A stretch of 42,130 nt of DNA from a virus. Location of the stretch: IMG/VR virus record IMGVR_UViG_3300013123_000015, positions 1 to 42,130 of that record, one strand, 5' to 3'. The first letter of the stretch is position 1; each line of letters starts with the position of its first letter. Below are positions 1 through 42,130 of this stretch, piece after piece. Made by a program: the position numbers and the translations under genes. The notes below the pieces were generated by a model. The model did not search any database, was not told the DNA's origin, and was given only the letters and a program-made list of their open reading frames with translations.

Positions 1-374
1 CATCCAGCGGAGTGCCGGAAAGGGACGGCATTGAAATAAGACTTGCCGAGTCGTCTGATTTTAAGATTCCCGGGATACCGCGCAGTACGTCCTTGTAAAC
101 TATCCCGCCAGCATCAACATCAATGCTCACATTTTTTGAGGCCGGGACATAAGCCAAGCCGAATTGCACCGCCACCCGATAAAGGCGGGTTGTGGCGGCA
201 GGAAGCGTCAAAGCAATCGTGCCCGCCGTGGCCGTGCCTGTAATCGTGACTCCGGCTTCATTCGCTCTGATAAATGCCTTCAGGCCGTCGGGTCCGGCGA
301 TCTCGTATTCAAGCGGGCCGCTACCGCCACCTTTTGCCCCCCATACGCCGTTGCCTTGAAAACATTGATCTGCA
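1..374. repeat. Terminal repeat, left copy (tail-fibre 3' region)
   Basis: Collinear without gaps with 41757-42130. I count 20 mismatches, all between bases 52 and 263; bases 264-374 are identical (111 bp). In the coding frame only five differences change an amino acid (D/N, I/K, A/S, A/T, Y/Q). That silent-biased pattern is evolutionary divergence, not sequencing noise. Most simply this is the join of a circular or circularly permuted genome assembled from a population with two tail-fibre alleles. Two paralogous fibre genes are the alternative. Confidence 0.9.
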
Positions 375-1426
375 TTACCGCTTAATGTAGGCAGGAATCC
401 AGCGGCTGAAGTAGTGGCCGTCGGGTGCGAATGCGTCAAGTTCGCCTTGCCGTCTAACGCTGTTTTTGCGGCTGCAAGGGTGATCGGGTTTGGGTCATCA
501 TAATTCGTTGTCCCCTTTGCCCCTGCCAGTGCAGCACGAGCGGCGGCATCCACACTCCCCGAGCCCTTGAGCCGTGGATCTGAATTGGTGACATATCTGT
601 TCGCATCCGAAGGCGTGCCGTCTGTCCCGACAAGAGCGGCTTTCTGATCCGTAGCGGGAATATTCGCATGTGCAAAAGCCGTGTTATGTGCGGCGATTGC
701 GGCAGCCGCCGCGCCAGCCGATTCGAAGTCTGAAACTTGCTTGCCGCTGTCCGTGACATGCAATCCGGTTGCGTCTTGATAAATGGGAATATGTCCCGCT
801 GTGGCCGCGCCCGAAGTTTCCACCTTTTTCCCAATGGCCGAGTTGAGTGCGTCGAGATTGGCCTTCGCGCCTTTCAGCGTTGTATCAGGGGCATCGTTCC
901 AATTCGCCGTGCCTTGGATGGCTTTGATCTGATCCCTGGCCGGCTGATCTTCAGCACCGCCACCGCCCACGGAATTGACCTCGGCTACTCCTGATCCCTT
1001 GTCAACCAGTGTCATCCTGTCGCCAATTTGAATTTCTTTGCACGGATCAACAGTAGCGCCGCCCGCCTTGGATACCTTGATCGAGCCGCCACTAGAAGAA
1101 TCAATCCACGACCTTTCACCGGTAATTTTCGATGATAATACTTGCCCGTCCTTGGCAGGATTGCCGAGGCTGTTTTCCTTCTTGGCAAGGCCATCATTTA
1201 AATCCTTTACAGTCGGTGCGCCTACCTGTGCCGCTGTGGTGCCGTGCGGATTCGCCTTATTGCCCGTGTGATCCGTCAGGTCTTTAACGGTGGGAGCGCC
1301 AACCTGTAAAGCCGTCGTTGTATGTGGATTGTCCTTCTGATTCGCGTGAGCTTCCGCTTCGTCCATGCAGTTATTCAGCTTGTCACATGCTATAATTCCG
1401 ATGTCTCCGATAATGATATGTTCCAT
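1..1426 (-). CDS. Tail fibre protein, 3' end beyond window (allele A)
   Basis: Open frame of 475 visible codons that runs off base 1. It starts with ATG at 1426, 4-8 bases after an AGGATAA ribosome site, just past the stop of the 55-aa gene. Near the N-terminus a unit NPHxTTAxQVGAPTVKDL occurs twice (about residues 33-72), typical of short repeats in tail-fibre shafts. Around residue 355 there is HSHPTATTSAAGFLP followed by LSGNADQCFQGNGVW, a motif common before the C-terminal domain of phage tail fibres. The frame continues into the same protein family at the other end of the window (41689-42130); joined across the overlap it would be about 497 residues. It probably forms part of the adsorption apparatus. 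The receptor is unknown. Confidence 0.8.
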   Translation of the reverse strand, partial: MEHIIIGDIGIIACDKLNNCMDEAEAHANQKDNPHTTTALQVGAPTVKDLTDHTGNKANPHGTTAAQVGAPTVKDLNDGLAKKENSLGNPAKDGQVLSSKITGERSWIDSSSGGSIKVSKAGGATVDPCKEIQIGDRMTLVDKGSGVAEVNSVGGGGAEDQPARDQIKAIQGTANWNDAPDTTLKGAKANLDALNSAIGKKVETSGAATAGHIPIYQDATGLHVTDSGKQVSDFESAGAAAAAIAAHNTAFAHANIPATDQKAALVGTDGTPSDANRYVTNSDPRLKGSGSVDAAARAALAGAKGTTNYDDPNPITLAAAKTALDGKANLTHSHPTATTSAAGFLPTLSGNADQCFQGNGVWGAKGGGSGPLEYEIAGPDGLKAFIRANEAGVTITGTATAGTIALTLPAATTRLYRVAVQFGLAYVPASKNVSIDVDAGGIVYKDVLRGIPGILKSDDSASLISMPSLSGTPLD

Positions 1427-1429
1427 TGC

Positions 1430-1597
1430 TTATCCTGCCTTCCATATTCCATCTTTAGTCCACTGGCCGTTTGCATCCCATTTTCCGCTCTCCAAAATCC
1501 AGGGCCGTTCCGGCGGCTTCTCTTTCGATCGGCCTTTCAGGATCGAGTCCGCGACATACCCGAGAAGGAAATTAAAGATCGTGAATGGATTAAGCAT
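1430..1597 (-). CDS. Small hypothetical protein in tail-fibre cluster, 55 aa
   Basis: ATG at 1597 overlaps the TGA of the preceding gene (TGATG), and the TAA at 1430-1432 lies 3 bases before the next ATG, so it is tightly packed in the late operon. The protein begins MLNPFTIFNFLLGYVADS, a short hydrophobic segment, and ends in a Trp-rich stretch (PWILESGKWDANGQW, then TKDGIWKAG). The W-x3-G-x-W pattern resembles short beta structures on phage surface proteins. I do not recognise a family. The perfect spacing with both neighbours supports it as real despite its size. Confidence 0.65.
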   Translation of the reverse strand: MLNPFTIFNFLLGYVADSILKGRSKEKPPERPWILESGKWDANGQWTKDGIWKAG

Positions 1598-1938
1598 CAG
1601 AATGCCACTCCGATCCTGATCGATGTGTTGTTCCCAGGATTAACCAAGCTGAATTTTATTTCTCCGCACTTGGCCAGATTGCCGAATAGATACCCGGCAC
1701 CAGGTGCGCCGATTGTCATGGCTGTCTTTGTGCTGGGGTCGATGATGCTCACGAAAGGCAAAGCTACATTGTCATCGTCCAGAGCGGCGAATCGGCGGGA
1801 CACTTTGATCTGCGCTTCGTCGAAATTCCCGTCATAGACGATCAGCTCTCTTTCGTTCGGCGCAAGATCGGATATCGAGACTACATATTCAGGATTTGTT
1901 TTCGTGAGCTTGGCATGTCGGGCTATGGATAGACTCAT
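1597..1938 (-). CDS. Hypothetical tail-associated protein, 113 aa
   Basis: Begins MSLSIARHAKLTKTNP with a GAGGGTAATAAA ribosome site upstream, 10 bases after the stop of the large propeller fibre. The sequence alternates short beta-like segments (EYVVSISDL, ERELIVYDG, QIKVSRRF, TAMTIGAPGAGYLFG) with no cysteine pattern apart from one C, no membrane segment and no signal peptide. It looks like a small beta-rich virion protein, possibly a fibre connector or cap. Its place between two fibre genes supports a tail-tip role. Family not recognised. Confidence 0.7.
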   Translation of the reverse strand: MSLSIARHAKLTKTNPEYVVSISDLAPNERELIVYDGNFDEAQIKVSRRFAALDDDNVALPFVSIIDPSTKTAMTIGAPGAGYLFGNLAKCGEIKFSLVNPGNNTSIRIGVAF

Positions 1939-1948
1939 TTTATTACCC

Positions 1949-4060
1949 TCACTTTTCGAGTTTCTTTACTCGGTCGTTTAATGTTTCGATTAGCGATTGC
2001 TGGTCTTTACACACTTGGATCAGCAAGGCTATAAATGAAACATCATTTATTTCCCTGTATGGGTTATCGCTTCCACACGAAACCTGCGCTGGTTCACACA
2101 ATTCAGGATATTTATCCATAAACTTTTCAATTTCAAAACCATAAAAATAACAATTATCTTTATCGGTATGCTTATATTTAATGGGTTGCAAATCTTCCAA
2201 TATATTTAATGATAAATTAGGTTTCATAACTTCAGCCGCTCCTCCTTCTTTTATTCTGGCGTCTTGAATTGTACTTAAAGGGGCGGATACAACTAAAGCA
2301 TAATCAAATAGTGTCTTACCGCCATCTGGATCGCAATACCATTTGCACAGGTGTGGTTTTCCTTGTGTGCTATCCTTCTTGCAATGGATATACATTGTCC
2401 CCCTATTATAGCCGTCTAAATATCCCGAGGGGGCTTCGGTTAAACTTACTAAATCTTCCGCCTTATTTGCATCAACCCCACCCGCAAAGCTCGCGGAACC
2501 AGTAGGAGTAAGCTTTATTGCATCTACACTATTACTTCCATTCCCTACATATATCCCTGTACCACCTACGGCTGAATAATCGCCGGTTACCCTATTCCCT
2601 GCTATGAAATAACCGGAGTAATCTCCAGTCATGTACATTGTGAAATGGCCATTACCAAAACTCGCGGCACCATCTTTGTCGATCGCCGCTTTACCCCCCG
2701 CACAGCTCATAGAGCCGTCCTTATTCAGGATGATCGCCTTGTCTCCGATTGTTAAAGCTGTAACCATGTTCCATGTATGTATTCCGTTCACGCTCGTGCC
2801 GATTGCAACACCACCGTTGGCAGACATGGCCAGCTGAATATATTGAGCCTTATCGTGTGTCTCATCCTGCGGAATAATTCCCCACGTCTTTCCGCAATCG
2901 TAGGAAACATTGATGTCCTGAGTGAGAGCCGTTGCCGTCGCCATCAGCGTCTGACCGCTGGATGAGATTGCTACTCCGAGCCATTCCGATGTGCCCAAGG
3001 CATCGCATTTATTCCAGCTCGTGCCGCCATCAATAGATATCGACACGTAACCCTTTGAGGCATCACCAGTGCCCACAACAACGGTATTTCCATCGTCTGA
3101 GCATCGAACAACGCGAATATAAGAAACAGCCGTGATCGCCGCGCCCCAGCTAGTTCCGGAATTGGTGCTTTTATATAGATATTTCGAATCGCCCGAGGCT
3201 CCGATATAGACAGTCTTGCCGTCAGCGGAGCAACAGACTGAGCTTCCTGTCGTTATCGCCGGAGCAGTGGCAATCTTGTTCCATGTGTCGCCTTTATCTG
3301 TGGACTTATACACGGTGGTATTGGTGATCGCATAAGCTATCGATCCATCATGCGAGCAGGCGATATCCGAAACTGTATATGCCGCATTGACAACCTTATT
3401 CCAGTTGGCCCCGTAATCTTTCGACACCAGGAATCCGCCACCGTCAGGATGTCCGGCGATCATGAGGGATCCATCGGCTGACATAGCCGCGCAATCACAG
3501 GAACAGTTCTGGACTACGGCAATTTCATACGACACTCCATAGTCCGAGCTGATATACAATCGCATATTATCCGCGCACCCGGCTAAGATGTATTGCCCAG
3601 AGCTGGAACAAGCTACACATCTGAAAGTCCGTCCTGTTTGAAACTTGTTTAATCCTTTTTTGTGGACGATTTCTATTTCACCATCCGCCAGCTTGCCGCT
3701 TCCATTGGAATTCAGAACGATGGCATCTTCGCCCAACACGATCTGCTTCAATCTTTTGATCAGGCCGCCGACCGTCGGAACCATCGCATCGGCAAAGTCG
3801 TTATCCGTGATGGCGTCCGTGATGTCCTTGGCTGAGAATTGAGCGAGTAAAGAGCCGAGCGCGGAAGTGATCGCGGATGCCTGCTTCAGTACCTTGTTTG
3901 TGAGCTTCGATCGAAACAGTCCCGGAGTGTATCCGTCGCTTCGTTGCGGATCGGATTCATATTCTGCATCGGTCAGAATGTTGTTGTCAGTCGGATCGAA
4001 CCGCTGGATTTTATTCACTGCCGCGCCGTCAATATCCTGCACCTTGTTCTTCTTCATCAA
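1949..4060 (-). CDS. Tail fibre/spike with Asp-box beta-propeller and S74 chaperone
   Basis: 703 residues. An N-terminal part of about 130 residues is followed by repeated Asp-box (BNR) motifs of the form S-x-D-x-G-x-x-W, for example SSDYGVSYE, SKDYGANWN, STDKGDTWN, STNSGTSWG, SIDGGTSWN and SYDCGKTWG. At least six blades are visible between about residues 160 and 400, as in sialidase-like propellers. The last 115 residues (from about 589) match the intramolecular chaperone of endosialidase type (peptidase S74): STIQDARIKEG, then an NILEDLQPIKYKH-like segment and a terminal coiled coil ending KKLEK. Such chaperones trimerise the fibre and cut themselves off. Inferred role: host-surface recognition, perhaps glycan binding. 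No catalytic glycosidase residues could be assigned. Confidence 0.85.
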   Translation of the reverse strand: MMKKNKVQDIDGAAVNKIQRFDPTDNNILTDAEYESDPQRSDGYTPGLFRSKLTNKVLKQASAITSALGSLLAQFSAKDITDAITDNDFADAMVPTVGGLIKRLKQIVLGEDAIVLNSNGSGKLADGEIEIVHKKGLNKFQTGRTFRCVACSSSGQYILAGCADNMRLYISSDYGVSYEIAVVQNCSCDCAAMSADGSLMIAGHPDGGGFLVSKDYGANWNKVVNAAYTVSDIACSHDGSIAYAITNTTVYKSTDKGDTWNKIATAPAITTGSSVCCSADGKTVYIGASGDSKYLYKSTNSGTSWGAAITAVSYIRVVRCSDDGNTVVVGTGDASKGYVSISIDGGTSWNKCDALGTSEWLGVAISSSGQTLMATATALTQDINVSYDCGKTWGIIPQDETHDKAQYIQLAMSANGGVAIGTSVNGIHTWNMVTALTIGDKAIILNKDGSMSCAGGKAAIDKDGAASFGNGHFTMYMTGDYSGYFIAGNRVTGDYSAVGGTGIYVGNGSNSVDAIKLTPTGSASFAGGVDANKAEDLVSLTEAPSGYLDGYNRGTMYIHCKKDSTQGKPHLCKWYCDPDGGKTLFDYALVVSAPLSTIQDARIKEGGAAEVMKPNLSLNILEDLQPIKYKHTDKDNCYFYGFEIEKFMDKYPELCEPAQVSCGSDNPYREINDVSFIALLIQVCKDQQSLIETLNDRVKKLEK

Positions 4061-4647
4061 ACTCTCCTCGGGGTAATTTCGATGGGTATATTGCTCTCAT
4101 CCAGGCCGCCGAATACGTCGCTCTGGATATCGAAAGCCGTGAGCTTTCCATCCTCCGGCGGAACGTAAATTGTCACGATTTTCACACCCGACGGCTTTGG
4201 TATAATTCCAGCTTCTCGAATTAAGGTGATCTCTTCAGGCGTGCATTTCTTCAACAAGAGCGCGATCACGATTTCCAGAAGTCCGTATTCTCCGATCCAG
4301 ATTTTTCGGTATGGAAATACCGAGTCCCAGGTCTCGTACATCTTTTCGAGCGAGCCGTCCCAGGTGTTCGAGATGATCTTGGAGCGCAGAATCAGTCGAA
4401 ACAGATCCGGCGTAATGGTGCCGCTGAATGAATCTTTATTCCTGCCGACCCACTCGCCGATGATATCCATCGCGCCATTTTCAAAAGTCGCCGAATCCAG
4501 ATCGATTGCATTCACACAGCGGATCAGGTAGTTCACAAAGTCCACGATCATCATCATCGGAGCTTTGAGTGTAGCCCGGAATTTCGGCTTTTCCCGATGC
4601 TGGTGGATCACAAGATCCAGATAATCATTTACATTCAACGGATTCAT
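4057..4647 (-). CDS. Baseplate protein I-like (DUF2612 type)
   Basis: 196 residues. It follows the J-like gene directly (shared TGATG at 4647) and overlaps the next fibre by 4 bases. The order J, then this gene, then fibres equals gpJ-gpI-fibre of P2/Mu-type phages. The sequence (NVNDYLDLVIHQHREKPKF near the start and IIGEWVGRNKDSFSG around residue 63) fits the DUF2612 family of phage baseplate proteins. It probably links the baseplate wedge to the fibres. No enzymatic motif. Identification rests on family memory and position. Confidence 0.8.
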   Translation of the reverse strand: MNPLNVNDYLDLVIHQHREKPKFRATLKAPMMMIVDFVNYLIRCVNAIDLDSATFENGAMDIIGEWVGRNKDSFSGTITPDLFRLILRSKIISNTWDGSLEKMYETWDSVFPYRKIWIGEYGLLEIVIALLLKKCTPEEITLIREAGIIPKPSGVKIVTIYVPPEDGKLTAFDIQSDVFGGLDESNIPIEITPRRV

Positions 4648-5816
4648 CAGTCCTTAACCACCAATTCGACATCCGCGGGCAGACATACCGGATTGTCTCG
4701 GTATTCCATCGGCAGATCCTGCGCCTTCTTTTCTTCGCCTTCCCTGCCCATTAAAAGCTCTTCGACGATGTAGGTGTTCCCCAGCTCGCCGGGTAAATAC
4801 GCAGCCCCGATCATTTTCGTCAGGTAGACCGTCTGGCCTATGCCGTTCAGATCGATTGCATCAGCCAGCGCGGCAATGATCTTGTCGCCCGTCGCGGTGC
4901 TGTATCCAATGAGCTTTTTAATTGTGAGCTTGGCTTTGATTCGAATATCCGACGGCCGATAGAAATTGATCGTGAGCGGTACGCCGTACTTGTCTTTTAC
5001 GATTATATGCACATCGCCATAAGTCCCGGCGCTGGGCGTTTTCTTTTTGAATATCGTTTCCGCAATCGCCTGATTATCGCCACCATCCACAACGATGCAG
5101 ATATGATGTCCCGGAATGCCGTGAATGTCGGGATCTGGCCCGTCGTTGTCGATGCCTTTGACCTCATAGACACCCGCGATATTCCACACGGCCCCGACTA
5201 TGCCTTCAAGAATCGTCTGAGACGGAATGGCGACTGACAGCGCCTGTCTACGCCTGAGTTCGGCATCTGATTCGACTGGGCGGCCCGCAACAGCGTCTGC
5301 CGGATTATCCACAGTCTGCCATCCGATTGTTGGAGTCAGGATTTTATTAATGGTATTTTTTACGGCCCGGATGTCGCCGATCTTCTCGGCCGTCGCTCTG
5401 GCTATGACAGACGATCCATCGGCAGGGATTGTCACATTCTCGGGCAGAAGCCACTTCTGGCCAAGACCATCACCGGCCACACCGTTATTGATTACCGTCC
5501 CGCCTGTGCCCACGATTGTCAGATCGGCGTAAGAATAAGACGCTTCAAGCGCCCGGATTCCGTTGATTTTTACATTCCTGCGAAGCGCGTCACCCTGAGC
5601 AGTAGCAGGCGAAAATGAATTATAAATCGCGGCACAGATACACCCGACGTCGTAGACAAGGCGAGCTTCAACGGAAATTCTCTGGAAGTCCTGGCTATCA
5701 GTGCCAAGGTAGAGATCTTGTCCGTAGATCGCTTTATTCGCATCAATCAGATCCTGTAGGATCTCGGGATAGTCTGGATATGTCAGTCCCTTCTCAGTCA
5801 GCGTGATATTTATCAT
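4647..5816 (-). CDS. Baseplate wedge protein J-like
   Basis: 389 residues, the usual length for baseplate J-like proteins (gp6/gpJ family). N-terminal segment TEKGLTYPDYPEILQDLIDANKAIYG, then DAELRRRQALSVA at about residues 193-205, then GHHICIVVDGGDNQAIAETIF: the typical J pattern in which a conserved DAELRxR helix precedes an alpha/beta region. The C-terminus contains the beta-rich INFYRPSDIRIKAKLTI. It overlaps the W-like gene upstream (5813-5816) and abuts the I-like gene downstream. It forms the wedge that triggers sheath contraction. Confidence 0.9.
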   Translation of the reverse strand: MINITLTEKGLTYPDYPEILQDLIDANKAIYGQDLYLGTDSQDFQRISVEARLVYDVGCICAAIYNSFSPATAQGDALRRNVKINGIRALEASYSYADLTIVGTGGTVINNGVAGDGLGQKWLLPENVTIPADGSSVIARATAEKIGDIRAVKNTINKILTPTIGWQTVDNPADAVAGRPVESDAELRRRQALSVAIPSQTILEGIVGAVWNIAGVYEVKGIDNDGPDPDIHGIPGHHICIVVDGGDNQAIAETIFKKKTPSAGTYGDVHIIVKDKYGVPLTINFYRPSDIRIKAKLTIKKLIGYSTATGDKIIAALADAIDLNGIGQTVYLTKMIGAAYLPGELGNTYIVEELLMGREGEEKKAQDLPMEYRDNPVCLPADVELVVKD

Positions 5817-6163
5817 TGAGTCACCGCCACGTTTATCTTGCCGTATTGAGTATTGATTTCAGCCGTCACCGTGTACGTCCTGCCTTCATGCGTCACGCTG
5901 AGGCTCAGTATTTCCGTCACGCCCTGAGTGCCGAGAATTCGATCACGGATCACAGTTTCGAGTTGTCCACGATCCCGCTGGCCCAGAATGGTCATCCAAG
6001 GTGTGCCTTCGGTGATGTCGAGAAAGCCTTCACCCGTCCACATTTTCAGCCGAGTTGAAACGGCCTGCCCGACTGCCTCGGCACAGTCTTGATAGAAATC
6101 CAGATTGCCGTGACCGGCGGCCATGTCGGAATTCGAATCTAATTTTCTATATTTAATGTTCAT
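5813..6163 (-). CDS. Baseplate protein W-like (gp25 family)
   Basis: 116 residues, the usual size of T4 gp25/P2 gpW-like wedge proteins. Visible features are an N-terminal strand followed by a helix and the segment EGFLDITEGTPW near residues 45-56. A long helix RGQLETVIRDRIL and beta strands VTEILSLSVTHEGRTYTV follow, matching the lysozyme-like gp25 fold order. It overlaps the neighbours by 4 bases on each side, lying between the spike and J genes as expected for a baseplate operon. Confidence 0.85.
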   Translation of the reverse strand: MNIKYRKLDSNSDMAAGHGNLDFYQDCAEAVGQAVSTRLKMWTGEGFLDITEGTPWMTILGQRDRGQLETVIRDRILGTQGVTEILSLSVTHEGRTYTVTAEINTQYGKINVAVTQ

Positions 6164-6846
6164 TTCTTCGCCGTGTTGATTGTTCCAATAATACTGCCCG
6201 CCAGCGGAGTAATTACAATTGACGGAACATTTCCCTTACAAGCGGTTTCAATTCCTGTGAAATAGGTTTTCAGGGCTGTTACCAGTTCGATATTTTCCCC
6301 ATCTACGGCGATTCCTTTTCCGTAAGCCCTGGCAGTTCCGGCCTTTATGTTGAGATCGCCCGACGGCGTTATTTCAAGGTATGTCCCGCCGTCATCTGTG
6401 CGAAGTTGCACATTCTGAGCGCTCACGTTGTTTAGTTTTTTCGGCTGGCTTGTTGGGCCCGGGATGGCGAAGCCGTCTGAAAGATCGTGGAAGCGGATCT
6501 CAGCCGGCACTTGCACGCCGCCATTCTGCCACCAGGAATCAATGCACCTGGATGCAAACACGATCAGGACTTCGTCCCCTTTTTTAATCGGGAAGGTGAG
6601 TGCGAATCCGCCAGCTCTCGGCCATACGATGGGCACATCGACAAGCGGAGGGTAAGGTGCATAAGTCCTTTTTCCTTTTGCGTCTTCCCACACGCATTCA
6701 ATCGCGATCTGTGCCGTGATGGCCTGCTTGTCGAAATCCACGGCATCAACGATCGCGGGCATGGCCGTCCAGATCCCCGCCTGTTGGGCATCGAGTGCCG
6801 TCCTGATTACTATCGACAGATCCGCTATTCGTTCTTCATCACGCAT
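6160..6846 (-). CDS. Baseplate spike, Gp138 N-terminal-domain type (gpV analogue)
   Basis: 228 residues. The N-terminal 110 residues (MPAIVDAVDFDKQAITAQIAIE, PPLVDVPIVWPRAGGFALTFP, KKGDEVLIVFASRCIDSWW) form the OB-fold pattern of Gp138-type membrane-puncturing spikes. The segment GDEVLIVFASRCIDSW is characteristic. After a loop (PGPTSQPKKLNN) the C-terminal part is beta-helix-like (VQLRTDDGGTYLEITPSGDLNIKA). It sits between the hub (D) and W genes, the normal place of gpV. It pierces the outer membrane during injection. Confidence 0.85.
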   Translation of the reverse strand: MRDEERIADLSIVIRTALDAQQAGIWTAMPAIVDAVDFDKQAITAQIAIECVWEDAKGKRTYAPYPPLVDVPIVWPRAGGFALTFPIKKGDEVLIVFASRCIDSWWQNGGVQVPAEIRFHDLSDGFAIPGPTSQPKKLNNVSAQNVQLRTDDGGTYLEITPSGDLNIKAGTARAYGKGIAVDGENIELVTALKTYFTGIETACKGNVPSIVITPLAGSIIGTINTAKK

Positions 6847-7648
6847 ACTTCTTACCTGTGATTATGCAGTGCCAGCCATTGCCCCTGTTGTCGCCCTTGT
6901 ATTCGATCGCCATGACGCTGTAAGGCCCGTCGAAATCAGTGTTTTTGAGATTCACCAGGCTGTTGATTCTGAGCATGGGATTCAAGAGGCAGGTGATTGT
7001 GATTCCGCCTTCGGTCTCTTCCGGTGAGTCGACAAGGCCCGTCGATGGCGAAAGCAATACAGCCTGATTTCCCGCGAGCTTGCCCGCCTGTACGATCTGG
7101 ATCACCCCGTCCTGTATGCTCCATGTCGAGCCTGAGCTTTTCGATATCCGCCGTAAGTGATCCCGGCTGGACCCGTGCAGCACCTTCCCGCGGGGTAGAG
7201 CGTTGCCGGGTATCGAGATTGTCCCTGATTTAACGCCCAAGCCCTGCATCGGCTGAGCCGCCACGGCTGCAACGTCCCCAGGTGTGGCGCCTGCCGCAAT
7301 GGTCTTGCTCACCACTGCCTGAGTGTAAGCCTTGTCGCCATCGCCCGCGCTGATGCTGAGATACGAATCAACGCCGTTTTCCCTGCCCGCTTTTACCTGT
7401 TTGATATTTCCGTCGAATATCAGGCCGTAGTTGTCCTGATACCCGGCTTGGATGACGATCCGCTGGAATTCTTTCTTGATCTGCGCGGCCGTATTCGGGG
7501 CCAGATTGTAAATGGTGATATCTCCCGTGTTCGGCTCCTGAGCGCACGTCTTTTTGATATCAAAGGTGCAATGCAGATCGGACAGATCCAGCCCTTCACC
7601 GGCCTTGTCGGCAATGATCAGGCTGAATTTTCGAAGGTATTGGCTCAT
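6839..7648 (-). CDS. Baseplate hub protein (gpD/gp44-like)
   Basis: 269 residues. It begins YLRKFSLIIADKAGEGLDLSDLHCTF and continues GDITIYNLAPNTAAQI and YGLIFDGNIKQV. This pattern of a beta-barrel domain containing an IYNL motif is typical of hub proteins in compact contractile phages. The middle part (SGSTWSIQDGVIQIV around residues 170-185) and the C-terminal GNGWHCIITGKKY fit the same family. It follows the baseplate plug gene with a 4-base overlap and precedes the spike. It joins tube, spike and wedge. No peptidoglycan hydrolase motif is visible. Confidence 0.8.
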   Translation of the reverse strand: MSQYLRKFSLIIADKAGEGLDLSDLHCTFDIKKTCAQEPNTGDITIYNLAPNTAAQIKKEFQRIVIQAGYQDNYGLIFDGNIKQVKAGRENGVDSYLSISAGDGDKAYTQAVVSKTIAAGATPGDVAAVAAQPMQGLGVKSGTISIPGNALPRGKVLHGSSRDHLRRISKSSGSTWSIQDGVIQIVQAGKLAGNQAVLLSPSTGLVDSPEETEGGITITCLLNPMLRINSLVNLKNTDFDGPYSVMAIEYKGDNRGNGWHCIITGKKYA

Positions 7649-7959
7649 ATTACGTAATAAAGGTTTGCATCCTTCCCAAGATTGTCCTGCGTTGGGTTCG
7701 AATTCGGCGAGCCTTCGGTGTAAACGTACAGGCTCCCTGGGATTCCAACGTGTTTGAACGATTCCAGAAGATCAGATCCGGCCACGAGCGGAAGCGACAG
7801 GATCAACGGCCCATCGGTCACGGCATCGAAAATATCCAGCTGCCAGGAGTTGGAAGCGCTATTCCAACGATTCCGCATGTGGAGCGGCCGATCGGAAAGC
7901 GTGATATCGAACTCCTGCGGCACGTTCGTTAAAGGTATTTTGTAATACTTCTTACTCAT
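7645..7959 (-). CDS. Baseplate plug protein (cyanophage Pam3 gp18-like)
   Basis: 104 residues, start ATG 7957-7959 inside TAATG shared with the previous stop. A longer upstream frame exists but lacks coding support. The sequence MSKKYYKIPLTNVPQEFDITLSDRPLHM, then WNSASNSWQLDIFD, then LLESFKHVGIPGSLYV follows the small beta-rich family called baseplate plug in Pam3-type myophages. It lies between the Dit-like protein and the hub as in those phages. Family assignment is from memory of sequence pattern plus synteny. Confidence 0.75.
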   Translation of the reverse strand: MSKKYYKIPLTNVPQEFDITLSDRPLHMRNRWNSASNSWQLDIFDAVTDGPLILSLPLVAGSDLLESFKHVGIPGSLYVYTEGSPNSNPTQDNLGKDANLYYVI

Positions 7960-8468
7960 TAAAAAATACTCGCCATCTGAGAAAGATTCGACTCTTCCAC
8001 GGGCGTTTTCTCGCCTGTTTTTTCCGTCCCGCCAGTTTCGTTCGGCTTTTTGTGTACCTTGCGCGGCGGAACTTTCACGGTCTGAGTTGAAACCATGATG
8101 ATCTCCCGGCATTTCAGCGAGAGAGACAGGACGTTTTCCGTCTCTTTATCCGTGGTCTGTCCGACTGACTGCATCAGCATGTTTTTATAAATGCGCTTGG
8201 GTGTAGTAATTTGAAACGGCTCGCGGGATGCCTGAAGGATCAGGAAGTCGGAATAAATCTGGTCGAGTGGCTTTTCGTTCTGGCCGCACAGAATCTTTAA
8301 CGACAATTCGGCCGGCTGTTTGAATGCGTGATCTGTTATCGGTGCGCCGTTCTGTACCGGATGACTGGTAATCTCCAACTCATCGGTGGTGGACTCCTCG
8401 ATCAGGACGTAAGCAGTAATATTCCCGATCGAGCGCTGCGTTTTTAAGATGGCGACTGTGCTTGCCAT
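7959..8468 (-). CDS. Dit-like baseplate protein
   Basis: 169 residues, directly downstream of the tape measure. The first 120 residues contain a beta-sandwich pattern (AYVLIEESTTDELEITSHPVQNG; ITDHAFKQPAELSLKILCG; EPFQITTPKRIYKNMLMQSV) seen in Dit-like/baseplate proteins. NGAPITDHAFKQPAELSL is the most diagnostic part. The last 45 residues are charged and probably disordered (PRKVHKKPNETGGTEKTGEK). It forms the adaptor between tail tube end and hub. Confidence 0.75.
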   Translation of the reverse strand: MASTVAILKTQRSIGNITAYVLIEESTTDELEITSHPVQNGAPITDHAFKQPAELSLKILCGQNEKPLDQIYSDFLILQASREPFQITTPKRIYKNMLMQSVGQTTDKETENVLSLSLKCREIIMVSTQTVKVPPRKVHKKPNETGGTEKTGEKTPVEESNLSQMASIF

Positions 8469-8471
8469 GCC

Positions 8472-10316
8472 TTACGCTCCGGCCGGTGACATATTGCGAA
8501 CCAAGTCGGCATTCACACGCCCTTGTAATTTTCCCACAGCCCGAGCCGTGGCTTCTGGCGAGCTTGATTCATTCACGTTGATCACGGTCTTCTGATTCAC
8601 ATTATTGGTACTTCCGCCCAGAGCGGCCGCCTGAGCTGGTGAGGGTGTTATCCTTGCCGTGCCGATGGCATACGCCGCCGGATTCATCCTCTTTTTGGCT
8701 ATATATTCAGCGGCGTTAAACGATGACCGCCTCTGAGGTGCTGAGGATGGAGCAGCGGCGGCCGATACTGGTGCCGCTGCCGGTGATGTGACTGCAGGCG
8801 GTTCTGGAATAGTTACAGGCGCGGCCGCTACGGTGGTAGCAGCCTTGGCTTTTCTTTTCGCTGGTGCCTTCCCTGAGGCCGCTGGCGCGTATCCATAGCC
8901 CTCTTCTCCATATATCGGAGCCTGAGATTGCTGCGGGCCCTCTGGCGCCGGCGTGGCTTTCTTTTCTTCCTTTTTCGTGATTCCTAAAAACTCACCAATC
9001 CCCGAAACGACTTTCCCGATCGCGCCCACAACGCCCATGATCTGATCCCAGAGCCAGCCAGCCAGATCGCCTATTGCCTGGAAATGCTCTTTCACACCTT
9101 CCCACGCGGCCGCGAAGTCTCCCGTGAGTAGAGCGATAATTATGCCCAGCACTCGCCCGACGTAATCGCCGACCCACTTGAATACTTTCCCGATGCCTTT
9201 CACGGCTACGGTCACGAGGTCGATCGCGGGCTTCCATTTTCCCCAGTCGATGAATGACTTACCGCCACGCTGCCACACCTGGAAGTCCTGCACGAGCATG
9301 GCAATCGCAGTCGCCAGGCCGAGGATCATTCCGATAGGCGAGGCAAGGAAGGTCAAATTCAAGAGATTCAACACTGCGATGATCTTCAGAATCCGGAGCG
9401 GCCAGCCGCCCAGGGAATCGTTGACCATCTTTAAGCCCTTCACGATCATCTTTATCGGAGACAGGATCACGCCCACGACCGTCAGGAATGATTTTCCGAT
9501 GGCAAAAACAGCCTTGCCGACTTTGCCCAGGAATTCAAAAACTGGCGTCAGGAATTTAATGATGGTCGGTAGATTATCAATCAGAATGTCCGCGAATTCC
9601 TTCGCTGCTTCCGCCACCGGCTTGATGAATTTCGAAGCGAATATCTTTTTCAGCCAGGCGAAAAGAGTGTTGATCTTGTTCAGATTCTCGCTGAGCTGTT
9701 TCGAGTCCTTGGCAAGCGTCTCGAAGTCCATGCCGGCCGCTGCAAATACCTTGTCGAATTCTCCGCCCAGCGCTTTCGTATCGGCCGCCAGCACTTTCAT
9801 CATGGCCGAGTCCATGCCGAGGCGCTCGAATACGGCCTTCTGTTGGTTGATATCCATGCCCTTCACGGCATTGCGGATCTCATTCATAAGCTGAGGGGCT
9901 TTTTTCAGATTGCCTTCAGCGTCCTTCACGGAGATCCCCAGCTCATCGAACATCGCCTTGGCTCGGCCCATACCGAGTGCGGCCAGACCTGCCGACTTTG
10001 AAAGGCTTTCCATCGAGCCGCGAATCTGATCGGTACTTACTCCAACGACGTTGCCAACATATTCGAGCTTCGACAGCTCCTGCATGGACATCCCGGCCGC
10101 CTTGCTTGCTACGGCGAGAGAGCGCATTTCGGACGCCAAAGCCGGGACTGCTGCCACCATGTCCTTCACACCTTGGACAACGGTGTTGATCACAGCATCG
10201 AAGGCTTTTACAGCGACAGTGCCGGCGGCGAGAGTAACGAGAAATGACTTCAAAGACCCTTCGTTGGTCTTAAAATCCAGCGTCATTAAAAATTCTTTGA
10301 GTACGTTACCGGCCAT
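8472..10316 (-). CDS. Tape measure protein
   Basis: 614 residues. Begins KEFLMTLDFKTNEGSLKSF, the common N-terminus of short tape-measure proteins. Alternating helices and several long hydrophobic segments occupy the middle (for example LLNLTFLASPIGMILGLATAIAMLVQ near residue 320, and WVGDYVGRVLGIIIALL). A low-complexity Ala/Pro-rich stretch lies at about 450-540 and a conserved-looking NVNQKTVINVNESS region near the end. Position after the chaperone pair and before Dit is diagnostic. It sets tail length. The size implies a moderately short tail. Confidence 0.9.
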   Translation of the reverse strand: MAGNVLKEFLMTLDFKTNEGSLKSFLVTLAAGTVAVKAFDAVINTVVQGVKDMVAAVPALASEMRSLAVASKAAGMSMQELSKLEYVGNVVGVSTDQIRGSMESLSKSAGLAALGMGRAKAMFDELGISVKDAEGNLKKAPQLMNEIRNAVKGMDINQQKAVFERLGMDSAMMKVLAADTKALGGEFDKVFAAAGMDFETLAKDSKQLSENLNKINTLFAWLKKIFASKFIKPVAEAAKEFADILIDNLPTIIKFLTPVFEFLGKVGKAVFAIGKSFLTVVGVILSPIKMIVKGLKMVNDSLGGWPLRILKIIAVLNLLNLTFLASPIGMILGLATAIAMLVQDFQVWQRGGKSFIDWGKWKPAIDLVTVAVKGIGKVFKWVGDYVGRVLGIIIALLTGDFAAAWEGVKEHFQAIGDLAGWLWDQIMGVVGAIGKVVSGIGEFLGITKKEEKKATPAPEGPQQSQAPIYGEEGYGYAPAASGKAPAKRKAKAATTVAAAPVTIPEPPAVTSPAAAPVSAAAAPSSAPQRRSSFNAAEYIAKKRMNPAAYAIGTARITPSPAQAAALGGSTNNVNQKTVINVNESSSPEATARAVGKLQGRVNADLVRNMSPAGA

Positions 10317-10585
10317 CAGTCTTCATTCGCCTTTCGATATCGCCTTTCATTTTCGTCCTGCACCGCCAGTGCGTCGTTTAAAAGGGCGATATCTTCAATA
10401 TGCAACGTGCCATCAATCAGCGATTCGTACTTGCAACACCCACGAAGCACAGGGCGCAAAGCCCATTCTTCACCGTCTGGCAGGCTTACCCACTCGACGG
10501 GACGCTTTGTTTCAGGCTCTCGGGATTCAAAGCCGAGGGCTTTACGGAAAAAAAACTTCTGAAATTCTCCAACAGCGAAGTCCAA
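10316..10585 (-). CDS. Tail assembly chaperone, -1 frame extension (GT-like part)
   Basis: Open frame of 89 codons, of which the part downstream of 10548 is probably translated only as a fusion to the preceding chaperone. It lies in the -1 frame relative to 10486-10938 and overlaps it by 100 bases containing a run of eight T on the coding strand. The likely product after shifting is FRKALGFESREPETKRPVEWVSLPDGEEW and so on to KANED, ending directly at the tape-measure start (10316). This matches the G/GT arrangement known from lambda and many myophages. Independent initiation is unlikely: I see no good ribosome site before its first ATG. Confidence 0.7.
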   Translation of the reverse strand: MDFAVGEFQKFFFRKALGFESREPETKRPVEWVSLPDGEEWALRPVLRGCCKYESLIDGTLHIEDIALLNDALAVQDENERRYRKANED

Positions 10586-10938
10586 ACCAGTTGAAGCAAG
10601 GTCTTTAAATCCAGGTCTTGATACACGAGCACCTCGCCGGTGCTTACTGCCGCATAGCCCAGATCGCCCTTTTCTTTCCTGTAAACACAGGCCAGAAGTT
10701 TCAAAAGGCAGGTATTGAAATCAGATTCGGAAATACCTGATAGAGCTTTCGACAGCTCGGGGAATATCTTTGAAAATTGCTCATAAGGATCTTCGCTTGG
10801 CTTATCTTCGCCTGAGAATTCCTTCGCCATCGGAATTATTGCTCCCAGCACTGGCATGAGCTTACGGACTATATTGATCTGCGTCAGTGCATCGAGCTTA
10901 CCGAATCTGTATATCTGCCCATTGATTTCTTGATCCAT
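10486..10938 (-). CDS. Tail assembly chaperone (G-like)
   Basis: 150 residues, starting MDQEINGQIYRFGKLDALTQINIVRKLMPVLG, the typical opening of phage tail assembly chaperones in DUF3277/DUF3383-type myophages. It lies between the tube gene and the tape measure. It binds the tape measure before tube polymerisation. Near its 3' end, AGT TTT TTT TCC in the zero frame carries a slippery run and gives access to the overlapping frame at 10316-10585, so a fused form of about 207 residues is predicted. Confidence 0.8.
   Translation of the reverse strand: MDQEINGQIYRFGKLDALTQINIVRKLMPVLGAIIPMAKEFSGEDKPSEDPYEQFSKIFPELSKALSGISESDFNTCLLKLLACVYRKEKGDLGYAAVSTGEVLVYQDLDLKTLLQLVWTSLLENFRSFFSVKPSALNPESLKQSVPSSG
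10548..10555 (-). other. Programmed -1 frameshift slippery site
   Basis: Eight A on the plus strand are T8 on the coding strand. In the zero frame it reads TTT TTT TCC, and slipping back one base gives TTT TTT TTC in the overlapping frame. The geometry (100-base overlap, -1 direction, immediately before the tape measure) matches known tail-chaperone frameshifts. No downstream pseudoknot was sought in detail. Confidence 0.65.
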
Positions 10939-10946
10939 GGCTCACC

Positions 10947-11405
10947 TTACACAGCCGACGGCAGGCCGGTGCCCATGATCTGTATGATCTTCCCGGCATC
11001 GAACGTCCATTCGATCGTTCCGGCTTCGTCTTTCCATTCATTTGACGGCACCTTCGAAAAGGCGCAGTCAATACAGGTGTAAGAGTCGCCCCGGGCAATA
11101 TCCAAGAGAGTAATGACATTCCGGCCCCACACCGCCGCGCTCTGCTTCTGAGCCTGGAGCATAGCGTTCAAGATGACATTCTGCATGGCCGTTTTGAGCG
11201 TGCGGATTGTGATCTTTCCACTGTCATCGACAATCAGCGAATGGACAACGGCACCATCCGCGCCGACGGTCTTTCTATTCTTGTCGCCATCGGCTTCGAT
11301 GGTGATCCCGCCTTTGTCCACACCACCCGGCAGGCCGCCGAATATTGCCGTCCCGCCCACGCCACTGATAGTTATCTTGCAGTCACGGAATGAATAGCTG
11401 GCCAT
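10947..11405 (-). CDS. Tail tube protein (DUF3277 type)
   Basis: 152 residues, MASYSFRDCKITISGVGGTAIFGG, then VDKGGITIEADGDKNRKTVGADGAVVHSL, then KITIRTLKTAMQNVILNAML. This is the recognisable DUF3277 tube family: a beta barrel with conserved ADG and a helix after LKT. It is directly downstream of the sheath gene and upstream of the chaperone, the normal order. It forms the inner tube of the contractile tail. Confidence 0.88.
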   Translation of the reverse strand: MASYSFRDCKITISGVGGTAIFGGLPGGVDKGGITIEADGDKNRKTVGADGAVVHSLIVDDSGKITIRTLKTAMQNVILNAMLQAQKQSAAVWGRNVITLLDIARGDSYTCIDCAFSKVPSNEWKDEAGTIEWTFDAGKIIQIMGTGLPSAV

Positions 11406-11417
11406 TATTAAATCTCC

Positions 11418-12884
11418 TTATCTGTTGACGTTGATTACGGCGCTGATGGAATGGACTGCTCCAGCGAGTTTCACAGCCACCTTTACCGGTGGTGATTTCC
11501 TCGCCTCGCGGTCGGCTTTGAGCTGTGATGCCATCGGCTGGATGTAGACGTAGAAGCCTTCGATCGTATCGCCCTTTTTGAGCTGACCGAAGCCGACATC
11601 GTCCCACTTGCCAGTTCCCAGGAATCCGTTCGAGACGTATTTCCCGCAGACGGCCGAGCACGTGTTTGCGATGATTGCAGAGCCTTCATCGGTCTGCGGA
11701 ATCTTGGCCGAGGTGTAAAACAGATTAAACAACTCGACTTCCAGATCGTTCACGATGGCATAGAGCCCGAGCATTTCGTCGATAAATGCACCGCTCGAAC
11801 ATACGCCTTCCTGAATGATGTCCGCGTCGTTGTCATAATGTGCATAGACATCACAGTTCTTCGATTCCAGAGCCTGAGCCTGAGTCTCTGAAAGATCCTC
11901 AGCCTTGACGCCCGGCTCCTGTTTGAATTTCAACGTCTTATGCGAATTGACCTGGGTCCAGTCTATGCCGTAGCCGCAGCCGAAGAGCGACACGATAGCG
12001 AACGGCTCCGTGGTGCTATATTGCACGATCGCGCTGTTGTATTTCGCATCCTTTAACTGGCTGGCAATGTCGGTCTTATCCTGCGGATTGAGAATCTTGG
12101 AATCGGCCGAAGTGATGCCGAAAAGCCGCTTTACTGTCGATGCTTCGATCAGATTCGCAATGGCCAGATTGTCGGTATCGCCCGGCTGAGTGGAAGCCGT
12201 GAAGGCCACGCCGCGCCACCTGTTGGACTGACCCATCATCACGCCGATACACTCGATAGCAGTCTCGGCCTTGATGCCATCTATCACCGCTTTGGCCGTG
12301 GCGCTTGTCATCTTCAGCATGGCGCTGCAATCGGTTCCAGTCTTCGGCTTTGCGAGATAGGAAATCGAAGAAGCCGCACCCTGAGTCTTGGAAACGACTT
12401 TGAACGACTGGCCATCCCATGTCATCGTTGCGCCGGCAAGAGCCGTGGTGAATGCAGCCGCGACAGCGTTCAGGTTTGCCACACCCGACAGATCCGCCGT
12501 GACATCCTTGGCCGCGGCGCCGTCAATGGCGACAGAAAAGGCCAGGTCTGTCTTCTTCCATTTCGCAATATCCTGCTCTTCGGTGGTGAGTATGTCACCG
12601 AGCAGCACGCCCGCTGTATCCGTCCGGGCCCAACGTCCCACCATCAACGTCCTTGGCTTCGGGTCTTGTCCGAAATATAGAGCTGCCGCTTTGGATTCTG
12701 GCGCGTTGACGTCGAAGTCCTGAAGCACAGAATCGGCATCGGTGTACGATCTGATTCTTTCTTTTGTATTGATTACGTCACTGTCACCGATTGCCAGTAA
12801 TACGCCCATGTCTCCGGTCGGCACGGCTTTCGGCGAAAGGTTGACATCGACTTTCACAATTCGATTTACGTTTAAGCCTTGCAT
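11418..12884 (-). CDS. Contractile tail sheath protein (DUF3383 type)
   Basis: 488 residues. N-terminal MQGLNVNRIVKVDVNLSPKAVPTGDMGVLLAIGDSDVI, then YTDADSVLQDFDVNAPESKAAALYFGQDPKP, the typical DUF3383 opening. Central SNRWRGVAFTAST and a C-terminal domain with GFGQLKKGDTIEGFYVYIQPMASQL. The last residues (AGAVHSISAVINVNR) look like the C-terminal strand that meshes neighbouring sheath subunits. Together with the tube gene next to it, this is the main evidence for a contractile tail. Confidence 0.9.
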   Translation of the reverse strand: MQGLNVNRIVKVDVNLSPKAVPTGDMGVLLAIGDSDVINTKERIRSYTDADSVLQDFDVNAPESKAAALYFGQDPKPRTLMVGRWARTDTAGVLLGDILTTEEQDIAKWKKTDLAFSVAIDGAAAKDVTADLSGVANLNAVAAAFTTALAGATMTWDGQSFKVVSKTQGAASSISYLAKPKTGTDCSAMLKMTSATAKAVIDGIKAETAIECIGVMMGQSNRWRGVAFTASTQPGDTDNLAIANLIEASTVKRLFGITSADSKILNPQDKTDIASQLKDAKYNSAIVQYSTTEPFAIVSLFGCGYGIDWTQVNSHKTLKFKQEPGVKAEDLSETQAQALESKNCDVYAHYDNDADIIQEGVCSSGAFIDEMLGLYAIVNDLEVELFNLFYTSAKIPQTDEGSAIIANTCSAVCGKYVSNGFLGTGKWDDVGFGQLKKGDTIEGFYVYIQPMASQLKADREARKSPPVKVAVKLAGAVHSISAVINVNR

Positions 12885-12887
12885 TTA

Positions 12888-13472
12888 TCAGCTCTCCTTT
12901 ACGTCGAAAGACGCATTTAATTTGTTTGGATCATCCGAAACGATCCCGCCTTGAATTTCCTTGATCGTCTTAATCGGCCATGTGCGGACACACTCTCGGG
13001 TCAGCGTTAAAGTGATATCGGCTCGCTCGTACCAGCGTGCATTGATCAATTCCGAAATGTGGACGATATCGGAACACTCACGGTAGGCCATGCCGTTCTT
13101 GTAAAGGTCTTCCCTGTTCTGCCCGAGTTCCATTCCAGCATCGAAGCGCCCGGCATAGTCGAGGCACGACGGCCCGTAGAATGAAGCCAAAACATCTAAA
13201 AGTTCGTGCTTGACGGAGGTGTTTTTTTCTTCATCCTGAATATCTGCCGAGTTGCTGTAATCCGGTTCCCTGTTCTCGATATGGAATGAGCACCAGTCCA
13301 CTTCATGATCTGGCAACTCCGGCGGGTTCATCTGGTATTCAGGCCGGACAAATCCATTCGGAATGCCCGTCACGCCAGCGATCAGATCGTGAATAATATG
13401 CAACAGATCGCGGCCTTCCATCGGCCCGGAAAACTGTTGAATGTATCCGCCTATTGATGAATCAGTCAGCAT
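12888..13472 (-). CDS. Neck/tail terminator-like protein
   Basis: 194 residues from the ATG at 13472, chosen because GGGAG lies 5 bases upstream; an earlier start at 13496 has no such site. Sequence SSIGGYIQQFSGPMEGRDLLHIIHDLIAGVTGIP, then DVLASFYGPSCLDYAGRFDAGMELGQNREDLYKNGMAY, then INARWYERADITLTLTREC. The alternating pattern around RWYERADITLTL is typical of phage neck-terminator proteins of the LIC_12616 kind. It lies between the stopper-like gene and the sheath, the place of the tail terminator. Confidence 0.75.
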   Translation of the reverse strand: MLTDSSIGGYIQQFSGPMEGRDLLHIIHDLIAGVTGIPNGFVRPEYQMNPPELPDHEVDWCSFHIENREPDYSNSADIQDEEKNTSVKHELLDVLASFYGPSCLDYAGRFDAGMELGQNREDLYKNGMAYRECSDIVHISELINARWYERADITLTLTRECVRTWPIKTIKEIQGGIVSDDPNKLNASFDVKES

Positions 13473-13833
13473 GTTTCTCCCAGATCGCAAGAGCACAAGT
13501 GAATCCGCCAGGCTGATTTGTAAAATCCTCGGGGATCTGGATTACCTTGTATTGCTTGCCATTCCACTGGATGAGATCGGCACTCTGCCCCTGGTCTTCG
13601 ACACAAAGCTCACCCTGATAATACACTTTGATAGTCCACGTTAGGTTTACACCATGCGGCAGATTCTCAATGTCTTTTTGTGTGGCGTTCTGTACGGCCA
13701 TCAAGACACTTTCAATAATCGGGTGCATCTCGTTTTCGCCATACTCATTCACGCCCGCATGACTGCGGATTAACGTCACGGTCTCTAAAATGTCCTGGTC
13801 GAAGATTATGCTTGGTACTTCAAGCCGTCCCAT
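13462..13833 (-). CDS. Head-tail stopper-like protein
   Basis: 123 residues, beta-rich (NLTWTIKVYYQGELCVEDQGQSADLIQWNGKQYKVIQIPE), without a membrane segment or cysteine cluster. WNGKQYKVIQIPEDF resembles the conserved strand region of small head-closure proteins. It overlaps the downstream terminator gene by 11 bases and abuts the previous gene (TAATGG). Position between the gp10-like protein and the terminator suggests head-to-tail joining. Moderate certainty, mainly positional. Confidence 0.6.
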   Translation of the reverse strand: MGRLEVPSIIFDQDILETVTLIRSHAGVNEYGENEMHPIIESVLMAVQNATQKDIENLPHGVNLTWTIKVYYQGELCVEDQGQSADLIQWNGKQYKVIQIPEDFTNQPGGFTCALAIWEKHAD

Positions 13834-14360
13834 TAGTCTTTATCCCTCACGAGTCCTTTAATGCTTCCTGCAAGCCCAGCCTGTCCGGTTCGATACAGAG
13901 GCGTAAATCCTTCATTTTTGATTCGTTCCTTCTCGGCCGGCCGCTTTTTCTTCGACACTCTTTTGAGCATGTGCCGCATCAGTGATTTTTTATATTTCTT
14001 TGACAAAGCAGGCTTCACTTGCCCGGTGGCGATGAATTTCTTCACCGAAGTCTCAGCGATCAAGGCAGCATCTTCCATGCCCGACAGATCAATGTTTCCA
14101 GTGCCGAGTGTTTCGGCCGTCTTAGCTAAGGCATCTGCACATTGATCCTTCACCAGCGCGATCCCTGGCTTCAGAAATGGTCTTGCTGGAATATGCGCGG
14201 CCGGCGAGCCCTTCTCATGGATATAGGCAAGCGTGGCGTTATTTATCTTGTCGCCCTTGCGGGTCGCCTTATTTTCAGGAACCCCGACAACAACGACCTT
14301 TTTCCTGAGCTTTTCCAGGTCGGCGAGGAATGTCTTGAGGTTGCTTTTCTCTTTCAGCAT
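13833..14360 (-). CDS. Tail completion/neck protein (HK97 gp10-like)
   Basis: 175 residues with a strongly basic C-terminal half (KKYKKSLMRHMLKRVSKKKRPAEKERIKN). N-terminal region VVVVGVPENKATRKGDKINNATLAYIHEKGSPAAHIPARPFLKPGI: the segment IHEKGSPAAHIPARPFLKPGI is characteristic of the phage neck/HK97 gp10-type family. It ends GLAGSIKGLVRDKD. It overlaps the DUF4054-type gene by 7 bases. It joins head completion to the tail. Confidence 0.75.
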   Translation of the reverse strand: MLKEKSNLKTFLADLEKLRKKVVVVGVPENKATRKGDKINNATLAYIHEKGSPAAHIPARPFLKPGIALVKDQCADALAKTAETLGTGNIDLSGMEDAALIAETSVKKFIATGQVKPALSKKYKKSLMRHMLKRVSKKKRPAEKERIKNEGFTPLYRTGQAGLAGSIKGLVRDKD

Positions 14361-14740
14361 ACGCAGCCTCCCGCGCCCAGCCTGCGCATGTGCTCCAAAT
14401 ACATCCGCCCGTACTTCGTCTGGTTCCAGTGGCCGCCGTCTTTGATGGCCGTGATTGCGGTGTCGTAATTCACACTCACAGATCCGATCGTCTTGGACGA
14501 CACCACACCACCACCGCCAGCACCCGGTGAAGCGCCAGTTGACGCGGACAAAGAATCATTCCGAGCCAGCGTGATGTAATGAGCAGTCGCCAGCTCGGAA
14601 ACGGTTAAATAAAGATTCCCTGCCCGATCTTTGGAAATCGACAGCTCCGCAGTAGCCGACCAGAATTTGATCATCGAGTCGGGGTAATCCTCGACTTTTG
14701 AAAATTCTGTGAAGTCTTTGCGGAACTGTTCGATGTCCAT
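14354..14740 (-). CDS. Head-tail connector (DUF4054 type)
   Basis: 128 residues, MDIEQFRKDFTEFSKVEDYPDSMIKFWSATAELSI, then YLTVSELATAHYITLARND, then a Gly/Ser loop (SASTGASPGAGGGGVV), then NYDTAITAIKDGGHWNQTKYGRMYLEHMRRLGAGG. The helical N-terminus, Gly-rich loop, and the C-terminal WNQTKYGRMYLEHMRR are the hallmarks of the DUF4054 connector family. It follows the capsid gene at a distance of 3 bases. Confidence 0.85.
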   Translation of the reverse strand: MDIEQFRKDFTEFSKVEDYPDSMIKFWSATAELSISKDRAGNLYLTVSELATAHYITLARNDSLSASTGASPGAGGGGVVSSKTIGSVSVNYDTAITAIKDGGHWNQTKYGRMYLEHMRRLGAGGCVC

Positions 14741-14743
14741 CGA

Positions 14744-15679
14744 TTACATTCCGTCTCTGTAAATCACAGTTTCGGGATAGCAGAATTCGACCTGCCCAAG
14801 TGCCCAGTAATAAGGCACGGTGTAATGAATTCCATCCACCGGATCTTTGTTTACCGGGAACATCTGGATCTGCACAATGGGCAGACGGACGAATTGGGGA
14901 TCTTTGTAATATGCAACCATTCTCTGGGATTTGTTTTTGCCAACATCATCAAGCCACTTCACGCGCTCGATGCTGAGCGTCTGACCTTCCTTGTTGCAGA
15001 TATTATTTTGCAACAAGTAGGTAAGGATGCTTTTCTCGCCAAGATCAGAAACCATTGTGCTCGTGATATAGTTGTATGGATCAGGCGCAAGGCGCAAGGT
15101 GTTCGGGTATCGGGCGAATCCTGCCCTTTTAGCACAGGCCGCCAGCATGTCATTGAGATCAAAGAGTATTTCCTTGGGTGTCTTTTTCGTCCAGAGCGGA
15201 GATCCGCCGGCACCATTAGCAACATCCTGCCGGTTGATAGTCGGGCAGTTGAAAAGACCAAACTGTTTATTGAAGGTGTCTCCAACATAGGCTTGCTCAT
15301 CACAAGTCTGCTGGTAAAAAATCTTCACGCCCCGGGTTTTTTGCTGGGCGATATCTTGACCACACCTTTTCGAAGCTTCCAGCTCGAATTCGGTGAAATG
15401 CACACCGGCTCCCAGCTTGCCCACGGGGCCCACGATCTTTTCCGCATCAACGCTGATGCTTGGCAGGCTTTTGGAGCTACCGGTCAGCCAGGGTTTTCCT
15501 TGGGCAGTCTGAGCGCCCATAATTCCGTAGGAAATGCGATGATAACTAGTTGCCTCATCGGCAAAAGATATATCCTCGCGTGTGTCGATATCTCTCGACC
15601 ACGTGAAATCCGTGAGTGGCTCCTTCATAACGGGATCAAGTTTTTCCAGTTCGTGAATGAAAGCTGCAATTGTACCCAT
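14744..15679 (-). CDS. Major capsid protein (DUF2184 type)
   Basis: 311 residues. A strong AAGGAG ribosome site lies before ATG 15679. Sequence features: DVANGAGGSPLWTKKTPKEILFDLNDMLAACAKRAG, LRLAPDPYNYITSTMVSDLGEKSILTYLLQNN, and PYYWALGQVEFCYPETVIYRDGM at the end. These fit the DUF2184 major capsid family, an HK97-fold group found with DUF2213 proteases. N-terminal helix then E-loop-like region (DISFADEATSYHRISYGIMGA). No separate delta domain; scaffolding comes from the upstream gene. Confidence 0.88.
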   Translation of the reverse strand: MGTIAAFIHELEKLDPVMKEPLTDFTWSRDIDTREDISFADEATSYHRISYGIMGAQTAQGKPWLTGSSKSLPSISVDAEKIVGPVGKLGAGVHFTEFELEASKRCGQDIAQQKTRGVKIFYQQTCDEQAYVGDTFNKQFGLFNCPTINRQDVANGAGGSPLWTKKTPKEILFDLNDMLAACAKRAGFARYPNTLRLAPDPYNYITSTMVSDLGEKSILTYLLQNNICNKEGQTLSIERVKWLDDVGKNKSQRMVAYYKDPQFVRLPIVQIQMFPVNKDPVDGIHYTVPYYWALGQVEFCYPETVIYRDGM

Positions 15680-15691
15680 TGTAATTTCTCC

Positions 15692-16192
15692 TTATTCCAT
15701 CACGCGGATTTCGGTGATGTTGTCGGCATCTTTTCCTTCAACGGCCCAAGTAACGGTTGGCAGAAGCACGTTGTTTACACCATCGGCGTCGGCTTCCAGA
15801 TCGCCTATGGCCTTGCCTGTTGCAGCAACAACGCGCATATAAACCGCTCCGCCCATTGTCGGGGTTCCAACCGTGCAAAGAACGCACAGATAACCCACCT
15901 TCATGATCATTTGGATTCTCTTGGAATCTGGCCCCTGGCTATTTCCGCCTTCATCGGGCGATCCGCCGTACGAAGGAGCCCTCCGAACGAGGAAGCCCTT
16001 CACGGAATCAGCCTTGTCTCCGGCTTCAATCTTTGCCCACAGTCCGCCAGCAACGATTTTTAATGGAACGCCGAAAGCGGTCGGAGCTCTGGATTCATCC
16101 AGTTTCTGAGCTTCATCATTCAGAAATTCGTTTCTGGTAATGTCGCCAGGCACTCCCGAAGGCATACGTTTGTAAAATACTGATTTAATCAT
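15692..16192 (-). CDS. Capsid decoration/structural cement protein (Gp24-like)
   Basis: 166 residues from the ATG at 16192, just after the protease stop and 7 bases after AAAGGTGG; the frame could extend 13 codons upstream but lacks a site there. MIKSVFYKRMPSGVPGDITRN, then AFGVPLKIVAGGLWAKI, then VRVM-type beta strands to the end (TEIRVME). The SGVPGDITR and FGVP motifs are typical of structural cement proteins that trimerise on HK97-type capsids. It lies between scaffold and major capsid genes. Confidence 0.78.
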   Translation of the reverse strand: MIKSVFYKRMPSGVPGDITRNEFLNDEAQKLDESRAPTAFGVPLKIVAGGLWAKIEAGDKADSVKGFLVRRAPSYGGSPDEGGNSQGPDSKRIQMIMKVGYLCVLCTVGTPTMGGAVYMRVVAATGKAIGDLEADADGVNNVLLPTVTWAVEGKDADNITEIRVME

Positions 16193-16193
16193 T

Positions 16194-16850
16194 TCAGCCC
16201 ACCTTTCTCTGTTTTGCCCAGAAGTCGGCATGTATTTCGTTCAAGGACTTGTCATTTCTTCCGGAATCGTGCGTGCGGTGTACCTGCCCCGCTTCAGCTC
16301 TGCGGATCTCTTTGATCTGCTCGGCCGAGGCTCTGAACAGGATGTCTAGCTCGCCTGCGGGCATGGCATCGAAAGTCTTGCCTGAAGCGATTCTCTCGAT
16401 CACTTCCTTGCCCTGCACTGTCTTCATGGCGCCTTCAAGAGCGGCCTTTTTGATTCCGCTGTCTCTGGCGACACCAGGACACAGGATTTCAGCCCGGGAA
16501 ATGGTGTCAGCATCAGGCGCGGCGTCTTTGACCTTGCTGCAATCTGCGGCTGGTGCTGCGGCTGCGGCCTTGGCCTTTTCGTCTTCTTCGGCCTTTTTCT
16601 TTGCCGCATCGGCGACTGCCTGATCGCCTTCAATGGCCGCGAGCTTGTCTTTCAGCTCTTTGAATCCGGCCAGCTCTGCGGCGAGCTCGTCGAGCCGTTT
16701 TCCAATGGCTGCAAGAGCCGCTGAAATGTCCAGCTCATCCTTCTTCTCGCCCTTCTTTGTCTCTTCCGGCGCGGCATCGAAGGCTTTACCGAGCGCCGTG
16801 GTTGCCGTCACGCAAGCATGAACAGCTTCCTTCAGTTCTTTCCACGTCAT
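16194..16850 (-). CDS. Nested scaffold protein (internal start)
   Basis: In-frame ATG at 16848-16850 (MTWKELKEAVHAC), 9 bases after AAAGGAG (16860-16866 on the complement), one of the strongest ribosome sites in the late block. The product of 218 residues would contain just the coiled-coil scaffold part of the protease-scaffold protein. This copies the lambda C/Nu3 and similar arrangements. The site is seen in the sequence; expression of a separate product is an inference. Confidence 0.6.
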   Translation of the reverse strand: MTWKELKEAVHACVTATTALGKAFDAAPEETKKGEKKDELDISAALAAIGKRLDELAAELAGFKELKDKLAAIEGDQAVADAAKKKAEEDEKAKAAAAAPAADCSKVKDAAPDADTISRAEILCPGVARDSGIKKAALEGAMKTVQGKEVIERIASGKTFDAMPAGELDILFRASAEQIKEIRRAEAGQVHRTHDSGRNDKSLNEIHADFWAKQRKVG

Positions 16851-17435
16851 TGTGATTTTCTCCTTTAAGGTTTCTGGTTTAGAATCATGGACGGCGCACT
16901 CCGGCCCATTCCGCCCCTTTTTCAATAAGGCAACATGATTGATTCTGATTTCGGTTTGCTTCGCCTGACCCGGCTGGGTCTGACGATATCGGCTCGTATA
17001 GGAAAGGCTCAATTCCTGGTATTCTTTATTTCTTACAACCTGGATTGCTTCGGCATCACAGAATAGGAGATCGGCCAAGAGCTTATCGTTATCAGCGCCA
17101 GCACCAGGCCGGACATTCTGGATCGTGCCAACTGAAATTAGCTTCCAATTATCGGGCGATATGAATCCATCGGCATACAAGGCAGGACTGGGATGCCCGA
17201 CAGCAAGCGGCTTACCCGTGGCGCTGGCGATCGTCGCGGGGTCGTGAATGTCCTCAACGGCCCGGGAAACAAGAATTTTTCCATCGGGCCCGGGAATGAT
17301 ATTTACGGGCATTTCAGAGGCGAGGTATTCAAAAATTCCAGCGCGGGTGATTGCTACATCGGAGCAGAGGAGATATCCCTCGGGCGTGATGGCCTGATGA
17401 TCGGAAAGTTGGACGGGGCAAAAGAATTGCTCCAA
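16194..17435 (-). CDS. Prohead protease fused to scaffold (DUF2213 type)
   Basis: 413 residues. The N-terminal 180 residues are the DUF2213 protease part: GKPLAVGHPSPALYADGFISP (His at about 99), LLADLLFCDAEAIQVV, KEYQELSLSYTSRYR (Ser candidate at about 147-151), RINHVALLKKGRNGPECAVHD. The C-terminal half is a charged, Ala/Lys-rich coiled-coil scaffold (LAAIGKRLDELAAELAGFKELKDKLAAIEGDQAVADAAKKKAEE). The fusion lets the protease ride in with the scaffold. A second start inside (16850) would give free scaffold. Confidence 0.85.
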   Translation of the reverse strand: MEQFFCPVQLSDHQAITPEGYLLCSDVAITRAGIFEYLASEMPVNIIPGPDGKILVSRAVEDIHDPATIASATGKPLAVGHPSPALYADGFISPDNWKLISVGTIQNVRPGAGADNDKLLADLLFCDAEAIQVVRNKEYQELSLSYTSRYRQTQPGQAKQTEIRINHVALLKKGRNGPECAVHDSKPETLKEKITMTWKELKEAVHACVTATTALGKAFDAAPEETKKGEKKDELDISAALAAIGKRLDELAAELAGFKELKDKLAAIEGDQAVADAAKKKAEEDEKAKAAAAAPAADCSKVKDAAPDADTISRAEILCPGVARDSGIKKAALEGAMKTVQGKEVIERIASGKTFDAMPAGELDILFRASAEQIKEIRRAEAGQVHRTHDSGRNDKSLNEIHADFWAKQRKVG

Positions 17436-17552
17436 AAAATCCCCTTATACTCCAACCTCCATTGGATGATTGAATCGTAACAATTTTATTTTTTATGTCA
17501 AATCTTTTTTAGGGACGGGTGGAAATATGGAATTCTGGAGGGTAAATATTAT

Positions 17553-17591
17553 TTGCATTCATTCTGTATGTGGTAATATTTTCCATACAGA
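17553..17591 (+). promoter_or_regulatory. Inverted-repeat operator and possible promoter of RHH operon
   Basis: A perfect 8-bp inverted repeat, TCTGTATG (17563-17570) and CATACAGA (17584-17591), with 13 bases between, 31 bases before the RHH gene. A possible -35 TTGCAT (17553-17558) and -10 TAATAT (17574-17579) would put the -10 between the arms. Autorepression by the RHH protein encoded just downstream is the natural reading. The repeat is observed; the protein-operator pairing is inferred. Confidence 0.6.
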
Positions 17592-17622
17592 GTGAAAATA
17601 TTTTTATCAGCGAGGTCGGCTC

Positions 17623-18045
17623 ATGGAGGGAGACGGCAAAAGGAATCATGATCACTGGAAACCACCTCAGTCTCCTTCGGTCGGCAACAAGCTGACAATC
17701 ATCCTGCCCATGGAAATTACAAACTATCTCGATCATCTCGTGCTGGATATCCGAGCCAAGACAAGGCGGAAAATCAGAAGAGCTGAGATCATCCGTGCAA
17801 TCATTCACGGTGTCATACAGTCCGGGATCGACTTGACCGGCTATGCCAACGAAGAGCAAATATCCAAAGTGATACAGGAAAGCATCACGCGGCCACCCAT
17901 CCGTAAATCAATCAAAGACATCATGCGCGATAAGATGCAGGCGATATACGATGACCTCGTACACGAGAATCCCGACCAGGAACCCGAAGCATGGGAATAC
18001 ATCAAGAATCAAGGCGCTGAAGGGATTGTCAAAAGGCTGAAGTGA
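17623..18045 (+). CDS. Ribbon-helix-helix DNA-binding protein
   Basis: 140 residues on the plus strand, against the surrounding head genes. Residues 22-66 fit a ribbon-helix-helix domain: strand NKLTIILP, helix MEITNYLDHLVLDIR, basic turn AKTRRKIR, helix RAEIIRAIIHGVIQ. A C-terminal helix (SIKDIMRDKMQAIYDDL, 96-112) resembles a segment in the next protein. GAGGT lies 8 bases before ATG 17623. The gene overlaps its partner by GTGA at 18042. Probable autoregulator, or an antitoxin-like component of a two-gene moron. Target unknown apart from the nearby operator. Confidence 0.7.
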   Translation: MEGDGKRNHDHWKPPQSPSVGNKLTIILPMEITNYLDHLVLDIRAKTRRKIRRAEIIRAIIHGVIQSGIDLTGYANEEQISKVIQESITRPPIRKSIKDIMRDKMQAIYDDLVHENPDQEPEAWEYIKNQGAEGIVKRLK

Positions 18046-18683
18046 AGAAGCCAAGACGAAAGAAAGAAAGAATCATCGAAGGCCCCATTAACTGGCCTCC
18101 CGTGCTGCTACGCGAAGGAAAACATCCAGGCACGATGGAAGAGCACAACAGCGCGGCCGGATGGCATGACGCAGGCTTGGAAGAAATCCGGCGTGCTGAA
18201 ATAGCAAGTGGCAAGCCCGACACACTGCGAGAAATACTTGTCCGGAAGCTGCAAGAGGCATACGAGGAGATCGCCCAGCATTACAAGGGCCTGTCCACGT
18301 ACTACCAAATCCCCTATTACATCGTCATGGAGCTTTTAATCATGCTGGAGCCGTTCAAAAAGGGCGGCAAGCGTGACGATGGAAAGAGTTTGTACCCGGA
18401 GTTTATGTATAAAACCATTGGATTAAAACCGGAGAGATTATTATATAAAAATATAATTGACGTGAATCGCAGATTAAGCCCGCTTCATGATCCTGTTATG
18501 AAGAAAGATTTATTCGCACAATACAAAGACGAAATCTTCGATAGTTTGCGCTTCTGGCTTTTGAAATTAATCGAAAGCAACCCGGGAGCGGACAAAGAGG
18601 TGTTGAAGAAACATGCACAAAAAGAACTTCTTGGCGTGATTGATTTAATAATCGAGCATATTCTTTCAATGCTGCCTGATTGA
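18042..18683 (+). CDS. Unknown partner of the RHH protein, 213 aa
   Basis: Starts with GTG at 18042, overlapping the RHH stop by 4 bases, so translation is probably coupled. Basic N-terminus MKKPRRKKERII, then IRRAEIASGKPDTLREILVRKLQEAYEEIAQHY (about 49-81), mostly helical to the end (LLGVIDLIIEHILSMLPD). The segment at 61-77 resembles residues 96-112 of the RHH protein, suggesting contact or common descent. No catalytic motif, no signal peptide or clear membrane segment. Its 3' end overlaps the convergent head gene by 18 bases. Possible toxin, exclusion factor or co-repressor. Function not recognised. Confidence 0.65.
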   Translation: MKKPRRKKERIIEGPINWPPVLLREGKHPGTMEEHNSAAGWHDAGLEEIRRAEIASGKPDTLREILVRKLQEAYEEIAQHYKGLSTYYQIPYYIVMELLIMLEPFKKGGKRDDGKSLYPEFMYKTIGLKPERLLYKNIIDVNRRLSPLHDPVMKKDLFAQYKDEIFDSLRFWLLKLIESNPGADKEVLKKHAQKELLGVIDLIIEHILSMLPD

Positions 18684-19481
18684 AATAACAGGCTCAGAAA
18701 AACACCGGCACCGGGGAAATTCGCCTGGCGCGTGTGCGCCTTCGTCCCCTACTTCCGGCGGATCTGAATATGAAAACGTCTCACCAGCCATTGACCGCTT
18801 GATCATCTCTCTGTGGCTTTCCCTAGTCTGTGCATCCAGAGTGCCGCGCCAGAAATAATGCGTGATTCCGAGTTCCTCGGCCCGTGCCTGCGTAAACACA
18901 GAATTGGCCTTGGCCGTTTCCGTGCGGGCGATCAATGTTGCACGCGAAAGCACGACGTGCTCAGTGCGGTTCAACTCCTCGGCCACTTCTGCCGCTCGCT
19001 TGCCGTCCATCATCGCCTCACGGGCCAGCTTCTGGGCACGCCTTCCAGCTTCAATAGGTAAGGATTTTATAAGTTCGACCTGTGCGTCTTGCAGCTTTAT
19101 CATTTCCTTGCGGATTGGGCCATAAGCCTCAGACCGGAGAGCTTGGGACATTAAACGCCCGGGCCCACGCTCGACAGTTGCGAAAAGTGACGTTCCTGCC
19201 TGAATAAAATTAGATTTATCACCTTGTATCGCTTGCATAAAACTTCTTCTGTTTGTTGCCGATATCATCTCCAACTTCCTTGCTACAAATCGGATCGCCC
19301 ACGGCTCCAAGTCCTTGGCATATTCCATACACCGCTTCACCATGCGATCTTCGTCGATCAGTTTCGAGCCGTCGATGTGCTGCATGATTATATGTGAGAC
19401 TTGCCGCGCTACCTTGCGGTATGCGATTTCCGTTTCTCTTTCGACGCCAAGGTGTGGCTGAAATGGTGAACGTCGCGGCAT
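18666..19481 (-). CDS. Head morphogenesis protein (Mu F / SPP1 gp7-like)
   Basis: 271 residues. The C-terminal 120 residues carry the family signature: RATLIARTETAKANSVFTQARAEELG, HYFWRGTLDAQTRESHREM, then GETFSYSDPPE and HAPGEFPRCRCFSEPVI. The ARTE, D-x-RTRxxH-like and PxCRC motifs define the Phage_Mu_F family, minor head proteins associated with the portal. It follows the portal gene at 7 bases, the usual order. Its end overlaps the inserted plus-strand gene. Confidence 0.88.
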   Translation of the reverse strand: MPRRSPFQPHLGVERETEIAYRKVARQVSHIIMQHIDGSKLIDEDRMVKRCMEYAKDLEPWAIRFVARKLEMISATNRRSFMQAIQGDKSNFIQAGTSLFATVERGPGRLMSQALRSEAYGPIRKEMIKLQDAQVELIKSLPIEAGRRAQKLAREAMMDGKRAAEVAEELNRTEHVVLSRATLIARTETAKANSVFTQARAEELGITHYFWRGTLDAQTRESHREMIKRSMAGETFSYSDPPEVGDEGAHAPGEFPRCRCFSEPVISIRQH

Positions 19482-19488
19482 TGAGAAC

Positions 19489-20952
19489 TCACGCCGCCGT
19501 CTGCGGAATATCCGTTTTTTCCAATGGAGGTGGAGAATTCGGCGCAGGCGGCGGCATTCCTAGTGCCTGTGTTGGGGGCGGCAAATCTTTCGCTTCCTGG
19601 ATCTTTTCGTCTGTAATGTTCGTGAATATACCCGTCGAATCGGAAAGCTGTTTTAATTCTTTCATGGCAGTTTCGGCATCGATAAGGCTGCTATCGTGCG
19701 CGGCCAGGATGGCATTCGTATTGACGGAATTAATATCTGCCTTTTCTTTTTCCGAGGTCTGCCAGAGTGGAGTGAATTCGAAATCGAAATCATCGGATAT
19801 CGGGCGGCCGAATAGTGACAGGTGCAGGATTTCAAGAATCTTCAGAAGGCCCATTCTGAGATCGGCTTCCTGCCGTGCTCGAATATGATCATAATAATTC
19901 CGGATATCACTCTCCCCTGTCGCATTCAGTCCCGCTGGCGACTGGCCGAACAGACGCACGAGCGGCACACCTATTGCTCCTGATATCTGTTGACCCGCCT
20001 GCAGGATAAGATCGGACAATCCGCTGAAGGTGTAGCTGTGCGCCTGAAATGTGTCTTCCTTGTCGAGCAGTGTCAGCCCTTCGTTGTTCTGCATGAGCCG
20101 GACGTACTGGAAGCGCTTGATCAAATTCTCTTCTGCCTTCCCGCCCATAGACATCGTCTGATTGAGTCCATTGACGCCCACGGTTCGGACGTAAGCCCTA
20201 AATGCAAGATTTGCCGCGCCTTCGGATATCTGATCGAAAGCGTTCAAGCGATCATAAATCCGTTCGATGATGCTTTCACCCCAGAACATCAGTGTCATGG
20301 CTTCCCAATATGGGAGCTCAATCCCAATCGATCGAATTGCCCGGCTGTGGTGTATTCGTCTGGAAATCTGTACATTTTTCGGAAGCTCACCCTCCCAGGA
20401 GCCGGGCGGATCGTAAGGGATATCGTAAAATCTAGGCAGGTCGGCCTCTATGCCGGAGTGGATCATATTCGTCATGTCTGGATATATCCGCCGGCAATCG
20501 TAAACCTTCAGGCTGATCGGCTGGCCCTGAGCGATGGAGTCCATGCGCAGAGGTTCATCCTGTTTCTGGCCATCAATATCGATCACAGCCGCAGCACCAC
20601 CGTACAGGCGGCCCCACTTGATCAGTCTATTCAGCGCTCGCCACACGCCACCGCGTACAAGAGCGCGTTGCAGCTTGGTTACTTCTTCGGGCGTATTCTC
20701 GCCGTGAATCTCAATGCCGGCGCGTGTCATGTCATCGGCAATACAATCAATAGCCACGCCAGCGATCCACGAGCCGCGATATATTGCTTCCAATAATCCC
20801 CAGTCGCGAGTGATCGGATTCTTTGTGTATGTAGAACGGCTTTTAAGATTATCGGCGCCGTAGCCAAGCCTCGCAACCATGTTTACGTAGCTGTCGGCCG
20901 TTGGATGCGGCTTGCTTGTTTTCCCCGTGCGTATACTTTTTCGGGTATTCAT
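19489..20952 (-). CDS. Portal protein (DUF1073 type)
   Basis: 487 residues. ADSYVNMVARLGYGADNLKSRSTYTKNPITRDWGLLEAIYRGSWIAGVAIDCIADDMTRAGI is the typical opening of the DUF1073 portal group. Further on, GAAAVIDIDGQ, RIHHSRAIRSIGIELPYWEAMTLMFWGESIIERIYDRLNAFDQI and VPLVRLFGQSPAGLNATGESDIRNYYDHI. The last is the conserved GQSPAGLNATGE region of these portals. It sits between terminase and the Mu F-like gene. It forms the dodecameric DNA channel. The Pro/Ala-rich C-terminus is short, so no extra domain is fused. Confidence 0.9.
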   Translation of the reverse strand: MNTRKSIRTGKTSKPHPTADSYVNMVARLGYGADNLKSRSTYTKNPITRDWGLLEAIYRGSWIAGVAIDCIADDMTRAGIEIHGENTPEEVTKLQRALVRGGVWRALNRLIKWGRLYGGAAAVIDIDGQKQDEPLRMDSIAQGQPISLKVYDCRRIYPDMTNMIHSGIEADLPRFYDIPYDPPGSWEGELPKNVQISRRIHHSRAIRSIGIELPYWEAMTLMFWGESIIERIYDRLNAFDQISEGAANLAFRAYVRTVGVNGLNQTMSMGGKAEENLIKRFQYVRLMQNNEGLTLLDKEDTFQAHSYTFSGLSDLILQAGQQISGAIGVPLVRLFGQSPAGLNATGESDIRNYYDHIRARQEADLRMGLLKILEILHLSLFGRPISDDFDFEFTPLWQTSEKEKADINSVNTNAILAAHDSSLIDAETAMKELKQLSDSTGIFTNITDEKIQEAKDLPPPTQALGMPPPAPNSPPPLEKTDIPQTAA

Positions 20953-20993
20953 GACTTTATTTTCAGGAAATATAGAAAAATGTCAAACTTATT

Positions 20994-22421
20994 TTAGAAC
21001 ATCCGTTCGAACATCTGCACAATATTTTGTGACGTGAGCATGTCTTTAATCGCATCAATCATTGGGTCGATCTGATCATCGAAGTCATGAGAATCATCGG
21101 CCGTGAATGCTTCACACTCGGAAAGGAAGTCAGAAACGAAAGGCGCGGACTCTGGAATAAATACTCTGCCTGATTCCATGTATCCGAGCACATCGCACAC
21201 GCGGGTGTATTTGTCCTTTGTTCTTTCAATACCCTGAATCGGTATGCCTGTTTTTATTTTAAGAGCTTGAATAAGTCCCGTGCCGCTGGCCTTATCTTCC
21301 ACAGCCATCTGACGTAGCGAGCCGTTGACTACTTGATCTTGGGCCTGGTGCTTATTCCAGAAGGCTATTGCTCTCCGCTCCAGCTCAACAGCATCCCAGC
21401 GGCCACGAATCATATCGATGAGATAAATGCTTCCCGCCTTCAGTCCCCAGCATTCGAAGACGCTGTAGTCGTTGGCCTCGGTGGTCTTCATGGCTGTATC
21501 CGCATAAATCGCTCTCCATTCGAGCAAGGACGGCAGCACGGAATAGCGAGGGAACCAGGAGGAGCGGATTAGATTCCCGCCCCGTATTGTCGGCGTCTGT
21601 TGATACTGCGAGGCGAAGCGAGCCGGATCGGCCTGGCGCATACGGATCAGATCCTCGGCGGGGAACCTGGCTTCCCAGAAACTTTTATCATCCTCGTCAA
21701 GCGCAGGAATTATCACCGTCTGCCATTTCTCGTTGGAGCCACCGCCAAGAAGATATCCGGCCAAATCGTTAACATGGAGCCTCTGGGCTATCAGAACAAT
21801 AGGCGTGTCTGGTGAATTGCGCCTTGATTCAAGCGTCTGGGAATACCACTGGATCAAGTTGTCCCGCATGACTTTTGAATTCGAATCTGTCGGCTTTAAC
21901 GGGTCATCGAGGATCAAGCACCCGCCGAAAGAATCACGGAACTTGCCGGCGCCGAAACCAGTAAGAGAACCCTCGTTACCACAGGCATACACCGAACCGC
22001 CCTGCTTGGTGCGCCAGTAATTTTTAGCCGCGCTATCTTCCTTGAATGCCGGCGAGCCGAATACCTGAGCATAAACCGGATGCTGCATGAGCGCCCGGGC
22101 GTTGTAGCTGTTTCCAATCGCCAGCGCGGCCGAATAACTGGCCGTGATGAATTCACAGTCCGTGGCGTGGCCAAGGCACCACGGAATGAAATTAACAATC
22201 GCCAGCTCTGTCTTCGAAGCTCGAGGAGGCATGGCGATTATGAGGCGCTTTATATTTCCACGGTAAACATCTTCGAGAGCTGCACAGATTTTTTTATGGT
22301 GATCGCTTACAATGAACGACTGGCCCGTGCGGGCCCGGAACATGACGCGGGTAAAATCAAGTAGGTTTTCATGGCAGCGCCTTAACCATTCAGCCTTGTT
22401 TTGCTTCGGGCGTTTTATCAT
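20994..22421 (-). CDS. Terminase large subunit
   Basis: 475 residues. ATPase half: adenine/Walker A region LIIAMPPRASKTELA (about 61-74; the usual form in this family is PPRHGKS/T), motif ITASYSAALA, Walker B CLILDDPLKP (about 168-177), then LIAQRLHVNDLAGYLL. Nuclease half: AIYADTAMKTTEANDYSVFECWG with the first acidic residue, IQGIERTKDKYTRV, and the acidic cluster DDSHDFDDQIDPMIDAI near the end, which would complete the RNase H-like site. It overlaps terS by 32 bases. It packages DNA through the portal. Confidence 0.92.
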   Translation of the reverse strand: MIKRPKQNKAEWLRRCHENLLDFTRVMFRARTGQSFIVSDHHKKICAALEDVYRGNIKRLIIAMPPRASKTELAIVNFIPWCLGHATDCEFITASYSAALAIGNSYNARALMQHPVYAQVFGSPAFKEDSAAKNYWRTKQGGSVYACGNEGSLTGFGAGKFRDSFGGCLILDDPLKPTDSNSKVMRDNLIQWYSQTLESRRNSPDTPIVLIAQRLHVNDLAGYLLGGGSNEKWQTVIIPALDEDDKSFWEARFPAEDLIRMRQADPARFASQYQQTPTIRGGNLIRSSWFPRYSVLPSLLEWRAIYADTAMKTTEANDYSVFECWGLKAGSIYLIDMIRGRWDAVELERRAIAFWNKHQAQDQVVNGSLRQMAVEDKASGTGLIQALKIKTGIPIQGIERTKDKYTRVCDVLGYMESGRVFIPESAPFVSDFLSECEAFTADDSHDFDDQIDPMIDAIKDMLTSQNIVQMFERMF

Positions 22422-22770
22422 TCATGATTTCATCATACAGGTCATGGCGGACCGGCGCTTCCGTGTCGACGGTGATTGTCTGCTTATCGGATTGTCCAAG
22501 CCAGTTTTTGCCAAGCCATATTTGCATTGCAACATTACCTTTTAATGCTGACTGCATCTGCACGCGGCGTAAGGATATTTTCCCAATCTTGGCTTTTTGC
22601 TCGTAAAACCGCTCAAAACTCATACCTTTCTCTTTGTGGCATTTCCGCCGGATGGATGAAACATCACAATCAAACCATGATGCAATTTCTTCTTGTGTTG
22701 ACTGCATCGCGCAAAGTTTATCGAACTCATCCCAGTCTATTTCTTTAGGCGGTCTGCCGGTTTTCTTCAT
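22390..22770 (-). CDS. Terminase small subunit
   Basis: 126 residues. The N-terminal part GRPPKEIDWDEFDKLCAMQSTQEEIASWFDCDVSSIRRKC is a helix-turn-helix typical of small terminases (a GRPPK arm, then T-Q-E-E-I-A-x-W/F). The rest, GKISLRRVQMQSALKGNVAMQIWLGKNWLGQSD, is the conserved oligomerisation helix of this family. It overlaps the upstream methyltransferase gene by 26 bases and terL by 32. It recognises the packaging site, which is expected nearby but was not identified. Confidence 0.88.
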   Translation of the reverse strand: MKKTGRPPKEIDWDEFDKLCAMQSTQEEIASWFDCDVSSIRRKCHKEKGMSFERFYEQKAKIGKISLRRVQMQSALKGNVAMQIWLGKNWLGQSDKQTITVDTEAPVRHDLYDEIMNDKTPEAKQG

Positions 22771-24031
22771 GATTCAACTCGTTGAATTTAACACCATCTG
22801 ATTCACGGACGGCTTCGCGGCCGGTGAATTCTTGCCAGCGCTTCACGCCGACGTCTACATAAAGCGGGTCTATCTCCATCGTATAGCAACAGCGCCCTGT
22901 TTTTTCCGCGGCGATAATTGTTGGCCCAGAGCCGGAGAAGATATCCACGACAATATCCTCGGCATCGGAGCTGTTTAGGATGGCATTCTCGATGAGCTCG
23001 ACAGGCTTCATGGTCGGGTGGAGTTTCGATGCTCGAGGCTTATCAATGAACCAACAGGAAGTCTTGTGTTGTCCCTGCATGGTTCGTTTGTGTGTTTTCG
23101 TCCAGGTAAACAGAATCGGCTCGTGCTGGTAATCATAATCGAGACGGCCCAAGGAAAATGTGGGAGAGTTCTTTACCCAGTTCAGGCCGTGGCGCGTTGG
23201 CAGGCCCGCCTCTTGCATCATCATCATCATCATCATCATCATCCCCAGACTACCACCCTGGGGAGCAGTAACGTAGACCGCGCAGGAGTCCGAAAGCACA
23301 GATCGCAGGTTTGAGAAGGCGGACACTAGGATGAGCTTGAGCTCCTCCGGCGAAGCGGTGTCGTTTTCAATGTTTCGCAAACAGCATCCTGAAGGATGGA
23401 AGCTGTTTAGAAACTTGTTTTTATCTCCAATCGCCACGCCATAGGGCGGATCGGTGAATACCATGTCTGCTTTATTGCCCACCATGAGCGCAGATATAGC
23501 CTCCGGATCAGTGGAATCGCCGCACATAAGGCGGTGCTTACCGAGGAGCCAAACATCGCCCAACTTTGAAACCGGCTCGCTGGGAACCTCTGGAACTTCA
23601 TCCGGATCGGTTAATCCTTCTGTTTTATCCGCAAGGAGATCCTTGAGTTCCTTTGCGTCAAAACCGATAAGGCTGAGATCGAAATCCAGTCCTTTCAAGT
23701 CTTTTATTTCCAAGCTCAGGAGTTCATTATCCCAGCCGGCATTTTCCGAGAGCTTGTTGTCCGCGAGGATATATGCGCGGATCTGGGTGGGTGTGAGATT
23801 CTTTATCTCGATGCACGGCACCTCGAGCAGGCCGAGCTTGCGGGCGCCAAGCACCCTGCCGTGGCCGGCTATGATGCCGTTCGATCCATCCACGAGCACC
23901 GGATTAGTCCAGCCGAACTCTTTGATGCTCGCGGCGATCTGGGCAACCTGGGCGTCGCTGTGAGTCCTGGCGTTGCGGGCGCATGGAATCAATGAGTCAA
24001 TCTGTCTGATTTCAATTTTCAAATCCTTCAT
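22745..24031 (-). CDS. ParB-like domain fused to DNA N4/N6 methyltransferase
   Basis: 428 residues. Residues 5-90 are a ParB/sulfiredoxin-like domain (NARTHSDAQVAQIAASIKEFGW; NGIIAGHGRVLGARKLGL). The methyltransferase follows with catalytic motif DPPY at 194-197, HPTMKP at 338-343 and the SAM-binding FSGSG at 365-369; this motif order is that of beta-class N4-cytosine/N6-adenine enzymes. A run of nine Met at 264-272 interrupts the middle. As first gene of the late block it may protect or mark DNA before packaging. Specificity cannot be read from the sequence. Starts at ATG 24031 with little leader. Confidence 0.88.
   Translation of the reverse strand: MKDLKIEIRQIDSLIPCARNARTHSDAQVAQIAASIKEFGWTNPVLVDGSNGIIAGHGRVLGARKLGLLEVPCIEIKNLTPTQIRAYILADNKLSENAGWDNELLSLEIKDLKGLDFDLSLIGFDAKELKDLLADKTEGLTDPDEVPEVPSEPVSKLGDVWLLGKHRLMCGDSTDPEAISALMVGNKADMVFTDPPYGVAIGDKNKFLNSFHPSGCCLRNIENDTASPEELKLILVSAFSNLRSVLSDSCAVYVTAPQGGSLGMMMMMMMMMQEAGLPTRHGLNWVKNSPTFSLGRLDYDYQHEPILFTWTKTHKRTMQGQHKTSCWFIDKPRASKLHPTMKPVELIENAILNSSDAEDIVVDIFSGSGPTIIAAEKTGRCCYTMEIDPLYVDVGVKRWQEFTGREAVRESDGVKFNELNHEENRQTA
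22773..22786. promoter_or_regulatory. Perfect 14-bp palindrome before terS start
   Basis: TTCAACTCGTTGAA, fully self-complementary, ending 3 bases before the terminase small subunit ATG and inside the end of the methyltransferase gene. The same half-sites (TTCAAC, GTTGAA) with four bases between occur at 24062-24077 ahead of the methyltransferase itself. It could be an operator, a terminase site or coincidence. Confidence 0.3.
23216..23242. repeat. Trinucleotide repeat (CAT)9 coding for nine Met
   Basis: Nine uninterrupted CAT units on the plus strand, read as ATG on the coding strand, giving MMMMMMMMM in the methyltransferase just before QEAGLPTRHGLNWVK. Related enzymes have a Met/Phe-rich helix here, so the run expands an existing feature. 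Slippage would change length in steps of one residue, not cause frameshifts. Confidence 0.85.
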
Positions 24032-24038
24032 GCTTTTT

Positions 24039-24077
24039 ATTATATTCCCCGAATTCTAAATTTCAACTCTTGTTGAA
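24039..24077 (-). promoter_or_regulatory. Possible late/divergent promoter with inverted repeat
   Basis: On the minus strand TTGAAA (24061-24066), 16 bases, then TATAAT (24039-24044), a good sigma70-type match. Transcription would begin almost at the methyltransferase ATG (24031), so the mRNA would be nearly leaderless. An inverted repeat TTCAAC-TCTT-GTTGAA (24062-24077) covers the -35. The whole gap 24032-24388 is A+T-rich and lies between two divergent genes. Confidence 0.45.
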
Positions 24078-24145
24078 TTCGTTTTCAGGAAATAGTCACA
24101 ATTATGCAACTATTCTGCACACTTACAAACATTGAAAAAATAAAG

Positions 24146-24174
24146 TTGACATGAGATCGGGAAGGAAATATAAA
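24146..24174 (+). promoter_or_regulatory. Consensus sigma70 early promoter
   Basis: TTGACA (24146-24151), spacer of exactly 17 bases, TATAAA (24169-24174). Predicted start about 24181. It faces the early plus-strand genes beginning at 24389. The same -35/-10 pair with the same spacing occurs at 31050-31078 before recT, which supports it as a genuine early promoter used by the host RNA polymerase. Confidence 0.75.
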
Positions 24175-24180
24175 ATCGCC

Positions 24181-24303
24181 CAACGTGCGAAACTACTTTG
24201 AAAAAATTACGAGAGACTCAATGGGGACGAAAGACATCCTTGGTTAAACGTTTCTTCGCACGTTACGTTTTTCCTGTCTGAGTCCCCTTCCCTTTTCTCG
24301 TAA
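24181..24303 (+). ncRNA. Candidate structured leader RNA with interleaved stems
   Basis: The predicted transcript begins at a 10-base arm, AACGTGCGAA (24182-24191), that pairs perfectly with TTCGCACGTT (24255-24264). Within that loop TTACGAGA (24207-24214) pairs with TCTCGTAA (24296-24303), outside it, and GACTCA (24215-24220) with TGAGTC (24279-24284). The two helices cross, as in a pseudoknot. GGGGAC (24223-24228) can alternatively pair with GTCCCC (24282-24287). A short frame MGTKDILG (24221-24247) lies inside. No known RNA family recognised. The start of the coding gene follows 85 bases later. Bases 24304-24388 hold only a 6-bp inverted repeat (24328-24333/24346-24351). Confidence 0.45.
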
Positions 24304-24388
24304 AAAATTTGAGCTGCCGAATCCTGACACTGGATATTATGTAAACCAGTGACAAAGGTTTCCGGCGCTCAAGGAAAGCGAGAGCCGG

Positions 24389-25753
24389 ATGGATTGTGCT
24401 GCTGGAGCGAAGGCATCTTACCCACATTATCCCGTAGAAGTCGATCCTGAATTTCAATCTTTAATCCCGCCTTTAACACCCGAAGAACTGGACGGCTTGC
24501 GGCGAAACATCATTGAACACGGCTGTCGCGTCCCCATAGACACATGGAACGGCTTGATCGTTGACGGACACAACCGTTTTTCAATCTGCGCTGAATTAAA
24601 TATCCCCTTCAAGACGCTGCCAATAGATTTTCCCGACCGTGAATCTGCTCTTGTGTGGATTGTTGATAACCAGCTAGGCCGCCGGAACCTGTCAGCGTTT
24701 GTGCGCGGCGAGCTGGTGCTTAAAAAGAAAGATGTTATCGCGGCACAGGCCAAGGAAAGGCAAAAGATAGGCGGCGAAACAGCCGGACGCGGACGACCGA
24801 TGGATAAGGTTCCACTGATCTCAGCGGAACCTATTCCGGCATCCGAACGCGAAACGAACCACATTCTTGCACATGAGGCCGGTATTGGCCGGGACACCCT
24901 GCGGAAAATCGAAGTTATCCTGAATAAAGGAACATCGGAGGAAATAAATCTCGTTCGCATTGGCGAAGAATCAATCAATAAAATTCATGGAGATATAGTA
25001 TTTAGGGATTTCCAAAAACAGCGAATAGAACTCATAGAGAAGCCCGAACCGGAAATTAAATATTCATTAAAATACAACACAGCCAAAGATCAAATATGGA
25101 GATGCGGGATTCATAGTGTTGTATGTGGCAACTGTTATGAATACATAAATGCCAATATTAAGCCTGACGCCATAATAACCGACCCGCCTTATGGGATCGG
25201 ATATAAGCCCGACTGGAACAAATGGGATGGCCGTAAATCCGATTTCAAGAAAATAGATGGCGACGATAAGCAATTCGATCCTGCTCCGTTCCTGAATTAT
25301 CCTGCTGTTTTATTATTCGGCGCAAATTATTTCTGCAACAAGCTACCCCTCGGCGGCTGGCTCTGTTGGGATAAACGAATAAAGGAAGATTTAGATGATA
25401 TGTTTGGCTCACCCTTCGAGCTGGCCTGGTATAAATCTTCCAACACAAACACAAAATCAATAATGGTCAGAGTCCAGCACGGCGGAGTGATAAACGCCGA
25501 CAGCGAATACGGAAACAATGACAAGCGGTATCACCCCACACAAAAGCCAGTAGCCGTTCTTTATAAAGCCATTGAGAAAATAGCTCCTAATTCCAGGTTA
25601 ATTCTCGACCCGTTTGCAGGAGTTGGTTCCACGCTGTTAGCTTGCGAGCGACTAAAAATCCCCTCTGTATCAATAGAGATTGATCCCGAATATGTAGCAA
25701 TTATCCTTCATAGATATGAGAAAGAAACAGGGGTTATACCATGCCTGGGATAA
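24389..25753 (+). CDS. ParB-like domain fused to DNA methyltransferase (early)
   Basis: 454 residues. Residues 18-100 are ParB-like (PPLTPEELDGLRRNIIEHG; WNGLIVDGHNRFSICAEL; VWIVDNQLGRRNLSAFVRGEL). A linker of about 120 residues includes a helix-turn-helix-like AHEAGIGRDTLRKIEVIL. The methyltransferase has DPPYGIGY at 265, HPTQKP at 382 and DPFAGVGST at 407-415, again beta-class order. It is distinct in sequence from the minus-strand enzyme. It overlaps the nuclease-like gene by 13 bases and is the first gene after the early promoter. It could modify phage DNA against host restriction or pair with that nuclease. Confidence 0.88.
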   Translation: MDCAAGAKASYPHYPVEVDPEFQSLIPPLTPEELDGLRRNIIEHGCRVPIDTWNGLIVDGHNRFSICAELNIPFKTLPIDFPDRESALVWIVDNQLGRRNLSAFVRGELVLKKKDVIAAQAKERQKIGGETAGRGRPMDKVPLISAEPIPASERETNHILAHEAGIGRDTLRKIEVILNKGTSEEINLVRIGEESINKIHGDIVFRDFQKQRIELIEKPEPEIKYSLKYNTAKDQIWRCGIHSVVCGNCYEYINANIKPDAIITDPPYGIGYKPDWNKWDGRKSDFKKIDGDDKQFDPAPFLNYPAVLLFGANYFCNKLPLGGWLCWDKRIKEDLDDMFGSPFELAWYKSSNTNTKSIMVRVQHGGVINADSEYGNNDKRYHPTQKPVAVLYKAIEKIAPNSRLILDPFAGVGSTLLACERLKIPSVSIEIDPEYVAIILHRYEKETGVIPCLG

Positions 25754-26367
25754 CCCGAATACACATCAAATCAGATTGGAACGACTGGCGCACAAAAATT
25801 TCCAGAGACCACGAATGGATTGCTGACAATTTATACCGACACATTTTTGACCTGGAAGATGGGTTAAAAATCGAGACAGTTAAGAAAGAAGAAGCGATCG
25901 CACGTTATGACTGGCAACAGGGCATTGATGTTATTCTAACCAGAAAAGACGGTTCCAAAGCAACCATTCAAGAAAAATTCCTGCAATTCAGGGACTGCAC
26001 AGTTACGTTTGAAACCAAAAAATCAAGCGGTGAGCCGGGTGTCTGGTTTTACTGCACGGCGCAATATTATTTTGTGGGATACTTGATACCAGAAATTAAA
26101 AATTATGAGTTCAGAGATTATATTTTATTAAATCTTCCTAAATTTCACGATGTTGATAATAAGTCCCGACTTCCTTGGTTGTTTAAAAAAAACAAAAAAG
26201 ATAATAGACGCGCCAACTTCAAATATATAAATTTTAATGACACGCCCGTGTGTTGTGTCGTTGCGCGTAAAAACCCCACAAACCTGACACCGCCCAGCGC
26301 TGCTGTAAGATCAACAACACAAATCATAACTCAGCAATCTTTATTCCAAGAGGCCAACCATGCTTGA
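25741..26367 (+). CDS. PD-(D/E)XK nuclease-like protein
   Basis: 208 residues. DWQQGIDVILTRKDGSKATIQEKFLQF (about 58-82) has the spacing of a PD-(D/E)XK core: Asp 63 at the start of a strand, then Q77-x-K79 at the end of the next. KSSGEPGVWFYCTAQYYFVGYLI follows. The C-terminal 40 residues look disordered. The gene starts inside the end of the methyltransferase gene, so the two are coexpressed; together they resemble a restriction-modification pair. Q in place of the usual acidic residue weakens the catalytic claim. The DNA is A+T-richer than its neighbours downstream. Confidence 0.6.
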   Translation: MPGITRIHIKSDWNDWRTKISRDHEWIADNLYRHIFDLEDGLKIETVKKEEAIARYDWQQGIDVILTRKDGSKATIQEKFLQFRDCTVTFETKKSSGEPGVWFYCTAQYYFVGYLIPEIKNYEFRDYILLNLPKFHDVDNKSRLPWLFKKNKKDNRRANFKYINFNDTPVCCVVARKNPTNLTPPSAAVRSTTQIITQQSLFQEANHA

Positions 26368-26749
26368 AATCTGGCAGTCTGAAATTTTTAAAACAATGTC
26401 GAAAGTGGGACTCAGCCCGAGCGAATTCCGGGTACTCGCCTTGATCGATGCCGAGGAGCACCATGCAGGCGGCCCGGTGTTTTTATCGGATCAGCGGATT
26501 GGAAGAACGATCGGGATGCCCACAAGCGTCGTGGCTCGTACGGTCAAGCGCCTGAAGTATCGCCGGGCCCTTGCTCTGATTCCAAAGCCCGGAAGCAAGA
26601 AGATGCTCTGGGACGTGCGGCCGTGCCAGTGCTGGCGCCAGGAGCGCATATCGCTGATGGATGTACCCAAGCGAAGCACCACGATCCCAGATAAGAGACT
26701 GCCCTACCAGATCGAAAAGCAGAAAAAATATTTACAACAAGCAAGCTGA
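26360..26749 (+). CDS. Winged-helix DNA-binding protein
   Basis: 129 residues. IFKTMSKVGLSPSEFRVLALIDAEEHHAGGPVFLSDQRIGRTIGMPTSVVARTVKRLKYRRALALI (about 9-74) is a MarR-like winged helix: recognition helix TSVVARTVKRLKYRRA, wing after it. The remainder is basic with CQC (about 93-95). It overlaps the nuclease gene by 8 bases and precedes the replication initiator. Candidate replication or early regulator. It is shorter than phage O proteins and lacks their C-terminal domain. Confidence 0.65.
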   Translation: MLEIWQSEIFKTMSKVGLSPSEFRVLALIDAEEHHAGGPVFLSDQRIGRTIGMPTSVVARTVKRLKYRRALALIPKPGSKKMLWDVRPCQCWRQERISLMDVPKRSTTIPDKRLPYQIEKQKKYLQQAS

Positions 26750-26763
26750 AAGGAGCGGTTGGT

Positions 26764-27756
26764 ATGAGAACCCGTCTGCTTAATCCTGCTTTATTTTTTA
26801 ACGAAATACTCGGCACACGCGATCCGTTGCTTACAATTCTATACGCGGGTTTATGGTGTGCGGCCGATAAAGAAGGACGGTTGGAAGATCGTCCACTAAA
26901 ATTAAAGGCTAAAATTTTCCCTTACCGGAACCTTGATATTGAGAAACTTATAAACGAGCTCGCCGGACTGCGGTTTTTGATCCGCTATAAGGTATTGTCG
27001 AGTTCTTACATTTTTATACCCAAGTTCAAGTGCTATCAACATCCGCACCAGACCGAGAAAGAGAGTACTATTCCGCCTCCTCCTGATGAAATTTTACAAG
27101 AATTCGATTCGCAACATATTGAAAACATTGAAACAAAAATTTTTAACGGTGAGTTAACCGTTAAACAACCGTTATCTAACGGTTATCTAACGTCTGGAGA
27201 TGCGAACTCAACTATACAGTATACAGCATCTGTATCTGATCTCTGTTCTAAGAAGGGGGGTGTGGGGGGAAACAAGAACGACGAAATTCCTTACGATGAA
27301 ATTGTTGACTACCTGAACTCAAAAGCAGGAACTAACCACCGCGCCAAAACAAGCAGCACGAAAGAGTTAATTCACGCCCGGTGGTCTGAAGGCTATCGCT
27401 TGAATGATTTTAAAAAAGTCATCGACAATAAGATCGCCTGTTGGCTTCATGAGCCCGAACACAATATTTATCTTCGCCCCTCCACATTATTCGCTAGAAA
27501 ACATTTCGATGAATACCTGAACGAGAATCATTCAGTCCAGCCCGTTTCCCGCTCTACGCTCCAAATCGCCGAGAATCTAGCCAAGGCCCGAGCCAGTCCG
27601 CTGGCTCAATCGGCCATGGAATATTTCAATCCTGAAGAAATTTCAAAAACGAAAGGGGAATTAAATGCAGGAAGCAACACCAATGAAAACACAGCCAGTC
27701 AGGGCGTACATGCGGCTCTACGACTTGTCGGAAAAGAGCCTGTCGATACGGTGTGA
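26764..27756 (+). CDS. Replication initiator/replisome organiser
   Basis: 330 residues with AAAGGAG 9 bases before ATG. N-terminal domain RLLNPALFFNEILGTRDPLLTILYAGLWCAADKEGRLEDRPLKLKAKIFPYRNLDIEKLINELAGLRFLIRY is the winged helix of phage replication initiators. The middle (about 105-170) is low complexity and contains the iteron-coding DNA. Residues about 173-258 (DEIPYDEIVDYLNSKAGTNHRAKTSSTKELIHARWSEGYRLNDFKKVIDNKIACWL) are the conserved C-terminal domain found in phage replication proteins (Phg_2220_C type). The layout resembles lambda O with its internal origin. It probably recruits host helicase with the next gene. Confidence 0.85.
   Translation: MRTRLLNPALFFNEILGTRDPLLTILYAGLWCAADKEGRLEDRPLKLKAKIFPYRNLDIEKLINELAGLRFLIRYKVLSSSYIFIPKFKCYQHPHQTEKESTIPPPPDEILQEFDSQHIENIETKIFNGELTVKQPLSNGYLTSGDANSTIQYTASVSDLCSKKGGVGGNKNDEIPYDEIVDYLNSKAGTNHRAKTSSTKELIHARWSEGYRLNDFKKVIDNKIACWLHEPEHNIYLRPSTLFARKHFDEYLNENHSVQPVSRSTLQIAENLAKARASPLAQSAMEYFNPEEISKTKGELNAGSNTNENTASQGVHAALRLVGKEPVDTV
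27145..27199 (+). repeat. 11-bp iteron array inside initiator gene (candidate origin)
   Basis: Five consecutive 11-bp units in perfect register, four beginning AAC(C/G)GTT or AACGGTG: AACGGTGAGTT, AACCGTTAAAC, AACCGTTATCT, AACGGTTATCT, then a degenerate AACGTCTGGAG. They code for part of the low-complexity linker. A+T-rich DNA (27101-27144) adjoins on the left. Tandem sites one helical turn apart within the initiator gene are typical of lambda-type origins. Confidence 0.6.
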
Positions 27757-27787
27757 AGCGGCGCCGGAAGCGGTGATTCTATGCTGA
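27665..27787 (+). CDS. Possible small overlapping gene, 40 aa
   Basis: Frame MQEATPMKTQPVRAYMRLYD, then LSEKSLSIRCEAAPEAVILC, overlapping the end of the initiator gene in another frame. AAAGGGGA lies 5-6 bases before its ATG, and its stop overlaps the next ATG (ATGCTGA), so it would bridge translation to the helicase-loader-like gene. Either a small protein or a translational coupling device. No family recognised. Confidence 0.4.
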   Translation: MQEATPMKTQPVRAYMRLYDLSEKSLSIRCEAAPEAVILC

Positions 27788-28176
27788 CACAACAATGCTT
27801 TGACCGGAACATGGGGTTTTTCATCAAGGTGTTTTCACTCGATATCGATCCCGACACCCTGATTCTTTACTTCGCACTTCTGAAAAACAGGATCGACGAT
27901 GATCGTTTCGAGCGGCATGTGAAGGGGCTCATGGTGACGCATAAGTACCGCTCCCTGCCCTTGCCGGCCGAAATTCTAGCCAATAATGATGAAATCGACG
28001 ATATGCCGGAATATCACCAGCCATACAAACAACTGACGGCACCGCGCCAAGGCTCTATGTCGGCCCGCGAAGGATTCAAACGGCTTCGCGAGTTTCTGGA
28101 AGGCAAGCGGAAGAAAGATGGCTTATGGAACGACCCGAAAAGCGAGGACAAAAACGATGAAAACAAAAAGAAATGA
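27781..28176 (+). CDS. Possible helicase loader (G39P-like)
   Basis: 131 residues. The first 70 residues, IDPDTLILYFALLKNRIDDDRFERHVKGLMVTHKYRSLPLPAEIL, follow the pattern of phage helicase loader/inhibitor proteins: a helical domain with an H-x3-LP-x-AEI-like end. The C-terminus is a charged, probably disordered tail. Position immediately after the initiator supports the role. The phage has no helicase gene, so it would load the host DnaB. Moderate certainty. Confidence 0.55.
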   Translation: MLTQQCFDRNMGFFIKVFSLDIDPDTLILYFALLKNRIDDDRFERHVKGLMVTHKYRSLPLPAEILANNDEIDDMPEYHQPYKQLTAPRQGSMSAREGFKRLREFLEGKRKKDGLWNDPKSEDKNDENKKK

Positions 28177-28966
28177 CAAGCTGAACGGCTGGATCGATTT
28201 CAATAAAATCGAATGGAAACCTTGTTACGGCTTTCCTGATTACGCAATAAGTGAAGTTGGTGAAATTATAAGAATTCGTCTGCTGTGTACTAAAGAAAAA
28301 AGTACTTGCCTAGGGAGAGTGATAAAACCCTTCGAAGATAAATTTGGATATTCACGTGTCACTTTATTTAAAGATTCCAATAAAATTAAAAAATCTGTTC
28401 ACACATTAGTTTTGAGCTCATTCTTTGGCCCTCCTTTACAAGGCACAGAATGCCGCCACCTGGATGGAAATCCTTCAAACAACAATATTAAAAACCTGAA
28501 GTGGGGAACTCATTCAGAAAACCTATACGACAGGGTAAGACATGGCACTCATACTAGGGGTGATAAAAATGCCAGTAGTAAATTAAAACCATCTGAAGTT
28601 TTAATAATTAAAGATTTATTGAAACTCACCAATAAGAGCCAAACTCAAATAGCAAAATTATTTAAAGTTGATCATGTAACAATTAGTGCAATCAACACTG
28701 GAAAAACATGGAATTACTGCAAATCTACTAAGCCCATTAGATCAAGATTTCATTTAAGTACCGGCTCTAACAATTCTGGTTCCGTACTTAAACAAGAAGA
28801 TATTTCAGATATTAAAATGCTTCGTTGGCACGCAACCTGGTCATGTAAAGAAATAGCAAAACACTACAAGGTAAATACAGGAACCATTAGAGCAATCTTT
28901 TATGGGAAGTCTTGGAAATGGCTTTCCTCGAATATCGAAGATCCCAAGAAGGCGGTGACGGCATGA
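28157..28966 (+). CDS. HNH homing endonuclease (NUMOD4-HNH type)
   Basis: 269 residues from ATG 28157, chosen over an earlier start because GAGGAC lies before it and the upstream codons overlap the previous gene. NUMOD4-like start (WKPCYGFPDYAISEVGEIIR), then an HNH core VHTLVLSSFFGPPLQGTECRHLDGNPSNNNIKNLKWGTHSENLYDR (about 90-135). Two helix-turn-helix repeats follow (KSQTQIAKLFKVDHVTISAINTGKTW; SCKEIAKHYKVNTGTIRAIFYGKSWKW). The gene is strikingly A+T-rich beside its neighbours and fits snugly in the operon, as expected for a mobile selfish gene. Confidence 0.85.
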   Translation: MKTKRNDKLNGWIDFNKIEWKPCYGFPDYAISEVGEIIRIRLLCTKEKSTCLGRVIKPFEDKFGYSRVTLFKDSNKIKKSVHTLVLSSFFGPPLQGTECRHLDGNPSNNNIKNLKWGTHSENLYDRVRHGTHTRGDKNASSKLKPSEVLIIKDLLKLTNKSQTQIAKLFKVDHVTISAINTGKTWNYCKSTKPIRSRFHLSTGSNNSGSVLKQEDISDIKMLRWHATWSCKEIAKHYKVNTGTIRAIFYGKSWKWLSSNIEDPKKAVTA

Positions 28967-29283
28967 AAATAAAAATGATTTACGTCTCGATGCCCTACGG
29001 CGGCAAGGCTGCGAATCTGAAAAGATCCGCCGCGAAACTGCGAAAGATCCTGCTCGGCCGGCTGGACGTGATCCCGATCTACATGCCCGCGATGTATCAG
29101 TGTGCGCTTGACGACTCGGTCTGCTCTGAGCGTGAGCGGGCCATGGTCGCCTGCTTGGATATCATCGAGCGAGTCGATGAGGTGTGGATATTTGGCAAAA
29201 CAATCAGCCCGGGAATGGAGCTTGAAATCGAATATGCCCGAAAACACGGCATCCCCGTGATCTATCCGGAGGGACGGAAATGA
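28963..29283 (+). CDS. Nucleoside deoxyribosyltransferase-like (DUF4406/DUF7768 type)
   Basis: 106 residues from ATG 28963 in an ATGA overlap with the HNH stop; AAGGCGG precedes it. MIYVSMPYGGKAANLKRSAAKLRKIL, then YMPAMYQCALDDSVCSERERAMVACLDIIERVDEVWIFGKTISPGMELEIEYARKHGIPVIYP. The SMPYGG start, the VDEVWIFG strand and SPGMELEIEYA are characteristic of small phage proteins with the deoxyribosyltransferase fold. The conserved catalytic-type Glu would be in MELEIEYA. Possible role in nucleotide salvage. Enzyme activity not certain. Confidence 0.7.
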   Translation: MKIKMIYVSMPYGGKAANLKRSAAKLRKILLGRLDVIPIYMPAMYQCALDDSVCSERERAMVACLDIIERVDEVWIFGKTISPGMELEIEYARKHGIPVIYPEGRK

Positions 29284-29651
29284 CGCACCTGAAACACTCT
29301 GAATCATCCCTGCTTCACGCAATAATGCAACTCGCTCGTCTGCGTGGTTGCATCGTTATTCGGCGCAACAACGGCGCAGTTAAAATAAATAACCGATTTG
29401 TCCGTTTTGGAATGCCCGGCTTGCCCGACCTGCACGGATATACTCCCGATGGAACTCCGTTTGAAATCGAAGTTAAGGCCGAAAAAGGCCGATTGAGCCC
29501 AGCGCAGATTGAACGCATCGAGGAACTGAAACAGCACAACGTCCGGGTCGCTGTCCTGCGATCCATCGATGAGGCGGTAATATTTTTCGATCAGGTGAAT
29601 GACTTCCTGAAAAACAAAGGGGCGAAAAATGAAAAAACAATCACTGCCTGA
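29280..29651 (+). CDS. VRR-NUC domain nuclease
   Basis: 123 residues. VRFGMPGLPDLHGYTPDGTPFEIEVKAEKGRLSPAQIERIEELKQHNVRVAVLRSIDEAVIFF (about 40-103) is the VRR-NUC pattern: PGLPDL, then E-x-K in EIEVKAEKGRLSPAQ. This PD-(D/E)XK subfamily cuts branched or single-stranded DNA and is common near recombinases and replication genes in phages. It overlaps both neighbours (29280-29283; 29629-29651). Confidence 0.85.
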   Translation: MTHLKHSESSLLHAIMQLARLRGCIVIRRNNGAVKINNRFVRFGMPGLPDLHGYTPDGTPFEIEVKAEKGRLSPAQIERIEELKQHNVRVAVLRSIDEAVIFFDQVNDFLKNKGAKNEKTITA

Positions 29652-30531
29652 GCAATTCCTTGGCGAGCTCGCTGTACGCGGCTGCTCTCCGCACACTTTC
29701 AACGCCTATGAAATCATACTGCGAAAATGGACGGAATACCTCGGCAAGAAGCCGCTCAAACAGGCCACGCCGCAAGATATTAAAAACTGGATGGTGGTGC
29801 TCCATGACAGCGGACTGAAGGCAGCTACGGTGGCACACAGGCTCGTAGGATTGAAATCTTTTTACCAGTGGCTGGACGAATCAACTGGCCTACCCTCGCC
29901 CGCTCGCCACATCCGTCAGCCGAAGGTTGTCTACAAACTGCCGACGGTGCTTTCGCAACAGGAATGCGACTGGCTTCTCGCCTCGCCTACCAATCCCCGC
30001 GACAAGGCGATCCTGAATATTTTGTATTCTACTGGGTGTCGGCGGGCGGAACTCAGTGATGCCAGGCTGGAAGACTTCAATCTCGAACGCCGGACTTTCT
30101 TCATCCGGCACGGCAAGGGCGACAAACAAAGAATGACGATCCTGTCCGAGCTCGCTGTCGATGCCATTAAGAAATGGCTTGAAATTCGCGGAATTCAGCC
30201 GGGACTTTTATTCAACGGCTTTTCTGGCGACAGGATATCGAGGACTGTGGCACGGTACGCCCGGGAATCACTCGGCAAGAAAAACATCGCGGCCCACTGC
30301 CTGAGGCATTCGTTTGCCACACATTTGATCGAGGGTGGCGCCGATCTCGAAACGATCCGGGTGTTGATGGGCCATGCGAATCTCAACACAACTTCGATCT
30401 ACCTGCACACCAGCCCGGAGCATCTGCTCAAAGTGTACGACCAAAATCATCCGCACGCTGGAATAACTACCGCAAGAAATCATGCCGGAATAAAGCCGTG
30501 TTTTCACGAGGTTAGTAAAACGAGCATATGA
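29629..30531 (+). CDS. XerC/XerD-type tyrosine recombinase (integrase)
   Basis: 300 residues. N-terminal core-binding domain FLGELAVRGCSPHTFNAYEIILRKWTEYLG; catalytic domain with Arg in STGCRRAEL (138), Lys in GKGDKQR (162-168), H223-x2-R226 in AHCLRHSFATH, H249 in MGHANL and nucleophile Y258 in TSIYLH, so all canonical catalytic residues are present. AAGGGG lies 7 bases before the ATG. It is nearer to Xer proteins than to lambda Int. It could integrate the phage, use a dif-like site or resolve dimers. An HTH gene of excisionase type follows on the other strand. Confidence 0.88.
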   Translation: MKKQSLPEQFLGELAVRGCSPHTFNAYEIILRKWTEYLGKKPLKQATPQDIKNWMVVLHDSGLKAATVAHRLVGLKSFYQWLDESTGLPSPARHIRQPKVVYKLPTVLSQQECDWLLASPTNPRDKAILNILYSTGCRRAELSDARLEDFNLERRTFFIRHGKGDKQRMTILSELAVDAIKKWLEIRGIQPGLLFNGFSGDRISRTVARYARESLGKKNIAAHCLRHSFATHLIEGGADLETIRVLMGHANLNTTSIYLHTSPEHLLKVYDQNHPHAGITTARNHAGIKPCFHEVSKTSI

Positions 30532-30686
30532 ATATTTTAATTACAATGCTTTGCGTTGCGATACAAAACGCTATCCGGCCATGTGTCAGGAATGGCGAAA
30601 ACAAGCGTTTCCGTTGGCTAGGGCGCACAAATATCACCACGAACGCAAGAATATGCGTTGAAATAAAATATTCGTTTATAGAGGCT

Positions 30687-30998
30687 TTAAGGCCGCTTTG
30701 CGGCAGATTCCGTTTTTTTGCGCTTTTTCCTGGGCTTGGAGTCCTTGGAGCCTTTGGGCCTGCCGCCGATGTTGTTAGCGGCAGATGCTCGCCATTCAGC
30801 GAGATCGGAAAGGCGGTAATAAGCCCACGCACCTTTCGGGTGTCGGATGTACGCGGGGCCGATGTCCTTTGTTCGATATGTCCTGAGTGTGTGCGGGCTG
30901 ACTCTCAGGTATTTCGCGGCCTTCTTTGTGTTGAGCCATTCGCCGGAACTCGGATCGAAATCATCCGGCATGGGTTGGAGCTTTTTAGGCGTTTCCAT
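30687..30998 (-). CDS. HTH (MerR/excisionase-like) protein
   Basis: 103 residues. GEWLNTKKAAKYLRVSPHTLRTYRTKDIGPAYIRHPKGAWAYYRLSDLAEWR (about 19-70) is a MerR-type/HTH_17 DNA-binding domain. A very basic tail follows (GRPKGSKDSKPRKKRKKTESAAKRP). It lies between the recombinase (plus strand, 155 bases away) and recT, transcribed toward the recombinase. It could be an excisionase or a control protein for the divergent recT promoter. The gap 30532-30686 holds nothing recognised apart from a possible attachment region. Confidence 0.7.
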   Translation of the reverse strand: METPKKLQPMPDDFDPSSGEWLNTKKAAKYLRVSPHTLRTYRTKDIGPAYIRHPKGAWAYYRLSDLAEWRASAANNIGGRPKGSKDSKPRKKRKKTESAAKRP

Positions 30999-31020
30999 AC
31001 CTTGAAAATAACTTGTCTGC

Positions 31021-31078
31021 GTTTTTTGTCAATACTTTGTAAATACTTGTTGACAATATAGATACCTTTTAGTATAAA
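31021..31078 (+). promoter_or_regulatory. recT promoter and divergent control region
   Basis: TTGACA (31050-31055), spacer 17, TATAAA (31073-31078), pointing to recT. TTGTCAA (31026-31032) and TTGACAA (31050-31056) form an inverted repeat around two copies of AATACTT, so the region may be an operator for the divergent HTH gene. On the minus strand TTGACA is at 31027-31032, a weaker promoter for that gene. Confidence 0.65.
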
Positions 31079-31115
31079 TCCTTCAGTTCGAATCTTTAAC
31101 CAAAAGGAGGGCTGC

Positions 31116-32093
31116 ATGAGCACGGAATTACAGAAAACGAACGGAAAGCAGAAAGAAACATTGAAATCTCTATTGTGTAGCGAGGCGGTAAAGCGGCAGA
31201 TCGCCGCAGCCCTGCCCAAGCACATCACGGCGGATCGCATGATCCGCTGTGGACTTACGGCGATGCTTCGCACACCGAAGCTCGCGCAATGCGATCAGAA
31301 TTCCTTTTTTCAGGCAATGCTCAGTCTCAGCCAGTTCGGACTCGAGCCTGACGGCAGGAGAGCCCACCTGATCCCTTTCGAAAACCGAAAAAAGGGAATA
31401 GTGGAGTGTCAGCTCATCATTGATTACAAGGGCCTCGTTGAGCTGGCGATGCGGTCCGGTCATGTTCAGTATGTCCACACAGACATTATCTGTGAAAACG
31501 ACGATTTTGAGTATGACCTCGGCGAAATCAAAAAACATAAAATCAATTTCAAGGCAGACCGCGGCCAGCCCTATGCTGCTTATGCCATCGCAAAAATGAA
31601 GGACGGAACCTCGGCTTGTGAGGTGATGTCAAAGGCCGAGATCGAGGCCATACGGAAGCGAAGCCGCGCCGCCGAAATCGGCCCGTGGATCAGCGATCCA
31701 ATGGAAATGTGGAAGAAGACCTGCTTTCGCCGCCTTAGTAAGTGGCTCCCTTTATCGCCGGAATACCGGGACGCAGTAGAGGTTGATGACGCTCAGACTG
31801 GCATTGTCGCCACCACGATTGACGTTTCAGCCATTCCTGAGGCCGCACCCGCCCCTGTCATTGAGGCGGCACCTGAAAACAAGGAACCCAAGCAGATCGC
31901 CGAGCCGGTGGAAGGCACGCTGGTAGATGCCGAATTGCCCGACATGGATAATTTGAGAAACGACCTCGCCGCGCTACTCGCCACCCGGCCGCTGAGTGCA
32001 AAAGCTCTTTTGAAGAAGCACGGCATCGCATCGCTGGAAACTGCCGACATGAAGGTTTTAACAGAGATAGCCAAGGAATTGGAGGCTGCGTAA
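31116..32093 (+). CDS. recT: RecT-family single-strand annealing protein
   Basis: 325 residues with AAAGGAGGG before ATG. KRQIAAALPKHITADRMIRCGLTAMLRTPKLAQCDQNSFFQAMLSLSQFGLEPDGRRAHLIPFENRKKGIVECQLIIDYKGLVELAMRSG (about 28-115) is unmistakably RecT: the QxxLxxxQLGLEP-like helix, then LIPF and QLIIDYKGLV. A Pro/Ala-rich tail follows after about residue 230. RecT anneals single strands and works with the nuclease encoded downstream. First gene of the recombination operon. Confidence 0.93.
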   Translation: MSTELQKTNGKQKETLKSLLCSEAVKRQIAAALPKHITADRMIRCGLTAMLRTPKLAQCDQNSFFQAMLSLSQFGLEPDGRRAHLIPFENRKKGIVECQLIIDYKGLVELAMRSGHVQYVHTDIICENDDFEYDLGEIKKHKINFKADRGQPYAAYAIAKMKDGTSACEVMSKAEIEAIRKRSRAAEIGPWISDPMEMWKKTCFRRLSKWLPLSPEYRDAVEVDDAQTGIVATTIDVSAIPEAAPAPVIEAAPENKEPKQIAEPVEGTLVDAELPDMDNLRNDLAALLATRPLSAKALLKKHGIASLETADMKVLTEIAKELEAA

Positions 32094-32282
32094 ATGTCAT
32101 ACAAAACAAAAAAATGTGCAGGACTGTATAGCAAGCAAGATCCGAAGTGCTCAAACTGTCCATACGCCGATCAGTGCCATTTGGATCAGGAAACGGATTT
32201 GCGTGACCTTAATTACGCTGACGATCTTTTCATGCCCGGCGTGATGTACCCGAGGAAGGAGGATTGCCATGCCGAAAGATAA
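32094..32282 (+). CDS. Small Cys-rich protein 1, 62 aa
   Basis: ATG at 32094 directly follows the RecT stop. MSYKTKKCAGLYSKQDPKCSNCPYADQCHLDQETDL: C8, C19, C22 and C28 make C-x10-C-x2-CP-x4-C, a likely metal site. It overlaps the next small gene by 14 bases. The second mini-protein shares CxxCP-x3-QC, so the two look like relatives. Function unknown; perhaps a zinc-binding accessory of the RecT/nuclease pair. Confidence 0.7.
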   Translation: MSYKTKKCAGLYSKQDPKCSNCPYADQCHLDQETDLRDLNYADDLFMPGVMYPRKEDCHAER

Positions 32283-32418
32283 AGAATGCCTTGGATGCTT
32301 CAGCATCCGAAATGACGAGTGCGGCACCTGCCCGGACACCCGGCAATGTATGAGGGAGCGGCTTGGAGATGACTGCGATGAACATGACTCAGATGAAGGA
32401 GGAGACGATGGAGAATAA
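32269..32418 (+). CDS. Small Cys-rich protein 2, 49 aa
   Basis: ATG 32269 with GGAGGA 5-8 bases upstream. MPKDKECLGCFSIRNDECGTCPDTRQCMRERLGDD: C7-x2-C10, C18-x2-C21, C27, and C36 later, with an acidic C-terminal tail (DEHDSDEGGDDGE). It ends inside the start of the DUF2800-like gene. It resembles the preceding mini-protein at CxxCP-x3-QC. No family recognised. Confidence 0.65.
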   Translation: MPKDKECLGCFSIRNDECGTCPDTRQCMRERLGDDCDEHDSDEGGDDGE

Positions 32419-33559
32419 ATTGGAAATCAGATGCTCAAAAGCGGAACGAATTATTGCCTGCCCGGGCTCTGCACTGGCTGAATCGAAGTGCCCGAAGGAT
32501 CCCGGGAATGAGTTCACCAGGCGCGGCAAGGCGATCCACGAATGGTTGGAAAGAGCGATCAAGACCGGCGATGTGAGCCCGGGCGCTCCCCTCTCTGACG
32601 ACCCAGAAGAGTATGAAAACGCGAACTCGATGCTCAGTAAAGTCAACGACATCCTTGCCGCTCACGGTGGTGTCTGCAAAGACCCCATCACCGGCACGCC
32701 CATGATTGAGTGTGAATTCCATCTGGACGCTGCCGGGTGGACGGGCACGCCGGATCTGGTCGTTTTAGCGGCGGATGATACGTGGTCGATTTTTGATTAT
32801 AAAACGGGCTGGGCCGAGGTGCCGCATCCTTCGGAAAACAAACAACTCTATCTTTATTCAGCCCTATTGAGAGAGATGGACATTATCCCGGCAAACGCAC
32901 CGATCCATGCTCACATCATAACTCCCCGAGCGGCGTTTTCGGCTGAATACAGTGTTGAATTATTAACAAACATCACCATCGAGGCGAAGAAGGCCGCCGA
33001 GCTGGCCAGAAAGCCGGACGCCGAAAGACGGCCGTCTGTATCAGCGTGCCAGTATTGTCGCGCCAGGTGTAGTGAATCCTGCCCCGAGAGTTTGAAAACC
33101 GCCGACAATCTGAAGCAGGCAACCGAGGTCATCAAGCCGCCGTCAATGAGCATTCAGAATCTACCCGCGGACGTGCTCTGCAACATCAAAGACCAGGCTG
33201 ATCTTTTGGCCGACGTTGTTGAGCAGGTTGAGGCCGAAATGAAACGACGGCTCAACGAGGATGCTTTTGCATTCCAGGGACGCTATCGCCTGAAGCCAGG
33301 CAGGGAGATCACACAGATAACCGACACGGACGCCGCAATTACCGCATTGAATCAGGCTGGTATAAGCCGTTCAACCATCCTGGAAGGTATGACGATATCT
33401 CCAAAAGCTGTAGCTGATGCCTACAAACTTCAGGCTGGTCTCACAAGCAAGAAGTCTCGGGAGATTGTGGACACTGCCCTGATGCCTTATGCGGAAAAGA
33501 AACAGGCCAGTCCTTCCCTTTGCAGGGAAAGGAAGGCAATCGAACAAGAGGCAGCATAA
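32408..33559 (+). CDS. DUF2800-like PD-(D/E)XK exonuclease with Cys cluster
   Basis: 383 residues from ATG 32408, which has AAGGAGG 5 bases upstream; longer starts overlap the previous gene without a site. MENKLEIRCSKAERIIACPGSALAESKCP, RRGKAIHEWLERAI, then GWTGTPDLVVLAADDTWSIFDYKTGWAEVPHPSENKQLYLYSALLREM (about 115-165): GTPDLV then FDYKTG gives the D...D-x-K catalytic pattern. CQYCRARCSESC (about 217-228) is a cysteine cluster like those of Cas4/AddB nucleases and might hold an Fe-S cluster. Partner of RecT in end resection. A coiled C-terminal half follows. Confidence 0.82.
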   Translation: MENKLEIRCSKAERIIACPGSALAESKCPKDPGNEFTRRGKAIHEWLERAIKTGDVSPGAPLSDDPEEYENANSMLSKVNDILAAHGGVCKDPITGTPMIECEFHLDAAGWTGTPDLVVLAADDTWSIFDYKTGWAEVPHPSENKQLYLYSALLREMDIIPANAPIHAHIITPRAAFSAEYSVELLTNITIEAKKAAELARKPDAERRPSVSACQYCRARCSESCPESLKTADNLKQATEVIKPPSMSIQNLPADVLCNIKDQADLLADVVEQVEAEMKRRLNEDAFAFQGRYRLKPGREITQITDTDAAITALNQAGISRSTILEGMTISPKAVADAYKLQAGLTSKKSREIVDTALMPYAEKKQASPSLCRERKAIEQEAA

Positions 33560-33568
33560 AAAGATAGT

Positions 33569-33678
33569 GGCGGGGAATGGCACGGCGCGGCAAGCTGCGG
33601 CGCGGCAGGGCGCGGCGCGGCACGGCGAGGCGAGCCAAGGTTAGGCGAGGTGCGCTGCGGCAAGGTTTGGCCAGGCAA
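33569..33678 (+). repeat. GG-pentamer repeat array (22 units)
   Basis: Between the nuclease stop (33559) and the ribosome site of the next gene. Twenty-two consecutive 5-base units in unbroken register, 19 beginning GG and 3 beginning GC, mostly GGC(A/G)N. The strand is nearly free of C-poor breaks, so GG tracts recur every five bases, which could fold as two-tier G-quadruplexes or bind a repeat-recognising protein. Apparent minus-strand frames here are artefacts of the repeat. Confidence 0.85.
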
Positions 33679-33704
33679 GTTTTTAATAAGAAAGGAATTT
33701 GATC

Positions 33705-34721
33705 ATGGAGAATTTTACACAAGAGCTTGTTCGGTTTGATATATCGATGCAACACGTTGAACGATTACGGCGAGATTATTTGCCGCTTAAAATCCAAGAT
33801 GTAAACGATAAAGAGAATTATAAGCTCGTGAGATCGGCAAGACTCGAAATCAAGGCATTGCGTTGCAAAATTGAATCTACCGGGAAGACGCTCCGAAAGA
33901 GTGCGCTTGATTACCAGCGAGCGGTCATGGCCGAAGAAAAAAGGATCGTCGCCCTGCTCTCCCCTGTCGAGGAGCATTTGGAAGCCGAGGAGAAACGGAT
34001 CGATGACGAAAAGGCCAGAATCAAAGCCGAGGCCGAAGCGAGAGAAGCCGCTCGAATCCAGGAGCGGGTGAATAAATTATTTACCCTCGGGGCCCGTTTC
34101 GATGGTGTGACCTATTCCGCCGCCGGCATGATGGTGAAGCACGTGGAGCTGGTGGCCTGCTCAGATGAGGATTTTGCGGCCGCCTTGGATGCTATCGCGG
34201 ATAAGGTCCAGGAAGAAAAGGAAAAACTGGCCGCCGAAGAAGCCACGCGTAAGGCCGAAGCTGAAAGGCTGAAGAAGATCGCCGAGGAGCAAGCACAAGA
34301 GCGCAAGCGCCTTGCCGAAATAGCAGCCGAGCAGAAGCGACAACAGGCCAAGATTGAGGCCGAGAAGGCCGCGCTGGCGAAGAAACAGGAAGAAGAAGCA
34401 CCGAAGGCCAAGCCGGAGGAAATAATTCAGCCTGAGCCAGCCGCGCCACCTCCGTGTGCAGAACCTGCGGCAACAAGAAAGGTATTTACAGCGGCGGACG
34501 CTGTTGGGCAGGAAATACGCACAGTGCCAGCGATGTTTATCAAGAATGATGTCGATGCCGCGCTTGCATTCGCGGATCTGCTCAATCGCCTACCCTTCCC
34601 GACCGTAACAAGTCCCTGGGCTGTTGATCTCATGCAGACGGCCAAAAACATGATCAAGGCCGTATCAGTGAGCCTACATGAGGAAGCGATGAGACAGCAC
34701 AATCTTAAAAAAGTCGCGTAG
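33705..34721 (+). CDS. Coiled-coil protein of recombination operon (DUF1351-like)
   Basis: 338 residues from ATG 33705, 8 bases after AAAGGAA. N-terminal VERLRRDYLPLKIQDVNDKENYKLVRSARLEIKALRCKIESTGKTLRKSALDYQRAVMAEEKRIVALLSPVEEHLEAEEKRI has the look of the DUF1351-like proteins often next to recT genes. A long Glu/Lys/Ala coiled coil covers about 90-240 (KAEAERLKKIAEEQAQERKRLAEIAAEQ). The C-terminal domain (VFTAADAVGQEIRTVPAMFIKNDVD) is globular. Probably an accessory in recombination or single-strand DNA handling. Exact role unknown. Confidence 0.7.
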   Translation: MENFTQELVRFDISMQHVERLRRDYLPLKIQDVNDKENYKLVRSARLEIKALRCKIESTGKTLRKSALDYQRAVMAEEKRIVALLSPVEEHLEAEEKRIDDEKARIKAEAEAREAARIQERVNKLFTLGARFDGVTYSAAGMMVKHVELVACSDEDFAAALDAIADKVQEEKEKLAAEEATRKAEAERLKKIAEEQAQERKRLAEIAAEQKRQQAKIEAEKAALAKKQEEEAPKAKPEEIIQPEPAAPPPCAEPAATRKVFTAADAVGQEIRTVPAMFIKNDVDAALAFADLLNRLPFPTVTSPWAVDLMQTAKNMIKAVSVSLHEEAMRQHNLKKVA

Positions 34722-34814
34722 GAGAAACCATGACCGACATTAAAAGACTGTGCTACGAATATTGACGCGCTCAGGAAGGCCCTTGAATAACTTTCCAATA
34801 TTTTCGGATTGTTC

Positions 34815-34839
34815 AGCCGCGTTTCTGCGCGGCTTTTTC
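34815..34839 (+). terminator. Rho-independent terminator of early operon
   Basis: AGCCGCG (34815-34821), loop TTTCTG, CGCGGCT (34828-34834), then a run of T. It follows the coiled-coil gene and an 11-codon frame MTDIKRLCYEY (34730) that has no evident role. The converging minus-strand gene ends inside the T run. On the minus strand there is no T run after the stem, so it acts mainly on the plus strand. Confidence 0.8.
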
Positions 34840-35068
34840 AATCCTTTTGCAACTCCTCCAGTTTGTCCAATAGGTATTTCTCGATTTTTTGTGAATAATC
34901 ATTCAAATAGGTCCGCAACACAGAGAACCGCATCATGTGACGATATGTTTCGTCGTAGTTTAGTGCCGGACCCTTCTCCATACGTTCAAGAAGCCAGCCT
35001 ACCCACCCCGCGTATGCAGAGGCATGATTCCGCGCCGCTTCGAGATATTCTTTAATCTTGTCCGCCAT
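34838..35068 (-). CDS. Hypothetical helical protein at end of late block, 76 aa
   Basis: MADKIKEYLEAARNHASAYAGWVGWLLERMEKGPALNYDETYRHMM, ending KIEKYLLDKLEELQKD. All helical and amphipathic. The one mildly hydrophobic stretch (YAGWVGWLL) is too short for a clear membrane span, so a holin is not supported. GGGAG precedes the ATG by about 5 bases. It overlaps the 62-aa gene by 17 bases and is the last late gene, converging on the early-operon terminator. Family not recognised. Confidence 0.65.
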   Translation of the reverse strand: MADKIKEYLEAARNHASAYAGWVGWLLERMEKGPALNYDETYRHMMRFSVLRTYLNDYSQKIEKYLLDKLEELQKD

Positions 35069-35240
35069 CGGCGCTCCCGCACCTTACAACTTTAGTTATT
35101 TTTCTGGTGTGGCTGATGCAAACAATACATCCTTCCCCTTTTATCCGTCTTACCGCCATTGATTCCGTCTGATCGCATGATGCAATAACACCACCATTGT
35201 CGTTGCCTGTTATTGGATCATTTGTATCTGGAAATGCCAT
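35052..35240 (-). CDS. Hypothetical protein, 62 aa
   Basis: Starts at ATG 35240, 2 bases after the candidate spanin's stop; a longer reading start overlaps that gene and is unlikely. MAFPDTNDPITGNDNGGVIASCDQTESMAVRRIKGEGCIVCISHTRKITKVVRC. Four cysteines include CIVC. No membrane segment or signal peptide. Tight packing in the late transcript supports it. Function unknown. Confidence 0.55.
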   Translation of the reverse strand: MAFPDTNDPITGNDNGGVIASCDQTESMAVRRIKGEGCIVCISHTRKITKVVRCGSADGGQD

Positions 35241-35242
35241 TC

Positions 35243-35587
35243 TTATCTCTGATATGCGCGAATGTAGTACCCCCCTACCCCACCCGCCGCACAAACTAAA
35301 ACTAAAGCTACTCCCATAGCAGTCCAAAAAATAATTCTGTTCTCTCTTTCCTGTTCGATCCCTTTTTGAAAATTATACTCTGCAACTGTACGAAGCATCT
35401 CATCACTCATTTTTGGTAGTATAGGAATAAAGCCTTTTGTTGGGACAGGCAACGTATTCTGTGCCGTTTGTTGATATGACTGAACGCCTTTATTCGCTTC
35501 CTGAATATTTGAAGAAACCGATTTACCAGATGTTGCACAACCGGAAGTAATAAGAACGACAATCAAAATCATGGAAATAATCTTCAA
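35243..35587 (-). CDS. Candidate unimolecular spanin (lipoprotein with C-terminal membrane segment)
   Basis: 114 residues from TTG 35587 (AAGGG 5 bases before); ATG 35572 is an alternative. The N-terminus MILIVVLITSGCATSG is a lipoprotein signal with the lipobox ITSGC. After a Ser/Gln-rich periplasmic stretch with prolines, residues about 87-107 (IIFWTAMGVALVLVCAAGGVGGYYI) form a membrane segment near the end. Lipid anchor at one end and a C-terminal span at the other is the diagnostic layout of phage T1 gp11-type u-spanins, which join both membranes at lysis. Sequence similarity to T1 is not claimed. A non-lysis lipoprotein remains possible. Confidence 0.55.
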   Translation of the reverse strand: MKIISMILIVVLITSGCATSGKSVSSNIQEANKGVQSYQQTAQNTLPVPTKGFIPILPKMSDEMLRTVAEYNFQKGIEQERENRIIFWTAMGVALVLVCAAGGVGGYYIRAYQR

Positions 35588-35621
35588 TATGCCCTTCTCT
35601 CATCATGATTACTTCATTTCA

Positions 35622-37232
35622 CTATGTCAGGGTAAAAACTTTTTGCTCGCATCTTTTGATGCATTTTCCACAACCATTACACTTATTTCTATCTACTGTA
35701 GGAATATTGTGAAATGTAAGACTATAATAAGCAAAATCCCCTAGTGTTATAGCACAATCCGCAGTTGACCTTCCCTGAACGCAAATATCTACGCAATCCC
35801 TACACGGCGATTGGTGATTGGCGTTCTTAATTCCTATCCTGTTATAGCAGCTCCATAAATTAATCGGAAACGCCTTATAGTCTGAAGCTACTGGCAGCTT
35901 GTACTTGTCATTCACAAAAACCTGCATCTTGTCCATGAACTGTTTTCTGGTATCGTCAGAATTGATATATTGAGAGACATTATTCATGTCAAGGTTATTT
36001 TGTTTGTAGAAGTTGTACAAGTCCACTACCTGTGCATTTGTAACTACAACATACACAGTCTTCTTTCCTTGCTTGTCGTCCGTGTTTGTAGTAGTGGCAA
36101 CATAGAAGGTGGGCGACACATCAAACTCTTGCTTGTAATTGAATGTTACTATAGCAGGGTCAATATAGATAGTCTTATTGCCGTCCTTGGTTCTTACAGT
36201 AAACGGAACTGTCCCAGCTTTAGCAGTATCGTAGGTTCGATAATAGAAAGAAGGCTTTGAAATACACAACTTGTCCTTATAATCATCATATCTCGCATCA
36301 GGAAGCAACTCTGGAACAATAGGGTTTCCGTATGCGTCTACTCTAGCGTCCTTACAGAACGGGTCGCCAAACTCATACATCTTGTCCGCTGAAAGGTTAT
36401 GATAGCAAGGATAACCTTGCGGATCAGTTGTAATAATCTCATAATGATCGCAAGAACCATTGGCCGCCTTCACCCACTTACATATAGAAGGCTCTCCAGC
36501 AGGTGAGACTATTGCGTATTTCATAGCTTTTCCTGACCAGGGACTTCCGGCGCTTGCTTTCCACATATCCATGAGGCCTACGCTTAAATCAACCAAGTCA
36601 CTATTCCTTTGCAGAGCTTCTCTTAAATGCCCCTCTTCCCCTTGCGTGGCGTAGTTTTGATAGCAATTATAACCTCCACCTATGATAACGGCTATGGTAG
36701 TTAAAAGAGCCACCCACTTGCCGGAATCGTGCACAGGATTGTTTAAAAGAGAAAAATAATACAACCTATGCTGATTGGAGTCGTACATGTAAAACCGTGG
36801 TTGCCAATACCCTCTCCTGGACAGGTCTGAATTTTCTACATTGACAGTTACTTTGTCTCCCGAACGAACAAACAGGTCAACAGCATTCTCGACTCCAAGG
36901 TTGTCCCTGAAATGGTAATGAGAAGTGTCTCCGGAAATATAGGAATTTCCGTAAGGGACTAAATCAATATTTGAACAATTTATAATAACCAAATTGTTTC
37001 TGTCGTTAGGATTCTGTACTCCCCACTTTACCCTCCCTTCAGCTTTTAACTCAAAGTCCGGAATTGCTAAAGAGGAGTCTAGTTGATTTAATCCTCTCAG
37101 CGTATAGATAAAGCACATTTGTTCATTTTCCGAAAGTGAAGAAAAATCAACAGAGCTTAACAGTAAATTGTAGGCATCTAAATATTTCCCCTCTTTCGCT
37201 AATGTCCCCACTCTGTCAAAAATTTCGTTCAT
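35622..37232 (-). CDS. Membrane protein with C-terminal ferredoxin-like 4Fe-4S domain
   Basis: 536 residues, AGGAG ahead of ATG. An N-terminal helical part (1-52) is followed by a beta-rich domain (60-165: FELKAEGRVKWGVQNPNDRNN, SGDKVTVNVENSD, RFYMYDSNQHRLYYFSLL). One hydrophobic segment comes next (about 173-189, WVALLTTIAVIIGGGY). A Cys-containing region leads to the C-terminal C477-x2-C480-x3-C484-x8-C493 and C518-x2-C521-x2-C524-x3-C528, the second being a textbook 4Fe-4S ligand set. No signal peptide. I know no phage virion protein like this. It may be an accessory redox protein acquired from an anaerobic host. Confidence 0.7.
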   Translation of the reverse strand: MNEIFDRVGTLAKEGKYLDAYNLLLSSVDFSSLSENEQMCFIYTLRGLNQLDSSLAIPDFELKAEGRVKWGVQNPNDRNNLVIINCSNIDLVPYGNSYISGDTSHYHFRDNLGVENAVDLFVRSGDKVTVNVENSDLSRRGYWQPRFYMYDSNQHRLYYFSLLNNPVHDSGKWVALLTTIAVIIGGGYNCYQNYATQGEEGHLREALQRNSDLVDLSVGLMDMWKASAGSPWSGKAMKYAIVSPAGEPSICKWVKAANGSCDHYEIITTDPQGYPCYHNLSADKMYEFGDPFCKDARVDAYGNPIVPELLPDARYDDYKDKLCISKPSFYYRTYDTAKAGTVPFTVRTKDGNKTIYIDPAIVTFNYKQEFDVSPTFYVATTTNTDDKQGKKTVYVVVTNAQVVDLYNFYKQNNLDMNNVSQYINSDDTRKQFMDKMQVFVNDKYKLPVASDYKAFPINLWSCYNRIGIKNANHQSPCRDCVDICVQGRSTADCAITLGDFAYYSLTFHNIPTVDRNKCNGCGKCIKRCEQKVFTLT

Positions 37233-37314
37233 AATTTTATCTCCTTGTTTATTAAAGTTTATCTATAATGTTTTCAATAAATACTCTTACTTTACCGACC
37301 TCACTTTTAGTAAT

Positions 37315-38271
37315 TTATTCAATTACACACTCGCCATTTACACAATATCCTTGACGATCATCTAACCAGCACTCAGTTCCGTTAGGTATATTCGTCCAAT
37401 CTGTGTAGTTTAGAACTGGGTCGCAAATTCTGCATGCACCTCCAGGTGCTGTTTCGTATTTAACAACGTATATTTCATCAATATAGCACCCTGGTAGAGG
37501 TTGGCAAGAAGGATTATCTATTGACATTTGAATAAAACCGACATTACAAACACAAGAGGCAGAAAAACCCCCGTCAATAGGCACTGATACGCAATACCCA
37601 TTACTACATACAATGCCGTGACAAACATTTTCCTGTTCAGGGGGAGAACAAACCCCGCCAAGGCAAACTCCCGATGCATTATAATCTAAACACGCGGAAC
37701 TATCCGTAACAACAGACCACCCGGATTTATTGAGTGTCGGATCGCATATATGACAATTATATTGATACTGTCTGGTGTATTTGGGATACGTTAAACTGCT
37801 GATTACACAATTTTCTACTACTAAACAATGTACACCAGAAGATTCGTAGCCAGGGTCACATTGACAAGTAGGTTGATCGTTATTCAACACACATTTCCCA
37901 TGGCCATCGCAAGCTATCCCCGCACAAAGAGAACAATTACAAGACCAAGTATCTTTGGTTATAATTAAAGAACAAGGAGCAGCACATGGCGGGTAGGAAC
38001 ATACAAAAGAACATTTACCCTCTTCTACACAACTACCCCCAACCGAAACTTGGCCAATAGGAATAAACTGCCCTTCAGTATTGCATTGCCCAATCGCCTC
38101 TTTATAGAGTGAAGGAATTGCTCCCGTGGGACAGGGACATTTTGTAATGTCACAATTTGTCCCTGTCGCAGGAATGCTACAACTAATCATGCAAATAGGC
38201 CAGCTTAAAAGGGCTGCTACAAAAAGGTATAATAAACCTATTGTAAATTTGTTCTTAGCAAAATTAGCCAT
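37315..38271 (-). CDS. Secreted Cys-rich lipoprotein with EGF-like modules
   Basis: 318 residues with 37 cysteines. Signal peptide/lipobox: FTIGLLYLFVAALLSWPICMISC (about 9-31). EGF-like modules at about 116-155 (CAGIACDGHGKCVLNNDQ, then TCQCDPGYESSGVHC) and 217-262 (CHGIVCSNGYCVSV, SCVCNVGF). Each is followed by a module C-x2-CDP-x-LN-x3-W (CHICDPTLNKSGW at 173; CRICDPVLNYTDW at 280). This alternation is known from secreted proteins of Myxococcota and relatives and is very unusual in phages. It would be exported and disulfide-bonded, or be a virion surface protein. Probably host-derived cargo. Starts 3 bases after the preceding lipoprotein. Confidence 0.75.
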   Translation of the reverse strand: MANFAKNKFTIGLLYLFVAALLSWPICMISCSIPATGTNCDITKCPCPTGAIPSLYKEAIGQCNTEGQFIPIGQVSVGGSCVEEGKCSFVCSYPPCAAPCSLIITKDTWSCNCSLCAGIACDGHGKCVLNNDQPTCQCDPGYESSGVHCLVVENCVISSLTYPKYTRQYQYNCHICDPTLNKSGWSVVTDSSACLDYNASGVCLGGVCSPPEQENVCHGIVCSNGYCVSVPIDGGFSASCVCNVGFIQMSIDNPSCQPLPGCYIDEIYVVKYETAPGGACRICDPVLNYTDWTNIPNGTECWLDDRQGYCVNGECVIE

Positions 38272-38273
38272 AA

Positions 38274-38693
38274 CTATTTCTTAACTTCAGAGACTACTCT
38301 CTGATCAAATATCCTAAGATTTTCACACGGATCATCTTTGGGACCCTTTGTGGGGTCACATGTGACAGAGGAAATTGTCCCGCCGCATTCAACAACCGCT
38401 TGTATCTGATTAGCCTGTCCGCCTTTTGATGTAGCTACCTTAACCACAGCATACTCTGGAGAGCCGCCATCGGGCGCTGCTGAATGCTGTTTCTTATAAA
38501 CATACATAAGCCCAACTGCATATCTATCTGGATTTCCCTTTAAGCACTTACCTGCTGTTTCAGAAAGAATATTTATATTCTTAGGGTCTTTAAGGTAATC
38601 GGGAATCATCTTTTCCAGATCGTTTAGATCGCAACCAATAGCAAAAACCACACCAAGGCCAACCATCACACACGCAGCTTTTAGATACTTCAT
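38274..38693 (-). CDS. Small lipoprotein
   Basis: About 139 residues from ATG 38693 (AAAGGG 6 bases before); an ATG at 38708 overlaps the fibre stop in an ATGA and is the alternative. MKYLKAACVMVGLGVVFAIGCDLNDLEKM: signal segment with Cys at the end (AIGC lipobox, weak). The mature part has CLKGNPDRYAVGLMYVYKK, VECGGTISSVTCDP and four further Cys that may form disulfides. First gene of the A+T-richer accessory stretch and directly coupled to the EGF-like gene. Function unknown. Confidence 0.65.
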   Translation of the reverse strand: MKYLKAACVMVGLGVVFAIGCDLNDLEKMIPDYLKDPKNINILSETAGKCLKGNPDRYAVGLMYVYKKQHSAAPDGGSPEYAVVKVATSKGGQANQIQAVVECGGTISSVTCDPTKGPKDDPCENLRIFDQRVVSEVKK

Positions 38694-38704
38694 TTTTTGC
38701 CCTT

Positions 38705-40387
38705 TCATTCAAAAATAGCTTTTACGAGTGAATAACCACTACCGGAAACATTAACCGTAAAATCACCGCTTACTGCGTTGATATCAAGCGTTGCTATTGT
38801 CTGGCACAGATCAAGAGTTACACTGTTGCCCTCCGTGTACCAATCCTCTTGAGGGTTTTTTCGCGGGGGCGTCCGGAAGAACGTACCTGTCCGGATATCC
38901 GTGCTAATGCCAACATAAGACTTACCCTGTATGGTATATTTTTTGGTAGCATTCACCCCGTCGTTAATTATCTCAACGGGAAATGTAAGATACTTGTCAT
39001 CGCTCTTTAGGATCACATTAACCTTTGTAAAGTAGCAGAGATTCTTAATAGTCTGTTTTGCTCCCGAAATCAGATTAACAGGCTCATACCTTGAATAAAT
39101 AAAGCCATTGCCTGAATAATCATTCATGCTGGCGCCGAACGTAAAGGCATACTGCACGCCCGAAAACAAAATCCCGAAAGTGTCAGCCTTTGGAACCTCA
39201 AGGGGCAAGGTAGGAAGAAGTGTAATCTGCTCTTTTAGTGCGTCATCGCACTGCCAGTTAGAAGCACCATAAAGGTCTGCGCTTGTGATATTTATACCGC
39301 TATTCACCTTCGGCATGGCAAGCCATATCTTGCCCGCTGTCCAATAGGGCACACCGCAAAAACGGTTAGTGGGCAGCCATTGAACATCGGTTATCCAGCC
39401 ATCGTTTATCTCAAATCTTAAACTAGCATTTGATTCGATGTGATTTACAACCACGTTAAGGTGCAGCGTAAAAGTGCCGTGCATATTCCGAACACGGCTT
39501 TTAAGATTAAACAACACCGCAGCCTTATCGGAAGCTATATCGACACTTGTAAAACTCGCTACTTTAACAACGTTATAGTCATCAAGAGCATTCATGTCTT
39601 TTTGCAAAGATTCAATGGCGGGTTTCCAATCTGTAACGTGTTCCTCAAGCGTCCCGACTCTCGTGTTGAGGGTACTGGTTGCAGTTTTAAGCGTAGAGAT
39701 ATCCCCGTCATTATCGGCCATATAAGGCTTTACTGTATTATTACGCCATAGGTTAAGCTCTGTTGCCAATCCGCTCGCAGTAGCACCCAGACCGGCACCA
39801 GACCAGGCAGCGGCAGCCATAGACTTATAACCCGCATCATTAGGCACGGCATTGTCAGCAGTTTTCTTGGCAGTCGCCGAATCTGTAAGCGCCTTGGTCG
39901 CCTTCGCATCAATACCATTAGCCACTGTAACAGCATTAGCCGAATCAGTAATGGCTTTCTCGGCCTTGCCATCTACCTTAACGGCAATATCCTTGGCATC
40001 ATTGGCCAGAGCCAGAGCGCCGTTTGCTGTCTCAATCGCATGAGCAGCATCGAGGGACGCTTGAACGGCCTTAGAAGCGGCGTCATTGGCTGTGCCTATC
40101 GCAGTCTCGCTATTCGAAAGAGCTGTTGCTATATCTGTTAGCTTGGCATCTGATATAAACCTATTGTCGGCATCGGTCACAATCTCTGCGGGAGCATGAG
40201 AATGCTGTTTTAAAGCAAAAGTGCTTTTAGGTACAATTTCAATCAGTGTGTTCGAATCATACCCGACAAGTGAATCAGGAGACCCTACCAGCCATTTCAA
40301 TTTGTAGTTGTTTTTAGGATCGGCATCACCGTCTTTTGCTAAAAGATCCTTGTCATTGCCTAACTGTGGAAAATCGTTCTGTACCAT
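38705..40387 (-). CDS. Coiled-coil tail fibre protein
   Basis: About 560 residues from ATG 40387 (GGAG 6 bases before, inside AAAGGAGCTCCC); a TTG start 15 bases earlier is weaker. VQNDFPQLGNDKDLLAKDGDADPKNNYKLKWLVGSPDSLVGYD is a typical fibre N-terminus, then HSHAPAEIVTDADNRFISDAKL (about residue 61). A long Ala/Asp-rich heptad region of about 130 residues (TANDAASKAVQASLDAAHAIETANGALALANDAKDIAV) forms a trimeric coiled coil. The C-terminal 300 residues are beta-rich. It follows the collagen-like fibre. Probable receptor-binding or side fibre. Confidence 0.75.
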   Translation of the reverse strand: MVQNDFPQLGNDKDLLAKDGDADPKNNYKLKWLVGSPDSLVGYDSNTLIEIVPKSTFALKQHSHAPAEIVTDADNRFISDAKLTDIATALSNSETAIGTANDAASKAVQASLDAAHAIETANGALALANDAKDIAVKVDGKAEKAITDSANAVTVANGIDAKATKALTDSATAKKTADNAVPNDAGYKSMAAAAWSGAGLGATASGLATELNLWRNNTVKPYMADNDGDISTLKTATSTLNTRVGTLEEHVTDWKPAIESLQKDMNALDDYNVVKVASFTSVDIASDKAAVLFNLKSRVRNMHGTFTLHLNVVVNHIESNASLRFEINDGWITDVQWLPTNRFCGVPYWTAGKIWLAMPKVNSGINITSADLYGASNWQCDDALKEQITLLPTLPLEVPKADTFGILFSGVQYAFTFGASMNDYSGNGFIYSRYEPVNLISGAKQTIKNLCYFTKVNVILKSDDKYLTFPVEIINDGVNATKKYTIQGKSYVGISTDIRTGTFFRTPPRKNPQEDWYTEGNSVTLDLCQTIATLDINAVSGDFTVNVSGSGYSLVKAIFE

Positions 40388-40398
40388 GGGAGCTCCTT

Positions 40399-41676
<1,278 letters not shown>

Positions 41677-41688
41677 CAATTCACCGCC

Positions 41689-42130
41689 TTAGAAAAGGAA
41701 AACGACAGTATAAACAACATCATCCTGAGCTATATTTTTAAATCTCCATGTGTGCCCATCCAGCGGAGTGCCGGAAAGGGACGGCATTGAAATAAGACTT
41801 GCCGAGTTGTCTGATTTTAAGATTCCCGGGATACCGCGCAGTACGTCCTTGTAAACTTTCCCTCCGGCATCAACATCAATGCTCACATTTTTTGAGGCCG
41901 GGACATAAGCCAAGCCGAATTGAACCGCCACCCGCTGGAGCCTCGTTGTAGTGGAAGGAAGCGTCAAAGCAATCGTTCCCGCCGTGGCCGTGCCCGTGAT
42001 TGTTACTCCGGCTTCATTGGCTCTGATAAATGCCTTCAGGCCGTCGGGTCCGGCGATCTCGTATTCAAGCGGGCCGCTACCGCCACCTTTTGCCCCCCAT
42101 ACGCCGTTGCCTTGAAAACATTGATCTGCA
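41689..42130 (-). CDS. Tail fibre protein, 5' end beyond window (allele B)
   Basis: Open from beyond base 42130 to the stop at 41689; the frame is the same as the 1-1426 fibre (ADQCFQGNGVW at the far end, then IAGPDGLKAFIRANEAG). It ends SLSGTPLDGHTWRFKNIAQDDVVYTVVFLF. An apparent start MTLPSTTTRL lies inside this frame and is not the real one. Compared with the left copy it has Q for Y, S and T for A and A, N for D and K for I. Very likely the C-terminus of the same gene after circular closure. Confidence 0.8.
   Translation of the reverse strand, partial: ADQCFQGNGVWGAKGGGSGPLEYEIAGPDGLKAFIRANEAGVTITGTATAGTIALTLPSTTTRLQRVAVQFGLAYVPASKNVSIDVDAGGKVYKDVLRGIPGILKSDNSASLISMPSLSGTPLDGHTWRFKNIAQDDVVYTVVFLF
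41757..42130. repeat. Terminal repeat, right copy (tail-fibre 3' region)
   Basis: Collinear with bases 1-374. The last 111 bases are identical to 264-374 and the rest carries 20 substitutions. If circular, the genome is about 41,756 bp. Direct joining of base 42130 to base 1 breaks the reading frame, so the two copies must be overlapped, not abutted. Confidence 0.9.

Follow-up and report, generated by a model that had tools for sequence, protein, structure and literature searches.

Near the distal end of the late operon of a temperate phage lies a gene for a 536-aa protein whose C-terminus probably carries a genuine Fer4-type motif, a kind of motif that is rare in phages, and whose remaining sequence has no homologue detectable in the collections searched. 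Our tentative interpretation, drawn from sequence comparisons, is that this is an orphan late accessory gene encoding a cytoplasmic protein, the Fer4-type module of which would hold at least one [4Fe-4S] cluster in a structural or switch role. The features on which the analysis is based are collected in Table 1.

Table 1. Features of the 536-aa ORF and of its neighbours (positions in the window)
Feature	Position	Strand	Basis or remark
536-aa ORF	35622..37232	-	ATG start; phage late protein, homologue only for the C-terminal Fer4 motif
Shine-Dalgarno AAGGAG	37241..37246	-	sequence; 8 nt before the ATG
Residues 1-170: helical start, then probably beta-rich	36723..37232	-	low-confidence prediction only
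Residues 173-191: marginally hydrophobic, possible membrane helix	36660..36716	-	hydropathy
Residues 192-475: central region, six further cysteines, no homologue found	35808..36659	-	
Incomplete first Fer4-like motif (motif I), C477-x2-C480-x3-C484; Q474 at first-Cys position	35781..35804	-	
C493, possible substitute ligand	35754..35756	-	
Canonical Fer4 motif (motif II), C518-x2-C521-x2-C524-x3-C528	35649..35681	-	Pfam, alignment, shuffles
u-spanin-like protein	35243..35587	-	TTG start; lipobox (TSGC) near N-terminus, C-terminal transmembrane segment, no periplasmic cysteine
318-aa EGF-like cysteine-rich exported protein or lipoprotein, next gene upstream	37315..38271	-	11.6% Cys, 37 cysteines
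144-aa lipoprotein-like protein	38274..38708	-	sequence
Tail fibre-like protein	38705..40402	-	PHROGs
Collagen-like tail fibre protein	40399..41679	-	Pfam, PHROGs
76-aa protein of no known family, last late-operon gene	34838..35068	-	sequence
Terminator-like hairpin and T-run closing the converging early operon	34815..34834	+	number of such hairpins in the region not above chance

The phage genome and its late operon

The stretch of DNA analysed, referred to here as the window, comprises the entire IMG/VR record IMGVR_UViG_3300013123_000015 (42,130 bases). By its gene content the record is a temperate contractile-tailed phage (myophage): a tyrosine integrase, an excisionase-like protein, RecT, an exonuclease and a replication protein are accompanied by terminase, portal, capsid, sheath, tape measure and baseplate genes. 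The two ends of the record (1-374 and 41757-42130) dovetail over 374 bp with 95% identity within a tail-fibre gene, which points either to a genome of about 41.8 kb that is circularly permuted and was imperfectly closed owing to strain variation, or to a contig broken in a repeated fibre domain; the genome may be incomplete at its ends. If the ends join, the fibre ORF 1429..1 would run on from about 42130 to 41689, and the late genes on the minus strand would extend from 24031 down to 1 and then from 42130 to 34838, facing the early operon. The 536-aa ORF sits near the end of this late operon. An initial annotation of the same DNA had described it as a phage late gene lying among fibre and lysis genes, and gene content and order support this, with fibre genes upstream and a probable u-spanin gene immediately downstream.

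At the protein level the nearest named phages are the Burkholderia phages Magia and BgManors32 (sheath 43–45%, capsid about 37%), and the best terminase match is found in Idiomarinaceae phage 1N2-2 (53%). Short IMG/VR contigs of the record sets 3300013125 and 3300013137 hold identical capsid or baseplate genes, so that the phage has been assembled more than once. The cassette of distal late genes to which the 536-aa ORF belongs is absent from both capsid contigs, nor do its genes match anything in the baseplate contig. The GC content of the cassette is 0.39–0.42 as compared to about 0.50–0.54 in the head and tail genes, and the earlier suggestion that the gene is cargo acquired from a host is possible on these grounds.

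Magia and BgManors32 share with the window the late order of terminase, capsid, sheath, tape measure, baseplate and fibre genes, and both keep cargo and lysis genes in the same slot after the fibres. The contents of the slot differ. In Magia it holds an O-acetyltransferase, a lipid esterase, a holin, an endolysin and spanins, whereas the window is without a recognisable holin or endolysin; in BgManors32 it holds a chitinase-type gene, and none of the cassette genes of the window occurs in either phage. In a related viral contig (L142) a reverse transcriptase and an M15-like peptidase were seen by eye in this slot. The reverse transcriptase adjoins a formylglycine-enzyme-like fibre protein (L142, 5451-7106), again by eye, suggesting a diversity-generating retroelement; Magia is annotated with such an element as well.

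Several other parts of the window deserve mention in their own right. Within the head gene cluster, two genes of no known family are encoded on the other strand (17623-18683, +); the first resembles, by eye, a ribbon-helix-helix regulator, and the two might be a moron or a toxin-antitoxin-like pair. The ParB/DNA-methyltransferase fusion at 22745-24031 (-) contains a run of nine methionines encoded by an ATG repeat, a candidate in-frame variable microsatellite. The fibre protein at 1949-4060 (-) has 20 cysteines and a sortilin/beta-propeller-like repeat region. Finally, the PD-(D/E)XK exonuclease at 32363-33559 (+) contains a cysteine cluster, CQYCRARCSESC, that recalls the 4Fe-4S site of AddB/Cas4-type nucleases.

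The 536-aa ORF

The 536-aa ORF is a real gene, with a strong ribosome site and a clear coding bias; the two alternative frames of the coding strand contain 39–42 stops. In its last 61 codons GC3 drops to 0.26. AlphaFold gave no usable fold for the protein (mean pLDDT 33–34, with and without a small alignment), the pLDDT being about 50 for residues 1-30 and lower elsewhere. A search for a moron promoter ahead of the gene was unproductive, promoter-like sites being no commoner than in shuffled sequences.

The C-terminal cysteines

Eight C-terminal cysteines (477, 480, 484, 493, 518, 521, 524 and 528), read in the initial annotation as two 4Fe-4S sites, are indeed present, and the second site is as textbook-like as had been described. 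The last 96 residues belong to the single-motif Fer4 family (PF00037 / PF12837), scoring above the curated Pfam cut-offs (Fer4_6 27.3 vs 25, Fer4 23.2 vs 21.1), while the whole protein remains just below them (Fer4_6 20.5 vs 25, Fer4 20.0 vs 21.1). When sequences were shuffled 200,000 times, the spacing CX2CX2CX3C arose 69 times for the whole protein and 679 times for the last 96 residues; the more specific pattern C.GCG.C...C arose in only 2 of 200,000. In addition, motif II and its flanks (residues 508-535) show about 57% identity to an RnfB of Candidatus Desantisbacteria across 28 residues, with an alignment score of 96 (shuffles: mean 34, maximum 56–60). This match takes in glycines and residues past the final cysteine, features whose conservation a disulphide-rich domain would not require, suggesting that the C-terminus probably carries a genuine Fer4-type motif. 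The weak NCBIfam matches are nearly all to 4Fe-4S proteins (nif ferredoxin III, RnfB, HgcB, NapG and NapH); the protein lies far outside the RnfB and NapH families themselves, with about 10–17 bits against cut-offs of 213–445.

The first site is less complete. C477, C480 and C484 fit positions 2–4 of CX2CX2CX3C, with Q474 at position 1, a register that is backed by the best local alignments (CRDCVDICVQG to CGxCIxxCPxG) and by a Fer4_7 match that starts at profile position 5. Residues 476-511 alone are weakly above chance, their score being reached by 36–145 of 1000 shuffles. No dicluster model passes on the C-terminal 96 residues (Fer4_7 20.8 vs 27, Fer4_9 18.0 vs 27), and, judged by two complete motifs and a curated score, the protein falls outside the 2[4Fe-4S] ferredoxins (Fer4_7, Fer4_9, Fer4_10). 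Possibly C493, nine residues after C484, or C462, 15 residues before C477, could stand in for the missing cysteine. Upstream of motif II (residues 455-511) the similarity to RnfB/NapH-like proteins is not clearly above shuffles; a derivation of the C-terminus from such proteins, for which a CxxxC upstream is appealing by eye, was rejected on this ground.

Under the cross-over rule usual for ferredoxins the ligands of cluster II (C518, C521, C524 and C484) are all present, and cluster I would have C477, C480 and C528 with one non-standard ligand. Since motif I is without its first cysteine and cluster I needs such a ligand, one cluster is likelier than two.

The hydrophobic segment and the topology of the protein

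The single membrane segment that had been assigned to the protein loses its firmness on closer inspection. The Kyte-Doolittle value of residues 173-191 is 1.37, similar to that of soluble virion proteins of the same phage (1.33–1.44 for baseplate, spike and sheath proteins, with 1.44 for the baseplate and 1.39 for the sheath). On a biological hydrophobicity scale its sum of 3.5 is intermediate: soluble proteins give 4.1 or more, while clear membrane or signal segments give 2.3, 1.0, -0.3 and -0.4. These sums are crude, and the comparison proteins are those of the same phage. As a membrane anchor the segment is marginal by these measures.

The topology poses a further difficulty. Single-pass proteins without an N-terminal signal adopt an N-in/C-out orientation by default. 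The 536-aa protein has no such signal, and the C-side flank of residues 173-191 is more acidic than the N-side flank; a single-pass segment would therefore place the C-terminal cysteines in the periplasm. However, proteins that Sec exports in the unfolded state are not known to contain assembled 4Fe-4S clusters. The terms "ferredoxin" and "membrane-linked" are thus in conflict, and one of the two, cluster or anchor, is probably mistaken. As the motif is well above chance and the anchor is marginal, the cluster is favoured over the anchor.

Neighbouring genes

Three neighbours of the 536-aa ORF start with a lipoprotein or signal-peptide sequence. The product of the gene directly downstream shows all the features of unimolecular spanins, namely an N-terminal lipobox, a C-terminal TMD and no periplasmic cysteine, the last of which it shares with the 58 catalogued u-spanins (PMC6139136). 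No significant spanin family match was found for it, Rz-like spanin PHROGs matching only at E 0.64–0.75; on its features it is a probable u-spanin gene involved in lysis. For the EGF-like protein encoded upstream, neither tblastn against phage records nor a scan of IMG/VR with exact patterns revealed a relative.

Neither an endolysin nor a holin is recognisable anywhere in the record, and an endolysin search of the late genes with PHROGs and Pfam gave nothing convincing. One match of 7959-8468 to an endolysin-named PHROG was rejected as a tail family scores higher. Given this lack, cassette genes without a known family, the 536-aa ORF among them, may have lysis roles. No convincing match to a defence system was obtained, and neither the 536-aa protein nor the cassette revealed a redox partner or a domain for flavin, haem or quinone, so that the proposed electron traffic with the host membrane finds no support.

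Searches for relatives

Outside motif II the 536-aa protein has no detectable relative in IMG/VR, phages, plasmids, PDB, Pfam, PHROGs, NCBIfam or 784 genomes. In detail, the whole ORF, the N-terminal part and the middle were each sought in viral contigs through six patterns of exact 8-mers, and no relative came up; such single-sequence scans detect close relatives only. In genome contigs the matches were limited to the ferredoxin motif. Among phages and plasmids tblastn gave one weak match to the motif, and a blastn search of phages with the ORF was negative. No PHROG family, virion families included, matched at E up to 1, and no homologue was found in the 784 genomes, which represent two phyla that were not picked by host identity. 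A DNA pattern with seven cysteines at fixed spacing matched only low-complexity or non-homologous frames.

The approach by way of other phage genes was similarly unrewarding. The terminase led to no relatives, and the capsid to two short fragments only. The baseplate J gene is shared by 80 IMG/VR loci, and the distal cassette genes are absent from all of them; only the main fibre (fib703) matches, plus the next ORF in a near-identical contig. The same fusion, for which the initial annotation had suggested a search of related phages and prophages, was thus not encountered among these 80 loci.

Possible functions

According to the explanation we tentatively prefer, the gene would occupy a slot of variable content, used for cargo and lysis genes, where the late operon of this temperate myophage ends, an assumption supported by the cargo and lysis genes that Magia and BgManors32 keep in the same slot. 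The protein would be made in the cytoplasm and might become bound to the virion. One [4Fe-4S] cluster would be held by C518, C521 and C524 together with one cysteine of motif I, most simply C484; a second, non-standard cluster of C477, C480 and C528 with C462 or C493 is conceivable. The single complete motif and the lack of partner domains suggest that the cluster would most likely fold or stabilise the C-terminus, or be a switch that responds to iron or oxygen; a role as electron carrier is less likely. Against this explanation it counts that motif I is not demonstrably a cluster site, and that the exported, cysteine-rich and lipid-anchored neighbours, the six central cysteines and the marginal segment fit an extracytoplasmic location.

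Indeed, the protein might be an extracytoplasmic cysteine-rich one, with residues 173-191 as signal anchor, its C-terminal two thirds in the periplasm and its cysteines engaged in disulphides or another metal site, the cassette altering the surface of the lysogen or excluding other phages. The three neighbours with lipoprotein or signal-peptide starts, one of them having 37 cysteines, the cysteines of the central region and the default N-in/C-out topology are all in keeping with this. However, the Fer4 match keeps the glycines and flanks typical of cluster loops, and on the Kyte-Doolittle scale the segment is no stronger than soluble virion proteins; we therefore consider such a location rather unlikely, if worth bearing in mind.

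By analogy to the tail tip of lambda, the protein could also be a virion component, i.e. an additional fibre- or baseplate-associated protein with an iron-sulphur module. The gene comes after the fibre genes, lambda gpL carries a [4Fe-4S] cluster on the tail surface (PMC10721106) and iron has been proposed in fibres from HxH motifs (PMC11705849). Yet gpL belongs to siphophage tails and has dispersed cysteines instead of Fer4 motifs, no PHROG matches at E up to 1 and lipoprotein genes stand between the ORF and the fibres, so that we regard a virion protein of this kind as distinctly improbable.

There is also little reason to believe that the gene is a functionless relic or chimera, in which recombination or misassembly would have fused a piece of a host ferredoxin to an unrelated gene of the phage. 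A fusion without homologue anywhere searched, the deviating GC content of the cassette, the low GC3 of the last 61 codons and a metagenome assembly with ends that do not match exactly would be compatible with such an origin. On the other hand, one open frame runs throughout, the gene has its own ribosome site, the next gene is tightly spaced and the low GC is common to the whole cassette, not to the Fer4 part alone.

Very unlikely in our view is the membrane-anchored ferredoxin of the initial annotation, trading electrons with the host membrane or sensing redox state to time lysis. Its late position directly before the u-spanin-like gene would suit it, and RnfB and NapH, which are among the closest relatives of the motif, are membrane-bound iron-sulphur proteins; but the anchor is marginal, the topology would export the cluster, only one motif is complete, the cassette offers no partner protein and the likeness to RnfB and NapH outside motif II is not clearly above shuffles. 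The most specific form of this idea, a 4Fe-4S cluster at the inner membrane within a lysis cassette that would sense oxygen or redox state to time lysis or discharge the membrane, together with the u-spanin and with no classical holin or endolysin, strikes us as far-fetched.

A Fer4 motif fused to a large late protein beside a probable spanin gene offers a specific example, open to testing, of how an iron-sulphur module may enter the late functions of a phage. Should the protein be just cargo or have a structural cluster, which is likelier, it still adds to the few iron-sulphur proteins known from phage late regions.

Comparison with known iron-sulphur proteins

Fer4 motifs are known in phages, and judged by our sequence searches they are rare there and near absent from named isolates. 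When 50,697 phage records were queried with RnfB from a bacterium and with a ferredoxin stretch of 94 aa, the matches were confined to 'Bacteriophage sp.' records from faeces that are unannotated, to a Salmonella contig and to a 3.1-kb record bearing the name of an Escherichia phage. Four bacterial Fer4 control proteins all reached PHROG 16249 'ferredoxin' (moron/auxiliary), the sole family of that name to be reached, and one of them also a family of unknown function; the 536-aa protein does not match PHROG 16249, a profile of 208 positions, at E up to 1.

With Fer4 proteins of the RnfB/HdrA/NapH type (PF00037, PF12837) the 536-aa protein has motif II and its flanks in common. Unlike them, it has neither the first cysteine of the first motif nor a multi-cluster array nor partner subunits, and its Fer4 motif is fused to about 470 residues without detectable homologues. 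The ferredoxin of cyanophages (petF) is likewise phage-borne; however, it is a small, soluble protein of the plant-type [2Fe-2S] class with an unrelated fold.

The one firm precedent for an iron-sulphur cluster in a late phage protein is the lambda tail-tip protein gpL, whose C-terminal domain carries a [4Fe-4S] cluster on the tail surface (PMC10721106). The two proteins resemble each other in being late phage proteins with an actual or putative iron-sulphur domain at the C-terminus, whereas gpL, from the tail tip of a siphophage, uses four dispersed cysteines (173, 182, 205 and 212) in place of a Fer4 motif.
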